Source: Acinetobacter sp. TR3 (GTDB taxonomy: Bacteria; Pseudomonadota; Gammaproteobacteria; Pseudomonadales; Moraxellaceae). Taken from it: 64,000 nt of DNA. The DNA is taken from NCBI RefSeq assembly GCF_027105055.1, contig NZ_CP114264.1, forward strand, positions 248,001 through 312,000, read 5' to 3'. Of this stretch, positions 1 to 64,000 are shown piece after piece; positions within the stretch are counted from its first letter, which is position 1, and each line of letters starts with the position of its first letter. The translations under genes and the position numbers were made by a program. Under the pieces are notes generated by a model. It did no database searches. It saw nothing but the letters and a program-made list of their open reading frames with translations, and had not been told where the DNA came from.

Positions 1-99
1 TTATATACCACGGTGGTAAGTTATCACTATCGAGTAAAATAATAAGTTAAGTTAACCATAAAAATGACGGATGAAGTTAACGGTGACAAGGAGGAGAGG

Positions 100-840
100 A
101 TGAAAGTTCTGATTGCTGATGATGAACCTCTCGCAGTAGAGCGTTTGTCACGTTTAGTGACCCAAATGGGTCATGAAGTGATTGCGACGGCGCATCATGG
201 GCAGGATGTGTTAAACCATATAGAAAATGATTCGCCCGATGTTGTTCTATTAGATATTCAAATGCCTGGAATGAACGGATTGGAGTGCGCTGAGCAGATC
301 AGTCATCTTCACCCTCGTCCAGCTATTATTTTTTGTACAGCATATGATCAACACGCATTGGAAGCGTTTAAGTTTCAAGCACAGGGATATTTGCTCAAGC
401 CTATTGCACAACAAGATTTACAACAGGTGTTCAATAGTCTGACGCAACTTACACAAGCACAAATGACTGGTTTACAACAACAAGACGATATGTACGATAC
501 TAAAACTCAACGCCATCAAATTGCTGCGAAAACTTATCGCGGGGTCGAACTTATTCCAATCGAGAATATTTACTATTTTCTAGCAGATCAGAAATACGTC
601 ACTGTTCGTCATCGGAATGGCAGTGTATTAATTGATGAAACTTTGAAAGATCTAGAATCTGAGTTTTCAGATCGTTTCATTCGAATTCATCGTAATGCTT
701 TAGTTTCTCTTGATTATTTAGAAGGATTGGAACTGATTGCGGCGGGTCAGTATCAGGTTAGATTGCGTGAGTTGGATGAGCGCTTATCTGTGAGTCGCCG
801 TCATTTACCAAGCTTAAGAGAATGTATGCATCAATTATAA
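100..840 (+). CDS. algR: LytTR-type response regulator (AlgR family)
   Basis: Two-component response regulator that binds DNA. The first 120 residues are a receiver domain with the acidic pair D7/D8, phospho-acceptor D52 in LLDIQMPG, T80 and K100. A LytTR DNA-binding domain follows at about residues 142-240. I chose the ATG at 100 rather than the one at 64 because AAGGAGGAG lies just ahead of it and the receiver fold starts directly there. The gene precedes hemC and hemD as algR does in Pseudomonas, where it is paired with the sensor AlgZ/FimS and controls type IV pili and exopolysaccharide. The sensor gene would lie upstream, outside the window. Family assignment is firm; the target genes here are unknown. 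Confidence 0.9.
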   Translation: MKVLIADDEPLAVERLSRLVTQMGHEVIATAHHGQDVLNHIENDSPDVVLLDIQMPGMNGLECAEQISHLHPRPAIIFCTAYDQHALEAFKFQAQGYLLKPIAQQDLQQVFNSLTQLTQAQMTGLQQQDDMYDTKTQRHQIAAKTYRGVELIPIENIYYFLADQKYVTVRHRNGSVLIDETLKDLESEFSDRFIRIHRNALVSLDYLEGLELIAAGQYQVRLRELDERLSVSRRHLPSLRECMHQL

Positions 841-943
841 AATATTGAGCTTAAGTCAGATGAAAAATCAGTTTTTGCTTGCAATTTTAGGTGAGCAAGT
901 TAAGTTTGAAACAATTGTTTTGATCCATGCTTAACTTGAATTT

Positions 944-1861
944 ATGAAAACCTTAAAAATTGCGACTCGACAAAGCCCACTTGCACTTTGGCAGGCGGAG
1001 CATATTCGCTCCCGTTTAAACGTGCTTTATCCAGATTTAACGGTTGAGTTGCTTAAGTTTGTGACGCAGGGTGATAAAATTCTAGATACACCTTTGGCAA
1101 AAATTGGTGGTAAGGGATTATTCGTTAAAGAACTGGAAGCTGCTTTGTTAGATGGTCGCGCTGATTTGGCGGTCCATTCAATGAAAGACGTGCCAATGCA
1201 CTTACCAGAAGGTTTAACGCTCGCTGTCACTTGTGAGCGAGAAGACCCACTTGATGCCTTTGTTTCGAATCATTACCAAAGTTTTGATGAGTTACCTCAA
1301 GGTGCCAAAGTAGGTACATCTAGTTTGCGTCGCAAATGCCAGATTTTACAAATACGTCCTGATTTAGAGATTATTGACTTACGTGGCAATGTGGGGACAC
1401 GTTTATCAAAACTTGATGATGGTCTATATGATGCCATTATTTTAGCCAGTGCAGGTCTAAAGCGTTTAGGTTTAGCGGATCGAATTCGTCATTGTTTAGC
1501 GCCTGTTTTAAGTTTACCTGCTGTTGGTCAGGGTGCATTGGGCTTAGAGTGCCGTGCAGATGATGTGGAATTATTAAAAATTATCCAACCATTACAGCAT
1601 GAAGAAACCTCAATTTGTGTGCGTGCAGAACGTGCGTTTAATGCCTATCTAGAAGGTGGTTGTCAAGTTCCAATCGCAGGATATGCAACTTTAGCCAATG
1701 ATCAGCTCAGCATAGAAGGTCGTGTGGGAAGTGTTGATGGGAAAATCTTACTAAAACAACAATTGGTTGGAACTTCAGAAGATGCTGAACAATTAGGTGA
1801 ACAACTTGCACAATGCTTATTGGAGCAAGGTGCAGGTGAATTGTTAAAAGCGCTTTATTAA
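944..1861 (+). CDS. hemC: Porphobilinogen deaminase (hydroxymethylbilane synthase)
   Basis: Cytoplasmic enzyme that joins four porphobilinogen molecules into hydroxymethylbilane in heme synthesis. The protein has 305 residues, close to the usual size. The substrate-binding segments HSMKDVP (about 78-84) and GTSSLRR (124-130) are present, and the cysteine that carries the dipyrromethane cofactor is C240 in EGGCQVP. The stop codon overlaps the hemD start (TAATG), which implies translational coupling with hemD. Confidence 0.98.
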
Positions 1862-2637
1862 TGCTTTTTATTAATACGCGCCCTGAAGACCGTGCTGTGA
1901 ACTTAACGCAAGCATTGTTGGAAGTGGGTCATCAGGTTATCAATCTGCCATTATTGGAACTTGTTGCTGAACCTTTTTCGTTGAATTTACGTGAACTGTA
2001 TCAGCAACTTGAGCAGGTGCAAGTTATTGTTGTGGTCAGCCCGACCGCCGTTGATGTCGGTATGCAATATTTACAACAACAAAAGATATCCTTAGATCAA
2101 CTCAAGCATGTGCAATGGATCGCAGTGGGGCAAGCAACGGCCCAAGCACTCGCAAAATTTAATGTAGACAGTCACATCCCCGAGGTTGAAAATTCAGAAG
2201 GTATGCTAGATCTCCCGATATTAAATCAACACGTGCATTTGGATAAAGTTGCTTTTTGGCGTGGTCTTGGGGGGCGGCAGTTTATGATGCAACGGTTGCA
2301 ACAGCAAGGTGTCGAGATTCTTAATTTTGTTCTTTATCGTCGCCAATGCCCAATACAAAGTGTTACGCTTTTTCCAAAAATTTTAAAAAAAATAATGCCA
2401 AGTCAACCTGTTATGGTGTTGATTAGTAGTGAGGCGAGTTGGAATAATTGGCAGCAGCTTTGTGGTCAAAATAATATAGATGTGAAATGGATATATTTGG
2501 CGCTAGGTGAACGTTTAGCGCAGCTACTCAAAAATGCACGATTGCAAACACATCAAGAGATTAACATTATTCAGCTTGATAATTTATCTACATCAGAGAT
2601 TATTCAACGTATCGGTGCTTGGCAAGGGCGTATATGA
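1861..2637 (+). CDS. hemD: Uroporphyrinogen-III synthase
   Basis: Closes hydroxymethylbilane with inversion of ring D to give uroporphyrinogen III. The 258-residue protein begins with the typical NTRPEDRA segment and has the two-lobed HEM4 layout. HEM4 proteins diverge strongly, so identification leans on this motif, length and position directly after hemC, with which it overlaps by one base. It also overlaps the next gene (ATGA), so hemC-hemD-hemX-hemY probably form one operon. Confidence 0.95.
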   Translation: MLFINTRPEDRAVNLTQALLEVGHQVINLPLLELVAEPFSLNLRELYQQLEQVQVIVVVSPTAVDVGMQYLQQQKISLDQLKHVQWIAVGQATAQALAKFNVDSHIPEVENSEGMLDLPILNQHVHLDKVAFWRGLGGRQFMMQRLQQQGVEILNFVLYRRQCPIQSVTLFPKILKKIMPSQPVMVLISSEASWNNWQQLCGQNNIDVKWIYLALGERLAQLLKNARLQTHQEINIIQLDNLSTSEIIQRIGAWQGRI

Positions 2638-3461
2638 GAAAGATTGTTTACCTGATTTTATTACTAAGTTTATTATGGTTAGCCAAACTTAGTTATGACG
2701 TAGCACAATATTCTCAGATCGTTCCTCAACTCCAGCAACAGCTTACACAGCAGCAGCAACGTTATTCTTTGCTGAATGATCAATTTGTCGCTGTGCAGCG
2801 ACAATTGCAAGATGCTCATTTATCTGACCCTTCAGAAGCTTCGAGCTTACCCAGTATGGTCACGGGTGTTGCTCCTGTTATATTAATCAAACAGCAATTA
2901 GAGTTAGTTCAATTCGCAATAGATCAACAACAGTTCATTTATGCGATTGATCAATTAAATCAAGTACAGCAGCATATTGTTCAATATACGGTTTCTCCTG
3001 CTTTACAGCATAGTCTGATGAAAGCGATCGAACAGGATAAACAAGCTATTCAACATTATGTGCTTATCCAAACCCAACAGCAGCAACAGATTGATACTTT
3101 ATTGCAGCAGTTGGATCAAAAGCTTTTACAAGAAGTGCATAACCCAACTATTAAAATGCAAAAAGCTGAAGCTTCTTCATGGTGGTCTTGGTTCAAATTT
3201 GAAAAGGTGCAACGTACACAGCCTGATTTAATCAATCGTCATCTCATTTTAAAGGAAGCCCAGTTACGGTTACTGCTTGCTTCGCAGGCTTTACATCAAG
3301 GGCAGGCATCTGAGTATCGCAAATCCGTTCAAGAGGTAATTCGATTATTATCAATATTACCTGATCAAAACAGTCAAACGATCAAGCAAAAATTAGAAAA
3401 GCTGTTAAATCTTTCAGTTATTCCGACACCTAAATTAATGACCCTTGGTTTACTGGGGTAA
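2634..3461 (+). CDS. hemX: HemX-like membrane protein
   Basis: HemX-family protein encoded in heme operons of gamma-proteobacteria; its biochemical role is not settled. It has one N-terminal membrane helix (about residues 3-18), then a glutamine-rich coiled coil and an alpha-helical periplasmic domain with the usual WWSWFKFEKV segment. I start it at the ATG at 2634, which overlaps the hemD stop, rather than at an in-frame TTG at 2619. It lacks the methyltransferase domain that older annotations of this family imply. Confidence 0.88.
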   Translation: MRKIVYLILLLSLLWLAKLSYDVAQYSQIVPQLQQQLTQQQQRYSLLNDQFVAVQRQLQDAHLSDPSEASSLPSMVTGVAPVILIKQQLELVQFAIDQQQFIYAIDQLNQVQQHIVQYTVSPALQHSLMKAIEQDKQAIQHYVLIQTQQQQQIDTLLQQLDQKLLQEVHNPTIKMQKAEASSWWSWFKFEKVQRTQPDLINRHLILKEAQLRLLLASQALHQGQASEYRKSVQEVIRLLSILPDQNSQTIKQKLEKLLNLSVIPTPKLMTLGLLG

Positions 3462-3468
3462 TGTAATT

Positions 3469-4662
3469 ATGAAACAATTGGTGCTCATTTATTTACTTGT
3501 AAGCCTATTATTTTTTGCTATGTTTGCCATGCTGAGCTATGGCTACGGTAATGGCTATGTGTATATTTACTGGCGCGATTGGCAGTTCCAAAGCAGTTTA
3601 TGGGGCTTAATCGCACTTTTTATTGTGATTAGTTTATTTGCACAGTTGTTATGGTTTGTGAGTCGCAGATATTTTGCGCGAGAACAGCGTAAGAAAGAAA
3701 ATATTTTACAATTTAAAGATCTACATCCATATGAACAGCTCGGTATAGTCTGGCTGCTTGATGCGGCAAAAGAACAGCAAGAATTTATTGAGCGTGTTTT
3801 TACTCAATCAGGCTTACTGAGTAATATTGTTGATGCGCAATTTGATTATAAAAATGGTGACTATCAACTCGCTTTGCAGAAACTAGAGAAATCAGCACCG
3901 ATGGCCTTTGAGCTTGCAGAACTACAGCGGATCGATATTTTCTTAGAACAACATGAAACAGAAAAAGCATTAACCCATTTAGAATTCCTTGCACAGCATC
4001 AACTTTCACCTTGGTTGGCTGAGATTGAAACTGCTTACCAACAACGTATTACTGTTTTGTGGGGCAAACTTGCCTTACAACAGCCTTGGTTATTTTTACA
4101 ATCAATTCAGCATGGTTTATTAAGTGCAGAACATCGCGATCTTTGGTTGCAACAATTACTCATACAGTTTGATCAAGCATCTGTGGATGACTTAGCTGCA
4201 CTGCAACAGCGATATATTGCTCTAGAGAATGAAATTCAAGCACGACCATATAGTAGTAAGGTTTTGTGGTTGAAATTATTAGCACGTATGCCAGAAATGG
4301 GATTGCAGCATGAGGATCTTGCATTGCATTTATTGCAAGAAAATTTCGATCCAGAGGTTTTTTATCTTTGGTTCCAACAGCAACTACTGAAGCAAATTCC
4401 CGATTATAGCTATGTTGAGCAACGTATTATTCAGCTAGAACAGCGTTACACGAGTGTTCCAATGTTGACCTTTGCAAAATGGCATATTTATGTTGCAACT
4501 CAACGTTCAGAAGAAGCTGAGCAATTATTAACTTTATATCCTGATAATATATTAATGAGCTATTTGCGGATTAAATCAACGCTTGGAGATAATCTGGATT
4601 TAATCAGACAGTTGAATTTAATCTTTGAAAATGATGTTAATTTTTTAAACTTTAAGATATGA
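3469..4662 (+). CDS. hemY: HemY-like protoheme biosynthesis membrane protein
   Basis: HemY N-terminal domain protein with TPR-like helical repeats. Two membrane helices lie at about residues 3-22 and 40-62, separated by the conserved segment GYGNGYVYIYW. The rest is helical and probably periplasmic or membrane-associated. The start is placed at the ATG at 3469; the in-frame TTG at 3445 would add residues inside hemX and lacks the usual N terminus. This is not protoporphyrinogen oxidase, which shares the HemY name in Bacillus. It is the last gene of the hemCDXY run. Confidence 0.88.
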   Translation: MKQLVLIYLLVSLLFFAMFAMLSYGYGNGYVYIYWRDWQFQSSLWGLIALFIVISLFAQLLWFVSRRYFAREQRKKENILQFKDLHPYEQLGIVWLLDAAKEQQEFIERVFTQSGLLSNIVDAQFDYKNGDYQLALQKLEKSAPMAFELAELQRIDIFLEQHETEKALTHLEFLAQHQLSPWLAEIETAYQQRITVLWGKLALQQPWLFLQSIQHGLLSAEHRDLWLQQLLIQFDQASVDDLAALQQRYIALENEIQARPYSSKVLWLKLLARMPEMGLQHEDLALHLLQENFDPEVFYLWFQQQLLKQIPDYSYVEQRIIQLEQRYTSVPMLTFAKWHIYVATQRSEEAEQLLTLYPDNILMSYLRIKSTLGDNLDLIRQLNLIFENDVNFLNFKI

Positions 4663-4669
4663 GTGGAAT

Positions 4670-5107
4670 ATGAAAGAACTGTCTGTCTACCCTGTTGTAT
4701 ATCGACAAACAATTGCTTGGGGAGATATGGATGCTTTTGGGCATGTAAATAATGTGCAGTATTATCGTTATATTGAAAGTGCACGAATTGCTTATTTAAT
4801 GGCATTAAATATTTTTGATCAAGATATAGTGACGGTGGTAGCCTCTAGTCAATGTAAATATTTAAAGCCAGTATTTTATCCTGATTTGCTGCATATTGGT
4901 GCACGTATTGAAGAGCTCAGAAATAGTGCTTTTCGAATGCATTATAGTTTATGGAGTGAAACACAAAACCAAATCGTTGCAACAGGAGAGGCGGTGATGG
5001 TTTGTCTTGATAAATTAACGTCCAATAAACAAGCTATTCCTGAATTGATTAAACAAAATATTATTGCTATTGAACAAAGTGTTGGAAATAATCTTGCATT
5101 AAAATAA
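4670..5107 (+). CDS. Acyl-CoA thioesterase, hotdog fold (YbgC/FcbC type)
   Basis: Small hotdog-fold thioesterase of 145 residues. The active-site segment W-G-D-M-D-x-F-G-H-V-N-N lies near residues 17-28, and the aspartate there is the expected catalytic residue. Substrate cannot be inferred; relatives hydrolyse short-chain or aromatic acyl-CoA. It starts 7 bases after hemY, so it may be co-transcribed with the heme genes, though no functional link is evident. Confidence 0.85.
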   Translation: MKELSVYPVVYRQTIAWGDMDAFGHVNNVQYYRYIESARIAYLMALNIFDQDIVTVVASSQCKYLKPVFYPDLLHIGARIEELRNSAFRMHYSLWSETQNQIVATGEAVMVCLDKLTSNKQAIPELIKQNIIAIEQSVGNNLALK

Positions 5108-5504
5108 TTTTTATAAAGACTATTATGTCTATATTGATTCATTAAAGGCTTGGTTTTATATAATTGGCTTGCTTATTTAAGGATTGATTTAAAAATAAGA
5201 TAAGCTTTTTATATGAAACTTATTGTCATAAAACCATCAAAAATTAAGAAAAAATTAATATTGATAAGATTTGGTAAGAACTGTTTTTTATAATCGAATT
5301 GAAATTAAATAGAGCCTGATTGATCAAATAATGCTGATATTTTTTGTTTTATTGTAAATATAAGATGATTTATGGTTATATTGTGATTAATTTGACTAAT
5401 TTAATATTGATTATTTAATTGTATATAAATTAATATAGAATTGAATCTTTGAATTCATTTTTTATTTTGAGTGATATATTTCTTTTTGAGTTGGAGTGGT
5501 TCTC
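5108..5504 (+). other. Long AT-rich intergenic region before hns
   Basis: About 400 bases with very high AT content and many TTGATT and TATA-like runs, too many to assign one promoter. I see no open frame, tRNA or convincing terminator. AT-rich curved DNA ahead of an H-NS gene would suit autoregulation, which is inference. Confidence 0.4.
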
Positions 5505-5831
5505 ATGAAACCAGATATTAGTGATTTATCTGTGGAAGATTTAAAACGTTTACAGGTAGAAGCAGAAGCTTTAATTTTAAGTAAAAAAGATCAAGCAATT
5601 GAAGATGCTTATAATCAAATTATTGCGATTGCTGAAGCCGTTGGTTTTAGCGTTGAAGAATTATTAGAGTTAGGTGAGCAAAAGCGTAAGAAAACAACGC
5701 GCAAAGCAGTAGAACCACGCTACCGTAATAAAAATAATACAGAAGAAACTTGGACTGGTCGTGGTAAACAGCCACGTTGGTTAGTTGCTGAATTAGAAAA
5801 AGGCGCAAAACTTGAAGATTTTCTAATCTAA
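5505..5831 (+). CDS. hns: H-NS family nucleoid protein
   Basis: Histone-like nucleoid-structuring protein of 108 residues. The N-terminal half is a helical oligomerisation region. The C terminus has the DNA-binding segment TWTGRGKQPRWL, the hallmark loop that inserts into the minor groove of AT-rich DNA. The start is the ATG at 5505, eight bases after GGAG; an in-frame GTG at 5496 overlaps that site. It is monocistronic, with a terminator at 5886-5911. It probably silences AT-rich acquired DNA, such as the reverse transcriptase locus in this window (inference). Confidence 0.95.
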   Translation: MKPDISDLSVEDLKRLQVEAEALILSKKDQAIEDAYNQIIAIAEAVGFSVEELLELGEQKRKKTTRKAVEPRYRNKNNTEETWTGRGKQPRWLVAELEKGAKLEDFLI

Positions 5832-5885
5832 ACAAGTTTTAGTCGTCATCGTTTTGTCATACGATGATTCTATGCTTCATTAAAG

Positions 5886-5911
5886 CCAAGCTTAAAAAGC
5901 TTGGTTTTTTT
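5886..5911 (+). terminator. Rho-independent terminator after hns
   Basis: A perfect 8-bp stem (CCAAGCTT and its complement) with an AAA loop is followed by seven T residues. Confidence 0.92.
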
Positions 5912-6007
5912 ATATGAGAGAATTGGCGATGTTGAAAAAGTATGCATAATGTCATTCAGGGGCGAGTGTCTCTAAAAGGATGATATTTTGCATTTGGTAA
6001 GGGTGGA

Positions 6008-6751
6008 ATGAAGAAAAATACCAAACAATGGAAGTGGTGGGTTTTTGCCATTTTTGCATTTTTAATTTTTATTATTTTACAAATTCCAGCAACATGGTTA
6101 ATTGCGAAATTTTCTAAAGATAATCAAATCTTACATAATGTTAGCGGCAATATTTGGCAGGGACAAGCGGATTGGCAAAAAGGTCAGTTACGTGGTTCTG
6201 TGCATTGGAAAACCCGTCCTTTAGATTTATTAATGTTGCGTCTTGGTGCAAATCTCGATATTCACAGCGGGAATACCCAATTTAATGGCATTTTTGGTTA
6301 CGGTTTAGGTCAAAAGATTTTGATCAAAGATTTGCAAGGTGAAATTGCACCAGAGACTTTAAAGTATTTTGCCAATTGGCAGTGGCCTGAGAATTCAATT
6401 CAACTTAAAGATGTACAATTTAATTATCAAAAAGAAAAAGGCTTTACTTCAACTCAAGGTAAATTGCACTGGGGTGGTGGTGAGTTGAATTATACCTTTG
6501 GTCAACGCCAAGATCGTATGAATATGCCTTCATTAACTGCAGAAATGAAAGATGAAAATGGACAATTGCAAATAGATGTTCGGGATCAGCAAAGTCAGAA
6601 AATGGCGAATCTAAGTTTAGACCCGAATCTTATGCTCGATGTTCAATTGACACAGCGGATGTTATTAAATGTACCATCTTATCAAGGTAAAGCGGGACTC
6701 GACACTTATGTGATTAGTTCTCGCCAACCATTGTTGCAAGGTGGTTTTTAA
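6008..6751 (+). CDS. gspN: Type II secretion system protein N
   Basis: Accessory inner-membrane component of the type II secretion system. The 247-residue protein has one N-terminal membrane helix (about residues 11-29). The periplasmic part has the GspN pattern of VSGNIWQGQA followed by beta-rich repeats. A purine-rich AAGGGTGG precedes the ATG. Its stop overlaps the gspC start by one base. In Acinetobacter the T2SS genes are split over several loci, and N-C-D form one of them. Confidence 0.92.
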   Translation: MKKNTKQWKWWVFAIFAFLIFIILQIPATWLIAKFSKDNQILHNVSGNIWQGQADWQKGQLRGSVHWKTRPLDLLMLRLGANLDIHSGNTQFNGIFGYGLGQKILIKDLQGEIAPETLKYFANWQWPENSIQLKDVQFNYQKEKGFTSTQGKLHWGGGELNYTFGQRQDRMNMPSLTAEMKDENGQLQIDVRDQQSQKMANLSLDPNLMLDVQLTQRMLLNVPSYQGKAGLDTYVISSRQPLLQGGF

Positions 6752-7584
6752 TGAAAACAATAGCACAAAAACTACAACAGTTTCGTTGGCAGCAATTCGA
6801 TAAAACAAGTGCTTTTATCCTAGCCTTACTAATTTTATGGTTGTGCTGGAAGTTAGCTTCTTTATTTTGGTGGGTGGTGGCTCCACCTCAGCCGATGCAG
6901 TTTGATCGTGTTGCATTAGGTTCACAACAGGCGCAAGTTCCTAATATTAGTTCTTTTGCACTATTTAATGAACCTGCTGCCACGACAGCACAAGATAATG
7001 TCAATGTGGAGTTGCAGGGCGTACTGTTGGGTTATCCAAGCTATTTGTCATCGGCGGTTATTAAGTTAAACGATACTGCTGAACGTTATCGTGTTGGTGA
7101 AACCATCGGTTCAACTTCCTATCAACTGGCGGAAGTGTATTGGGACCATGTCATTCTGAAGCAGGGTAATGGTGCAACACGAGAAGTTAAATTTAAGGGT
7201 TTAGATAATGGTTTATACCAGCCAATTACCCCTGTATTAAACCCTCAAGCTGCAACACCTCAAACACCTGCGCCTGCTCAAAACTCATCGCAATCTGCAC
7301 TAGGACAAGCGATCCAACAAATGCAGGAAAATCGTGAGCAGTATTTAAAAAATATGGGAGTGAGTGGTGGTTCAGACGGTTACGAAATCTCAGATCGAAC
7401 ACCAACGAATTTAAAAAATACCTTGGGTTTGCGGTCTGGTGATCGTATTCTATCGATCAACGGTCAGACAGTCGGGCAGGGTCTTAGCGAAGTGCAATTA
7501 TTAGAGCAAGTACGTCGTGAAGGACATGCCAAAATAGAAATAAAACGTGGTGATCAAGTGATGACCATACAACAAAGTTTTTAG
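6751..7584 (+). CDS. gspC: Type II secretion system protein C
   Basis: Inner-membrane clamp protein that links the T2SS platform to the secretin GspD. It has a cytoplasmic N terminus, a membrane helix at about residues 20-45, a homology region at about 60-150 (VELQGVLLG...), a Pro/Gln/Ala-rich linker and a C-terminal PDZ domain (about 190-277, with GDRILSINGQTV). It is translationally coupled to gspN and lies 32 bases before gspD. Confidence 0.94.
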   Translation: MKTIAQKLQQFRWQQFDKTSAFILALLILWLCWKLASLFWWVVAPPQPMQFDRVALGSQQAQVPNISSFALFNEPAATTAQDNVNVELQGVLLGYPSYLSSAVIKLNDTAERYRVGETIGSTSYQLAEVYWDHVILKQGNGATREVKFKGLDNGLYQPITPVLNPQAATPQTPAPAQNSSQSALGQAIQQMQENREQYLKNMGVSGGSDGYEISDRTPTNLKNTLGLRSGDRILSINGQTVGQGLSEVQLLEQVRREGHAKIEIKRGDQVMTIQQSF

Positions 7585-7625
7585 TGATAACACGTCATCA
7601 CATTAGTTAGGAATAAGTGCAGGTT

Positions 7626-9884
7626 ATGGCTTTCTTGAATCATCAACGTCCACTTTGGGCACTACTTGCTGCCGCACCTTTGGTTGCGACCATCAGTACC
7701 AATGTGCAAGCACAAACATGGAAGATTAATCTACGTGATGCGGATTTAACGGCATTTATTAATGAAGTCGCTGATATTACGGGTAAGAACTTTGCAGTTG
7801 ATCCTCGTGTGCGCGGGAACGTTACTGTTATTTCCAATAAACCTCTCAATAAAGATGAGGTGTATGACCTATTTTTAGGTGTATTGAATGTTAATGGTGT
7901 AGTTGCACTTCCATCAGGTAATACGGTCAAGTTAGTCCCCGATAGCAATGCTAAAAACTCAGGGATTCCTTACGATGCACGAAGTCGTGCAGGTGGTGAT
8001 CAAATTGTTACTCGCGTCATTTGGTTACAAAATACGAATCCAAATGATTTGATTCCTGCGTTACGACCATTGATGCCGCAATTTGCACATTTGGCTGCTG
8101 TTGCTGGCACCAATGCTTTGATTGTTTCAGATCGTGCCACGAATATTTATCAACTTGAAAATATTATCCGTAATTTGGATGGTACAGGGCAAAATGATAT
8201 TGAAGCGATCAGTTTACAATCAAGTCAGGCTGAAGAAGTTATTGGTTTGCTCGAAACCATGAGTGCAACAGGTGCCTCTAAAGATTTTATTGGTTCGCGT
8301 GTGCGAATTATTGCAGATAATCGAACCAATCGTATTTTAATTAAGGGTGATCCTGATTCACGCAAACGTTTACGCCAGATGATTGAAATGCTCGATGTTC
8401 CATCGGCAGATCGCTTGGGTGGTTTGAAAGTATTCCGTTTGAAATATGCGAGTGCCAAGAACTTAGCTGAAATTCTACAAGGTTTAGTCACAGGGCAGTC
8501 AGTTTCGTCCTCATCAAATTCTAGTGCTAGTAAATCAAACTCAATTAGCAATCTAGTTTCAAATAATCAAAATTCGGGTTCATCGACGGGAACTTCAACC
8601 TCTTCAATTTCCACACCGTCAATTAATCTTAACAATAACAGTAATAATAGCCAAAATAGTGGTGTTACAAGCTTTAATAGTGCTGGTGTGAGTATTATTG
8701 CAGATAGCACTCAAAATGCTTTGGTTGTTAAAGCTGATCCGCAATTGATGCGTGAAATTGAGGCAGCCATTCAGCAGTTAGATACTCGACGTCAGCAAGT
8801 CTTGATCGAGGCTGCTATTATTGAAATTGTAGGTAGTGATGCTGATCAACTTGGTGTGCAATGGGCATTAGGTGATCTCAATAGCGGCGTTGGATTAATT
8901 AACTTTTCGAATGTTGGCTCTAGTATTTCTAAGCTCGCAGCAGGTTATTTAACAGGTGGGGCGGCTGGTGTTGGTTCCGCACTTGGTACAGGTTCATCCA
9001 TTATCTTGGGTGAATACAAGGAAGGTGCGAATGGCTCGCGTAAATTGTATGGTGCTCTCATTCAAGCGCTAAAAGAAAATAAAAAATCAAATTTATTGTC
9101 TACACCATCTATCGTGACAATGGATAATGAAGAAGCGTATATCGTAGTGGGGCAGAATGTTCCATTTGTGACCGGCTCGGTTGCGACGAATGGAAACAGT
9201 ACGGTGAATCCTTACACAACCGTTGAACGTAAAGATGTGGGTGTTACTTTAAAGGTGATCCCTCATATTGGTGAAGGTGGTTCTGTTCGACTTGAAGTGG
9301 AGCAAGAAGTTTCAAACGTTGAAAATAGTAAGGGTCAGGCTACTGATTTGGTGACAAGTAAACGAGCGATTAAAACTTCAGTCCTCGCAGATCATGGGCA
9401 AACTGTCGTGTTAGGTGGCTTGGTTACCGATCAGACTGATGTTAGTCGTCAAAGTTTGCCTGTTCTTGGGGATATTCCTTATCTTGGTCGTTTGTTCCGT
9501 TCAGATAGTCGTGGCAATCAAAAACGTAATTTACTTGTATTTATCCATCCAACCATAGTGGGTGATGCTGAGGATGTGCAACGTATATCTCAACAACGTT
9601 ACAACCAGCTATACAGCCTCCAATTGTCTATGGATAAAAATGGTAATTTTGCAAAATTACCTGAAAATGTTGCGGATATTTATCGCCCACAACCTGCTGT
9701 AAGTAGCTCACCATACCAAAAAGTTCCAACAACAACGCAAAAAGAGGCTGTGGTTATCACAAAGCCTGTCGTTGTGGTCGAGCCTCAAATACAAAGAAAA
9801 ACGGTGCAGCTTCCAGCCAAAGCAACTGAACGCAGTAAAAATACAGTGACAACCACGACGATTCGTCCTGCGTCTTCACAGTAG
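7626..9884 (+). CDS. gspD: Type II secretion system secretin
   Basis: Outer-membrane secretin through which folded exoproteins leave the cell. It has a signal peptide (about residues 1-30, ending NVQAQ), N0 to N3 domains, then the secretin core with VPFVTGS and the C-terminal segment VLGDIPYLGRLFR. An unusually long Ser/Asn/Thr-rich stretch (about residues 295-350) interrupts the N3 region. The C-terminal tail after about 680 is low in complexity and may bind a pilotin. The start could be the ATG at 7626 or the GTG at 7617, which has AGGA four bases ahead; both leave the signal peptide intact. Confidence 0.95.
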   Translation: MAFLNHQRPLWALLAAAPLVATISTNVQAQTWKINLRDADLTAFINEVADITGKNFAVDPRVRGNVTVISNKPLNKDEVYDLFLGVLNVNGVVALPSGNTVKLVPDSNAKNSGIPYDARSRAGGDQIVTRVIWLQNTNPNDLIPALRPLMPQFAHLAAVAGTNALIVSDRATNIYQLENIIRNLDGTGQNDIEAISLQSSQAEEVIGLLETMSATGASKDFIGSRVRIIADNRTNRILIKGDPDSRKRLRQMIEMLDVPSADRLGGLKVFRLKYASAKNLAEILQGLVTGQSVSSSSNSSASKSNSISNLVSNNQNSGSSTGTSTSSISTPSINLNNNSNNSQNSGVTSFNSAGVSIIADSTQNALVVKADPQLMREIEAAIQQLDTRRQQVLIEAAIIEIVGSDADQLGVQWALGDLNSGVGLINFSNVGSSISKLAAGYLTGGAAGVGSALGTGSSIILGEYKEGANGSRKLYGALIQALKENKKSNLLSTPSIVTMDNEEAYIVVGQNVPFVTGSVATNGNSTVNPYTTVERKDVGVTLKVIPHIGEGGSVRLEVEQEVSNVENSKGQATDLVTSKRAIKTSVLADHGQTVVLGGLVTDQTDVSRQSLPVLGDIPYLGRLFRSDSRGNQKRNLLVFIHPTIVGDAEDVQRISQQRYNQLYSLQLSMDKNGNFAKLPENVADIYRPQPAVSSSPYQKVPTTTQKEAVVITKPVVVVEPQIQRKTVQLPAKATERSKNTVTTTTIRPASSQ

Positions 9885-9948
9885 ATGCACAGAAGCGCTT
9901 ATGTCACAATGTTATGATTGAAAGAAATTATGATAAGGATAAACATCT

Positions 9949-10566
9949 ATGACTTGGAAATTACAAGCCATTACAGGTGAATTTACAGGGCAAGAGATTA
10001 GTGTTGAGCGTGATATGTTGGTGGGGCGACATCAGGATGCAGATATTTTATTGCAATCTGCGGATATTTCGCGTCGTCACGCAGCACTGCTACTCAAAGG
10101 AGAGCAGTTGTGGGTGCAAGATTTAAATTCTTCAAACGGTACGTTTATTAATGATACCCGTGTTGAACAAGAAGCTGCTTTAAATGATGGCGATATTTTA
10201 CAATTCGCGAGTTTTGTATTTTTAGTTTTGGCAATTGTGCCAACACTTACAGAGCTACCAGAAATTGAAGTTGAGCCAGTAACGGCAACGAAGCACGATG
10301 CGGGCATGCCAACGCTTGCAGAGCGAGCTTCGGAAACTTCGATTAATCGAGATGGTATGCCGCAACAGGTTGGCATTCCAAAACCGGCACCAATTCCTGA
10401 AGGTATTGATGTTCAGGCTGCTGCTGAACAGCAACCGATCGCGATTGAAGAACCTATTTCTCGTGTCCAACAAGAAATTGAACAGCAAAAAAATGCATCG
10501 ATTGGTTTAATTTCAATTGTTGTGCTCATCATTTTAGCTGTGATTGCTTGGTTATTCTTTAAATAA
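9949..10566 (+). CDS. FHA-domain membrane protein
   Basis: The N-terminal half is a forkhead-associated phosphothreonine-binding domain with VGR, SADISRRHA and NSSNGTFIND (about residues 26-70). A proline- and glutamate-rich linker follows, then one C-terminal membrane helix (about 186-204) with almost nothing after it, so the FHA domain faces the cytoplasm. It follows gspD by 64 bases. A role in signalling with a Ser/Thr kinase or in secretion is possible, but no kinase is nearby. Confidence 0.88.
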   Translation: MTWKLQAITGEFTGQEISVERDMLVGRHQDADILLQSADISRRHAALLLKGEQLWVQDLNSSNGTFINDTRVEQEAALNDGDILQFASFVFLVLAIVPTLTELPEIEVEPVTATKHDAGMPTLAERASETSINRDGMPQQVGIPKPAPIPEGIDVQAAAEQQPIAIEEPISRVQQEIEQQKNASIGLISIVVLIILAVIAWLFFK

Positions 10567-10587
10567 TTATATTAAGCTTCTACAATC

Positions 10588-10615
10588 AAGGCATGCTCAC
10601 ATGGGCGTGCCTTTT
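10588..10615 (+). terminator. Rho-independent terminator after the FHA gene
   Basis: A GC-containing stem (AGGCATGC pairing with GCGTGCCT, one G-T pair) with an 8-base loop is followed by a T run, just ahead of gph. Confidence 0.8.
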
Positions 10616-10635
10616 TATTTCTTGAGTCGAAATCT

Positions 10636-11328
10636 ATGTCTGTTGCTCAGTTACAACAACGAAATTTAATTTTATTTGATCTGGATGGGACACTTGTGGA
10701 TTCGGCAGCTGATTTATATCGAGCAATGAATCTAAGTTTGGAAAAGCTGGCATTACCATTCGTAACAGAGGTGCAAATTCGAGCTTGGGTAGGCAAGGGT
10801 GCGGCTAAACTATGTGAGACTGTTTTGGAGCATTTGTTTGGGCAGATTGATGCCCAGCAGCAGAAGCAGTTGCTTGATACTTTCGTTGAGATTTATGAAC
10901 AAGAATTATGTGTAAACACCAAAGTGTATGAAGGTGTTTTACCATTTTTGGATTACTGCCAAGAGCATAATATTACGATGGCTTGCGTAACTAATAAACC
11001 AGAGCATTTAGCGCAAGGTATCCTCAATATTTTGCAGTTAAGTCCATATTTTAAGATGGTGGTTGGTGGTGATAGTTTAGCTGAACGTAAACCCCATCCA
11101 TTGCCTTTACTACACTGTATGCAGCAGCAAAATATTATAGCCTCACAAACTTTGATGATTGGTGATTCAAGTAATGATGTGGAAGCCGCCAGACGTGCAG
11201 GTATTGATTGTATTGTGGTCAGCTATGGCTATAATCATGGGGAAAGTATCTATGACTGTCAGCCACAGCAAGTGGTCGATAGTTTGGCAGAATTGATAGA
11301 AGATGATTTAGTCAGGAGACAAGCATGA
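10636..11328 (+). CDS. gph: Phosphoglycolate phosphatase (HAD family)
   Basis: HAD-superfamily hydrolase that removes phosphate from 2-phosphoglycolate, a product of DNA 3'-end repair. Motif I is FDLDGTLVDS (about residues 14-23), motif II contains the TNKPE segment and motif III/IV reads MIGDSSNDVEAAR. At 230 residues it matches the Gph/PGP group. Its stop overlaps an ATG (11325) opening a small disrupted frame, and trpE follows. The gph-trpE neighbourhood is common in gamma-proteobacteria. Confidence 0.93.
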   Translation: MSVAQLQQRNLILFDLDGTLVDSAADLYRAMNLSLEKLALPFVTEVQIRAWVGKGAAKLCETVLEHLFGQIDAQQQKQLLDTFVEIYEQELCVNTKVYEGVLPFLDYCQEHNITMACVTNKPEHLAQGILNILQLSPYFKMVVGGDSLAERKPHPLPLLHCMQQQNIIASQTLMIGDSSNDVEAARRAGIDCIVVSYGYNHGESIYDCQPQQVVDSLAELIEDDLVRRQA

Positions 11329-11433
11329 AGTTTGTTATGGTTTTTCGATGGCGGGCTTGAAAAGGCACTACAGAAAAAACGCGCAGAAATTAAAACCATA
11401 GAGAAGATTCATGACGACCTTAGTACAATTTGA
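11325..11433 (+). pseudogene. Small disrupted or frameshifted ORF between gph and trpE
   Basis: An ATG at 11325 has AGGAG six bases upstream, but its frame stops at 11360 after 11 codons. The frame one base later stays open from the gph stop to 11433. It reads like a coherent charged helical peptide: GGLEKALQKKRAEIK, then a dozen more residues ending LSTI. Removing one T from the T5 run at 11341-11345, or restoring an 8-base TTCGATGG duplication, joins the start to this frame and gives 35-38 residues. It could be a real small gene broken here, a sequencing error, or a frameshift site. With a single Trp codon it does not look like a trp attenuator peptide. Confidence 0.4.
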
Positions 11434-12904
11434 GCAATTAAAATCAGCAGGCTATAACACTATTCCTGTGTATCGCCAACGTTTAGCCGATACAGAAACC
11501 CCACTTTCTGTTTTTGCACGTTTTAAAGAACAAAAACAAGCTTATCTCTTTGAGTCCGTCGAAGGGGGCGAGAATTGGGCGCGCTATTCAATGATTGGTT
11601 TAGGGGAATCGATTGTTTTTTCCTGTAATGCAGGTGTATTAACCATTCAGCAAGCTGATGGTTCGCTTCGTCAGCAAGACTGTGCTGATCCGTTTCAATA
11701 TATCCGCGATTTTCAAAGTCAATTTAAAGTACCAACTCAAGCTGAATTGCCTGAGTTACCAAGTTTTACTGGTGGCTTGGTTGGGTATCTGGGGTATGAC
11801 GCGGTACGTTATATTGAACCAAAACTTAAAAACGTTCCCTCAGCTGATCCTGTGACCTTGCCAGATCTTTGGTTAATGTTGTCTCAAACCGTGATTGTGT
11901 TTGATAATTTAAAGGATACTTTGTTTTTAATTCATCATGCAGATTCGAGTGAGCCTGATGCCTATAATAAGGCTCAGCAGAAGCTGGATCAACTTGAGCA
12001 GTTGCTCGCTACGCCTGTCAGCTTACAAGCGAAACCTCATACTGCACCATATTTCGAATCCATTACGGGTAAAGAAAAGTTTTTAGAAACCGTTGAGAAA
12101 GTAAAAGAGTATATCCGTGCAGGCGATGTGATGCAGGTTGTGCCTGGTCAACGTATGGTATCTGACTTTGATGGTGAGGCTTTACAAGTTTATCGTGCAT
12201 TGCGCCATCTCAATCCATCGCCGTATTTGTTTCTAGTGCAAGGACAAACCCTGACGGATCAAAAGCCATTTCATATTGTGGGTTCTTCGCCAGAAATTCT
12301 TTCACGCTTAGAAAATGGTATTGCAACAGTACGTCCTTTGGCTGGAACACGACCACGTGGTAAAACTAAGGAAGAAGATCTTGCCTTGGAGCAAGATTTA
12401 CTCGCAGATGAAAAAGAGATTGCTGAACATTTAATGCTGATTGATCTTGGGCGTAACGATGTTGGGCGAGTTTCTAAAATTGGTAAAGTACAAGTGACTG
12501 ATCGTATGGTGATTGAGCGTTATTCTCATGTTATGCATATCGTGTCTAATGTGCAGGGTGAAGTACGTGATGATGTGGATGCCTTAGATGTGTTTAAAGC
12601 AACCTTTCCTGCTGGAACACTTTCAGGTGCACCAAAAATCCGTGCTATGGAAATTATTGATGAAGTAGAGCCAGTTAAGCGAGGTGTATTTGGTGGTGCT
12701 GTAGGTTATTTAGGCTGGCATGGTGAAATGGACATGTCGATTGCGATTCGTACCTGTGTGATTCGTGATAAAAAGGTCTATGTACAGGCTGGGGCAGGCT
12801 TAGTTGCAGACTCAAATCCTGAATCAGAGTGGAATGAAACCCAAATAAAAGCTCGCGCAGTGATCAAAGCGGTTGAATTATCATCAAACGGATTGATTTT
12901 ATGA
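11411..12904 (+). CDS. trpE: Anthranilate synthase component I
   Basis: Chorismate-using subunit of anthranilate synthase, the first step of tryptophan synthesis. The 497-residue protein has the N-terminal regulatory domain, with an LFESVEGGENWARYS segment around residue 40, and the C-terminal chorismate-binding domain with GTRPRGKT, LIDLGRNDVGRV, FPAGTLSGAPK and VQAGAGLVADS. The glutamine amidotransferase partner TrpG is not in this window. No leader with tandem Trp codons is seen upstream. Confidence 0.97.
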   Translation: MTTLVQFEQLKSAGYNTIPVYRQRLADTETPLSVFARFKEQKQAYLFESVEGGENWARYSMIGLGESIVFSCNAGVLTIQQADGSLRQQDCADPFQYIRDFQSQFKVPTQAELPELPSFTGGLVGYLGYDAVRYIEPKLKNVPSADPVTLPDLWLMLSQTVIVFDNLKDTLFLIHHADSSEPDAYNKAQQKLDQLEQLLATPVSLQAKPHTAPYFESITGKEKFLETVEKVKEYIRAGDVMQVVPGQRMVSDFDGEALQVYRALRHLNPSPYLFLVQGQTLTDQKPFHIVGSSPEILSRLENGIATVRPLAGTRPRGKTKEEDLALEQDLLADEKEIAEHLMLIDLGRNDVGRVSKIGKVQVTDRMVIERYSHVMHIVSNVQGEVRDDVDALDVFKATFPAGTLSGAPKIRAMEIIDEVEPVKRGVFGGAVGYLGWHGEMDMSIAIRTCVIRDKKVYVQAGAGLVADSNPESEWNETQIKARAVIKAVELSSNGLIL

Positions 12905-12912
12905 GTTTTTAA

Positions 12913-12930
12913 CGGTTTTTTTGAAAAAAC
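12913..12930 (+). terminator. Possible weak terminator after trpE
   Basis: GGTTTTTT pairs with AAAAAACC around a TG loop, just after the trpE stop. The stem is AT-rich and lacks a good T tract, so this is uncertain. Confidence 0.35.
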
Positions 12931-12933
12931 CAC

Positions 12934-12961
12934 TTGCATCGATTCAGAGTTTTGCTAAACT
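12934..12961 (+). promoter_or_regulatory. Promoter of the tRNA-tuf operon
   Basis: TTGCAT (12934-12939) and TAAACT (12956-12961) are separated by 16 bp. They lie about 40 bases before the first tRNA, as expected for a stable-RNA promoter. Confidence 0.6.
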
Positions 12962-13003
12962 GCACACCGTTCCGATACGAAACGTACGAAACACTAAGAA
13001 AGA

Positions 13004-13079
<76 letters not shown>

Positions 13080-13132
13080 TCTTAAAAGTGTGGTAGTATA
13101 GAGTAAGGAACAGCACTGTGTAAGTGTGATAT

Positions 13133-13216
13133 GGTGAGATTCCCGAGCGGCCAAAGGGGGCAGACTGTAACTCTGCTACGAAAGTTTCGAAGGTTCGAAT
13201 CCTTCTCTCACCACCA
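13133..13216 (+). tRNA. tRNA-Tyr (GTA)
   Basis: An 84-base class II tRNA with a long variable arm, acceptor stem GGTGAGA/TCTCACC, anticodon loop CTGTAAC and encoded CCA. Confidence 0.98.
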
Positions 13217-13249
13217 TCTAACTTCGATTGAAGTGGTAAGTACCAACAT

Positions 13250-13325
13250 GCGGGAGTAACTCAGTTGGTAGAGTGGCAGCCTTCCAAGCTGCATGTCGCG
13301 AGTTCGATCCTCGTCTCCCGCTCCA
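13250..13325 (+). tRNA. tRNA-Gly (TCC)
   Basis: A 76-base cloverleaf with acceptor stem GCGGGAG/CTCCCGC, anticodon loop CTTCCAA and encoded CCA. Confidence 0.98.
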
Positions 13326-13336
13326 TCGAAGATGTC

Positions 13337-13411
<75 letters not shown>

Positions 13412-13450
13412 GATATACAGCTTAGTAGAATTTCTACAAAATTTTTAAAG

Positions 13451-13477
13451 AAGCAGGCTATTATAGTCTGCTTTTCA
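13451..13477 (+). terminator. Terminator-like hairpin between tRNA-Thr and tuf
   Basis: A 10-bp stem with one G-T pair (AAGCAGGCTA with TAGTCTGCTT) and a three-base loop ends in TTTT. It may end or attenuate tRNA transcripts before tuf. Confidence 0.65.
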
Positions 13478-13575
13478 AGTATTGGGTGTCTAGTTTTTTA
13501 GGCGAATGTCGATAAAGAAAGTTTTTCAGGGTTGTTTTTCTCTAAACTGGTGTCGACGTAAACGAGGAAAATCAA

Positions 13576-14766
13576 ATGGCTAAGGCTAAGTTTGAACGTA
13601 ATAAACCACACGTAAACGTGGGTACAATTGGTCACGTTGACCATGGTAAAACAACTTTAACTGCTGCGATTGCAACTATTTGTGCAAAAACTTACGGCGG
13701 TGAAGCGAAAGATTACTCACAAATCGACTCAGCTCCTGAAGAAAAAGCACGTGGTATTACAATTAATACTTCACACGTAGAATACGATTCTCCAATCCGT
13801 CACTACGCTCACGTAGACTGTCCTGGTCACGCCGATTATGTTAAAAACATGATTACTGGTGCTGCTCAGATGGATGGCGCGATCCTTGTATGTGCTGCGA
13901 CTGATGGTCCAATGCCACAAACTCGTGAACACATCCTTCTTTCACGTCAGGTTGGTGTACCATTTATTCTTGTATTCCTTAACAAGTGTGACCTTGTTGA
14001 TGATGAAGAATTACTTGAATTAGTAGAAATGGAAGTTCGTGAACTTCTTTCTACTTATGACTTCCCTGGTGATGACACTCCAATCATCCGTGGTTCAGCG
14101 CTTCAAGCATTAAACGGTAATGACGGTCCTTACGGTGAAGCATCAGTTCTTGCACTTGTTGAAGCGCTTGACTCTTACATCCCAGAACCAGAACGTGCAA
14201 TCGACAAAGCATTCTTAATGCCAATCGAAGACGTATTCTCTATTTCTGGCCGTGGTACTGTTGTAACAGGTCGTGTTGAGTCTGGTATCGTTAAAGTTGG
14301 CGAAACAGTTGAAATCGTTGGTATCCGTGACACAGTTGTAACGACTGTAACTGGCGTAGAAATGTTCCGTAAACTTCTTGACGAAGGTCGTGCGGGCGAG
14401 AACTGTGGTGTTCTTCTACGTGGTACTAAGCGTGAAGACGTACAACGTGGTCAAGTACTTGCTAAACCAGGTACAATCAAGCCGCACACTAAATTCGATG
14501 CAGAAGTATACGTGCTTTCTAAAGAAGAAGGTGGTCGTCATACTCCATTCCTTAACGGTTACCGTCCACAGTTCTACTTCCGTACAACTGACGTAACTGG
14601 CGCAATCAAGTTACAAGAAGGCGTAGAAATGGTAATGCCTGGTGACAACGTTGAAATGTCAGTAGAGTTAATCCACCCGATCGCAATGGACCCAGGTCTA
14701 CGTTTTGCGATCCGTGAAGGTGGTCGTACTGTAGGTGCTGGTGTTGTTGCTAAAGTAACTGCATAA
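13576..14766 (+). CDS. tuf: Elongation factor Tu
   Basis: GTPase that brings aminoacyl-tRNA to the ribosome. The 396-residue protein has GHVDHGKT (P loop), RGITIN (switch I), [12 protein letters not shown] and GSAL motifs, then the two beta-barrel domains. GAGGA precedes the ATG. The codon set is visibly more restricted than in neighbours, as expected for a highly expressed gene. Placement after the tRNA cluster corresponds to tufB of E. coli; a second tuf copy is expected elsewhere. Confidence 0.99.
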
Positions 14767-14785
14767 GCCCAATATTGTATACATT

Positions 14786-14813
14786 CAAATCGGAAGCTTC
14801 GGCTTTCGATTTG
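14786..14813 (+). other. Strong UUCG hairpin between tuf and tRNA-Trp
   Basis: A 12-bp stem with one G-T pair (14786-14797 with 14802-14813) closes a TTCG tetraloop, six bases before tRNA-Trp. There is no T tract behind it, so it may be a processing or mRNA 3'-end protection element rather than a true terminator. Confidence 0.65.
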
Positions 14814-14819
14814 CTTCAT

Positions 14820-14895
14820 AGGCTAGTAGTTCAATTGGTAGAGCGTCGGTCTCCAAAACCGAATGTTGGGGGTTCGAGTCCCTCCTGGCCTGCCA
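14820..14895 (+). tRNA. tRNA-Trp (CCA)
   Basis: A 76-base cloverleaf with acceptor stem AGGCTAG/CTGGCCT (one G-T pair), anticodon loop CTCCAAA, discriminator G and encoded CCA. It sits between tuf and secE, as in many gamma-proteobacteria. Confidence 0.98.
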
Positions 14896-14936
14896 CTTTT
14901 TTTAAATAAAAAAGCTTAATTCTGGCTAAGTTGTCA

Positions 14937-14942
14937 TATAAT
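14937..14942 (+). promoter_or_regulatory. Candidate -10 box for secE-nusG
   Basis: A perfect TATAAT lies 29 bases before secE, but only a poor -35 match is found 16-17 bp upstream. Confidence 0.4.
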
Positions 14943-14971
14943 AATTCGCGAATTCTACGACGAGTAAAAAA

Positions 14972-15412
14972 ATGTCGAATGATAAATCGCGTGACGCATT
15001 AAGCGACGCGCCAATCCCTCAAAGAAATAATGCTGCAGAAGTTATAAATGCAAGTTCTCCGCTTGATATTGTCTTGTGGTTAATTGCAATTGTTTTGTTA
15101 GTTGGTTCAGCATTGGTAAATCAACATTTACCAGCCTATTGGGCACCTGCAAATGATATTTGGGTGCGCGTTGGGGTAATTTTGGCTTGTGTCGTCGTCG
15201 CTTTAGGTTTATTATACGCCACCCATCAAGGCAAAGGCTTTGTGCGTTTGTTGCAAGATGCGCGAATTGAACTGCGTCGAGTGACTTGGCCAACAAAACA
15301 AGAGACGATCACGACATCGTGGCAGGTGCTTTTGGTTGTGGTTGTTGCATCATTGGTTTTATGGTGTTTCGATTACGGGTTAGGTTGGTTTATTAAGTTA
15401 ATTATCGGGTAA
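14972..15412 (+). CDS. secE: Preprotein translocase subunit SecE
   Basis: Essential small subunit of the SecYEG channel. The 146-residue protein has three membrane helices (about residues 32-50, 62-82 and 117-140), as in the longer gamma-proteobacterial form. The conserved amphipathic segment [13 protein letters not shown] comes before the last helix. It lies 7 bases ahead of nusG. Confidence 0.96.
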
Positions 15413-15419
15413 GAGTGCG

Positions 15420-15953
15420 ATGAAACGTTGGTATATTATTCATGCCTATTCAGGTTTTGAAAAACAAGTGATGCGTTCACTTAATGACCGAATCCAGCGC
15501 AGCACTGTTGCTGATAGTTTTGGTGAAGTCCTTGTTCCTACTGAAGAAGTAGTGGAAATGAAGGATGGTAAGAAGCGTAAGTCTGAGCGTAAATTCTTTC
15601 CTGGCTATGTATTAGTCGAAATGGAAATGAATGATGATACTTGGCACATCGTTAAAGAGTGTCCAAAGGTTCTAGGTTTTATTGGTGGTACACCAGAAAA
15701 ACCAGCGCCAATTTCTCAACGTGAAGCTGATGCAATTCTTGCACGTGTACGTAATACAGGTGAAGCACCTCGTCCTAAGACAATGTTTGAGCCTGGTGAA
15801 GAATTACTCGTAGTTGATGGTCCGTTCACTGACTTTAAAGGGGTCGTGGAGGAAGTGCAATACGAAAAGTCACGTTTAACGTTGACGATTAATGTATTTA
15901 ATCGACCAACGCAAGTTGAACTCGAATTTCGACAAGTCGAAAAAACGATTTAA
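15420..15953 (+). CDS. nusG: Transcription termination/antitermination factor NusG
   Basis: Binds RNA polymerase and couples it to Rho or to the ribosome. The 177-residue protein begins with the typical [15 protein letters not shown]. It has an NGN domain (to about 120) and a KOW domain (about 125-177) containing [16 protein letters not shown]. It forms an operon with secE. Confidence 0.98.
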
Positions 15954-15972
15954 TTTGAGTTGGTTGGTAAGC

Positions 15973-16065
15973 GCCCGATTTGATCGGGCATTGTTGTTCT
16001 AACACTTCGGTGTTGTTTAATTTTTTGGGGAGCCTAGCGGCGACTGTACCCAGAGGTAATTTTCA
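15973..16065 (+). promoter_or_regulatory. Leader region of rplK-rplA
   Basis: It holds two hairpins: GCCCGAT/ATCGGGC (15973-15989) and AACAC-TTCG-GTGTT (16001-16014), the latter followed by a loose T-rich tail. The segment just before rplK (GGGAG...ACCCAGAGG) may be the L1-binding control site known from the L11 operon; I cannot fold it rigorously here. Confidence 0.5.
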
Positions 16066-16494
16066 ATGGCTAAGAAGATTGACGGCTATATCAAGCTGCA
16101 AGTTCCAGCTGGTAAAGCAAATCCATCTCCACCAATTGGTCCTGCTTTAGGTCAACGTGGTGTAAACATCATGGCATTCTGTAAAGAATTCAATGCTGCT
16201 ACACAAAAACTTGAAGTTGGCTTGCCAATTCCTGTCGTGATCACTGTGTACAACGATAAGTCGTTCACATTCATCATGAAAACTCCACCTGCATCTATTC
16301 TTCTTAAGAAAGCTGCTGGTATTCAAAAGGGTTCTTCTGTACCTAACAAAACTAAAGTTGGTAAGTTGACTCGTGCTCAATTAGAAGAAATTGCGACTAC
16401 TAAAGAACCAGATTTAACTGGTGCTGATTTAGACGCTCGTGTGCGTACCATTGCTGGTTCTGCACGTTCTATGGGCTTGGAAGTGGAGCTATAA
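16066..16494 (+). CDS. rplK: Ribosomal protein L11
   Basis: Large-subunit protein of the GTPase-associated centre, binding 23S rRNA near thiostrepton sites. The 142-residue protein has the conserved [19 protein letters not shown] start and KTPPAS segments. It lies three bases before rplA. Confidence 0.99.
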
Positions 16495-16497
16495 GAC

Positions 16498-17193
16498 ATG
16501 GCAAAGTTAACTAAACGTCAAAAAGCCATTGCTGCTGCTGTAGAAGCAAACAAAGTTTATACTTTGGAAGAAGCAGTACAAGTTCTTAACAGCCTTCCAG
16601 CTGCGAAGTTCAAAGAATCATTAGACATCTCTGTAAACCTTGGTGTTGATCCACGTAAATCTGATCAGGTTGTTCGTGGTGCGACGACTTTACCTGCGGG
16701 TACTGGTAAAACTGTACGTGTTGCAGTATTTGCTCAAGGTGCTGCTGCTGAAGCTGCGAAAGCTGCTGGTGCTGATGTTGTTGGATTTGATGATCTTGCT
16801 GAAAGCATTCAAGGTGGAAACCTTGATTTTGACGTCGTAATTGCTGCTCCTGATGCAATGCGCGTTGTTGGTAAGTTAGGTACAATTCTTGGTCCACGTG
16901 GCTTAATGCCAAACCCTAAAGTGGGTACAGTGACTCCAGATGTTGCTAATGCAGTTAAAAATGCTAAATCTGGTCAGGCACGTTACCGTGTAGACAAGGG
17001 TGGTATCATCCATGCTGCAATCGGTCAACTTGGCTTTAGCGAAGAAGCTGTGCGTCAAAACGTTGAAACTTTAATTGCAGATTTAAAACGTTTAAAACCT
17101 GCAACGTCTAAAGGTGTATACGTTAAGAAGATCACTTTGAGCTCAACTATGGGTCCTGGTTTGATCGTTGACGTAAACAACGTTTCTAAGTAA
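16498..17193 (+). CDS. rplA: Ribosomal protein L1
   Basis: L1 stalk protein that moves deacylated tRNA from the E site and represses its own operon through the rplK leader in E. coli. It has 231 residues and the signature [11 protein letters not shown] and [18 protein letters not shown] segments. Confidence 0.99.
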
Positions 17194-17439
17194 TTAGAAA
17201 GAATTTTGAAGTCTTAGATTTTTTCATTGGAAAAATCTAAGCAAACTTTGAATTGATAAATGAATGTTTATCAGCGTCAAAGACCTCAGGCGAGGCAGTT
17301 CTTAGGGTTTGCTTCTTAAAATACCAGTCTGAGTAGACGCGGTGGTGTGATTTGTTGCTCCTCCGCGTGTAAGTCGAAAGACTTACGAATTGGGAGTGTA
17401 CCTGTGTAGGTACATAAATCACCGTTAGGAGGTTTTACG
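17194..17439 (+). promoter_or_regulatory. rplJ leader (L10 leader type)
   Basis: This 246-base gap holds an 11-bp hairpin with a 7-base loop (17213-17241) and a GNRA hairpin, GTAAGTC-GAAA-GACTTAC (17369-17386), before a strong GGAGG ribosome site. The position and structure fit the autoregulatory leader bound by L10-L12 in other bacteria. Confidence 0.65.
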
Positions 17440-17946
17440 ATGGCTCTTCTTATCGAAGACAAAAAACAGATCGTTGCTGAAGTAACTGAAGTTGCTTCTA
17501 CAGCGTTCGCTGCCGTTGTTGCTGACTACCAAGGTTTAACGGTTGAGCAATTAACTGCTCTTCGTGTTGAAGCTCGTAAACTAGGTGTTGCTACACGTGT
17601 TGTACGTAATACTTTAGCTAAACGTGCTCTTCAAGATACGCAATTCTCTATCTTGAATGACAATCTTGTTGGTCCAACAATCTTAGCATTCTCAACTTCT
17701 GAAGACGATATGGGTGCAGCTGCACGCTTGTTCGAAGAATTTGCTAAAACTAACAAAGCATTTGAATTAAAAGCTGCTGCATTTGACGGCAAACTTTATC
17801 AAGGTGAAGAAGTTAGTATTATTGCGAACCTTCCGAACCACGAAAAAGCGCTTACTATGCTTGCCTCTGTTCTTCAAGCTCCTATTTCGAAATTGGGTCG
17901 TTTACTTACAGCGCTCCAAGAGAAAAACGAGTCAGAAGCTGCTTAA
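17440..17946 (+). CDS. rplJ: Ribosomal protein L10
   Basis: Base of the L7/L12 stalk. The 168-residue protein has the expected VADYQGLTVEQLTALR and VRNTLAKRAL segments and a C-terminal helix that binds L12 dimers. It is preceded by TTAGGAGGTTTT. Confidence 0.98.
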   Translation: MALLIEDKKQIVAEVTEVASTAFAAVVADYQGLTVEQLTALRVEARKLGVATRVVRNTLAKRALQDTQFSILNDNLVGPTILAFSTSEDDMGAAARLFEEFAKTNKAFELKAAAFDGKLYQGEEVSIIANLPNHEKALTMLASVLQAPISKLGRLLTALQEKNESEAA

Positions 17947-17994
17947 GCTTAAATCTACTTTCACACCATTCAATATCCATTTGGAGTTATTCTC

Positions 17995-18360
17995 ATGGCT
18001 TTAACAAACGAACAAATCTTAGACGCAGTTGCTGAATTAAAAGTTATCGAACTTGTTGACTTAATCAAAGCATTTGAAGAGCGTTTCAACGTATCTGCTG
18101 CTGCTGTAGCTGTAGCTGCTGGTCCTGCTGCTGCTGCTGTTGAAGAACAAACTGAATTCAACGTTGAGTTGACTTCTTTCGGTGCTAACAAAGTTGCTGT
18201 AATTAAAGCAGTTCGTGAAGCTACTGGCCTTGGTCTTAAAGAAGCTAAAGATCTTGTTGAAGGCGCTCCTGCAGTTCTTAAAGAAGGCGTTTCTAAAGAA
18301 GACGGCGAAGAACTTAAGAAGAAGCTTGAAGAAGCTGGTGCTACAGTTACACTTAAGTAA
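17995..18360 (+). CDS. rplL: Ribosomal protein L7/L12
   Basis: Stalk protein that recruits translation GTPases. The 121-residue protein has an N-terminal dimerisation helix, an alanine-rich hinge (about residues 35-50) and a C-terminal domain with [11 protein letters not shown]. Confidence 0.99.
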
Positions 18361-18669
18361 TGCTGTAGGGAGTCGATTTTTTCAAAATCGGCTCCAAAAA
18401 ATGGCTGATGGCTCTTGGGTCATCAGCCTTTTTGCGTTACAATAATCGGCTCGTTTTTTGATAGTTTTACGTTTATTGTGCGTATTATTTAAACAAAATT
18501 CATGAAATCAAACGCTTACCAATATTTTTTTGCTTATAAAAATATTGTTAAGCGTTTTAATACCACTAAAAATTGCAGCATTTGTAAACAGTGGTGGCCA
18601 TATCGGCCTGCGTAATTCCTTCTAGACCCGTTCTGCAGGCGGGTTTAGTTTACTTTCCGAGGACTCCAG
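18361..18669 (+). other. rplL-rpoB intergenic region
   Basis: About 310 bases with two hairpins near the start (18369-18395 and 18403-18433) and no open frame. In other gamma-proteobacteria this spacer has partial termination and RNase III processing that set the L12 to RNA polymerase ratio. Confidence 0.5.
18403..18433 (+). terminator. Terminator/attenuator after rplL
   Basis: GGCTGATG and CATCAGCC form a perfect 8-bp stem followed by TTTTT. Since rpoB must also be expressed, it probably acts as an attenuator with partial read-through. Confidence 0.85.
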
Positions 18670-21600
18670 ATGGCATACTCATATACCGAAAAGAAACGGA
18701 TCCGTAAGAATTTTGGTAAATTGCCCCACGTAATGGAAGCACCGTACTTACTGTCGATTCAGGTCGATTCGTACCGTACATTCTTACAAGGCGGTAAAAC
18801 TCCAAAAAATCGCGAAGATATCGGTCTCCAAGCCGCATTTCGTTCAGTTTTTCCTATTGAAAGTTATTCTGGCAATGCTGCTTTAGAATTTGTTGAGTAT
18901 AGTCTTGGTAAGCCTGAGTTTGACGTACGTGAATGTATTTTACGTGGTTCAACTTATGCAGCACCAATGCGCGTAAAAATTCGTTTGATCATTAAAGATC
19001 GTGAAACGAAATCAATTAAAGACGTGCGTGAACAAGAAGTATACATGGGTGAAATGCCGCTCATGACTGATAACGGTACTTTCGTTATCAACGGTACTGA
19101 GCGTGTCATCGTATCTCAATTACACCGTTCACCAGGTGTATTCTTTGACCATGACAAGGGTAAAACCCACTCAAGTGGTAAAGTGTTGTATTCAGCACGT
19201 ATTATTCCTTACCGTGGTTCATGGCTAGATTTTGAATTTGATGCTAAAGATTTAGTATTCGTACGTATTGACCGTCGTCGTAAGCTGCTTGCAACGGTGA
19301 TTCTACGTGCCTTGAATTACAGCAATGAACAAATCTTGAATTTGTTCTATGAAAAAGTACCTGTATATCTTGATATGGGTAGCTATCAAATTGATCTTGT
19401 TCCAGATCGCTTACGTGGTGAAATGGCACAATTTGATATCTTAGACAATGATGGTAAAGCGATCGTTGAACAAGGTAAACGTATTAATGCACGTCACGTA
19501 CGTCAAATGGAAGCTGCGAACTTAGCTAAGCTTTCTGTACCTGATGAATATTTATATGAGCGTATTACGGCTGAAGATATCACACTGAAAAGTGGTGATG
19601 TGATTCCTGCGAATACCGTTCTTAGCCATGACATCATGGTGAAGATCGCTGAAGGTGGTGTTAAACAGTTTAACATCCTGTTCACGAACGACATCGATCG
19701 TGGTCCTTTCGTTGCAGATACATTGCGTGCGGATACAACAACAGGTCGTGAAGAAGCACTTGTTGAAATCTATAAAGTAATGCGTCCAGGCGAGCCGCCA
19801 ACGAAAGAAGCTGCTGAAAACTTATTCAACAACTTATTCTTCTCTTCTGAGCGTTATGACCTTTCTCCAGTAGGTCGTATGAAGTTCAACCGTCGTTTGG
19901 GTCGTCCTTACGAAGTGGGTACAGACCAGAAGTCACGTGAAGTTGAAGGTATTCTGTCACACGACGATATTATTGATGTATTACGTACATTAGTAGAAAT
20001 TCGTAACGGTAAAGGTGAAGTCGACGATATCGATCACTTGGGTAACCGTCGTGTACGTTCTGTTGGTGAAATGACAGAAAACCAATTCCGTGTTGGTTTA
20101 GTTCGTGTTGAACGTGCTGTGAAAGAGCGTTTAAGCCAAGCAGAAACAGATAACTTGTCTCCGCAAGATTTAATCAACGCGAAACCAGTTGCTGCCGCAA
20201 TCAAAGAATTCTTTGGTTCAAGCCAATTGTCTCAGTTCATGGACCAAAACAATCCATTGTCTGAAATTACACACAAACGTCGTGTATCTGCGCTTGGTCC
20301 TGGTGGTTTGACACGTGAACGCGCGGGCTTCGAAGTACGTGACGTACATCAAACTCACTATGGTCGTGTTTGTCCAATTGAAACGCCTGAAGGTCCAAAC
20401 ATTGGTTTGATCAACTCGCTTTCTGTCTATGCAAAAGCGAATGACTTCGGTTTCTTGGAAACACCATATCGTAAAGTTGTTGATGGTCGTGTGACTGATG
20501 AAGTTGAATACTTATCTGCAATTGAAGAAGTAGGGACTGTTATTGCACAGGCCGATTCTGCAGTGGATAAAGATGGTACTTTAACTGAAGAAATGGTTTC
20601 TGTACGTCATCAAGGTGACTTCGTTCGTATGTCGCCTGAGCGCGTAACGCATATGGACGTTTCTGCTCAACAGGTTGTATCTGTAGCAGCATCATTGATT
20701 CCATTCCTTGAACACGATGATGCGAACCGTGCATTGATGGGTTCAAACATGCAACGTCAGGCTGTTCCTACCTTGCGTGCTGACAAGCCGCTTGTTGGTA
20801 CAGGTATGGAAGCAAACGTAGCACGTGACTCTGGTGTGTGTGTGATCGCTGACCGTGGTGGTGCGATTGAATATGTTGATGCATCTCGTATCGTTATTCG
20901 TGTCAACGAAGATGAAATGATCGCGGGTGAAGCGGGTGTAGATATCTATAACCTGATCAAATATACACGTTCAAACCAAAATACATGTATCAACCAAAAC
21001 GTTATCGTAAACTTGGGTGACAAAGTTGCTCGTGGCGATATCTTGGCTGACGGTCCATCGACTGACATGGGTGAACTTGCGCTTGGTCAAAACATGCGCG
21101 TCGCGTTCATGACATGGAACGGTTATAACTACGAAGACTCGATCTTACTTTCTGAGCGTGTTCTTCAAGAAGACCGTTTAACGTCAATTCACATTCAAGA
21201 ATTGTCATGTGTAGCACGTGATACTAAGTTAGGCGCAGAAGAAATTACTGCCGATATTCCTAACGTTGGTGAAGCTGCACTGTCTAAATTGGATGAGTCA
21301 GGTATTGTTTATATCGGTGCTGAAGTGACTGCAGGTGACATCCTTGTTGGTAAGGTAACACCTAAAGGTGAAACTCAGTTAACACCTGAAGAAAAATTAC
21401 TTCGCGCAATCTTTGGTGAAAAAGCGGCTGACGTAAAAGACTCGTCTTTACGTGTTCCGTCTGGTACCAAAGGTACGGTGATTGACGTTCAAGTCTTCAC
21501 ACGTGATGGTTTAGAAAAAGATGAACGTGCTCAAGCAATTGAGAAAGCTCAGCTTGACGCATACCGTAAAGACTTGAAAGAAGAATACAAAATCTTCGAA

Positions 21601-22758
21601 GAAGCAGCACGTGAACGTATTGTTCGTTTGTTGAAAGGTCAAGAATCTAACGGTGGTGGTTCAACTAAACGCGGTGATAAACTTTCTGAAGACGTATTGT
21701 CTGGTTTAGAGCTTGTTGATTTACTTGAAATCCAGCCAAATGATGAAGCAATTGCTGAGCGTTTAACTCAAATTCAAGTGTTCTTGAAAGAGAAGAGTTA
21801 CGAGATTGACGAGAAGTTTGCTGAGAAGAAGCGTAAACTTTCTACAGGTGATGAGTTAACAACTGGCGTATTGAAAGTTGTTAAGGTTTACCTTGCAGTT
21901 AAACGTCGTATCCAGCCTGGTGATAAGATGGCGGGTCGTCACGGTAACAAGGGTGTTGTATCAAACATCTTGCCAGTTGAAGACATGCCACATGATGCCA
22001 ATGGTGTACCAGTCGACATCGTATTGAACCCACTAGGTGTACCGTCACGTATGAACGTGGGTCAGATTCTTGAGACTCACTTGGGTATGGCGGCGAAAGG
22101 TCTTGGCGATAAGATCGAAAAAATGTTGAAAGAACAACGTACAGTGATTGAACTGCGTGAATTCTTAGACAAGATTTATAACAAGGTTGGTGGTGAGCAG
22201 GAAGAGCTTGATAGCTTGACTGACGCAGAAATCTTGGCGCTTTCAGGTAACTTGCGTGCTGGTGTTCCATTAGCAACTCCAGTATTTGATGGTGCTGAAG
22301 AAAGCCAGATCAAAGACTTACTTGAATTGGCAGACATTTCTCGTACAGGTCAAACAGTATTGTTTGATGGTCGTACAGGTGAACAGTTTGACCGTCCTGT
22401 AACTGTAGGTTACATGTACATGCTCAAATTGAACCACTTGGTTGATGACAAGATGCATGCGCGTTCAACGGGTTCTTACTCACTTGTGACTCAACAGCCG
22501 CTTGGTGGTAAAGCACAATTCGGTGGTCAGCGTTTCGGTGAGATGGAAGTATGGGCACTTGAAGCATACGGTGCTGCATATACGCTCCAAGAAATGCTTA
22601 CAGTGAAGTCGGATGACGTCGAAGGTCGTACACGCATCTATAAGAATATTGTAGATGGAAACCATTATATGGATCCGGGTATGCCTGAATCGTTCAACGT
22701 ATTGACCAAAGAGATCCGTTCTTTAGGTATCAACATTGAACTGAAAAATGGTGACTAA
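18670..22758 (+). CDS. rpoB: DNA-directed RNA polymerase subunit beta
   Basis: Beta subunit, 1362 residues. It has the rifampicin-pocket segment [18 protein letters not shown], the [14 protein letters not shown] motif, [12 protein letters not shown] near the active site and a C terminus that contacts beta'. AGGACTCCAG lies ahead of the ATG. The rifampicin-pocket residues appear wild type for the genus as far as I can judge by eye. Confidence 0.99.
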
Positions 22759-22770
22759 TTAGTTCCATTT

Positions 22771-22863
22771 AATCCCCCCAATCCCCTTTGAGAAAGGGGG
22801 AGCTCCCACTTTAAAAGAGTAGGAGCTTCCCTCCTTAGAAAAAGGAGGGATTGAGGGAGGATT
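22771..22863. repeat. REP/BIME-like palindromic element between rpoB and rpoC
   Basis: Two imperfect inverted arms (22771-22810 and 22821-22863) begin and end with AATCC(C/T)CCC and its complement. Each arm also folds on itself: CCCCTTT-gag-AAAGGGG, and CCCTCCTT-agaa-AAGGAGGG. The composition is much richer in C/G tracts than the surroundings, which suggests a mobile or dispersed palindromic repeat inserted between two co-transcribed genes. Confidence 0.75.
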
Positions 22864-22930
22864 GTTCAGTAAAAACAATATTTGTGACCCAGTCGGGTGA
22901 GCGTAGCTCCTCGACACACGGAGAAAAAAA

Positions 22931-25900
22931 TTGAAAGACTTGCTCGATATCATGCGTAAGAAAACGGATTCAGAAGGTCATGCACCTGTTGAATTTGACC
23001 GTATCCGTATTGGTCTTGCGTCACCAGAGATGATTAAGTCATGGTCTCACGGTGAAGTTAAAAAGCCTGAAACCATTAACTACCGTACTTTTAAACCTGA
23101 ACGTGACGGTTTGTTCTGTGCCAAAATTTTTGGTCCAGTAAAAGATTATGAATGCTTGTGTGGTAAATACAAGCGTATGAAATATAAAGGCGTCATTTGT
23201 GAAAAATGTGGCGTTGAAGTAACAACTGCAAAAGTTCGTCGTGAGCGTATGGGTCATATTGACCTTGCTTCTCCAGTTGCACACATCTGGTTCTTGAAAT
23301 CATTACCGAGCCGTATCGGTTTACTACTTGATATGACATTACGTGATATCGAGCGAGTATTGTATTTCGAATCTTATGTTGTTACTGATCCTGGTATGAC
23401 TCCGTTTGAAAAGTATCAACTTTTAACAGACGAAGAATACTACAATGCACTTGAAGAACACGGTGATGAATTCACTGCGAAAATGGGTGCAGAAGCAGTT
23501 CAGGATTTATTAAAAGATATCGATCTTGAAGCTGAGATTGCGCGTTTACGTGAAGAAATTCCACAAACAACGTCTGAGACGAAACTTAAAAAAGCGTCTA
23601 AACGTTTGAAATTGATGGAAGCATTCAAAGACTCGAACAATAAGCCTGAATGGATGGTGATGAACGTACTGCCAGTACTTCCACCAGACTTACGTCCGCT
23701 TGTACCACTTGAAGGTGGTCGTTTCGCGACTTCAGACTTGAACGATTTATATCGTCGTGTGATTAACCGTAACAACCGTTTGAAGCGTCTTCTTGACCTT
23801 GCTGCGCCAGACATCATCGTACGTAACGAAAAACGTATGTTACAAGAGTCTGTTGATGCGTTGCTTGATAACGGTCGTCGTGGTCGTGCGATTACAGGTT
23901 CGAACAAACGTCCATTGAAATCTTTGGCAGATATGATCAAAGGTAAACAAGGTCGTTTCCGTCAAAACTTACTTGGTAAGCGTGTTGACTATTCTGGTCG
24001 TTCGGTAATTACCGTAGGTCCTACTTTACGTCTTCACCAATGTGGTCTTCCGAAGAAGATGGCACTTGAACTCTTCAAGCCATTTATTTTCGCGAAACTA
24101 CAAGCATCTGGCCAGGCAACAACCATTAAAGCTGCGAAGAAAATGGTTGAGCGTGAAACCCCAGAAGTTTGGGACGTTCTTGCTTCTGTAATTCGTCAAC
24201 ATCCAGTCATGTTGAACCGTGCACCAACACTTCACCGTTTAGGTCTTCAAGCATTTGAACCTATTCTGATTGAAGGTAAAGCGATCCGTCTTCACCCACT
24301 CGTATGTGCTGCGTTTAACGCCGACTTCGATGGTGACCAAATGGCGGTACACGTTCCATTGACACTTGAAGCACAGTTAGAAGCGCGTGCGTTGATGATG
24401 TCAACCAACAACATCTTGTCACCTGCAAACGGTGAGCCAATCATCGTTCCTTCTCAGGACGTTGTCTTGGGTCTTTACTACATCACACGTGATGCGGTAA
24501 ATGCCAAAGGTGAAGGCATGGTGTTTGCGGATACACACGAAGTTAACCGTGCGTTGGCAACGGGTAAAGTTGCGATCCATGCGCGTGTAAAAGTACGTGT
24601 ACACCAAACTGTTATTGATGAAAACGGTAACCATGAAAAGCAAACCATCATTGTTGATACAACACCAGGTCGTTGCTTGTTATGGGAAGTTGTTCCACAA
24701 GGTTTAAGCTTTGAATCGATCAACCTTGAGATGACCAAGAAAAACATCTCGAAGTTAATCAACTCTTGCTACCGTAAACTTGGTTTGAAAGATACCGTTA
24801 TCTTCGCTGACCAATTGATGTATTTGGGCTTCCGTCAAGCGACGCGTTCAGGTGTATCAGTCGGTATGGAAGATATGTTGATTCCACCAAATAAGCACAC
24901 CATTATCGACAAAGCTGAAACTGAAGTTCGTGAAATCGAACAACAGTTTGAACAAGGCTTCGTTACTGCGGGTGAGCGCTATAACAAAGTGGTCGATATT
25001 TGGGCTCGTACCAATGACCAAGTTGCGAAAGCGATGATGGACAACTTGTCTTATACCCTTGTGAAAAACAAACAAGGTGAAGACGAGAAACAGAAGTCAT
25101 TCAACTCAATTTATATGATGTCTGACTCGGGTGCCCGTGGTAGTGCAGCGCAGATTCGTCAGCTTGCTGGTATGCGTGGTTTGATGGCGAAGCCAGATGG
25201 CTCGATCATTGAGACCCCAATTAAAGCAAACTTCCGTGAAGGTTTGACAGTACTTCAGTACTTCATCTCAACACACGGTGCGCGTAAAGGTTTGGCCGAT
25301 ACCGCATTGAAAACTGCGAACTCTGGTTACTTGACTCGTCGTCTTGTAGACGTAGCACAAGATTTAGTTATTACTGAATCTGATTGTGGTACAGCGGGTG
25401 GCTTAGTGATGACACCATTCATTCAAGGTGGTGACGTGATCGAGCCATTACGCGATCGCGTATTGGGTCGTGTAACTGCTGAAGATGTACGTCGTGCATC
25501 TGATGATGAAGTTGTACTTCCACGTGGTACGTTAATTGACGAGAAAATTGCTGCTGAGCTTGAAGAAGCGGGTGTCGATGAAGTTAAAGTACGTTCAGTA
25601 ATTGCATGTGAATCGACATTCGGTGTATGTGCGCGTTGTTATGGTCGTGACCTTGCACGTGGTCACTTGGTGAACCCAGGTGAATCAGTGGGTGTAATGG
25701 CTGCACAATCAATTGGTGAGCCAGGTACACAGTTAACGATGCGTACCTTCCACGTGGGTGGTGCTGCAAGCCGAACTTCTGCTGCAAACAGTGTTCAAGT
25801 ACGTAACAAAGGTACTGTACGTTTCCATAACGTGAAAACTGTACAACATGCCAAAGGTCACTTAGTGTCAGTTTCACGTTCAGGTGAAATCGGTATTGCG

Positions 25901-27124
25901 GATGATTTAGGTCGTGAGCGTGAGCGCTATAAACTTCCTTACGGTGCAAGCATCTTGTTGAAAGATGGTGAAGCTGTAGAAGCTGGCGGTATCGTGGCGA
26001 CTTGGGATCCACATACACATCCACTTGTTACCGAAGTTGCTGGTAAAGCGCGTTTCAGCCAGATCGCTGATGGCGTAACTGCAACCTCTAAAACTGATGA
26101 TGCAACAGGTATGACTACTGTTGAAATCTTGCCTGTAACAGCTCGTCCTGCTTCTGGTAAAGATTTACGTCCTGCAATTGTGTTGGATACAACAGATGGT
26201 GGCGAACAATTCTACTTCTTACCACAAAATACGATCGTAACCGTTCGTGATGGCGCAACGATTGGTGTCGGTGATGTACTTGGTCGTGTACCACAAGAAA
26301 CTTCACGTACCCGTGATATTACCGGTGGTCTTCCACGCGTAGCTGACTTATTTGAAGCACGTAAACCGAAAGAACACGCGATTCTTGCAGAAGTATCAGG
26401 TGTTGTAAGCTTTGGTAAAGAGACTAAAGGTAAGAACCGCTTAGTGATTAGCCCTGATGATGGTTCTGAGATCTACGAAGAATTGATTCCAAAATGGCGT
26501 ACCATTAACGTGTTCGAAGGTGAACATGTGAACCGTGGTGAAACCATTTCTGATGGTCCACAAAACCCACATGACATCTTGCGTTTGAAAGGTGAAGTAG
26601 CATTAACTAACTACATCGTGAACGAAGTTCAAGACGTTTACCGTCTCCAAGGTGTAAAAATCAACGATAAGCACATTGAAGTTGTTGTACGTCAAATGTT
26701 GCGTAAAGTTGATATCACTGATGGCGGTGATACAAGCTTCATCAAAGGCGAGCAAGTGGATTACATCCGCGTTGTTCAAGAGAACCAAGCTGTCTTGGCT
26801 CAGAACAAGTTCCCAGCGAAGTTTGAACGTCAATTGATGGGTATCACCAAAGCGTCGCTTTCTACTGACTCATTCATCTCTGCTGCATCGTTCCAGGAAA
26901 CAACACGCGTGTTAACTGAAGCTGCTGTAACAGGTAAAGAAGATGATTTACGCGGCTTGAAAGAAAACGTTGTTGTAGGTCGTCTGATCCCAGCAGGTAC
27001 GGGTCTTGCGTATCATTTAGAACGTCGTCGTCAAGAATCTGAAGCTGCTGAATTTGAACTTCACAATGATTTCAGTGAAGTTGATCAAGCATTTAGTCAA
27101 GCATTAAACTCAGATCAGTTCTAA
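22931..27124 (+). CDS. rpoC: DNA-directed RNA polymerase subunit beta'
   Basis: Beta' subunit, 1397 residues. It has an N-terminal zinc site ([20 protein letters not shown]), the catalytic [12 protein letters not shown] with three Mg-binding aspartates, the trigger loop region after [11 protein letters not shown] and the second zinc site ([11 protein letters not shown]). The frame opens with TTG at 22931. No earlier start fits, and the protein begins [11 protein letters not shown] as in relatives, so TTG is taken as the real initiator. Confidence 0.98.
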
Positions 27125-27137
27125 GTCTTAACGAATT

Positions 27138-27165
27138 AAAAAAGGCACCTTAGGGTGCCTTTTTT
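27138..27165 (+). terminator. Rho-independent terminator after rpoC
   Basis: AAGGCACC and GGTGCCTT form a stem with a TTAG loop and end in TTTTTT. Confidence 0.93.
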
Positions 27166-27227
27166 ATGTTTGAAAATAGCAAAATGATTGTATTTAGAAA
27201 ACGAAACTAAGTTTTCATAGGTATAAA

Positions 27228-28079
27228 TTAGTGGGATTCTATAAAGTGATTCACTTGTTGTGTATATTTATTATCTTCTCCCAAAGATCTATTTATTTCA
27301 CGATGTGAAAGTGGGAGTGATAATAATTGTGCGGATGTCCCAAGTTTTTGTACTTGCTGAATAAATTGTTGAGCCTGTATACAGGGTTGATCAGGGCGAG
27401 TGGTTGAGCAAACAGCGAGAAATGCAGGTAAACTTTGATGTAGTTGTAAGATCGGAGATAGGGCTTTCCAGTTCTCAGGTTGTTGACCAAAGGCTCGATC
27501 ATAAAATCGAGCATGCCGATTTTGCATGATCTTTTCGATATCGTAAGCAGCACTATCTAAGGCAATGGTTGCTCGCCAAGGTTGCGGTTGTGGAGTTAAC
27601 CACGAGGGCCGTACAGTAACCAAGCTAACTAAATGTGCACCAGCAGAATGTCCTACCAAAATAAGCCGTTTTGAGTTTGCATGCCAATCATTTGCATGTT
27701 TTTGAATATAGAGTAAAGCGTTTGATATATCTTGAGTCTGTTGCTGTACGGTTGCATTTGGAACTAATCGGTAATTAACGGAGATCAAAAGCCACCCTTG
27801 TTTACACCAATAATCGACTTTATTTTTCACTACAGCAGCATTATTTTTATCACCGATACTCCAAGCACCACCATGCACCATAACGATGATTGGAGCTAGA
27901 TTATTATCGGTGTGTGGTTTAGATGGGAAATAGATATCCATCATTTGTTGGGAATCATGACCGTAAGCAATATTTTTAAGTGATTCTACTTTTGCTAATG
28001 TTTGGAACTTGAAAAAATTTGCCTGAGTTGCTGAATTCAAACTCATCAAGATCAACATGGATAGCATAAATCTTGTCAT
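27228..28079 (-). CDS. Secreted alpha/beta hydrolase (carboxylesterase, BD-FAE/HSL-like)
   Basis: A 283-residue esterase-like protein with an N-terminal signal peptide (about residues 1-20). The oxyanion-hole motif HGGAWSIGD lies near residue 70 and the nucleophile elbow GHSAGAH near 145. A plausible catalytic His is in the LSHREINRS segment near the C terminus. The family hydrolyses esters of small molecules; the true substrate is unknown. It is convergent with rpoC. Confidence 0.82.
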   Translation of the reverse strand: MTRFMLSMLILMSLNSATQANFFKFQTLAKVESLKNIAYGHDSQQMMDIYFPSKPHTDNNLAPIIVMVHGGAWSIGDKNNAAVVKNKVDYWCKQGWLLISVNYRLVPNATVQQQTQDISNALLYIQKHANDWHANSKRLILVGHSAGAHLVSLVTVRPSWLTPQPQPWRATIALDSAAYDIEKIMQNRHARFYDRAFGQQPENWKALSPILQLHQSLPAFLAVCSTTRPDQPCIQAQQFIQQVQKLGTSAQLLSLPLSHREINRSLGEDNKYTQQVNHFIESH

Positions 28080-28267
28080 TTTTTCGCCCCTGTTAAATTG
28101 TATTTCTACATTGAGTCACACATTTTGTTTTCATGCTGATTAGATTGGAACTTTGACTTCGTTTTTAATAACCTAATTCAATCAACAGTGTAGTACTGTA
28201 TTGATCAAATATTCTTCCATTTAGTTTATTTTATTACAAAAAGAAAAGAATGCACTTAGAGCAATTA

Positions 28268-28304
28268 CATAATCTGATTATTTTCTAACAAAAATCAGAT
28301 TATG
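28268..28304. repeat. 12-bp perfect inverted repeat upstream of lipoprotein gene
   Basis: CATAATCTGATT (28268-28279) is repeated as its exact reverse complement (28293-28304) with a 13-base spacer, about 30 bases before the lipoprotein start. It may be an operator or a 5'-UTR hairpin. Confidence 0.6.
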
Positions 28305-28334
28305 CTTAGACTATAAAATTGAGGAGTTTTGGAT

Positions 28335-28694
28335 ATGAAAAAAACAATTGGTTTAATTTCAACATTAGTATTATCTACTTTAATGTTTACAGGCTGCCAA
28401 AACATGAGCGCATCTGATCAGCGTATTGGTGCAGCAGCATTGGGTGGTGCAGTTGGTGGTGGTGTTGGTAATCATGTAGGTGGTGGCTTAGGAGCGGGTG
28501 TAGGTGCAGCAGCAGGTGCTGGTGTAGGTGCAAATGCCAAGGGTGGTAGTAGTAATTCAACCACAAGTAGTGCAATTGGTGCAGGTATTGGTTCTGTAAT
28601 TGGTAAGTCTATTTTTGGTGGCGATACTGGTGCAGCGATTGGTGGTGCAATCGGTGGTGGCGCAGGAGCTGCAATCCAAGAAAAGAAAAAGTAA
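28335..28694 (+). CDS. Glycine-zipper lipoprotein
   Basis: A 119-residue protein with a lipoprotein signal peptide ending in the lipobox FTGC, so it is likely anchored to the membrane at Cys. The rest is dominated by glycine-zipper repeats (GGAVGGGVGNHVGGG and similar), as in 17-kDa surface antigen-like proteins. The ATG at 28335 has GAGGAG eight bases ahead. Its role is unknown; such proteins are often envelope or stress related. Confidence 0.82.
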   Translation: MKKTIGLISTLVLSTLMFTGCQNMSASDQRIGAAALGGAVGGGVGNHVGGGLGAGVGAAAGAGVGANAKGGSSNSTTSSAIGAGIGSVIGKSIFGGDTGAAIGGAIGGGAGAAIQEKKK

Positions 28695-28713
28695 TATGAA
28701 TTAAAGTTTTAAT

Positions 28714-28745
28714 AAATGCCTGCTATGATTTGCAGGCATTTTATA
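28714..28745. terminator. Bidirectional terminator
   Basis: AATGCCTGC and GCAGGCATT form a 9-bp stem between convergent genes, followed by T-rich sequence on the plus strand. Confidence 0.85.
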
Positions 28746-28752
28746 TTTAGGT

Positions 28753-29244
28753 TCATCCCAAAGAACTTGCTTTGGGCTTCTTCCGGCGTATATATAAAAT
28801 TTTTTCAACCTCTGCAATTCGTGTTCCTGCATCATCTAAAATATTGAGCGTGTAATGACGTAAAACAGGTTCATAATTTTCTGATAATCGTTTGATTTCA
28901 TCAATTTCATTTTTACTCAGTTTAATGTCGGCAACGACCTCACTACGACCAGGTGACAGGAAATTAATAGAAGCACTTTTATCCCAAACAATATATTTAT
29001 GCCCTAAATGATGCATGAGAATCAGCATATAAAAGGGATCAACCATCGAATATAAACTGCCCCCAAAATGTGTCCCGACAATATTACGATTTTTTCTAGT
29101 CAGTGGCATTTTGACACGAATGAAGTAACGATCAAGATCAAATGTTTCGATTGCAATGCCTGCACCACGGTAAGGGGAGTAATGATTCAGCATAAATTTA
29201 GAAATCGCTGGAATGGTTCGAATTTTTTTTAAAAAATCTTTCAT
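28753..29244 (-). CDS. DUF4442 hotdog-fold protein (putative thioesterase)
   Basis: A 163-residue protein with the hotdog-like pattern NIVGTHFGGSLYSMVDPFYMLILMHHLG, typical of DUF4442 proteins related to PaaI/YiiD thioesterases. The start is set at the ATG at 29244 (MKDFLKKIR); an in-frame TTG at 29265 is less likely. Substrate is unknown. It is divergent from the hydrolase at 29359. Confidence 0.78.
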   Translation of the reverse strand: MKDFLKKIRTIPAISKFMLNHYSPYRGAGIAIETFDLDRYFIRVKMPLTRKNRNIVGTHFGGSLYSMVDPFYMLILMHHLGHKYIVWDKSASINFLSPGRSEVVADIKLSKNEIDEIKRLSENYEPVLRHYTLNILDDAGTRIAEVEKILYIRRKKPKASSLG

Positions 29245-29358
29245 GGTCAATTTTTTTTCTTGCAACTCTATTCATACTCCATAAGTATCATTTTTAGTGC
29301 ATCGCTGGCAATGGCTGTTTTATAACCAAGCCGATAGAAAACAAAATGGGAAAGAATT

Positions 29359-30234
29359 ATGCAAGCACAAGTAAAAACAGTAACCACTTCTGACCAACAA
29401 AGCCTCTGTGTCAAAACATGGGGTGATGAAAAGAAAACACCATTAGTGTTAGTACATGGATATCCAGATAATCAGGAAGTATGGGAGCCGATTATTGAGC
29501 AATTGGTTGATGACTATTATGTCGTTACTTACGATGTTCGTGGTGCAGGTTTGTCATCAATTCCAAAGCGTATTAAAGACTATCGATTACCGCGTTTATC
29601 TTTGGATTTGCAAGAAGTCGTTGATGAAGTGTTACCCAACCGCAATTTCCATATGGCAGCGCATGACTGGGGTTCTTTACAGTCTTGGGAATCAGCAACT
29701 GAACCTAAGTTAAAAGGCCGTTTACTATCTTATACAACAATCTCAGGTCCTTGCTTGGATCATGCTTCTTTATATTTGCGTGAAAAGTTTAAATCTGCAC
29801 CAAGTAATGTACTGAAAATGCTGACTAAATCTTGGTATATTGGTGCTTTCCATTTGCCATTAGTTGCTCCAACCGTATGGACTTTCTTTAGTCCAGAAAA
29901 GTGGGGGAAGATTTTAAGTGGCTTAGAGAAAAAACAAAACTTGCCATTAAATGCAAATATTGTGTCAGATGGTAAATACGGTATTAATCTGTATCGTGCT
30001 AACTTTATTCCTTCACTGACTCAACCACGCCAACGCTATGCTCAATGTCCTGTACAGGCAATTGTATTAAAACGCGATGCATTTGTTAGCCCAGAGTACA
30101 TTACAGAATCGATGCCAAAATGGGTTGAAAACTTTGAATATGTTGAACTTGATGCCAATCACTGGGCGGTTCTAAGTCAGCCAACCAAAATTGCTGAACT
30201 AATCCGTCATTTTGTAAAACGCCAGACTGTTTAA
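29359..30234 (+). CDS. Alpha/beta hydrolase (epoxide hydrolase/dehalogenase-like)
   Basis: A 291-residue cytoplasmic alpha/beta hydrolase. It shows LVHGYPDNQEVW (oxyanion region), AHDWGS with Asp as likely nucleophile near residue 100, a cap domain, and a late His in DANHWAVLS. An Asp nucleophile would place it near epoxide hydrolases or haloalkane dehalogenases rather than serine esterases. Substrate cannot be told. Confidence 0.82.
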   Translation: MQAQVKTVTTSDQQSLCVKTWGDEKKTPLVLVHGYPDNQEVWEPIIEQLVDDYYVVTYDVRGAGLSSIPKRIKDYRLPRLSLDLQEVVDEVLPNRNFHMAAHDWGSLQSWESATEPKLKGRLLSYTTISGPCLDHASLYLREKFKSAPSNVLKMLTKSWYIGAFHLPLVAPTVWTFFSPEKWGKILSGLEKKQNLPLNANIVSDGKYGINLYRANFIPSLTQPRQRYAQCPVQAIVLKRDAFVSPEYITESMPKWVENFEYVELDANHWAVLSQPTKIAELIRHFVKRQTV

Positions 30235-30357
30235 GGCTTTAGCGGATTAATCAAAATAAAAATCACTTAAAACAGATTGCAATTTGGCGACATTTTCAGC
30301 TTCTATACAATGAATCTGCTAGAATGTCGCCTTTCTTTTTGCTCCTAAATTTTGTCC

Positions 30358-31779
30358 ATGAATGCTGTCGTAATTGCGATTGCCGTGATGTTTATTTTAT
30401 CACTGGCACGCGTTTCTGTTGTTCTCACTTTGGTCATATCAGCCATTATTGGTGGTTTGGTTGCTGGACTGAGCCTTTCTCAAACTGTAGAAGCTTTTAA
30501 TGCAGGATTGGGAGATGGTGCTGAAGTTGCTTTGGCTTATGCTGTTCTAGGTGCTTTTGCCTTAGCATTATCTAAATCTGGTTTACCAGATTTACTTGCA
30601 CATAAATTGATTGGTTTATTAGGAATGGAAGCCAGTAAAAATCAAGAAAAAAAAGTGAAATATCTTTTATTAACGATTTTACTCATCGCTGCAATTTTTT
30701 CTCAAAATCTAATCCCAGTTCATATCGCTTTTATTCCTGTATTGGTTCCGCCATTGTTAAAAGTGATGAATCACCTCAAGCTTGATCGACGTGCGGCAGC
30801 ATGTGTACTGACGTTGGGTTTAGTTGGAACATATATATTCTTACCTGTGGGCTTTGGTGCCATTTTCCTTGAACAAATTTTGATGGGAAATATCAATAAG
30901 ATTGGGGCTGCATATGGTTTGCATGTAGAACGTGGCATGATGCCTATGGGCATGGCGATACCTGTTTTGGGTATGGTTTTAGGTACTTTAGTCGCTGTGT
31001 TTATTAGTTATCGTAAGCCGCGTGAATATGTTGATCGATCAATTTCACCTGTTACAAGCATTGATTTGGATAAACCACTACGAGCAACAACACAAGCTGA
31101 ATATGACCTCAAGGTGGATGCTGAAGAGTTGAAGCATGAAGCTGAAAATGTACCTTATATTTCCAAAAAAACCATGCTCATGGCTTTACTTGCAATCGGT
31201 TTAACTTTAGTCGCACAGTTGTATTCAGGTTCGATGATTTTAGGTGGTCTTGTTGGTTTTGCTGTGTTATCCGCTTCTGGCATCTTTAAATGGCAAGAAG
31301 CCGATGATGTGTTTGTGCAAGGGATGCGGATGATGGCCTTAGTTGGTTTTATCATGATTTCTGCGGCAGGTTTTGCTTCAGTCATGACGCATACAGGCGA
31401 CATTGCTCATCTAGTGAATGGAGTTGTACATATTATTGGTGATAATCATGCTTTAGCTGCGTTCTTGATGCTATTTATTGGCCTGTTTGTCACGATCGGT
31501 ATTGGTTCATCTTTCTCAAGTGTGCCTGTGTTGGCAGTGATTTATGTGCCACTCTGCGTACAATTTGGATTCTCACCTTTAGCAACAATTGCATTGATTG
31601 GCACTGCTGCTGCATTAGGTGATGCAGGTTCGCCTGCTTCAGATTCAACATTAGGACCTACAGCAGGACTAGGTGTAGATGGTCAACATGATCACATTTG
31701 GGATACTGTAGTGCCAACATTTATACATTTTAATATCCCGCTACTTATTTTTGGCTGGATCGCAGCAATGGTTTTATAA
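30358..31779 (+). CDS. Na+/H+ antiporter family membrane protein (NhaC-like)
   Basis: A 473-residue polytopic membrane protein with about 11-12 hydrophobic helices. The late segment [18 protein letters not shown] is a polar signature of this antiporter group within the ion transporter superfamily. The start is the ATG at 30358; the upstream TTG is unlikely. Ion specificity is inferred from the family only. A strong terminator follows. Confidence 0.8.
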
Positions 31780-31780
31780 T

Positions 31781-31806
31781 AAAAAGGCTCAATATGAGCC
31801 TTTTTT
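31781..31806 (+). terminator. Rho-independent terminator
   Basis: AAGGCTC/GAGCCTT stem with AATAT loop and TTTTTT tail, directly after the antiporter gene. Confidence 0.92.
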
Positions 31807-32173
31807 GTTGAGTATAAAAAATATCAAGAAGTGACATTTTTTGTCTGTTTTTTAATCTAATTTTATAATATATTCTAAATAGAAATTTATATGTAATTTA
31901 ATTTTTAAATTAATCTTAATTTTATTTTTTCAAAAACTTCAGCTAAATTTTAAACAATAAATCTTGATAAAAATACTAGGTTTTATAATGATTTAAGTTG
32001 ATTGAATTGGTCTGAATTATTTTATATTACATATTTTAACAAATATATTTTTTTATTATTCAATATATTACAAAATCAATCAAAAAGGTTGGAATTAATA
32101 TGTATTGCATAATGTAAAAACACGTGTTTATTATGTTGAACAAGAACATAATTTTTTAAAAGAGGTTGTTTAA
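31807..32173 (+). other. AT-rich intergenic region before the ompW-like gene
   Basis: About 370 bases of very AT-rich DNA without an open frame or stable hairpin. It presumably holds the promoter of the porin gene; AGAGG lies close to the ATG at 32174. Confidence 0.4.
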
Positions 32174-32776
32174 ATGCTAAAAAATGTATTAGTTGTTGCA
32201 TTATTGGGGTTATCATCAACTGCGTTTGCAGGTGGTTTTCAGGTTAAGGTCGGTGGTAGTGTTATTGCGCCAACAGATGAAACAAAAATTGCGGGTGTAG
32301 GTACCTTAAAAGGTGACAATGAGTTTGCTTTTACACCTTCAGTAGAATATTTCTTTGGTGATACGCCATTTTCAGCAGAGCTATTACTTGCAACACCTAT
32401 TGCACATGATGTTTTGCTAAATGGTGAGAAAGTAGCGAAAATTAAGCATTTACCACCAACAATAACATTCAAATATAATTTGAAGAATTCAACAGGTTTT
32501 ACACCTTATATCGGTGTTGGTGGCTCAGCATTTCTTGCTTGGGATGAACAAACAACAGGTGGATTGACTGGTAAAGATTTATCAGTCAAAGAAGATTTTG
32601 GTTTTGCAGGTCAAATTGGTTTTAATTTTAAACCTGCTGATGCAAAGAACTGGGGTGTTTTCTTTGACGCGCGTTACGCACAATTAAGCCCAGAAGTTAA
32701 AATTAATGGAACTAAGCTGACGGATTTAGATATTAATCCTATGGTCTATACCTTGGGTTATAGCTATAAGTTCTAA
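32174..32776 (+). CDS. ompW: OmpW family outer membrane protein
   Basis: A 200-residue protein with a signal peptide (to STAFA, about residue 18), then a beta-barrel pattern of alternating residues. It has FTPSVEYFFGD and PPTITFKYNLKN, typical of OmpW, and ends in an aromatic residue (YKF) recognised by the BAM complex. OmpW barrels form a narrow channel for small hydrophobic molecules. Confidence 0.88.
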   Translation: MLKNVLVVALLGLSSTAFAGGFQVKVGGSVIAPTDETKIAGVGTLKGDNEFAFTPSVEYFFGDTPFSAELLLATPIAHDVLLNGEKVAKIKHLPPTITFKYNLKNSTGFTPYIGVGGSAFLAWDEQTTGGLTGKDLSVKEDFGFAGQIGFNFKPADAKNWGVFFDARYAQLSPEVKINGTKLTDLDINPMVYTLGYSYKF

Positions 32777-32794
32777 GGCGATTTAGATTTAAAG

Positions 32795-32820
32795 AAACCT
32801 CACAAATCGTGAGGTTTTTT
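32795..32820 (+). terminator. Rho-independent terminator after ompW
   Basis: AACCTCAC/GTGAGGTT stem followed by T residues. Confidence 0.92.
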
Positions 32821-32909
32821 ATTTTGCAATCGTAATATAAAACAGATACAAGCCTGAAACAGAGCGTGCGGTAAGCTAAGAACTAGTTTTTAATAAGTTG
32901 TGATCGGTG

Positions 32910-33260
32910 ATGAAAAAATTATTAAGCTCAGCATTATTTCTTATGCCATTACTCATTTTATCTCAAACCCATGCCGCTAGTTTCCCATGCAAAGCTGCAA
33001 AATTAAAATCGGAACAACAGATTTGTAACGATCTTGGTTTAAATGATGCAGATGTAAAACTGGCAACAACTTACCAGATTATTTTGCACGCACTCCCTAT
33101 GGGAGGACGTGATGCAGAAAAAGATAAGCAATTCCAATGGTTGAAACAGCGTAATTCATGTGCAGCAAATACTCCCTGTCTTCGTCGTGCTTATGCGCAA
33201 AGACAACAGCGATTGGATCAACTTCTACAAACACGTATATTGAGCCAAGGACCATTCTAA
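32910..33260 (+). CDS. Small secreted Cys-containing protein (LprI/DUF1311-like)
   Basis: A 116-residue protein with a signal peptide (to THAAS). The mature part has four cysteines in the pattern C-x-A-K...ICND...NSCAA...PCLRRAY, which resembles the LprI/DUF1311 group of periplasmic proteins. The start may be the ATG at 32910 or the GTG just before it. Function is unknown; some relatives inhibit lysozyme. Confidence 0.68.
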   Translation: MKKLLSSALFLMPLLILSQTHAASFPCKAAKLKSEQQICNDLGLNDADVKLATTYQIILHALPMGGRDAEKDKQFQWLKQRNSCAANTPCLRRAYAQRQQRLDQLLQTRILSQGPF

Positions 33261-33376
33261 TTGTTCTTTTGTGCATTTTTTAACTGAAAAAATAAAACAC
33301 AAGGATTGAAATATTCAAGATATGCACCATTCATAAATCATTCCAAATATATAAACCTCAAGATAAGGAGTGATTT

Positions 33377-35296
33377 ATGAGTGAACAAGTCGCACAAAAT
33401 TATAGTTTCCAAGCTGAAGTTGCTCAGTTATTACATTTGGTGACACATTCGCTGTATTCCAACCCAGAAATTTTCTTACGTGAACTGATTTCAAATGCTT
33501 CGGATGCTTGCGATAAGTTACGTTTTGAAGGGATTAATCACCCTGAATATTATGAAAATGATGCCGACTTGCATGTTCGTGTGAGCTTGGATAAAGAGAA
33601 TAAAACACTCACGATTTCGGACAATGGTATTGGTTTAAGCCAGCAAGAGGCGATAGAGAATCTTGGTACGATTGCAAAATCGGGCACTAAAGATTTTATG
33701 TCAAAGTTAAGTGGTGATCAGAAAGCCGACGCACAGTTAATTGGTCAATTTGGGGTGGGTTTTTATTCTGGATTTATTGTAGCCGATAAAATTACGGTTG
33801 AATCACGCCGCGCTGGCTTAGAGACTGCTGAAGGTGTACGTTGGATCAGTGGCGGTACAGGTGAGTTCGAAGTTCAAACGATTGAGAAAGCAACCCGTGG
33901 TACCGATATCATCTTGCATTTACGTGATGATGCACTCGACTATTTAGAGTCGTGGAAAGTTAAACAAATCATTAATAAATATTCTGACCACATCAGTTTG
34001 CCAATCGAAATGCAAAAAGAAGTGTGGCAAGAGGAAGAAGTCGCTGAAGGTGAAGAACCGAAAGGCGGTCAAATGGTGAAGACGGATGAATGGGAAGCGA
34101 TTAACTCAGCAAGTGCGTTATGGACACGTAATAAGAGTGAAATCACTGATGAGCAATACATCGAGTTTTATAAAAACCTGAGCCACGATTTTGCAGAGCC
34201 TTTGGCATGGGCGCATAACCGCGTGGAAGGTAGCACTGAATATACGCAATTATTGTATATCCCAAGTCAAGCCAAACAAGATCTGTTTACACGTGAAGCA
34301 AAAGCGGGCATCAAATTGTATGTGAAGCGTGTATTCATTTTGGATGAAGCAGACAACCTCATTCCAAACTATTTACGTTTTGTACAAGGCGTGGTCGATA
34401 GTGCTGATTTACCATTAAATGTCAGTCGTGAATTACTTCAAGAAAGCCGTGATGTAAAAACCATTCGTGAAGGTAATGCACGTCGTGTATTGACCTTACT
34501 GGATGGCTTGGCAAAATCGGAAGATGAAAAAGACCAAGAGAAATTCAAAGCTTTCTATACTGAATTTGGTTCGGTGTTAAAAGAAGGTTTAGGCGAAGAT
34601 ACGGGTAATCGTGAGCGTATCTTGAAATTATTGCGTTATGCAACTTCTAGCAATGATGAAATCTCGACTTCATTTGCCGACTATAAAGCACGTATGAAAG
34701 AAGGGCAGAAAGCGATTTACTATGTGACTGCTGATAATCTTACAGCCGCGAAAAATTCGCCACAACTTGAAGTATTCAAGAAAAAAGGTATTGAAGTATT
34801 GCTCATGGCAGATCGTGTTGATGAGTGGGCAATGAATTTTGTCTTTGAGTTTGATGGTACGCCACTACAAAACGTATCTAAAGGCGCTGTTGATCTTGGT
34901 GACTTGCAGGATGCTGAAGAGAAAAAGGCTTTAGAACAAGCGGCTGAGCAGTTCAAGCCTGTGGTGGACCGCTTAACGACATCGTTAAAAGACAAAACCA
35001 AAGAAGTGCGTGTTACGACGCGTTTAGTTGATTCACCAGCATGTTTGGTAACGAGTGAGGGTGAACTTTCTCCGCAACTGATCCGTATGCTGAAACAAGC
35101 AGGACAGGCTGTGCCAGAAATCAAGCCGACTTTAGAGATCAATCCAGAACATCCATTGGTGAAAAAATTAGAAAGCTCTGCACAGTTTGATGATCTTGCG
35201 AATGTGATCTTTGATCAGGCGGTAATTGCTGAAGGTGGCTTACCAGAAGATCCAGCAGCCTATGTAAAACGTATCAACAGCTTGTTATTACAATAA
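33377..35296 (+). CDS. htpG: Chaperone HtpG (Hsp90)
   Basis: ATP-dependent dimeric chaperone of 639 residues. The GHKL ATPase domain has [30 protein letters not shown] and GQFGVGFYS. Middle and C-terminal dimerisation domains follow. AAGGAG precedes the ATG. Confidence 0.98.
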
Positions 35297-35308
35297 GTGA
35301 TTTGACCT

Positions 35309-35338
35309 AAAAACCTCTGCTTCGGCAGAGGTTTTTTA
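35309..35338. terminator. Bidirectional terminator between htpG and the minus-strand gene
   Basis: AACCTCTGC-TTCG-GCAGAGGTT forms a 9-bp stem with T runs on both strands. Confidence 0.92.
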
Positions 35339-35386
35339 TATCTATGGATAACATTTAAGTTATCCACAGTTGTGTTGGTCTTTTGA

Positions 35387-36268
35387 TCAAAACTGTGCTT
35401 CAAACTTCATTTGATAGTTGAAAGAATATCCTTGTTCACTCGTTGGCATGTTTACATAATTAATGTCATTTTGCATAAAGACCCAATTATGCCAAATTGG
35501 TCTTTTCCAAGAAAAATATGGCCCCCACTCATTCACACGAAGCGCCTTGTTTTCATAATCACCTGTACTCAAAATTCCATAGGTGAGATTGTTTTGAGAT
35601 AATAGATTTAATTTCTGAAAAGTGCGATTACTCCATACATATTCTGAGTCTTGAGTTTTAGAAAAGTTAAATTGCGTGGAAATTTGTGCTTGTTGCTGAA
35701 ATTTTTGGGTTAAATCTAAGTAGGTTTCCGCATAGTTTTTACTGCTTGAACCGTAACGAAAGATTTGAGTTGTATTGAGCCGTAGCCCTGAATGCAAGAT
35801 CCAGTTTTTCTTTGCTAGAAATTGGACATAAATATCTGTATCTGAATTTGATCCTAAATCTAGATCATTATGAAAGGGCAATAGATTAGAAATGGTTGAC
35901 CAACTTGCGCTGAGTGGATTCGGCGTGGGAATTGTTTTGTGGGCATTGTGCTTGGTATTTTTGCCTAGTTTTTTAGGCGGTTGAGTTTGTTGAGCACGTT
36001 GCCATAAAGTGTCATGACCAAAAACCTGCATAAGTTCATCGGCAAGTTGTTGATCATTGCTGACTGCATAAGTTTCATCTGTAATCATAGCCGTACATTT
36101 TAAAATATGATGTACTTGCGAATGTGGCTGTAAAAAAGATTGATGAGCAAGATGCGTATGATGTCTATTGATTGGGATCAAAAAAGGAAAAAAGGGGAGC
36201 AGTAGGTAAGCTAAATATAGATTTCCTATAATCAAAACATACACAAGTATGGCGTATCGATGATTCAT
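35387..36268 (-). CDS. Unknown exported protein, paralogue A
   Basis: A 293-residue protein with one N-terminal hydrophobic segment (about residues 7-30). The last 180 residues are beta-rich with alternating aromatic residues: GSNSDTDIYVQFLAKKNWILH, FRYGSS, and EWGPYFSWKRPIWHNWVF. They align well by eye with the product of the next gene (36400-37530), including the RYGS, NLTYG and WGP(Y/F)xSW(K/R)(R/Q)P motifs and an aromatic C-terminal residue. An outer-membrane barrel or surface-bound role is inferred. No named family is recognised. Confidence 0.72.
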   Translation of the reverse strand: MNHRYAILVYVLIIGNLYLAYLLLPFFPFLIPINRHHTHLAHQSFLQPHSQVHHILKCTAMITDETYAVSNDQQLADELMQVFGHDTLWQRAQQTQPPKKLGKNTKHNAHKTIPTPNPLSASWSTISNLLPFHNDLDLGSNSDTDIYVQFLAKKNWILHSGLRLNTTQIFRYGSSSKNYAETYLDLTQKFQQQAQISTQFNFSKTQDSEYVWSNRTFQKLNLLSQNNLTYGILSTGDYENKALRVNEWGPYFSWKRPIWHNWVFMQNDINYVNMPTSEQGYSFNYQMKFEAQF

Positions 36269-36348
36269 GCATAAAAGAAAAATTAAAGAATCAAATAATA
36301 ATAATCAAAGCTTAATTAATTATTTATTTTATAAGATTGTTTAAAAGT

Positions 36349-36384
36349 GAAAATGCTCAATCTAAATTTAAATTGAGCATTCAG
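36349..36384 (-). terminator. Terminator of paralogue B
   Basis: AATGCTCAAT pairs perfectly with ATTGAGCATT. On the minus strand a T-rich tail follows. Confidence 0.75.
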
Positions 36385-36399
36385 ATCATTTAAATGAAT

Positions 36400-37530
36400 T
36401 TAGAATAGGGTTTCAAGACGAACGAAAGTACTAACGAAATGACTGCGATCTGAACGATGATCATTGAAATAGTTGAGATCACCTTGTACATAGAACCACT
36501 CACGCCATAAAGGTTGTCTCCAAGAAACAAAAGGCCCCCAACTATTTAGACGTAAGTCATTATTGTTGTAATAGCCACCTGTATAGAGACCGTAATTAAA
36601 ATTGTTATGCGCAAAGAATTTGTGTTGGCGGAAAATTCGATTGTCCCATAACAAATCATCATCTTGCTTGTCAGCGTAAGTTAAACTGAATTGATTTGAA
36701 AGAAAAGGTTGGTTGGGTCGAGCATGTATCAATTCTAAATTTGTACGCAAATAGTTCTCACTTTGACTACCATATCGATAGATTTGTTCAGCATTAAAGT
36801 GGAAATCATTGTGCAAATCCCAATGCTTCTCAGCTCTTAGACGTAAGTAAACATCATCACCAGAACGAATACCAATATCTGCATCTGTTTCAAATGGTAG
36901 TTTTTTGGAAAAATTAGACCAACGTAATGCAAGAGAACCATTGCTGTCACGTGTTTGTTTAGAATCAAGTTTTTTATTTGGATCTTGATTTGGTTGTGTA
37001 TTGGTATTGGCAATATTATTTTTAAATTCGTCATCTAGAGAATCATCACCAAAAACTAAGCTAAGTTTTTTTTCTAAAGTTGGAAGTTTGATTTTTCCTC
37101 GAATACGAGGTTTAACTTCATAGTTATCATATTCATTCCAATAATTGTCCAACATAAAACGAATCGTTGCTGAAGCTGGTTTTTCAGGGTCGACATCACC
37201 AAACCAGTCATCAATCTTAACCGAGGTTCGATCAGCCCAGTTGCGAATATCACGCTGTTTACGATCAACCCATGTTTTATTCTCAGTTTCAGCGGTTGGA
37301 GGAACAATAGATTGATCAGATTGTTCAGGAAGAACGGTGGGGCTCGCATCTACCCATTTAGGAATATAGTCTAAGAAGTTTTCTTGATTTGATGTTTCCG
37401 CTTTGGGAATATTATTCTCAGTTTGTTCAACCAGTTTAGTTGCTGCACTAACAGTTGTTGATAAACCGAATGGAAGTGCAATGAGCGTATATAAAATATA
37501 TGATGGTACCGTTTGATTTAAAGTCGTCAT
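36400..37530 (-). CDS. Unknown exported protein, paralogue B
   Basis: A 376-residue protein with a signal peptide (about residues 1-29, ending TVSAA) and a polar 150-residue region. The beta-rich C-terminal half is homologous to paralogue A: GDDVYLRLRAEKHWDLHNDFH, YRYGSQSENYLRTNLEL and SWGPFVSWRQPLWREWFYVQ. It ends RLETLF, with the terminal Phe typical of outer-membrane barrels. Domain layout is N-terminal polar stalk plus C-terminal barrel-like domain. Function is unknown. Confidence 0.75.
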   Translation of the reverse strand: MTTLNQTVPSYILYTLIALPFGLSTTVSAATKLVEQTENNIPKAETSNQENFLDYIPKWVDASPTVLPEQSDQSIVPPTAETENKTWVDRKQRDIRNWADRTSVKIDDWFGDVDPEKPASATIRFMLDNYWNEYDNYEVKPRIRGKIKLPTLEKKLSLVFGDDSLDDEFKNNIANTNTQPNQDPNKKLDSKQTRDSNGSLALRWSNFSKKLPFETDADIGIRSGDDVYLRLRAEKHWDLHNDFHFNAEQIYRYGSQSENYLRTNLELIHARPNQPFLSNQFSLTYADKQDDDLLWDNRIFRQHKFFAHNNFNYGLYTGGYYNNNDLRLNSWGPFVSWRQPLWREWFYVQGDLNYFNDHRSDRSHFVSTFVRLETLF

Positions 37531-37654
37531 AGTTAAAACTTATATATTTTTCTTCATTTAATTCTTGATTATTCAAGCAATAAAATCAAGCTAAAGACAC
37601 AAAAAACAGCAATTTAACAATGCTTTTGAAAATTTGAATGAGTATTTATGAAAG

Positions 37655-37699
37655 TCCACCATGAAACTTGCAATAAGCAATCACAAGTTTGATGGTGGA
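37655..37699 (-). terminator. Long hairpin after the 480-residue unknown gene
   Basis: Two 16-base arms (37655-37670 and 37684-37699) match at 15 of 16 positions around a 13-base loop. It lies 26 bases after the minus-strand stop at 37725. The tail is only moderately T-rich. Confidence 0.65.
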
Positions 37700-37724
37700 T
37701 TAGATGTATCTTAAAAATGGATAT

Positions 37725-39167
37725 TTAGGTCGCTGAAACATCTGCATTTTCGAGTGCTTGATAGAGATCATGAACTGAAATTGGTTGAGGGAGACGGCTA
37801 ATCACTTGACGTATTAATTGCCATGTATAGCCGTCTGCACGATCTAACAATAGATACGGATAAGCTTGATCTTCGCTCGATAATTTTACCCGTTCTGCGC
37901 CGTGTAGCACTCTGATTTTTTGACGCTCTTTGAGTAGGATGACTGGCGTCAGAAAAGTCGCTGCTGTTTCTTCAAAAGGAATAAACTTTTGCGTGTTAAT
38001 AAAGGCAGCAGGAATATAAGGGTAAGATCGCTCATTACGCTGCCAAACTTGACTACCATTCATGATACATTCATTAAATAGTGTTTCATGTTGGTGGTAG
38101 TGTTGTTTAAAAATAACCCAGTCTGTTTGATGAATCGAGCTTGTTTGAGTATGACGTTGGTCTGTATAAGCTTGTAAGATTGTTGCAGCATATTCGACAC
38201 TATGAGTACCAATAAGTACGACATAATGTGAAAACTGTCCTTGAGCATAAAGCTGTTCAGCAACAAAGATTTGAGCTGTTTCCCAAACAGGTTGAACGTC
38301 ATTCTCAGCTTTTAAATATAACCAATCAATTTTAATATTTTGATCAATCTCATCGTGTAGCTCTACACGATATAAAGATGGAAATGTTTTAGGATCGATA
38401 CGCTCTAAGCGACATACGAGTCCATCTAAATTAAAATCTTTTAGCGCAACAGGTTTAGCTTTATTTAGATTTGCAACAGGACGCACATTTTGTCTAAAAC
38501 TTGGTTTAGGCTTTGCGGCCGTTGAAATACTTGGTGTTGGAGTATTGGGTACAGATTGAATTCTTTCCTGAATAATTGCTTCGAGTTGTGCTTCAAAATT
38601 CGCAGTTTCTTCTCTCATAGCAGATAATCTGTCCTTGTGAATTGTCTGATTTGAATCTAATGATAAATTTGTTGAACTTTGATGAATTGGCTCTAAAACA
38701 GGAATAAGGCTTTTGAGTTCATCATCTGTTTTTATATAATCACTTGTGCTCGTTTGAATCCATTCAAGTGCTTGTCGAGTAGATGTAAACCAAGGGCTCT
38801 TTATAAAAGACAATGCAGGGCGAATAACCCAAATTTGCCAATGCTGTGACTGACGTAAAGCTGCCCATCCCATGTCGCCTGATGCAAATAAAGCATGTTC
38901 AACACGCCCCATAAATTTAAATGTTCCGCGATAAGTGAGTGCATACCCAAAGCTTTCTAATTCTTCAGCCGGAAATTCTTCTTGTTGAATAAATTCTTTA
39001 AATGGAGTGAGTTGTTCTTGAAACAATGGATCGTCACAAGAAGAACAAATATCCTTAATACGTTGCTTTGATTTTGCAATCTCAAAAAGTGAGTTTTTAT
39101 CGTTGTTTAGCCCAACAATCAGATGTTTGAGCTCATCAACCAATAATGCTTTCTCTAATACGTCCAT
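37725..39167 (-). CDS. Unknown 480-residue cytoplasmic protein
   Basis: I do not recognise this protein. It has no signal peptide or membrane helix. It shows a helical N-terminal third, a proline-rich linker (about residues 205-240) and a mixed C-terminal domain. That domain ends with a segment reading ILLKERQKIRVLHGAERV, which is faintly like a ParB/sulfiredoxin-type strand-loop, though that is weak. The gene begins 11 bases after a 61-residue ORF, so the two are probably co-transcribed. Confidence 0.65.
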   Translation of the reverse strand: MDVLEKALLVDELKHLIVGLNNDKNSLFEIAKSKQRIKDICSSCDDPLFQEQLTPFKEFIQQEEFPAEELESFGYALTYRGTFKFMGRVEHALFASGDMGWAALRQSQHWQIWVIRPALSFIKSPWFTSTRQALEWIQTSTSDYIKTDDELKSLIPVLEPIHQSSTNLSLDSNQTIHKDRLSAMREETANFEAQLEAIIQERIQSVPNTPTPSISTAAKPKPSFRQNVRPVANLNKAKPVALKDFNLDGLVCRLERIDPKTFPSLYRVELHDEIDQNIKIDWLYLKAENDVQPVWETAQIFVAEQLYAQGQFSHYVVLIGTHSVEYAATILQAYTDQRHTQTSSIHQTDWVIFKQHYHQHETLFNECIMNGSQVWQRNERSYPYIPAAFINTQKFIPFEETAATFLTPVILLKERQKIRVLHGAERVKLSSEDQAYPYLLLDRADGYTWQLIRQVISRLPQPISVHDLYQALENADVSAT

Positions 39168-39178
39168 TGATAGTTTCC

Positions 39179-39364
39179 TTAGAGATAGGCTTGAGCCTGT
39201 TTTAAATAATAAATAAGTACAATATTCACAGCATCATCTAACAGTTTGTATTCAGGTGTATTCGTCAAATTATGCTGTCTAGCCAAAGCTACAAGTTGCT
39301 CAATGCATATTTGTTCGGGTTGAATCTGACCATTTATTAGGGCTTGTAACTCTTGAATTTTCAT
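39179..39364 (-). CDS. Small unknown protein, partner of the 480-residue gene
   Basis: A 61-residue helical protein (MKIQELQALINGQIQPE...) without known family. It is the first gene of a two-gene minus-strand unit, 11 bases ahead of the 480-residue gene. Predicted all-helical with acidic and hydrophobic faces. Confidence 0.6.
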   Translation of the reverse strand: MKIQELQALINGQIQPEQICIEQLVALARQHNLTNTPEYKLLDDAVNIVLIYYLKQAQAYL

Positions 39365-39756
39365 AACAAAAGAATGTCACTTTATGACGATTATAGAAGA
39401 AAACTATGCAAAATCTATAGACTGCAAGTTAGTAAAAAATCTCATTTAGGTATTCCAAATAGAGATTTTGATCATGTTTTGGCTTTCAAAATATCAACAC
39501 CGTAAAACAATAAATCGGATAAATAGATAGTTATGCGAAAACATATCTATAAATATATCATCAATATGTGACTCAAGTCGCATATTGTTGAGTTAAAAGT
39601 TGATCAATAAAGATGGTTACTTTGTTACAGGATTTTCTGCTCAGATAAGCGGTATTCTTTTTGGGATAATAGGTGAGGGCATAAGAATTGTGGTTTTTGA
39701 AAATGTCCTGAACAAGCTCCAAATTAATCTTGAAGCTTGTGATTTAGTAAAAATAG
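39365..39756. other. Intergenic region without a supported gene
   Basis: About 390 bases between two minus-strand units. An open frame on the plus strand (39600-39824, TTG start) overlaps the end of the thioredoxin-fold gene and has no ribosome site, so I leave it out. It contains an imperfect hairpin near 39718-39745. Confidence 0.4.
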
Positions 39757-40452
39757 TTAGGGATGAATGTCACACTGATCATCGTTACATTGAGCTGCAT
39801 TGGTTTGCTCGATTTCTTGTGTAGATGCTGATTGAGCTTGTTGTAATGCTTGTAAGAAAATCTCACGCGGTTGTGCACCTGAAAGTGCTAGTTTTTGATC
39901 AAAGACAAAAAAAGGCACGCCAGTAACATTCAATTGCTCACGTGCAATTTTTTCATCGTGACGCACAAAATCTGCCAACTCATCTGAATCCAGCACATAC
40001 TCAACCTCAGCATGGTCTAGACCAATCCGTGAAGCGATTTCTTCAACCACTTCACGTTCACCAATTGCAAGACCTTCAGTCATATAAGCATGAAAAAAGG
40101 CTTCTTTTGCTTCGTTACCTAAGCCTTTACTTTGAGCAAGATGAATGATCCGATGAGCATTAAAACTATTGCCTGAATTGGCTTTTTGCCATTGGAAGTC
40201 GATGCCTTCAACTGCTGCCATAGCAGCGACATTACGTTCCATTTCTTCCATTTCAGCAAAGCTACGCCCATATTTCTTTGCTAAGCGCTCCGTATTTGAA
40301 GTCTCGTGTTTAGCTGGAGCATCTGGATCGAGTTCAAAGCTATGCCAATGAATATCAAGCTCAATTCCTGCTTGTTCAGCAATATGTTCAAGACGCTTTT
40401 TCCCAATATAACAAAAAGGGCAAACCACATCTGACCAAATATCTACGCGCAT
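39757..40452 (-). CDS. DsbA-family oxidoreductase (FrnE-like)
   Basis: A 231-residue cytoplasmic thioredoxin-fold protein. The redox motif CPFC lies at residues 12-15 (WSDVVCPFCYIGKKRLE) with the inserted helical domain of the DsbA/FrnE group. The cis-Pro loop GVPFFVF is near residue 180. A second Cys pair near the C terminus (CNDDQCDIHP) is notable and also occurs in FrnE relatives. It probably acts in disulfide exchange under oxidative stress. Confidence 0.88.
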   Translation of the reverse strand: MRVDIWSDVVCPFCYIGKKRLEHIAEQAGIELDIHWHSFELDPDAPAKHETSNTERLAKKYGRSFAEMEEMERNVAAMAAVEGIDFQWQKANSGNSFNAHRIIHLAQSKGLGNEAKEAFFHAYMTEGLAIGEREVVEEIASRIGLDHAEVEYVLDSDELADFVRHDEKIAREQLNVTGVPFFVFDQKLALSGAQPREIFLQALQQAQSASTQEIEQTNAAQCNDDQCDIHP

Positions 40453-40628
40453 GGTATATCTCTACAATTTTAGTTGGTTTGATAATAGGGGCGTAAGTAC
40501 GAAATTTAAAGCGATGAAAATGTAATGCTCCGTTACGAGAAATGAAATAAAAATCAATTAACAGCCTATGTTTGATTGATTAAACTTAAATTCAGAACAT
40601 AAAAAATATAATTAAGATTGGAGGCTGT

Positions 40629-41378
40629 ATGCGCCGTTTTCTATTATTCCTTGCAGTCATTGTAATTTGTATAAGTACTTTCTTTTTCTATCAATATCGT
40701 GTGCAGCAAAAAGCAGCCAATACTGAACAAATGTTTGAAATTGTTATGGCTGAAAAAATGCGTGAGCTCTATGACCAAGCGCAAGATTGGTCAAAACCTG
40801 TGCAACTGAATGTACATGATGATCGTTTGTCAGGTGATTATAAGTTGATGTCCGAGTTTCTACTTAGTTATTGGATGCAAAATGTTGAAGCGCGAAATCA
40901 TTATTTAAGGCAACTCAAAGCAGCAAATTGGGATACTTTTTTAGATGTAGAGCGTTTGGATCAAGATCGTCAGCAAGCTTATAAAGAAACAGAACAAATG
41001 CTTCGCGAGGTTCGGAAAATATCGGCTGAATATGAACGAAAACGGCAACAAATACAGACCGATTCACTTAAACAAGCAAAAAGTTTGGCTATTCATAATG
41101 AAATGAGAAAATCCTTACAAGTTAAATTAGAACATAACCTTAAAGTAGATAAAGCACATGATATTTTCCCGATTGAACAGAAAATTATAGAAAAAGCACA
41201 GGCAATGTTCGATATGTTGAGAACCTACCCATGGCAGAAACAAGACAAAATGATTCTTTTTCAAGAAACAATACAAGTGAAAAAGTTTAATGCACTTTAT
41301 CAAGATGTGCTCAGATTAAATCAGAAGATAGATAAAATTAAGCAAAACAATGTTGAAGTATTAGATGAAGAATTGTAG
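40629..41378 (+). CDS. Unknown membrane-anchored coiled-coil protein
   Basis: A 249-residue protein with one N-terminal membrane helix (about residues 3-22) and a long charged helical region (about 100-180, ETEQMLREVRKISAEYERKRQQ), likely periplasmic. TTGGAGG precedes the ATG. No family is recognised. Confidence 0.7.
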   Translation: MRRFLLFLAVIVICISTFFFYQYRVQQKAANTEQMFEIVMAEKMRELYDQAQDWSKPVQLNVHDDRLSGDYKLMSEFLLSYWMQNVEARNHYLRQLKAANWDTFLDVERLDQDRQQAYKETEQMLREVRKISAEYERKRQQIQTDSLKQAKSLAIHNEMRKSLQVKLEHNLKVDKAHDIFPIEQKIIEKAQAMFDMLRTYPWQKQDKMILFQETIQVKKFNALYQDVLRLNQKIDKIKQNNVEVLDEEL

Positions 41379-41382
41379 TTCG

Positions 41383-41419
41383 ATCAAGCAATGATTCAGC
41401 CTGTGAATCATTGCTTGAT
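41383..41419. terminator. Perfect 16-bp inverted repeat between convergent genes
   Basis: ATCAAGCAATGATTCA (41383-41398) and its exact complement (41404-41419) enclose a five-base loop. It sits between a plus- and a minus-strand stop and is probably a bidirectional terminator, although T tracts are short. Confidence 0.7.
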
Positions 41420-41432
41420 TGTAACATCAACT

Positions 41433-42131
41433 TTAGTCGAAAATCTTTTCCGCTGCTTGGAACGGTAAACTCACCACATCAATCGCTACAGCAAAAGGCA
41501 GTAAAACCAGTTTTTCTAAAGGATTCATACCTGATTTTGATTTATAACTTTCTTCTTTATTGGTATAGATAGAGACTTGGTAAGGCTTACTTAATGCTTT
41601 TAATGAGGTGAGATTATTTGCAGCAGGGTATACGACACCAGCAAGCTTAATATCAAAACAGAACCGCTGTGCATACATACGCTCATCGCTTGAGGATGAA
41701 CATTCTTTTGCGCCATTTTCAATAAAGAACTCTAGATCTTTTTTGCTTAAATCTTCTTTAAGTTTTATATAGGAAAGTGGCAATGTACCTGAAAAATTAC
41801 CATCATTCTTTTCAGAATAAAAACTCAAGTCCCGTGTTATTTGGATATTTTTAGCATCAAGTTTACTGATCAAGCTCACAAATTGAGAACCACCTTGAGT
41901 CAAAATATAGCTGTTTTTTTTCCCTGCAATCACGATACTGTCTTTGGGTAAATTTGACGATGTTTGCGCAGGTCGCCCAAAAGCAACCACATTGTCTTCA
42001 ACTAAAGTGACACGTTCTGTTCGAGTATAGGTTTTGTTGTCTTTGTTAATCAGTGTTTTGGTTGCGCATCCCGTTAAACATAATGCTGTAATTGATATCG
42101 CTGTAGTCATTTTAATTAGAGTTGAAAACAT
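41433..42131 (-). CDS. Unknown lipoprotein
   Basis: A 232-residue protein with a lipoprotein signal peptide and lipobox LTGC at about residues 19-22. It has two Cys residues in the middle (KECSSSS and QRFCFD) and a C-terminal hydrophobic segment (PLEKLVLLPFAVAIDVVSLPFQAA) that could touch the membrane. No family is recognised. Confidence 0.72.
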   Translation of the reverse strand: MFSTLIKMTTAISITALCLTGCATKTLINKDNKTYTRTERVTLVEDNVVAFGRPAQTSSNLPKDSIVIAGKKNSYILTQGGSQFVSLISKLDAKNIQITRDLSFYSEKNDGNFSGTLPLSYIKLKEDLSKKDLEFFIENGAKECSSSSDERMYAQRFCFDIKLAGVVYPAANNLTSLKALSKPYQVSIYTNKEESYKSKSGMNPLEKLVLLPFAVAIDVVSLPFQAAEKIFD

Positions 42132-42427
42132 CCAGTTCTCCTAATGATTTAAGTTTAAAATTTAAAAAAATAATTGATATTCATACAATATTTAAAAGAC
42201 CATAATGAAAAATCTAAGTAGAAGCGAGGACTTTTCTCTTAAGTATGGCGATCTTTACAAAGATTAAACATGATCGCTAATACGGATAAATTTGATTTCT
42301 CGTTTAAAATTTTGGTGAAATTTACCGTTTATCAGAGTGATACAGAATTCAATATTACTTTGTTGTAGGCTTAAGCTTATAGTTATTTTTATTCAATATT
42401 TAAGGTGAATGATTTTTGGAGCAAGTG

Positions 42428-42928
42428 ATGAACTTTCTAAAACGATCAGCGCTGATGATGGCATTTACTTTGGTTGGATTTTCAGCAGTACATGCCGAAG
42501 AGGTTGCAACTTTACCAACCATTCGTATTATGGCTGAATCTGAATTACGTGAAGAAGTCGTAGGACCTACTCCATTTCAAGAAGATAAAAAGGTACGTCA
42601 AGCACTTCAGCATCGTATTTATAAAACCCATACTGATATGCAGAATGCAGGAATTCCTGAGAATATTAGTGCAGTTGAATTTGAACCAAAGGTGCAGTCA
42701 GGCTTATCTCAAGTTTCACCTGGGTTACAAGAGTATATTCTAGCGGTGGCTTCAGGTTTTCAATCATCTGATCCAACTAATGGTGTATTTAAAATATTAG
42801 AGCCACTTAATATAAATCGCAACAATATTGATGGCATTCGTGATGGTTCGATTAAAGTCAATTTGAATGATATTTTGCTATTACAGCAGCAAATTCAAAA
42901 TGGTTTAAAAGATTTTAGACAACCATAG
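42428..42928 (+). CDS. Unknown periplasmic protein
   Basis: A 166-residue protein with a signal peptide (to VHAEE). The mature N terminus, ATLPTIRIMAESELREE, resembles the start of TonB-dependent receptor plugs, but no barrel follows. The start is the ATG at 42428, six bases after GGAG. Function is unknown. Confidence 0.7.
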   Translation: MNFLKRSALMMAFTLVGFSAVHAEEVATLPTIRIMAESELREEVVGPTPFQEDKKVRQALQHRIYKTHTDMQNAGIPENISAVEFEPKVQSGLSQVSPGLQEYILAVASGFQSSDPTNGVFKILEPLNINRNNIDGIRDGSIKVNLNDILLLQQQIQNGLKDFRQP

Positions 42929-42948
42929 CTTATATCATTGATTAAGAT

Positions 42949-42980
42949 AAAAATCCCCGCATATCTAGTGGGGATTTTTT
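42949..42980. terminator. Bidirectional terminator
   Basis: AAATCCCC pairs with GGGGATTT and has a T6 tract. It lies between the convergent 42428 and 42984 genes. Confidence 0.88.
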
Positions 42981-42983
42981 CTA

Positions 42984-43652
42984 TTATTGTTTTAGGTAAC
43001 GCTCAAAAATTGCAGAGAAATCATAGTTCTCAATTTGTTTACGACGTTCAGTAAACTTATTTTCAACTTGAATGGTGGTCTGAGAAATAATATCAGGGAG
43101 GTTTAACAACACTTGTTCTGGTAATTCACGCAGAGAAAACATGTTATTCACAGCTTGTTGAGTGATGACTAGCGAATTTATTTGACGTTCAATTTCTTTG
43201 CATGCTTCCCCAATACTAAATAGAGCTTTATATAAATCTCGTACCTTTTCGATTTGTGATTTTTCAATATCAATTGAATAACTTGCACCACCAAGTTGGA
43301 ATTTGATTTCGACGTCCCGATCAATTGTACCTGCTGTTTCTAGAAGCACCCGACTAATCTGATAGTGTTTATATGGATAGCGATTCAACGTCCGTTTTTT
43401 GCTGACCGCACTTGTACCATCTAGATGAATGAAAGCGGTATTGGTAAAGCAGTATTCGTCGGTTTTTGCTTTGATCAAAAAGAAAATTTTTTCATTGTCT
43501 TCATGGAAAATATAGTCATCAATATCCGTCTTATCATAATCTCTAGGTTCAATAATCTTACCGATATCACTGGTTCCCATTAGATCAGCTGCCATATTTT
43601 TAAACATTGTTAGAACCTTATCGTTTTTGGAACTGTGATCATAATTTGTCAT
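42984..43652 (-). CDS. PH-domain-like protein (bacterial PH)
   Basis: A 222-residue cytoplasmic protein. The middle part has the alternating strand pattern of a bacterial PH domain (IFFLIKAKTDEYCFTNTAF, then RTLNRYPYKHYQISRVLLET), followed by a helical C-terminal region. It may begin at the ATG at 43652 or at 43607, where AAGG lies eight bases ahead. It is immediately downstream of the reverse transcriptase on the same strand, but its base composition is like the core genome, so a functional link is unproven. Confidence 0.68.
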   Translation of the reverse strand: MTNYDHSSKNDKVLTMFKNMAADLMGTSDIGKIIEPRDYDKTDIDDYIFHEDNEKIFFLIKAKTDEYCFTNTAFIHLDGTSAVSKKRTLNRYPYKHYQISRVLLETAGTIDRDVEIKFQLGGASYSIDIEKSQIEKVRDLYKALFSIGEACKEIERQINSLVITQQAVNNMFSLRELPEQVLLNLPDIISQTTIQVENKFTERRKQIENYDFSAIFERYLKQ

Positions 43653-43745
43653 ATATTGTTTTGTCTAGAAAATACTTTTAATTAAGTAGTTTAGATTTTT
43701 TTGGTTTTAAGATTATTTCTCTACATGATTTTTATGATGTGGTAA

Positions 43746-43760
43746 AGAGTGGTTTACTCT
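43746..43760 (-). terminator. Weak hairpin after the reverse transcriptase
   Basis: AGAGT and ACTCT form a 5-bp stem six bases after the RT stop. The T tract is poor, so transcription may run on into the PH-domain gene. Confidence 0.35.
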
Positions 43761-43765
43761 GAAAT

Positions 43766-45151
43766 TTATTTTTTAGGAGTAGATTCTAAAAGATGATATT
43801 CTTTATTGAGTTCATTATGCTTCTTTATATGCATTTGAATTTTAGACCAGTGAGGCTTGATTTGTCTTTTTATAGCAGGTTCATTCATAATGGATGCTGC
43901 TCTTAGGGCATAGCTAATATAATTTCTTTTCCCAATAAATGAAAACCGCCTGTAGATATGTTTTTTATGCCTTTCTAACGGTTCTTCACCTCTTTTAATT
44001 CTCGAATTATTGATCTTTAATAATTTCTTATTAGTCATTCGAATGGCTTTTGAGGCTTTGTATTGATATTGGATTAAACCAGCATCACGTAGTAGAATTT
44101 TTTTACCATTATAAGTAAAGCCGAGATATTGAAGTGGCTCTCTACTCATATGTGGTTTATCATAAACATGTAAACCATTTTTAAAATAAACTAACTTAGT
44201 TTTTTCGGGATGAATTTGAACCTTTAATTTGCTAATCATTTTTTTTGTTTCTAAGTGGATTTTCATGCCTAGGTCTAAGTCACATAATATTAGAATATCA
44301 TCACAATATCTGTAATATGATGCATTAAGTTTTGATAGATAACTGTTAATATTTTTATCAAAATCAAACATGTAGATGTTTGATAGGAATGCGCTTATAG
44401 CAGAACCTTGAGGAATTCCTTTAGTTTTATCTTCTTTGATAATTAATTTATTTTTCCTAATTTTATTTCTAAAATCATGGCTAGAGCATAATTTTTTTAA
44501 ATCTCTATGATTTTTATTAATGGATAACTCTAAAATGCTATAAACATCTTTTTTATTTACATAAGAAAATTTTGTGATTGATTTATAAACTTGATAATGG
44601 TCTTTAGGTAAATAATCGGTTTCTAATATTCTAAGCCAAGCTTCTTTTAAGATTTGATGATCAAGTTCATCGAAAAATTTTTTAATATCAAAACATAAAG
44701 CGACGCAGTCTCTTCTTTCCCTTATTTCATCAAAAATTTTTTTGGCAAAATGAATGTTATTTGGTGAATTTGGTAGTTTTCTAAAAGCCAAAATATTTTC
44801 TGATAGATTAGACTCTTGAATTAATTTTTCATAATTTGGTGTAAGCAATGCCGCATAATAAGCATATATATGACCATCTATATGAGAAGAATATTTGATA
44901 GGTCTAATTTTTTGGGGACATTTAACAATAGCATATCTATCTTTCTGACCTTTTATCTTAATAATTTTGGTCTTATCTTTTTTGATTTTTCTTGATGTAA
45001 GTTCAAAATGTATAAATGGGTGGAAAGCATGCTTTTCAATATTTTTAGGATTAGTTACATAGTCATAAACTTTTTTAGGCTGCATTGGGTAATCAAAATG
45101 CAAATATTTTCTCTGCCGATTATGAAAGAAATCTATATCTATATTTGTCAT
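43766..45151 (-). CDS. drt2: Antiviral reverse transcriptase, DRT2 (UG2) type
   Basis: A 461-residue reverse transcriptase of the defence-associated unknown-group class. Finger motifs start near residue 80 (KIRPIKYSSHIDGHIYAYYA). Motif A is FDIKKFFD (about 154-161), motif B GIPQGSAISAFLSNIYM (about 245) and the catalytic motif YCDD is at about 282-285. There is no maturase, HNH or retron-type YADD motif. The ATG at 45151 is preferred over a TTG at 45166 that overlaps the upstream RNA hairpin. The gene is far more AT-rich than its fadBA neighbours, a sign of transfer. Type 2 is inferred from overall sequence feel plus the upstream RNA that encodes a Neo repeat. Confidence 0.88.
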   Translation of the reverse strand: MTNIDIDFFHNRQRKYLHFDYPMQPKKVYDYVTNPKNIEKHAFHPFIHFELTSRKIKKDKTKIIKIKGQKDRYAIVKCPQKIRPIKYSSHIDGHIYAYYAALLTPNYEKLIQESNLSENILAFRKLPNSPNNIHFAKKIFDEIRERRDCVALCFDIKKFFDELDHQILKEAWLRILETDYLPKDHYQVYKSITKFSYVNKKDVYSILELSINKNHRDLKKLCSSHDFRNKIRKNKLIIKEDKTKGIPQGSAISAFLSNIYMFDFDKNINSYLSKLNASYYRYCDDILILCDLDLGMKIHLETKKMISKLKVQIHPEKTKLVYFKNGLHVYDKPHMSREPLQYLGFTYNGKKILLRDAGLIQYQYKASKAIRMTNKKLLKINNSRIKRGEEPLERHKKHIYRRFSFIGKRNYISYALRAASIMNEPAIKRQIKPHWSKIQMHIKKHNELNKEYHLLESTPKK

Positions 45152-45286
45152 TATTAGAAAACTCAAGAAAAGGTTGACGATAATCCTCGTAAAAACGTTC
45201 TATCCTATGAATAGAATTTCTTGAGCATACCTAAGTACCCAATATTACGTACCCTCTAGAAGAAACCTTCTACATCGTCTTTAGAT

Positions 45287-45436
45287 CACGAAAGGATTAT
45301 ACTATGAGAAGCATTGATTACATTCTGTGGAGTTCAATATACATTGGCTGTACTTTATTCCAAACAATATGCAACGTTTCACCAGAAATGTTAGATATCG
45401 TTCTAACATTGTGTGGAGCAACACTTGACAACAGAT
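45287..45436 (+). CDS. neo: neo: repeat unit of the nearly endless ORF made by template jumping
   Basis: Sense strand equals the cDNA. The frame is open from 45235 to a TAG at 45460-45462. If cDNA synthesis jumps from 45436 to 45287, where AGAT at 45433-45436 matches AGAT at 45283-45286, the unit is 150 nt (50 codons) and the junction codon is TCA, so no stop remains. SD AAAGGA (45291-45296) is seven bases before ATG 45304. Each predicted 50-residue repeat has two helices: one about 20 residues long (IDYILWSSIYIG...), a Pro-containing turn (NVSPE), and a second (MLDIVLTLCGATL). The known role of Neo in Klebsiella DRT2 is growth arrest on infection. The protein itself is a prediction. Confidence 0.8.
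45291..45303 (+). promoter_or_regulatory. neo -10 box and ribosome site
   Basis: TATACT (45298-45303) is a 5-of-6 match to TATAAT. It lies directly after AAAGGA (45291-45296), which serves as the ribosome site for ATG 45304 in the following repeats. It has no -35 partner in the chromosome; one appears only in the concatemer. Confidence 0.75.
45425..45430 (+). promoter_or_regulatory. neo -35 box
   Basis: A perfect TTGACA near the 3' end of the predicted cDNA. After the jump, six bases (45431-45436) plus eleven (45287-45297) separate it from TATACT, giving the ideal 17-bp spacer. Confidence 0.78.
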
Positions 45437-45470
45437 TACCTTCCCTATGTACTTTTACATAGGCAATTTA

Positions 45471-45499
45471 AATATATTTAAAGTTTGTGGATATTGCAA
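45471..45499 (-). promoter_or_regulatory. Promoter of the DRT2 ncRNA-RT operon
   Basis: On the minus strand TTGCAA (45499-45494) and TATATT (45476-45471) are 17 bp apart. Transcription would start near 45464, at the foot of the first hairpin. It lies just after the fadA terminator. Confidence 0.7.
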
Positions 45500-45513
45500 T
45501 ATTCGATTGATAA

Positions 45514-45546
45514 TAAAAATCCCCGCAAAATGCGGGGATTTTCTTT
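45514..45546 (-). terminator. Terminator of fadBA
   Basis: AAAATCCCCGC/GCGGGGATTTT is a strong stem with an ATTTT loop. On the minus strand it is followed by TTATT. It separates fadBA from the DRT2 locus. Confidence 0.92.
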
Positions 45547-45561
45547 TTATCTCAGTGTCGA

Positions 45562-46734
<1,173 letters not shown>

Positions 46735-46746
46735 TCACGTTGCTCC

Positions 46747-48900
46747 TTAACCGTAGAATTTTTTGTTGTTAGCAGCCATGTCACGCAACATTTGTGGCGC
46801 TTCATAAGCCTTACCTAAGTGTGCATATTTGTCGCAAAGCGCAACGTATTCAGCAACACCTGTTTGGTCGATGTAACGGCATGGACCACCACGGAATGGA
46901 GGGAAACCTACACCCATGATCATCGCCATATCTGCTTCAGAAGCAGTTGCAACGATGTTGTCTTCTAAGCAACGAACTGTTTCGTTACAGAAAGCAAGCA
47001 TCATACGGTCAATGATTTCTTGGTTGTCAAACTCGCGTTTTTCACCAGTCACGAAAGGCGCAATGATTTCGTAAGCTGTTGGATCAACAGTTTTCGCTTT
47101 CTTACCTTTCTTATCTAACACGTATTTGTAGAAACCAACGTCATTCTTTTGACCAAGACGTTTTGCTTCGTACATCGCTTCGATAGAACCTTTGTAGTCT
47201 GGCTTCATACGGTCAGGGAAACCTTCAGCCATTACTTCTGCGCCATGAACACCTGTATCGATACCAACAACGTCGATCAAGTATGCAGGACCCATTGGCC
47301 AGCCGAATTTCGCCATGACATTATCCACTTGTTGGAAATCCGCGCCATCTTTTACAAGAAGGTCGAATGCACCAAAGTAAGGGAACAATACACGGTTAAC
47401 TAAGAAACCAGGGCAGTCGTTAACAACGATAGGTGTTTTACCCATTTTCTGAGCAAGAACAACAGTAGTTGCAATCGCTTCATCAGATGTCTTCTCACCA
47501 CGGATCACTTCTACCAATGGCATCATGTGTACTGGATTAAAGAAGTGCATACCAACAAAGTTTTCAGGACGTTGTAATGCTTTCGCCAAACGCGTAATTG
47601 AAATCGTAGACGTGTTAGAAGCAATAATCGTGTTTTCACGAACATTCTTCTCAGTGTCTGCAAGTACCATTTCTTTTACTTTTGGATTTTCAGTCACTGC
47701 TTCGATCACGATATCCACTTCTTTAAACTCATCGTAGCTTAAAGTTGGACGGATGCGAGCAAGTGTTTCACCCATTTGCGCAGGTTTCATTTTTTTGCGT
47801 TCAACTTGCTTGGTCAGTAAGCCATTCGCTTCTTTCATACCAAGTGCAAGTTGTGGGTTACCAATGTCTTTCATGATGATTGGTGTGCCTTTGCTTGCCG
47901 TTTGGTAAGCAATACCACCACCCATGATACCCGCACCTAATACAGCTGCTTGGTTAACAGGGTGAGCACCTTTCTCATATTTCTTCGCAGTTTTCTTCAC
48001 AACTTGGTCATTGATGAATAAACCAATCAATGCGCCTGCTTGAGGAGTAATCGCTGCTTTAGCAAAACCTTGAGCTTCAGCTTTTAACGCGTCATTACGT
48101 GTAAGGCTTGCACCTGCTTGTAATGAGTCAAGTAACAATTTTGGCGCAGGGTATTGTGCAGGGTTTGCTTTTGCAAGTACCGCACCTTTTGCTGTATTGA
48201 ACGCCATCATTTGTTCAAGTGGGTTCAATTTAATTGCGTCTAATTTTTCTTGACGTTTTGCTTTCCAATTCAAACGACCAGCAATGGCTTGTTTAACCAA
48301 ATCAATCGCAGCTTCTTGAAGTTTGTCAGCAGCAACAACCGCATCTACAGCACCATCTTTTAGTGCAGCAGCTGGTTTTTTCGGGTTCGCCATTGCCATC
48401 CATTCAACAGCATTGTCGATACCAATTACACGGCTTAAACGTACGCTACCACCAAAACCAGGATAGATACCGAGTTTGATTTCTGGTAAGCCAACTTGTG
48501 CTTGCTCAGACATGACACGGTAGTCACACACTAAGCACATTTCAAAACCACCACCAAGCGCTGTACCGTTAATAGCAACAACTTTAGGGATGTCTAAATC
48601 TTCAAAGCTATTGAAGACGTCATGTACAGGCATAAGCCAATCAACAATTGCTTGTTCACCAGCAGCGAAGTTGTCGCCAAATTCAGTAATATCTGCACCA
48701 ACGATAAATGTTGATTTACCAGAGGTAACAACTAAGCCTTTAATGTCGTTATTGGCTTTAACCGCAGCAATTGCTGCTTGGAAGTCTTCGATGGTTGCAC
48801 GGTTAAATTTATTAACCGACTCACCTTGTAAGTCAAAGCGGAATTCTGCAATTCCGTCCGCAAGCATTTGGACGGTAATGGCATTGCCAGCGTGGATCAT
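46747..48900 (-). CDS. fadB: Multifunctional fatty acid oxidation complex subunit alpha
   Basis: A 717-residue protein with an N-terminal enoyl-CoA hydratase/isomerase domain (GADITEF, and GGGFEMCL near residue 115) and a C-terminal 3-hydroxyacyl-CoA dehydrogenase domain ([12 protein letters not shown], then [13 protein letters not shown]). The ATG at 48900 is chosen because GGGAG lies ahead of it and the protein then starts [12 protein letters not shown] as in relatives; an extension to 48969 is unlikely. It works with FadA as an alpha2beta2 complex. Confidence 0.97.
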
Positions 48901-49508
48901 GCCTGATCTCCCTTGTTGTGGAGGATTCTGAGTTGATGTCATAAAGCGTGTATGCGTTAGCGCACACAAAATGCTTCGCTAATCTTACGATAACTATATC
49001 CAAAAAGGACATAACAAGTTGTATCAAGCCGTGACGCTAGGGTCATCTATTCTTTTAAAGAATTTATTTCTAAGGCTTGTATAAAAATAGAAAGCTATTT
49101 TTTCCTTTAAAAACAGTGAAAAGTTGATTGATTTTAGTCATGTGATTATCGGTTTTAAACGTAAAAAGTGTATTAAGCAAGCCATAAATCATTTTTAAAT
49201 TCATATTTTTTTTATTAGCATATTTAATCTAATATTTAAGTTAAGTTGATAAAGTTATGGCTTATTTATTGCTTTATTATAGATATAGAGAAAGCAATGT
49301 TTTATTGTTAACTCTTTGTTGAAAAAGGATTTTGAAAGATTTTTTTTGTTTTTAAAATGAGACATGATTTGATTTTGTGACAAAAAATGTTAGTTATAGC
49401 TATTTTTAGGGTTTATGTGAAAACGAATAGAAAAATAATTATTTGTTGATGATGTGGTTGAGAAGCTGAATAAAAAAACAAACCTGTTTAGGAAAGGCTG
49501 GGTAAAGG
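48901..49508. other. Divergent intergenic region between fadB and the diguanylate cyclase
   Basis: About 600 AT-rich bases without a supported gene. The fadBA promoter and a regulator site are expected in the first 150 bases, but I could not fix a fatty-acid regulator motif by eye. A purine-rich AGGAAAGG-like stretch precedes the plus-strand ATG. Confidence 0.4.
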
Positions 49509-50573
49509 ATGAAACCAACAGACCAAACATTGATGAAACAAATGCATATTTCGATTGAAGAAATTGAATATCGACGATCTTTGCTTAGTTTAAGTCATCA
49601 AGAATTACAGCAGTTGGTTGACTTAGGGGAACAAATCGATCTTGAGTATCTACTTGACCAAGTTGTGATTACCTTTTATCAACAGCAAACCTCGATTTCT
49701 GAGATAGCTTCACTGATTGGTGATATAGACACTTTATCACGGTTACAACATGCACAACGCCAATACTTGATAGAACTTTTTTCAGGTAATTATGATGCCA
49801 ATTATGTCAATAATCGATTGAGAATCGGTTTAGTGCATAAACGAATTGGTGTCGAACCCAAATTATATTTATCCGCTGTCTATCATCTCAAAACCATGCT
49901 GATATCGATGATTCAACAACAATTAGGCGATACAGAGAATTTTCATCAAATACGTTCTACTTTAGAAAAGTTATTTATGTTTGATATTTCGCTGGTTGTA
50001 GAAACTTATGTATGGAGTTTAGTCAGTGAGTTGAAGGCATCTAAAGAAAAAATTGAGCAATATGCGTCTGTGTTAGAAGATCGTGCTCAGCAAATGGAAG
50101 CTTTATCTCAAACTGATCCGCTCACAGGACTATTAAATGTGAGACATTTAAATCGTATTTTAAATTCGACAATTTATGCGGCTGAACGAAGTTTAGAACC
50201 CGTTACAGTCGTATTTATTGATATCAATGATTTTAAAATAATTAATGATAATTTTGGGCATTCTAAAGGTGATCAAATCTTAAAGATTGTAGCGGATGCG
50301 ATTCGATTCGTTGCACGTTTGGATGATCATTGTTTTAGATGTGGTGGAGATGAGTTCTGTATTGTATTTCCGCGTTGTACTGAAGCACAGGCACTCGAAA
50401 GTTTCGTTCCGAGATTACTACAGTATGTTTATCAAATTGAGCCGAATATTACTTTGAGTATCGGTGCAAAACAAACAGATCATGTTGATGGCTACTTAGA
50501 TGCATCTACTTTGATTCATGAAGCTGATGCAAAAATGTATTTGGTCAAAAAACAGCAAAAAATAAAAAAATAA
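49509..50573 (+). CDS. Globin-coupled sensor diguanylate cyclase
   Basis: A 354-residue cytoplasmic enzyme that makes cyclic di-GMP. Residues about 1-170 are a globin sensor fold with the likely proximal heme His at H110 (LVHKRIGV). After a helical linker comes a GGDEF domain (about 200-350) with DPLTGLLN, the active-site GGDEF at 279-283 and the inhibitory I-site RLDD at 270-273, five residues ahead. It should respond to oxygen or redox state and to its own product. Sensing is inferred from fold. Confidence 0.88.
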   Translation: MKPTDQTLMKQMHISIEEIEYRRSLLSLSHQELQQLVDLGEQIDLEYLLDQVVITFYQQQTSISEIASLIGDIDTLSRLQHAQRQYLIELFSGNYDANYVNNRLRIGLVHKRIGVEPKLYLSAVYHLKTMLISMIQQQLGDTENFHQIRSTLEKLFMFDISLVVETYVWSLVSELKASKEKIEQYASVLEDRAQQMEALSQTDPLTGLLNVRHLNRILNSTIYAAERSLEPVTVVFIDINDFKIINDNFGHSKGDQILKIVADAIRFVARLDDHCFRCGGDEFCIVFPRCTEAQALESFVPRLLQYVYQIEPNITLSIGAKQTDHVDGYLDASTLIHEADAKMYLVKKQQKIKK

Positions 50574-50689
50574 CAATTTTCATTGAAAGATTTGTTTTTA
50601 TATATACATGATATTTATTGTTTATTTTTTCTAATTAATTAAGTAGAACAAATTGCTGAACCAAAATTGGCTAGAAATTAAAAAAGACG

Positions 50690-51646
50690 ATGATAAAATT
50701 CCGAGATTCATTTTTTTGGTCGATTTTTTCAATGGTTAAATGGATCATTTTAGCGATTTTCATTATTTCAGCTTTGTACATTCAGCGACGCGGTAAAGTA
50801 AAGCATTCGTTTTATCGTCAATTTTTTGATCACTCAACGATTCTTGCACCTATAAATTTTTTAATGTACATGTTTTCTAAAGTACCGAATCAACCTTATA
50901 TTGATACTCAGTATTTTAAAGATTTAAAAGTTTTAGATGAAAATTGGGAAATGATTCGAGACGAAGCCAAAGCTTTATATGACAAAGGTGGGATTAAAGC
51001 TTCAAGTAGTTATGACGATCTCGGTTTCAACTCTTTCTTTAAAACAGGTTGGAAACGTTTCTATTTGAAATGGTACGACTCTGCGCATCCATCTGCCGCT
51101 GAACTTTGCCCAAAAACAACTGCATTATTAAAAACCCTTCCAACAATTAAAGCTGCGATGTTTACTGAGTTAGCACCAGATAGCCGTTTAGTTCGCCATC
51201 GTGATCCTTATGCGGGTTCATTGCGTTACCATTTAGGTCTTATTACACCAAATGATGATCGCTGTTTTATTGATGTCGATGGTCAGCGTTATTCGTGGCG
51301 TGATGGTGAAAGTGTAGTGTTTGATGAAACCTATATCCATTATGCGGAAAACACCACTGACCAGAATCGTATTATCTTTTTCGCTGATGTAGAACGCCCA
51401 TTAAAAACCCGTTTTATAGAAAAGTTTAATCATTGGTTTGGTAAAAGTGTCATGACGGCAGCCAGTTCACCCAATGAAGCGGGTGATCAAACTGGTGGGT
51501 TGAATAAGCTTTTTGGATATATTTATCAGTTTCGTTTAAAAGCCAAAGCCTTAAAAGCAAGCAATCGTGGTTTATATTATTTTTTGAAATGGTTCATCAT
51601 GTTAGGGCTATTTTTCTTAATTTTTATTCGGCCTTATGTATTTTAA
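50690..51646 (+). CDS. lpxO: Lipid A hydroxylase (LpxO-like aspartyl/asparaginyl beta-hydroxylase)
   Basis: A 318-residue Fe(II)/2-oxoglutarate enzyme anchored by membrane helices at both ends (about residues 12-30 and 298-316). The metal ligands are H170 and D172 in RHRDPYAGS and probably H217 in TYIHYAEN. LpxO adds a 2-hydroxyl to lipid A acyl chains at the inner membrane. The family match is good; the exact lipid A target is inferred. Confidence 0.87.
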   Translation: MIKFRDSFFWSIFSMVKWIILAIFIISALYIQRRGKVKHSFYRQFFDHSTILAPINFLMYMFSKVPNQPYIDTQYFKDLKVLDENWEMIRDEAKALYDKGGIKASSSYDDLGFNSFFKTGWKRFYLKWYDSAHPSAAELCPKTTALLKTLPTIKAAMFTELAPDSRLVRHRDPYAGSLRYHLGLITPNDDRCFIDVDGQRYSWRDGESVVFDETYIHYAENTTDQNRIIFFADVERPLKTRFIEKFNHWFGKSVMTAASSPNEAGDQTGGLNKLFGYIYQFRLKAKALKASNRGLYYFLKWFIMLGLFFLIFIRPYVF

Positions 51647-51660
51647 ATCTGAATGAGATC

Positions 51661-51682
51661 AACGCCCGAAAGGGCGTTTTTT
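51661..51682 (+). terminator. Rho-independent terminator after lpxO
   Basis: AACGCCC-GAAA-GGGCGTT stem-loop followed by TTTT. Confidence 0.93.
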
Positions 51683-51738
51683 GATAGCGATGATTTGGTT
51701 GTTTATTTGTTTATTAATGTTGGCAAAAACAAGTTCAG

Positions 51739-52038
51739 TTGAGTACTCAAGATTATATTGAGTCATATCCAACTCAAAATCTGTCACATGTAAGTATAGG
51801 AAGCAGTATTATCCGCCAAGATATTTGGCAAAATGCAGCTTGGACTGCATTTACACCTAATACTGAGTTTAATTTAGCAGATACACGCATTCGTCATCAG
51901 TCTCGTGAATATTGGGGTTTTTACCATACAACTAGAGAAGTTAATCCAATCGCTCCAACAAATGAACTAGCCTATGATTTCTTTAATGAGTCTGCATTTA
52001 AGAGCGCTGATCAAGTATTGAGTCGAGTTTTTAAATAA
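51739..52038 (+). CDS. Unknown 99-residue protein with TTG start, possibly a remnant
   Basis: An open frame with coherent, codon-like content (IRQDIWQNAAWTAFTPNTEF, YWGFYHTTREVNPIAP), but it has only a TTG at 51739 and no clear ribosome site. An ATG at 51717 opens another frame that stops soon. It may be a small gene with a rare start or the 3' remainder of a longer gene. Confidence 0.5.
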   Translation: MSTQDYIESYPTQNLSHVSIGSSIIRQDIWQNAAWTAFTPNTEFNLADTRIRHQSREYWGFYHTTREVNPIAPTNELAYDFFNESAFKSADQVLSRVFK

Positions 52039-52144
52039 TTGGTGTTATTTGAGTTGTTGAATTGATGAATTTTGGCTCAATTGACTTGAAATTGATTTAT
52101 GCAGACTACATCATCGAAAGCATTACTGATGATGAAAGTCTGCT

Positions 52145-53944
52145 GTGAATCCAAACGCGCGTGAACACATTGAAAAAATATTGATTCATATGACTCAATT
52201 GCCTGGTGTTTATAAAATGCTCGGCAAAGATGGAGAGTTACTGTATGTCGGAAAAGCCAAAAACTTAAAGAATCGTGTATCCAGCTATTTTGTTAAAACG
52301 ATTGATCATCCTAAGACACAGGCTTTAGTGGCGCGAATTTATGACATCGAAAGTTTAGTTGTTCGTTCTGAAACAGAAGCATTATTACTTGAACAAAATC
52401 TGATTAAATTACATCGTCCGCCATACAATATTATGTTGCGTGACGATAAGTCGTATGTCTATATCTTCGTTTCAGCAGATAAACCTTACCCACGTATTGC
52501 TAGTGGCCGTGGCAAAGGTAAACATCAAGTTGGCAAGTTTTTTGGTCCATATCCAAGTGCTTATAGTGCTAGAGATACACTACTTGTATTACAAAAATTA
52601 TTTAATGTCCGCCAATGTGAAAACAGTTATTTTTCACAACGTAAACGCCCTTGTTTACAGTATCAGATTAAACGTTGTACAGCGCCTTGTGTCGGTCTGA
52701 TTAGCCCTCAGGACTATAAGGAAGATGTGGATAATTCAATTCGTTTTTTACAGGGTGATACCAAAGAACTCAATCAAGAGCTGATTGGAAAAATGGAACA
52801 GGCTGCGGAAGCTCTTGAGTTTGAAAAAGCCGTATTTTATCGTGATCGTCTTGCGTTATTGCGCGAGGTTCAAGCACAACAAGCAGTATTTAAGATCAAA
52901 GGCGAAGCCGATATTTTGGCGATTGCCTATCAAGCGGGTGTGACCTGTGTGCAAATCATGTATGTGCGTAATGGGCGGATGCTGGGTGGTAAAAGTTATT
53001 TTCCAGATATGTTGGGAGATGATTTGGCGCAAATGCTGAATGATTTTATGGCGAATTTCTATTTCCAAGTGGCGGATGAAGTGCCATCAGAATTGATTGT
53101 AAATGTAGATATTCCCGACCAAAAACAATTAGAAAAAGCATTACAACAAACCTTCAATAAGAAAGTTCAAATCAAACATAAAGTGCGAGAAACTCGGGCT
53201 GAATGGCTAGAGTTGGCGCAAATGAATGTGCAACATGCGATTAAAGGTAAACTGAGTAATCATTTGGAATTGAACGAGCGTTTTCATCAACTTGAACAAG
53301 TGGTTGGAAGACCTATTGATCGGATTGAATGCTTTGATATCAGTCATACCATGGGTGAAGCACCGATTGCTTCTTGTGTAGTCTTTGATCAGGGCGGTGC
53401 AAGAAAGCGAGATTATCGTCAGTTTGCGATTCAGGATATTACGGGCGGTGATGATTATGCGGCGATGCGCCAAGCATTGATACGCCGTTATAAAAAAAAT
53501 ATGTTACCTGATCTACTCTTGATTGATGGTGGTAAAGGGCAGTTGCATATGGCGATGGAGGTTATGCAAGAATTAGCGCTTGATGCTTTTATGATTGGTG
53601 TCTCTAAAGGTGAGGGACGTAAACCGGGGTTAGAAACGCTACATTTTACCGATGGGACTAAGATTCAATTACCCGAAGACCATAAAGCTTTACACCTCAT
53701 CCAACAAGTGCGAGATGAAGCGCATCGTTTCGCCATTACCAAACATCGAGCTAAGCGTGATAAACGCCGTAGTAGTTCTGTTTTAGAGGCTATTCCTGGG
53801 CTAGGGCCAAAACGCCGTCGTGATCTACTCACTCATTTTGGTGGTATACAAGGGGTTTTAAAAGCGTCAGAAAAAGAGTTGATGCTTGTACCGGGTTTGG
53901 GTGAAGTCATGGCGAGAACGATTTATAAAATTTTGCATGAATAA
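52145..53944 (+). CDS. uvrC: Excinuclease ABC subunit C
   Basis: Nuclease of nucleotide excision repair that cuts on both sides of a lesion with UvrB. The 599-residue protein has an N-terminal GIY-YIG domain (LPGVYKML...[13 protein letters not shown]), a UVR motif near residue 215, the C-terminal RNase H-like nuclease domain ([17 protein letters not shown]) and two helix-hairpin-helix motifs at the end. GTG is the initiator at 52145. Confidence 0.97.
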
Positions 53945-54048
53945 TTTGACTGATTGGCTCAATCTCTCAATGACTGATGCGTCAATGATCATTCACAAAC
54001 AGAGAAAAACATTTAAAGATAAGATGGTTTGACGATTAAGGAAAGATA

Positions 54049-54846
54049 ATGTCATTGCTTCCGCTGTATCAACAGGTTGAACATCAAGAGTGGATTGATA
54101 TTCCCTCAGGATGGTTACAAGGTCGCACCGTATTTGGCGGTTTAGTTGCAGGATTATTAATCCAAAAGGCGCAGAGCGTGGTTCATGATACAACAAAGCA
54201 ATTATTGAGTTGTAATGTGACCTTTGTTGGTCCTGTGCAAGAGGGGCAGGCTAAACTCACGGCGGAGGTGTTGCGAGAGGGTAAATCGGTTACAACCTTA
54301 GAAGTGCGGTTATGGCAAGCAGATACTGTACAAAGTATTTTAATAGCAAGTTTTGGTTCGCAGCGTGAATCTCGGATTCATGTGCAAAATCTACCGCAAA
54401 TTCCTGATTATCCACTGCCAGCACAGTTGGAAAAAACGGCTTATATTGAAGGTTTAATGCCACAATGTTTGCAACAGTTTGAACTATGTTGGGCTGAAGG
54501 TAATTATCCAATGGCTGGCAGCAAAGTACCTGACTTTGGCGGATGGTGTCGTTTTATTCCTCAGTTGCATCCAAATCGCGAAATGAAATTGGCCGATCTA
54601 TTTGGATTGATGGATGTGTGGCCACCGGGTGTGTTACCAATGTTTAAAACCCCTGCACCAGCAAGCTCATTAACATGGCAAATTACTTATTTGCAGCCGA
54701 TTGCTCATCAAGTACAGGATTGGTTCAAATACAAAGTAGTGACTGAATATGCTGAACATGGTTATTCAACCGAGTATGCCTATCTTTGGGATGATGAAAA
54801 TCGACTGATTGCGGTACTTCGACAAACAGTTGCCGTTTTTGCCTAG
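54049..54846 (+). CDS. Acyl-CoA thioesterase, double hotdog (TesB-like)
   Basis: A 265-residue thioesterase-family protein with the two-hotdog layout. VFGGLVAGLLIQKA (about 29-42) is the first central helix and WPPGVLP lies in the second half. AAGGAAAG precedes the ATG. It sits between uvrC and pgsA. Substrate chain length is unknown. Confidence 0.82.
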   Translation: MSLLPLYQQVEHQEWIDIPSGWLQGRTVFGGLVAGLLIQKAQSVVHDTTKQLLSCNVTFVGPVQEGQAKLTAEVLREGKSVTTLEVRLWQADTVQSILIASFGSQRESRIHVQNLPQIPDYPLPAQLEKTAYIEGLMPQCLQQFELCWAEGNYPMAGSKVPDFGGWCRFIPQLHPNREMKLADLFGLMDVWPPGVLPMFKTPAPASSLTWQITYLQPIAHQVQDWFKYKVVTEYAEHGYSTEYAYLWDDENRLIAVLRQTVAVFA

Positions 54847-54951
54847 TCGACACTGCCGTGCATTTCGTATAAAGTTGTTTACACATGGATACAATCTCGG
54901 CACATCCTTTGTGCGACATGCATATTTGATGCGAACAACATGGTGGTGTTT

Positions 54952-55539
54952 ATGAGCACAGGGCGAATCCTGAACATTCCTAATATTTTAACTTTGGCGC
55001 GTATCGCCCTCATTCCTGTATTTTTGGCAATAGCCTATTGGCCACCTGCAATTGGAATTGCTGAGCATCATGGGGGAATGATGCGACATCTGATATTGAC
55101 TGCAATCTTTGTTCTTGCAGCAGTGACAGATTGGTTCGATGGTTATTTAGCTCGGACTTTGAATCAGACTTCTGCTTTCGGGCGTTTCCTTGATCCAGTC
55201 GCCGATAAGCTTATGGTTGCAGCCGCATTAATTGTATTGGTGCAATGGCAACCGACGATCTCAATGGCTTTTGCTGCAATTGTGATTATTTCGCGTGAAA
55301 TTACCGTTTCGGCATTGCGTGAATGGATGGCTGAATTGGGTGCACGTACTAGCGTTGCAGTTTCTACGGTAGGAAAGTACAAAACAGCATTTCAAATGAT
55401 TGCGATTAGTGTGTTCTTATTAAACTGGAAACCACTCGAAATCTGGGCATATGCTTTACTCTATACCGCCGTTATTTTGACTTTATGGTCGATGTTTATT
55501 TATATGAAAGCTGCTTGGCCATATTTAAAACAGCCTTAA
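54952..55539 (+). CDS. pgsA: CDP-diacylglycerol-glycerol-3-phosphate phosphatidyltransferase
   Basis: Inner-membrane enzyme that makes phosphatidylglycerol-phosphate. The CDP-alcohol phosphotransferase motif is complete: DG-x2-AR-x8-G-x3-D-x3-D in DGYLARTLN...GRFLDPVADK (about residues 62-84), with four or five membrane helices. I start at the ATG at 54952 (MSTGRILNIPN); one at 54940 is also possible. uvrC and pgsA are neighbours in many gamma-proteobacteria. Confidence 0.94.
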   Translation: MSTGRILNIPNILTLARIALIPVFLAIAYWPPAIGIAEHHGGMMRHLILTAIFVLAAVTDWFDGYLARTLNQTSAFGRFLDPVADKLMVAAALIVLVQWQPTISMAFAAIVIISREITVSALREWMAELGARTSVAVSTVGKYKTAFQMIAISVFLLNWKPLEIWAYALLYTAVILTLWSMFIYMKAAWPYLKQP

Positions 55540-55658
55540 AATGATTTGCCATCACTATTTTATTTAAATTTAATAAAAATCTAGATAATCAAAGCATTCA
55601 CTATAAAATTTGTGAAATATAGTGAATGTTAAAAATGATAACGTAGGAACACGGTTAC

Positions 55659-56819
55659 ATGTCATCTTTATTATATTTATCAAATCAAGAGTTGTATCTA
55701 TTACAAAATCAAAAAACACAGACTATAGATTGTCATGCGGTCAGTCAGTACAAGAAAAATTTACAAGAAATTAAGCAGCGCAAACAATGGAAAACCACTG
55801 GTACTGGCGCGCAATTTATGGGGTTGACCCGTCAAGATGATCCAAATGAATTAGCCTATGTATTTCCAGTTGATGCGGTATTGACTGATAATCATCAGAT
55901 GATTTATGCGGCGCGACTACAAGATGGTTGTGCAATTTATATGAAATCATTAACTGAGTTACAACAGCCAGAAGCTTTAGTTCTTAGAAACAATGAATTT
56001 ATTGTTCATCATCTTGATTATGCAGCGCAAAAACAAAGATTAATTTTATCTGCAAGTAAAGGTTATGCTTATGAAAGGCATCTTTGTGTTTTGGGGTTAG
56101 ATTCGAATCGCATCCAATATATTACAGAAGGTGACTGTCAAGACGAACATCCAAGTTTTGATCCTCAAGATCCTGATATTGTTTATTATGATAGCTGTGG
56201 TTTTGCCTATGATCATCAAGGTAATGTCAGTGTGGGACCGAAAGAGATTTGTCGCTTGAATCTAAGAACAGGTGAACTAGAAACAATTATTGCTGATCCG
56301 AAGTTTGATTTTTATAAACCAAAAATTGATACGGCGGGGCAGCTTTATTTCCTTAAGCGTCCATATAAAAATCAGCATCACAGCGGCAATTCACTCAAAG
56401 ATATTATATTTGCGCCGTTCAAAATTATTCGTGCTGTGATTGGTTGGTTAGACTTTTTTACGCAACGTTATACTGGCGAATCGCTTAAGTCGACTTCAGG
56501 TGCAAATCCTGCTAAGACTAAACAAAAATCTGAAGAAGAATTATTTGTTGAAGGTAATTTGATTAAAGCTCAGAAAACTTTGCAACAAAATCAAAGTGCA
56601 GGTGAAAAATTTGCGGGTGTGATCCCTCGTAATTGGGAACTGATTCAATATGCAACGAATGGGGAGCAGAAAGTTCTGAAAAGAGGGGTGTTAGGCTATG
56701 CCCTGAATCAGGATGGTTCGCTTTATTATTCAAATGGTAAATATTTGGTTGCAATGTCGACTGATCAGACTGAACAGATGTTGGTTGAAGCAAAGTTAAT
56801 CAATAAAATTATGTGTTAA
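55659..56819 (+). CDS. Unknown beta-propeller-like protein
   Basis: A 386-residue cytoplasmic protein with no signal peptide. Repeated strand patterns (YITEGDCQDEHPSFDPQDPDIVYYDS and similar) resemble TolB/WD40-like blades. It has a basic-hydrophobic stretch around 245-270 and a Lys/Gln/Glu-rich segment at about 275-310. No exact family is recognised. Confidence 0.65.
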   Translation: MSSLLYLSNQELYLLQNQKTQTIDCHAVSQYKKNLQEIKQRKQWKTTGTGAQFMGLTRQDDPNELAYVFPVDAVLTDNHQMIYAARLQDGCAIYMKSLTELQQPEALVLRNNEFIVHHLDYAAQKQRLILSASKGYAYERHLCVLGLDSNRIQYITEGDCQDEHPSFDPQDPDIVYYDSCGFAYDHQGNVSVGPKEICRLNLRTGELETIIADPKFDFYKPKIDTAGQLYFLKRPYKNQHHSGNSLKDIIFAPFKIIRAVIGWLDFFTQRYTGESLKSTSGANPAKTKQKSEEELFVEGNLIKAQKTLQQNQSAGEKFAGVIPRNWELIQYATNGEQKVLKRGVLGYALNQDGSLYYSNGKYLVAMSTDQTEQMLVEAKLINKIMC

Positions 56820-57031
56820 CTCAATAAATTTATTCTAACTCATTGTTTATAAATTATTTTAATTAAGAGTTTTGGATGGCGCTTAAGAAAAAAGCCCATA
56901 CAAAGATGAGCTTAGTTCTCTGAGGAAATACACGCTCTTTGGGAAAGCATGCTGAAGAACATAATCATAATATGAGAATATATTGCTATTTACAACGGAT
57001 AAAAATGTAAATATTTTTTAAAATTCTCAAT

Positions 57032-57805
57032 TCAGTTTGACTGATTTTCGGAAAGTGTTGCAAATTTATGCTCAATTTGCGCTGCATTATTTTGCAAGAT
57101 CTCGATCAGTTTTTGAATATTCAAGAAATCAAAACGATTTTTTGATGCTACTAGCGTGAGTGCAATCGGCGCTTCTTTAGTAGAAAAGCGAATCGGCACG
57201 GAAAGGCCACATACCATTGGATCAATCTCACCCTGCGATAAATAAAAGCCTTGTTTTTTAATTTTCCGCATTTGCTGCATAAATTCATCGAGGCTATGGG
57301 CAAAGCCTACCTGAGCAAGTTCCTGAGTAAACTGATGATAATAAGCTTGAATATGCTGCTTCGAGAGATGAGCAATCACAATTTTGGGTGAAGCACCTAC
57401 ATAAACAGGGCGTGGACAACCTCTTCCGTAAGAAATAAGTTCTGCTTCTTTAAAGGTTTCATGGTGTAAATCAATACAATAATCATGGTTTAAATAGGTT
57501 AATAAACAACAGAGTTCAGTACGATCTACGATATCACGCATAAAAGGAATACTGATCTGAACCAATGGATCTGTACTATGAGAAATATAATCAAGAACGG
57601 CAATTTTAGACCCTAAAGTGTAGTCTCCTGATGTACCACTAATGCGTTTTAAAATATCTGTTGAAACAAGTTCTTTAAGATAACGATAGGCTGTGGGTTT
57701 TGACAGACCAAGCTCATCACAAATGATATCGACATTGATAATCGGACGTGAAACTGAAAATAAATCCAGCACGGTGAGAATTTTACCAAAACTCGAAATT
57801 GCCAT
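57032..57805 (-). CDS. IclR family transcriptional regulator
   Basis: A 257-residue regulator with an N-terminal winged helix-turn-helix (about residues 8-65; INVDIICDELGLSKPTAYRYLKEL) and a C-terminal IclR effector domain. It is divergent from the FUSC efflux operon at 58222, which it may control, as aromatic-acid or drug efflux operons often have a linked regulator. The ligand is unknown. Confidence 0.88.
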   Translation of the reverse strand: MAISSFGKILTVLDLFSVSRPIINVDIICDELGLSKPTAYRYLKELVSTDILKRISGTSGDYTLGSKIAVLDYISHSTDPLVQISIPFMRDIVDRTELCCLLTYLNHDYCIDLHHETFKEAELISYGRGCPRPVYVGASPKIVIAHLSKQHIQAYYHQFTQELAQVGFAHSLDEFMQQMRKIKKQGFYLSQGEIDPMVCGLSVPIRFSTKEAPIALTLVASKNRFDFLNIQKLIEILQNNAAQIEHKFATLSENQSN

Positions 57806-58221
57806 GATCCGTTGTCTACTCCTTAAAAATAACGTGAAAATCGAACTTTTATTGCTTTATAACAGAAAAGCCCGAGATCGTGTATGGACTTTTAGGTCGG
57901 AATATTTTTGCTCAATCAATTAGGCATTGAATTGAGAAAAGATATGGTTTTTATTGAAAATATTTTAAATTAAAATGAAAAATTATCAAATAGTGATAAT
58001 TTATGTTGACTAATTTGCTTTGTTTTGAAAAAATTATAGATGTAGTGTCTTTATTGGATAATGAAATTAGTTAAATTATCTCCATTTGCTCTAGACACTA
58101 TGCCTTGTTCCCCATAATCAGCTTTTTCTTGTCAACTGATTTAATACTCCAAATCGGTCTAACTTCGTGCCACATTGTTATGTGTCATTAGATCAGGCTG
58201 ACTTAGAATTGAGACATATTC
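57806..58221. other. Divergent promoter region, iclR-type gene and efflux operon
   Basis: About 415 bases with no open frame. An AT-rich central part and a more GC-rich part before 58222 probably hold both promoters and the regulator operator. I see no clear inverted repeat. Confidence 0.4.
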
Positions 58222-60315
58222 ATGTTACTTAAACAGCTGTTAGCTTTCAGACCGAGCCGACTTGATCTTATTTTTGCTTGTAAAACCTTTGTAGCAGGCA
58301 TGCTGGCGCTGTTTATTTCTTTTGAATTAGATTTGATTAATCCGATGTGGTCGATTGGAACGGTCATGATTATTGCCAATCCTTATTCGGGAATGGTGTC
58401 TTCGAAATGTGTGTATCGTTTGATTGGGACTGTAGCAGGGGCAGTCATAGCACTGTTATTGACCCCACATTTTATTAATACGCCGTGGCTATTTACGGTT
58501 ATTTTATCTCTCTGGGTGGGCTTTGCTTTATATGTGTCATTACTAGACCGCACGCCGCGTAGCTACGTATTTATGTTGGCAGGATATTCAACTGCCATGA
58601 TTGTTTACAATGCAATTACCTATATCGATACCTACAATATTTTTGATATCGCTGTTGCACGTGTACTTGAAATCTCTGTTGGGGTGGTCTCTTCCGCCGT
58701 TGTTTCGGCAACTTTTTTTCCAGTTCATGTTGGCGCAATGATTAAGCAACGTGTCAATAAAACGTTAAACGATCTAGAAGCAACCTTTGAAAAATTGATT
58801 GCAGTTCAAGAAACACCTGAAAATTACACGCAATTTTTATCTGTGATTACTCGTGATGCCTCTGATATTCATGCCTTAGCTGTACATTTGGCTTATGAGA
58901 AAGGTGAGTTGAAAGGCATGACCAAACCTTTACAAGAAATGCTACATCAAGTGTCATTGGTGGTTGCGAATTTGGTTGCATTGTCTCAACGTGTGAAACA
59001 ACTCGAACATTTGCACTTGGTTAATCTTGTTTCGCATTTGGATATGATTCGTCAGCATACTTTGACATTTTTAAAACAAGAGAAAAGTTTAGTACCTGCT
59101 GATTTACAGACTTTGCCAATTGGATTTGAAGAGGATTTCGCTGAGCTGATTTCTAAAGTAACGTCTGAACAGAAAGTTGTATTGGCTGCATTAAAGATGG
59201 ATGTTCGTCATTTTATAGCCAATATCTTGGCAGTAAAACTACTTTGGCAACAAATTCAACAAGGCAATAAAGAGATTCCAATAGAAATTACAGCCATTAC
59301 GACGAAATATCCAAGTTTACATCGTGATCATGGTATTGCGATACGAGGTGGAATTAGTGCGGTACTGATTACTTTTATTGTCACTGCAGCTTGGATTCTG
59401 TCAGGTTGGAAAGCGGGTTTTATGATGGCGCAAATGGGTGCAATTACGGCGTGTATCTTAACGGCTTTGGATAACCCAGTACCTGTGCTGCGGATTTTTA
59501 TTTGGGGCAGTATTGTATCCGCAGGCTTAGTATTCTTATATGCATTTGGTATTTTTCCGCATGTGACTCATTTTTGGCAATTGGCTTTGGTGCTATTCCC
59601 TGTGTTTTTAGTGGCTGTCAGCATGATGGCAAATCAAATGTTAATGCCTGTAGGAATGGTACTTGGGATTAACACCATGATGGGACTGAATCTGCATAAT
59701 AAATACAGCATGGATGCTGTTTCTTATTTAGATAGTTCATTTGCAATGGTTCTGGGCGTATTGGTTTCACTCATTGTGATTGATTTAGTTCGAGCTGTTT
59801 CACCTGATACCAGTGCAACGCGAATTTTAACTTTACATTATCAGGCGATGCGTCAGGCATTAAATCTATCTTATGGTAGTGAGTTCAAAATTCATCTACG
59901 CAGTATGTTGGACCGAGTTGGAGTATTGAATACCAAAATGGTTCAAAATCCTGAAGTTAAGATCTCGATTCAGAATGCTCTGATTGAAAGTAGTTCAATT
60001 ATTGACTTAGTCCGATTGCAAGAAATCAGCCAAAAACTCCCCCAATTGGTCAGTTTGAAAAATGAAGTCAATGTACTGCAACAGCAACTGACAGAATATT
60101 TTCAAATGCAGGAGAAACAACTTTCTCTAAACCATTTTCCAATTCGAATTGTACAGCAGATTGATCTATTACAGCGGATTACAGTGCAAATTGAAGATGA
60201 GCAACTCGCTCAAAGAATGTTGATTTCTCTGAATAATATTCGTGAAAGCATAGGGCACGTCTCAACACAAAAGATGGATTCAGAAATATATGATTTAGGT
60301 GTATTGCATGGGTGA
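58222..60315 (+). CDS. FUSC-family efflux membrane protein (AaeB-like)
   Basis: A 697-residue inner-membrane transporter. It has two blocks of about five membrane helices each (residues about 15-160 and 370-520), each followed by a cytoplasmic helical region, as in the FUSC/AaeB group. It is followed by DUF1656 and HlyD-type genes, so the three likely form an efflux system for aromatic acids or drugs. Confidence 0.88.
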   Translation: MLLKQLLAFRPSRLDLIFACKTFVAGMLALFISFELDLINPMWSIGTVMIIANPYSGMVSSKCVYRLIGTVAGAVIALLLTPHFINTPWLFTVILSLWVGFALYVSLLDRTPRSYVFMLAGYSTAMIVYNAITYIDTYNIFDIAVARVLEISVGVVSSAVVSATFFPVHVGAMIKQRVNKTLNDLEATFEKLIAVQETPENYTQFLSVITRDASDIHALAVHLAYEKGELKGMTKPLQEMLHQVSLVVANLVALSQRVKQLEHLHLVNLVSHLDMIRQHTLTFLKQEKSLVPADLQTLPIGFEEDFAELISKVTSEQKVVLAALKMDVRHFIANILAVKLLWQQIQQGNKEIPIEITAITTKYPSLHRDHGIAIRGGISAVLITFIVTAAWILSGWKAGFMMAQMGAITACILTALDNPVPVLRIFIWGSIVSAGLVFLYAFGIFPHVTHFWQLALVLFPVFLVAVSMMANQMLMPVGMVLGINTMMGLNLHNKYSMDAVSYLDSSFAMVLGVLVSLIVIDLVRAVSPDTSATRILTLHYQAMRQALNLSYGSEFKIHLRSMLDRVGVLNTKMVQNPEVKISIQNALIESSSIIDLVRLQEISQKLPQLVSLKNEVNVLQQQLTEYFQMQEKQLSLNHFPIRIVQQIDLLQRITVQIEDEQLAQRMLISLNNIRESIGHVSTQKMDSEIYDLGVLHG

Positions 60316-60523
60316 GATTAACGTTTATGGAATCTATATTCCAATTCTTTTGGTGCAAGCCATCATCGCCTACGTGCTTTTTAAGCTGATGAGTCCACTG
60401 ATCGATCGTTTAGTTATGAGAGGTTGGGTTGTACTACCGAACATTTTCAACTTGTGTTTGTACTTGGGATTGTTGCTGTGTATGCATTGGTTATGTCTTT
60501 ATTTACAAGGTACAAGCCTTTAA
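60308..60523 (+). CDS. DUF1656 small membrane protein (AaeX-like)
   Basis: A 71-residue protein with two membrane helices, beginning with MGEINVYGIYIPILL typical of DUF1656. The ATG at 60308 overlaps the end of the FUSC gene by eight bases, so they are translationally coupled. It is the usual small partner of FUSC/HlyD efflux pumps. Confidence 0.85.
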   Translation: MGEINVYGIYIPILLVQAIIAYVLFKLMSPLIDRLVMRGWVVLPNIFNLCLYLGLLLCMHWLCLYLQGTSL

Positions 60524-60576
60524 GTAGCTCTCTCCGAAATTTAATGATTTAAAAATATGTGGTAAAGGTGATGAAC

Positions 60577-61578
60577 ATGAATGCATTTGATGTACGAAAA
60601 GTCATACGTCCAATTGTATTAGTACTTTCGGTTTTGATTGCGATATATGCAGTCGTGCATTTATGGAATTACTACAATGCTGCACCGTGGACACGTGATG
60701 GTCGTGTGCGTGGTGATGTGATTCAAGTGGCTTCGGATGTGAATGGATTAGTAACTGAGGTTCTGGTACAGGACAATCAAACGGTAAAGAAAGGACAAGT
60801 TCTTTTCAAGATTGATGTTGAACGTCAAGCGCTTGATGTTGAACAAGCTAAATCTGATTTAGCAAAAGCCAATGCTGGTTTGGCTCAGGCGCGTGCAAAC
60901 TTAGTCGGTTCAAAGGCAAATTTGGTCAAGACTGAAGCTAATATGAAATTGGCTGAGAAGAATGCAGCACGTTATGCCAGTTTGATGGATGGTGCAATCT
61001 CTAAGCAAGAGCAAGATCAGGTTTTTGCTACACGCGATCAGGCGATTGCGGAAAAAGAGCAGCTAGCAGCGAGTATTGAACAGGCCGAGGCTGCTATTCA
61101 ACAACAGCAAGCTTTGATCGACGTGGCGAATAGCAATTTACATTTAGCTCAGCTCAATATGAGTCGTTCGGCAGTCGTTGCACCTGCGGATGGGACCTTA
61201 GCTAACTTTGATTTACGTGTTGGGAATTATGTTAAAGTTGGGCAAGCGGTTGCTGCGCTGCTAGATCGTCGTCAGCTTTATGTCGTGGGCTATTTTGAAG
61301 AAACCAAATTGAATCGTATTCATGTCGGTGATGCTGCAACGGTACAGTTGATGGGGGATCGCCAGTTAATTCGTGGTCATGTTCAAGGTATTGCAACAGG
61401 GATCGAAGATCGTGAGCGTTCTGGTAGTTCTAATCTATTGGCAAATGTAAACCCTACTTTTAGTTGGGTACGTTTAGCGCAACGTGTGCCTGTAAAAATT
61501 GTTTTAGATGAACAACCTCAGAATCCATTGGCTTTTGTTTCAGGGCGAACTGCAACCGTGAGAATTATTGAGAAATAA
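60577..61578 (+). CDS. HlyD-family efflux periplasmic adaptor (AaeA/EmrA-like)
   Basis: A 333-residue adaptor with one N-terminal membrane helix (about residues 12-30), a lipoyl/barrel-sandwich part (VNGLVTEVLVQDNQTVKKGQVLF), a long coiled coil (about 85-195) and beta-barrel domains. It would bridge the inner-membrane FUSC protein to an outer-membrane channel. I use the ATG at 60577, eight bases after AAAGG; ATG 60571 is also possible. Confidence 0.88.
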   Translation: MNAFDVRKVIRPIVLVLSVLIAIYAVVHLWNYYNAAPWTRDGRVRGDVIQVASDVNGLVTEVLVQDNQTVKKGQVLFKIDVERQALDVEQAKSDLAKANAGLAQARANLVGSKANLVKTEANMKLAEKNAARYASLMDGAISKQEQDQVFATRDQAIAEKEQLAASIEQAEAAIQQQQALIDVANSNLHLAQLNMSRSAVVAPADGTLANFDLRVGNYVKVGQAVAALLDRRQLYVVGYFEETKLNRIHVGDAATVQLMGDRQLIRGHVQGIATGIEDRERSGSSNLLANVNPTFSWVRLAQRVPVKIVLDEQPQNPLAFVSGRTATVRIIEK

Positions 61579-61744
61579 TCAGGCATAGTCTGAGCTGATT
61601 TATTTTTTAAGAATTGCATTCTAAATTTTATTCAAATGGTTTGGGTTATAGACGTGCTAAAGCAGTTATTTTGAGCATTTGGATCTGATTTTATCACGGT
61701 ACATCAGTGTGCTATACCGTGATAAAGCGCTTAAATATAAATGA

Positions 61745-62188
61745 TTAAGGTGTTATTCCATTAGGATCACGATACCAGCTTTGAATGAGTAGTGCAGCTG
61801 CGAAACTATCAGCCGATAATCGTTTTGCTTGGCCTTTGTTTTGATAAGACTCAAGTTCTTCTCTCGCTTCGCGTGTAGTCAAGCGCTCATCCACCATCCA
61901 CGTTGCAATATTGGTTTGATGACGCAAACGTCGTGCAAATTTTCGTGCGCGAGCGGAGAGTTCAGATTCACTATCATCCATATTTAATGGCAAACCGACT
62001 AAAAAAAGATTGGGTTGCCATTCTTTGACGAGTTTTAATAGCTGGTTCCAGTCAGGGATACCATCTTTCATGACGAATAATGGCAAAGGATTAGCACTCT
62101 CAATAGTTGATTGACCAATTGCGATCCCCATTTTTTGAGTACCAAAATCAAAGGCCATAATAGATTGCGAAGTTTTAAAATCAGGCAT
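61745..62188 (-). CDS. ruvX: Putative Holliday junction resolvase (RuvX/YqgF)
   Basis: A 147-residue RNase H-fold protein with [13 protein letters not shown] (acidic metal-binding start) and the later DERLTTREA motif. YqgF is needed for 16S rRNA 5'-end processing in E. coli and is annotated as a possible resolvase. The ATG at 62188 overlaps the yqgE stop, so yqgE-ruvX are coupled. Confidence 0.9.
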
Positions 62189-62735
62189 GACCAATCTCTG
62201 AAGCAAACCATGTACGGTCTACCCCCATTTTTTTGTATGCCGCATCCCAACGATCGCCGTAAGGTAGATTAAAGATTAAATCCATATCTGAGTCACAAAT
62301 CAGCCAGTCACCACGTGCCATTTCTTCTTCAAGCTGATTTTTGCCCCAGCTGGCATAGCCTAGGGCAATTTGGTAACGACCGACACCTTCGTTATGTGCA
62401 ATTGCATCCAAAATATCTTTACTGGTGGTAATGCAAACATTTTCACCGACTGCGATTGATGAATGCCAAGTAGGTTGACCTGTATGTAGGACAAAACCTG
62501 CTTCTGGGCGTAATGGTCCACCTTGCAACACGGCATGAGGTTGTACATTATCTGCATCAATCTCTAAATCATTCAATAATTCTTTGATCTGTAACTCAGA
62601 AGGGCGATTGATAATAATGCCTTGTGCACCATCTTCATCATGGCGTGCCACATAGATAACAGTATTGGCAAAGAAGTCATCTGTTATGTCTGGTGGAGCG
62701 ATGAGACAACGGTGAGTTAGATATTGTTTCGTCAC
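62181..62735 (-). CDS. yqgE: YqgE/AlgH family protein
   Basis: A 184-residue protein of the UPF0301 family. It shows the conserved start [40 protein letters not shown] and a WGKNQLEEE segment. The molecular role is unknown. It is usually adjacent to ruvX. Confidence 0.93.
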
Positions 62736-62850
62736 CTAGGCGATTCTCCATCAAAAATATTATGCTGATCTATCTATATAGGTTCTTCTTATCAACATAC
62801 AAGAGTTAATCGGATTTCGCCAATCTTTTTCTCACATTTTGTTATGCGTT

Positions 62851-64000
62851 TTAAGCGGATTGAAATTTTAGTTGACGCAGTTGTTTGGCATGTTGCAAGG
62901 TGGTTTCGCTAATCTCAACGCCGCCAGACATACGTGCTAGTTCTAGAATACGTTGTTCTTCATTTAACTCAATAATAGTACTGCTTGCTGGATCTGTTTG
63001 TTGTTTTTTGACCAATAGGTGTTGGTCAGATTGTGCAGCAACTTGAGCTTGGTGGGTGATACAGAGTAGTTGTACATGCTGAGCTAGATCGGCGAGTAAA
63101 CGACCAACCACTTCGGCCGTACCGCCACTAATTCCGACATCAATTTCATCAAAGACCAAAACTTCGGATTCTGTTTTTTCGGCATTCATCACTTGCATGA
63201 CCAGTGCAATACGAGAGAGTTCACCGCCAGAAGCAACGCGAGCCAGCGGTTGTGCAGGAATCCCTTTATTGGCAGTGAAAAGAAGCTGAATAAAGCTGAG
63301 GCCTTCGGCATTTGCTTCCATTGGCTCGAATTTAAATTCAAAATATGCTTCTGGTAGAGCAAGCGGCTTCACTTGTTCAGTCAATTGCTTCGCCAATGGA
63401 ACTGCGGCTGCACGACGAATATGATCTAGATGTTCAGCTTTTTGCATAAAAATTTGATAAGAAATTTCTACTTGTTCCGCTAAGGTTGCAGGATCTTCTA
63501 ATAGATGTAATTGCTCTAATTCCTGTTGCCAAGTTTCATATTCTTGTTTGAGTAATTCAGGTTGGGTACGGTGTTTGCGCGCGAGACGATGGAAAATTTC
63601 TAAGGTTGTATTGAGCTGTTCCATTCTTTCAGGATCAAAGCTTTGGCGATCAATAAATTGGCGTAAACTCGCGGTTGCATCTTCAATCTCACTTTGCGCA
63701 TTGAGTAACGAATTATAAATATTTGATAACTGTTCACTGCGTCCTGCATGAGACTCTAAACGACGAATGATTGAAGCAACTTCTTGAGTGATATTTTGTT
63801 CCGCCTCATCCAAGACATTTAGACTGTAACTACAGTCTTGCATAATATGTTCATGATGGCTGAGACGATCAAACTCTTGTTCCATCTCTCGATAATCCGT
63901 TTGGACAATCTCTTCAAGTTCTTCAATTTGAGATTCTAAATTTTGTATTTTTTGAATACGTGTGGCTTGCGCATCTAAAGCGGCTTGATGTTGGCGAATG
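62851..64000 (-). CDS. recN: DNA repair protein RecN (5' part outside the window)
   Basis: C-terminal 383 residues of RecN, an SMC-like ATPase in recombination repair. A coiled coil is followed by the ABC signature region RVASGGELSRIALVMQV, the Walker B LVFDEIDVGISG and the H-loop THQAQVAAQ. The frame stays open to the window edge, so the gene continues beyond base 64000 with its Walker A part missing here. Confidence 0.95.
   Translation of the reverse strand, partial: IRQHQAALDAQATRIQKIQNLESQIEELEEIVQTDYREMEQEFDRLSHHEHIMQDCSYSLNVLDEAEQNITQEVASIIRRLESHAGRSEQLSNIYNSLLNAQSEIEDATASLRQFIDRQSFDPERMEQLNTTLEIFHRLARKHRTQPELLKQEYETWQQELEQLHLLEDPATLAEQVEISYQIFMQKAEHLDHIRRAAAVPLAKQLTEQVKPLALPEAYFEFKFEPMEANAEGLSFIQLLFTANKGIPAQPLARVASGGELSRIALVMQVMNAEKTESEVLVFDEIDVGISGGTAEVVGRLLADLAQHVQLLCITHQAQVAAQSDQHLLVKKQQTDPASSTIIELNEEQRILELARMSGGVEISETTLQHAKQLRQLKFQSA

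Follow-up and report, generated by a model that had tools for sequence, protein, structure and literature searches.

In the published DRT2 system, the closest described relative of the locus analysed here, a reverse transcriptase (RT) reads its template as far as an ACA, returns to anneal at another ACA and starts again, the joined product containing a promoter with 17-nt spacing and an endless open frame, according to the available text of two published accounts (PMC12039810; PMC11100668). The ncRNA of the Klebsiella system has been reported to contain a pseudoknot (PMC12039810), and the available text of Tang et al. describes Neo as harder to annotate in the more divergent DRT2 clades, suggesting alternative mechanisms (PMC11100668). 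Two other systems, DRT9 (UG28) and DRT10 (UG17), share the repeated copying of an ncRNA with the system proposed below, and homology of 2-3 nt at the template ends allows DRT10 to reset; however, their products are homopolymers or short tandem repeats, for which the available text describes no coding unit (PMC12632851), and their RTs are far weaker matches to the one studied here. A literature search for DRT2 or UG2 reverse transcriptases in Acinetobacter yielded nothing bearing on the locus, judged by title. The family and mechanism of DRT2 are already known, and the additions made by this analysis are a jump motif, a unit length, a start arrangement and a chromosomal niche.

The DNA examined, referred to as the window, is a 64,000-nt stretch of Acinetobacter sp. 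TR3 (NZ_CP114264.1, GCF_027105055.1, contig positions 248,001-312,000). It contains a DRT2 RT and a predicted adjacent pseudoknotted RNA, the latter of which would probably be copied repeatedly from ATC to ATC into 150-bp repeats predicted to express toxic Neo during phage infection. A first-pass annotation had assigned to DRT2 an RT gene with FDIKKFFD and YCDD motifs downstream of fadBA; the ORF listing contains this gene, on the minus strand, and together with a comparison of flanks bears out the location. The longest ORF with both motifs spans 43766-45166, and the ATG common to aligned relatives lies at 45151, giving a protein of 461 aa; the gene had been recognised correctly, but its start lies 15 nt inside the ORF used.

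43766-45151, minus strand: DRT2 reverse transcriptase of 461 aa with a YCDD active site, identified by the Drt2 profile and the match to PDB 9c0i, its start taken from aligned relatives

The DRT2 assignment is supported by the RT profiles, by an ncRNA with the published layout (a handle, a template and a 3' scaffold with a pseudoknot), and by a coding repeat unit that can be derived from it. Firstly, the RT passes the NCBIfam Drt2 model (505.6 bits, cut-off 390), and among PADLOC profiles, the comparison that the annotation had proposed as its check with UG2 expected on top, Drt2 is the best match (502.1 bits, 3.6e-151), far above UG17 (85.3) and Drt9 (52.3). Hence neither UG28 nor UG17 is its best PADLOC profile, as would be expected of a DRT9 or DRT10 enzyme, and scores of 81.5 bits for group II introns (cut-off 300) and 49.6 for retron St85 (cut-off 235) place it outside those classes too. 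The similarity to the solved RT of Klebsiella pneumoniae DRT2 (PDB 9c0i, E 1.7e-112), the system of the available text of PMC12039810 and PMC11100668, extends over nearly the full length, residues 8-447 of 466 aligning with 3-423.

RT matches at E <= 0.001 were found in 38 of the 175 genomes of the genus, and at E <= 1e-30 in 12 of 175, the window's own included. The comparisons below use a close set of six loci, namely the window, L002, L004, L005, L006 and L007 (L003 and L002 are one and the same place, counted once). In this order, the other five RTs are 80, 64, 62, 61 and 53% identical to that of the window, or 78, 63, 61, 60 and 54% in a second alignment. The L007 RT contains an internal stop, and its stop-free portion was used in comparisons; yet at this locus (L007/L079, genome G121) the ncRNA, motifs and Neo frame look intact around that one stop in the RT. 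A tree of 21 RTs joins the six (100/99) to their nearest branch, L008 and L009 of Acinetobacter and L032 of a Psychrobacter plasmid, apart from L065 of E. coli and the others; L065 matches 9c0i at 571.5 bits and was used as the stand-in for the Klebsiella type, while the L008 RT contains internal stops.

Secondly, the DNA upstream of the RT, on the same strand, resembles the K. pneumoniae ncRNA in its handle, template and pseudoknotted scaffold. The predicted elements are as follows.

45471-45499, minus strand: promoter-like site of the ncRNA, TTGCAA-17-TATATT, from a promoter scan (9 of 12 matches), with a TATATT-like box retained by eye in aligned relatives
45162-45464, minus strand: predicted ncRNA with putative ends, from the conserved alignment of six, covariation and a covariance-model match over 45153-45464
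45444-45463, minus strand: 5' handle hairpin of 8 pairs, five of them changed on both sides; 45444-45464 alone folds with z = -5.29
45274-45279, minus strand: 5' strand of the pseudoknot helix, GACGAT, pairing in six of six loci, with two of six pairs compensated
45176-45181, minus strand: 3' strand of the pseudoknot helix, ATCGTC, with the same pairing and compensation
45162-45225, minus strand: 3' scaffold, in which the closing helix has 9 pairs and crosses the pseudoknot helix, with 92.6% of cells paired

The promoter that the annotation had ascribed to this region is present as the TTGCAA-17-TATATT site, but such sites are not above chance for the region, which has 9 against 11.8 in shuffles; the site alone proves nothing. 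Its claim of about 300 structured bases is firmer: the 312 nt of 45464-45153 have a stronger fold than shuffled sequence (z = -2.66, with 2 of 100 shuffles equally good), and covariation agrees. The named structure comprises the 5' handle, a stem closing the template, the scaffold hairpins and the crossing helix. In the alignment of six loci, both partners have changed in 17 of its 54 pairs, and 91.5% of cells are paired, values each reached by none of 500 shuffles; the count of further pair types in this alignment was not above shuffles (288 of 500 reach it). When slid along the alignment, the structure retains 1 to 5 such pairs against 17 in place, a comparison in which it has the advantage of having been drawn from the window's own sequence. 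This evidence supports the prediction that the upstream DNA specifies a conserved pseudoknotted ncRNA, and the span from 45464 to 45162 proposed previously fits both a predicted start 7 nt after the -10 box and the final base of the closing helix. Against 25 sources, a covariance model of the six ncRNAs finds the six and L068 (E = 0.012); the ncRNAs of L008, L009, L032 and the Klebsiella-type L065 were not found by it. The ncRNA of the closest relative (L002, 4714-5014) is without the scaffold hairpin that the window has at 45257-45272, the other five keeping 90% of that hairpin's pairs.

Thirdly, the ncRNA contains a stretch from which a coding repeat can be built.

45287-45436, minus strand: inferred template, 150 nt long and complementary to the predicted neo unit, from a unit scan in which 1 of 400 shuffles scores as high
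45434-45436, minus strand: first ATC, within the template at its 5' end, the predicted jump-off motif, from the alignment of six
45284-45286, minus strand: second ATC, immediately 3' of the template, the predicted re-annealing motif, from the alignment of six
45425-45430, plus strand: -35 box of the junction promoter, TTGACA, from unit joining
45298-45303, plus strand: -10 box of the junction promoter, TATACT, at a 17-nt spacing that arises only with units joined
45289-45293, minus strand: predicted primer-binding site, from the analogous Klebsiella bases 142-146, where the template ends at 148 (PMC12039810)

Both this primer site and the ends given above for the ncRNA are provisional, being placed by analogy with Klebsiella. 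When the 150-nt complement is joined head to tail, it forms TTGACA-17-TATACT and exactly one stop-free frame, the same outcome as in K. pneumoniae DRT2, although the unit there is 120 nt. At the aligned sites, the units of the six loci measure 150, 150, 147, 153, 153 and 141 nt (window, L002, L004, L005, L006 and L007), all divisible by three, and in six of six loci one open frame, the same in each, crosses a junction with a TTGNNN-17-TATA(A/C)T promoter. The template-end motif also differs from the ACA of K. pneumoniae: rather than two ACA, the template is bounded by ATC and ATC in the window, and by ATT at both sites in L007, a change from ATC to ATT that counts as one event across the six. 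ACA was rejected as the jump motif of the window, since all four candidate units that the scan gave there use other motifs.

The position of the start signals is a further difference.

45291-45296, plus strand: predicted ribosome-binding site of neo, AAAGGA, with AAAGG in six of six loci 7-8 nt before the ATG
45304-45306, plus strand: predicted neo start codon, ATG, directly after the -10 box and in frame in six of six loci

In all six loci, the order is junction, AAAGG, -10 box and, immediately after that box, the in-frame ATG, such that AAAGG and ATG flank the box; in L005 and L006, this ATG is the sole in-frame ATG, GTG or TTG of the unit. In L008, L009 and L032, the spacer contains a GGAG-type site, and an in-frame ATG is located at the -10 box, the junction promoter of L009 being poor (TTTACA/TAGTAT). 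In K. pneumoniae DRT2, by contrast, both signals are downstream of the -10 box, as are the GGAG- or GAG-type site and ATG of the five Klebsiella-type loci inspected for this feature (L033, L065, L066, L067 and L068), an arrangement not found in the window. A sigma-70 transcript begins about 7 nt after the -10 box. The ribosome site and ATG of the window are upstream of the transcript start predicted in this way; hence the first usable start would be in the next unit, and Neo would require a cDNA of three units or more, with two junctions; this we infer to be one unit more than in the Klebsiella arrangement. The displaced start codon therefore gives a testable prediction, namely the number of repeats needed before toxin is made.

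The RT would accordingly be expected to copy the template to the first ATC, re-anneal at the second, matching ATC and repeat, generating head-to-tail 150-bp cDNA repeats that carry the junction promoter and the endless frame, with the neo transcript beginning past its own start codon and meeting its first ATG one unit later. Other steps are carried over from the Klebsiella system: priming would occur from the 3' end of the ncRNA, phage infection would be the trigger, a second strand would be synthesised, and Neo would arrest growth, thereby blocking the spread of phage.

The jump motif is only 3-4 nt long, and the window contains further candidate units, of 108 nt with a score of 10.5. Together with the possibility of a non-standard start downstream of the -10 box, these points favour the best-surviving alternative, that the locus is DRT2 and does encode Neo, but that the template ends or the start codon are not those proposed, in which case either the ATC jump or the need for three units would fall away. 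The 108-nt candidates were passed over in favour of the 150-nt unit, whose score is higher and which is present at aligned sites in six of six loci, and the single in-frame ATG/GTG/TTG per unit of L005 and L006 opposes a different start; this alternative is consequently judged unlikely. Its assessment draws on a scan for any repeated motif of at least 3 nt giving such a unit, which covered 24 upstream regions, omitting L011, L034, L071 and L072, and whose scoring was framed after the unit of the window had been seen. As a control, the scan returned ACA/ACA for the Klebsiella-type loci L065 (117 nt), L067 and L068 (120 nt) and L035 (111 nt). It gave AGAT for L033, TGT for L066, and TATG/ATGT for the sister loci L008 (132 nt), L009 (144 nt) and L032 (138 nt); for L074 and L075, it gave no candidate unit.

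Chance was gauged with 400 dinucleotide shuffles per locus, L035 being outside this test. Within the close set, the best score was reached by 1 (window), 0 (L002), 10 (L004, where the best-scoring unit differs from the conserved one), 1 (L005), 22 (L006) and 12 (L007) of the 400. The corresponding counts were 2 for L008, 24 for L009, 6 for L032, 12 for L010, 6 for L012 and 10 for L013; they were 0 for each of L033, L065, L066, L067, L068 and L073, 1 for L069, 20 for L070 and 50 for L037. The units suggested for L010/L012/L013, L037, L069, L070 and L073 are not claimed. At L073 (2001-3260, a Nitratidesulfovibrio vulgaris plasmid), where none of the 400 shuffles scored as high, the promoter is strong with a 16-nt spacing, and the open frame is hydrophilic, unlike Neo.

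Slightly less likely still is a reading in which the ncRNA is copied by the RT into repetitive cDNA and the DNA itself acts, with no protein encoded, after the manner of DRT9 homopolymers or DRT10 tandem repeats. Other ncRNA-templated defence RTs act in this way, according to the available text of PMC12632851, and coding selection at the locus is weak. In the Neo frame, pN and pS are 0.11 and 0.26 between the window and L002, and 0.08 and 0.19 between L005 and L006, suggesting weak selection on the coding frame; other frames are equally low in some pairs, including one antisense frame of window and L002 (0.10, 0.28) and the +1 frame of window and L005. The Neo frame is not the most hydrophobic of the window, hydrophobicity being itself a weak test. 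Against a role for the DNA alone, the six units have four different lengths, all of which preserve divisibility by three, one open frame each and the junction promoter, and the RT is Drt2, rather than Drt9 or UG17. Repeated copying that yields a Neo-coding product therefore remains the preferred reading.

The locus has a fixed place in the chromosome, with all six close-set loci located on the downstream side of fadA, on the same strand. In L006, a homologue of the window gene at 41433-42131 and a transposase-like ORF, recognised by eye, lie between fadA and the DRT2 locus. FadA was detected in 165 of 173 genomes. Comparison of fadA flanks returned 30, one being the window itself; among the 29 others, 26 have in the next 1.5 kb a homologue of either the bPH gene (42984-43652) or a 170-aa gene (42416-42928), and the remaining L099, L100 and L105 have neither. 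The bacterial PH-domain gene (PF08000) was rejected as a DRT2 accessory, since in 9 of 29 flanks, from relatives with no DRT2 at this place, it comes directly after fadA, and since none of the PADLOC families matches it; it is not part of the system. The extent of the DRT2 locus can be read from comparison with an empty site.

43668-45514, no strand: stretch absent at the same site in relatives, from comparison with L085

These 1847 bases of the window correspond to 59 bases in L085, which L086, L089 and L090 match to within a few bases. The stretch consists of the ncRNA, the RT and short flanks, and the window ORF listing has no integrase ORF within it. A search of 175 genomes with the ncRNA model, using filters that lose weak matches, found the six loci and genome G087. 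In the latter (L120, 1501-1617), which had no RT match at E <= 0.001, the promoter-like box, the handle and approximately 46 nt from the ncRNA start are kept directly after fadA; the first motif there is ATT, and the remainder of the ncRNA is gone. Judged from what is kept, this remnant is a relic of a DRT2 ncRNA. Such loss in the genus, seen in this relic and in the internal stop of the L007 RT, is what would favour a decaying, inactive copy in the window as well, which is nevertheless highly improbable, as its RT, YCDD, ncRNA helices, motifs, promoter and frame are all intact. The fixed niche behind fadA, the empty sites and the relic make for a tractable history of gain and loss.

Beyond the window, the six loci suggest that what DRT2 requires is a match between two short motifs, whose sequence may vary, and not ACA as such. 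Hence the hidden neo genes of other clades may be findable by a simple scan. It is probable, though with less assurance than the reading of the window itself, that the Moraxellaceae branch of DRT2 has its own jump words (ATC/ATT, or TATG/ATGT in the sub-branch of L008, L009 and L032), a -10 box wedged between ribosome site and ATG, and production of Neo only at three or more units, which would act as an inbuilt count of repeats that guards against accidental toxicity. Such a branch would be one of the divergent DRT2 clades in which Neo is reported to be hard to annotate.

The viral contigs searched yielded no confirmed relative, and the phage records yielded three matches of 28-32% identity; a search of plasmid DNA matched 23 records, mostly at the end of fadA, none covering 80% of the query. 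The genus also contains a more distant DRT2-like group (L010, L012, L013 and L034) with the RT motif YRRYCDD, one copy of which sits on an A. lwoffii plasmid beside IS66 genes.
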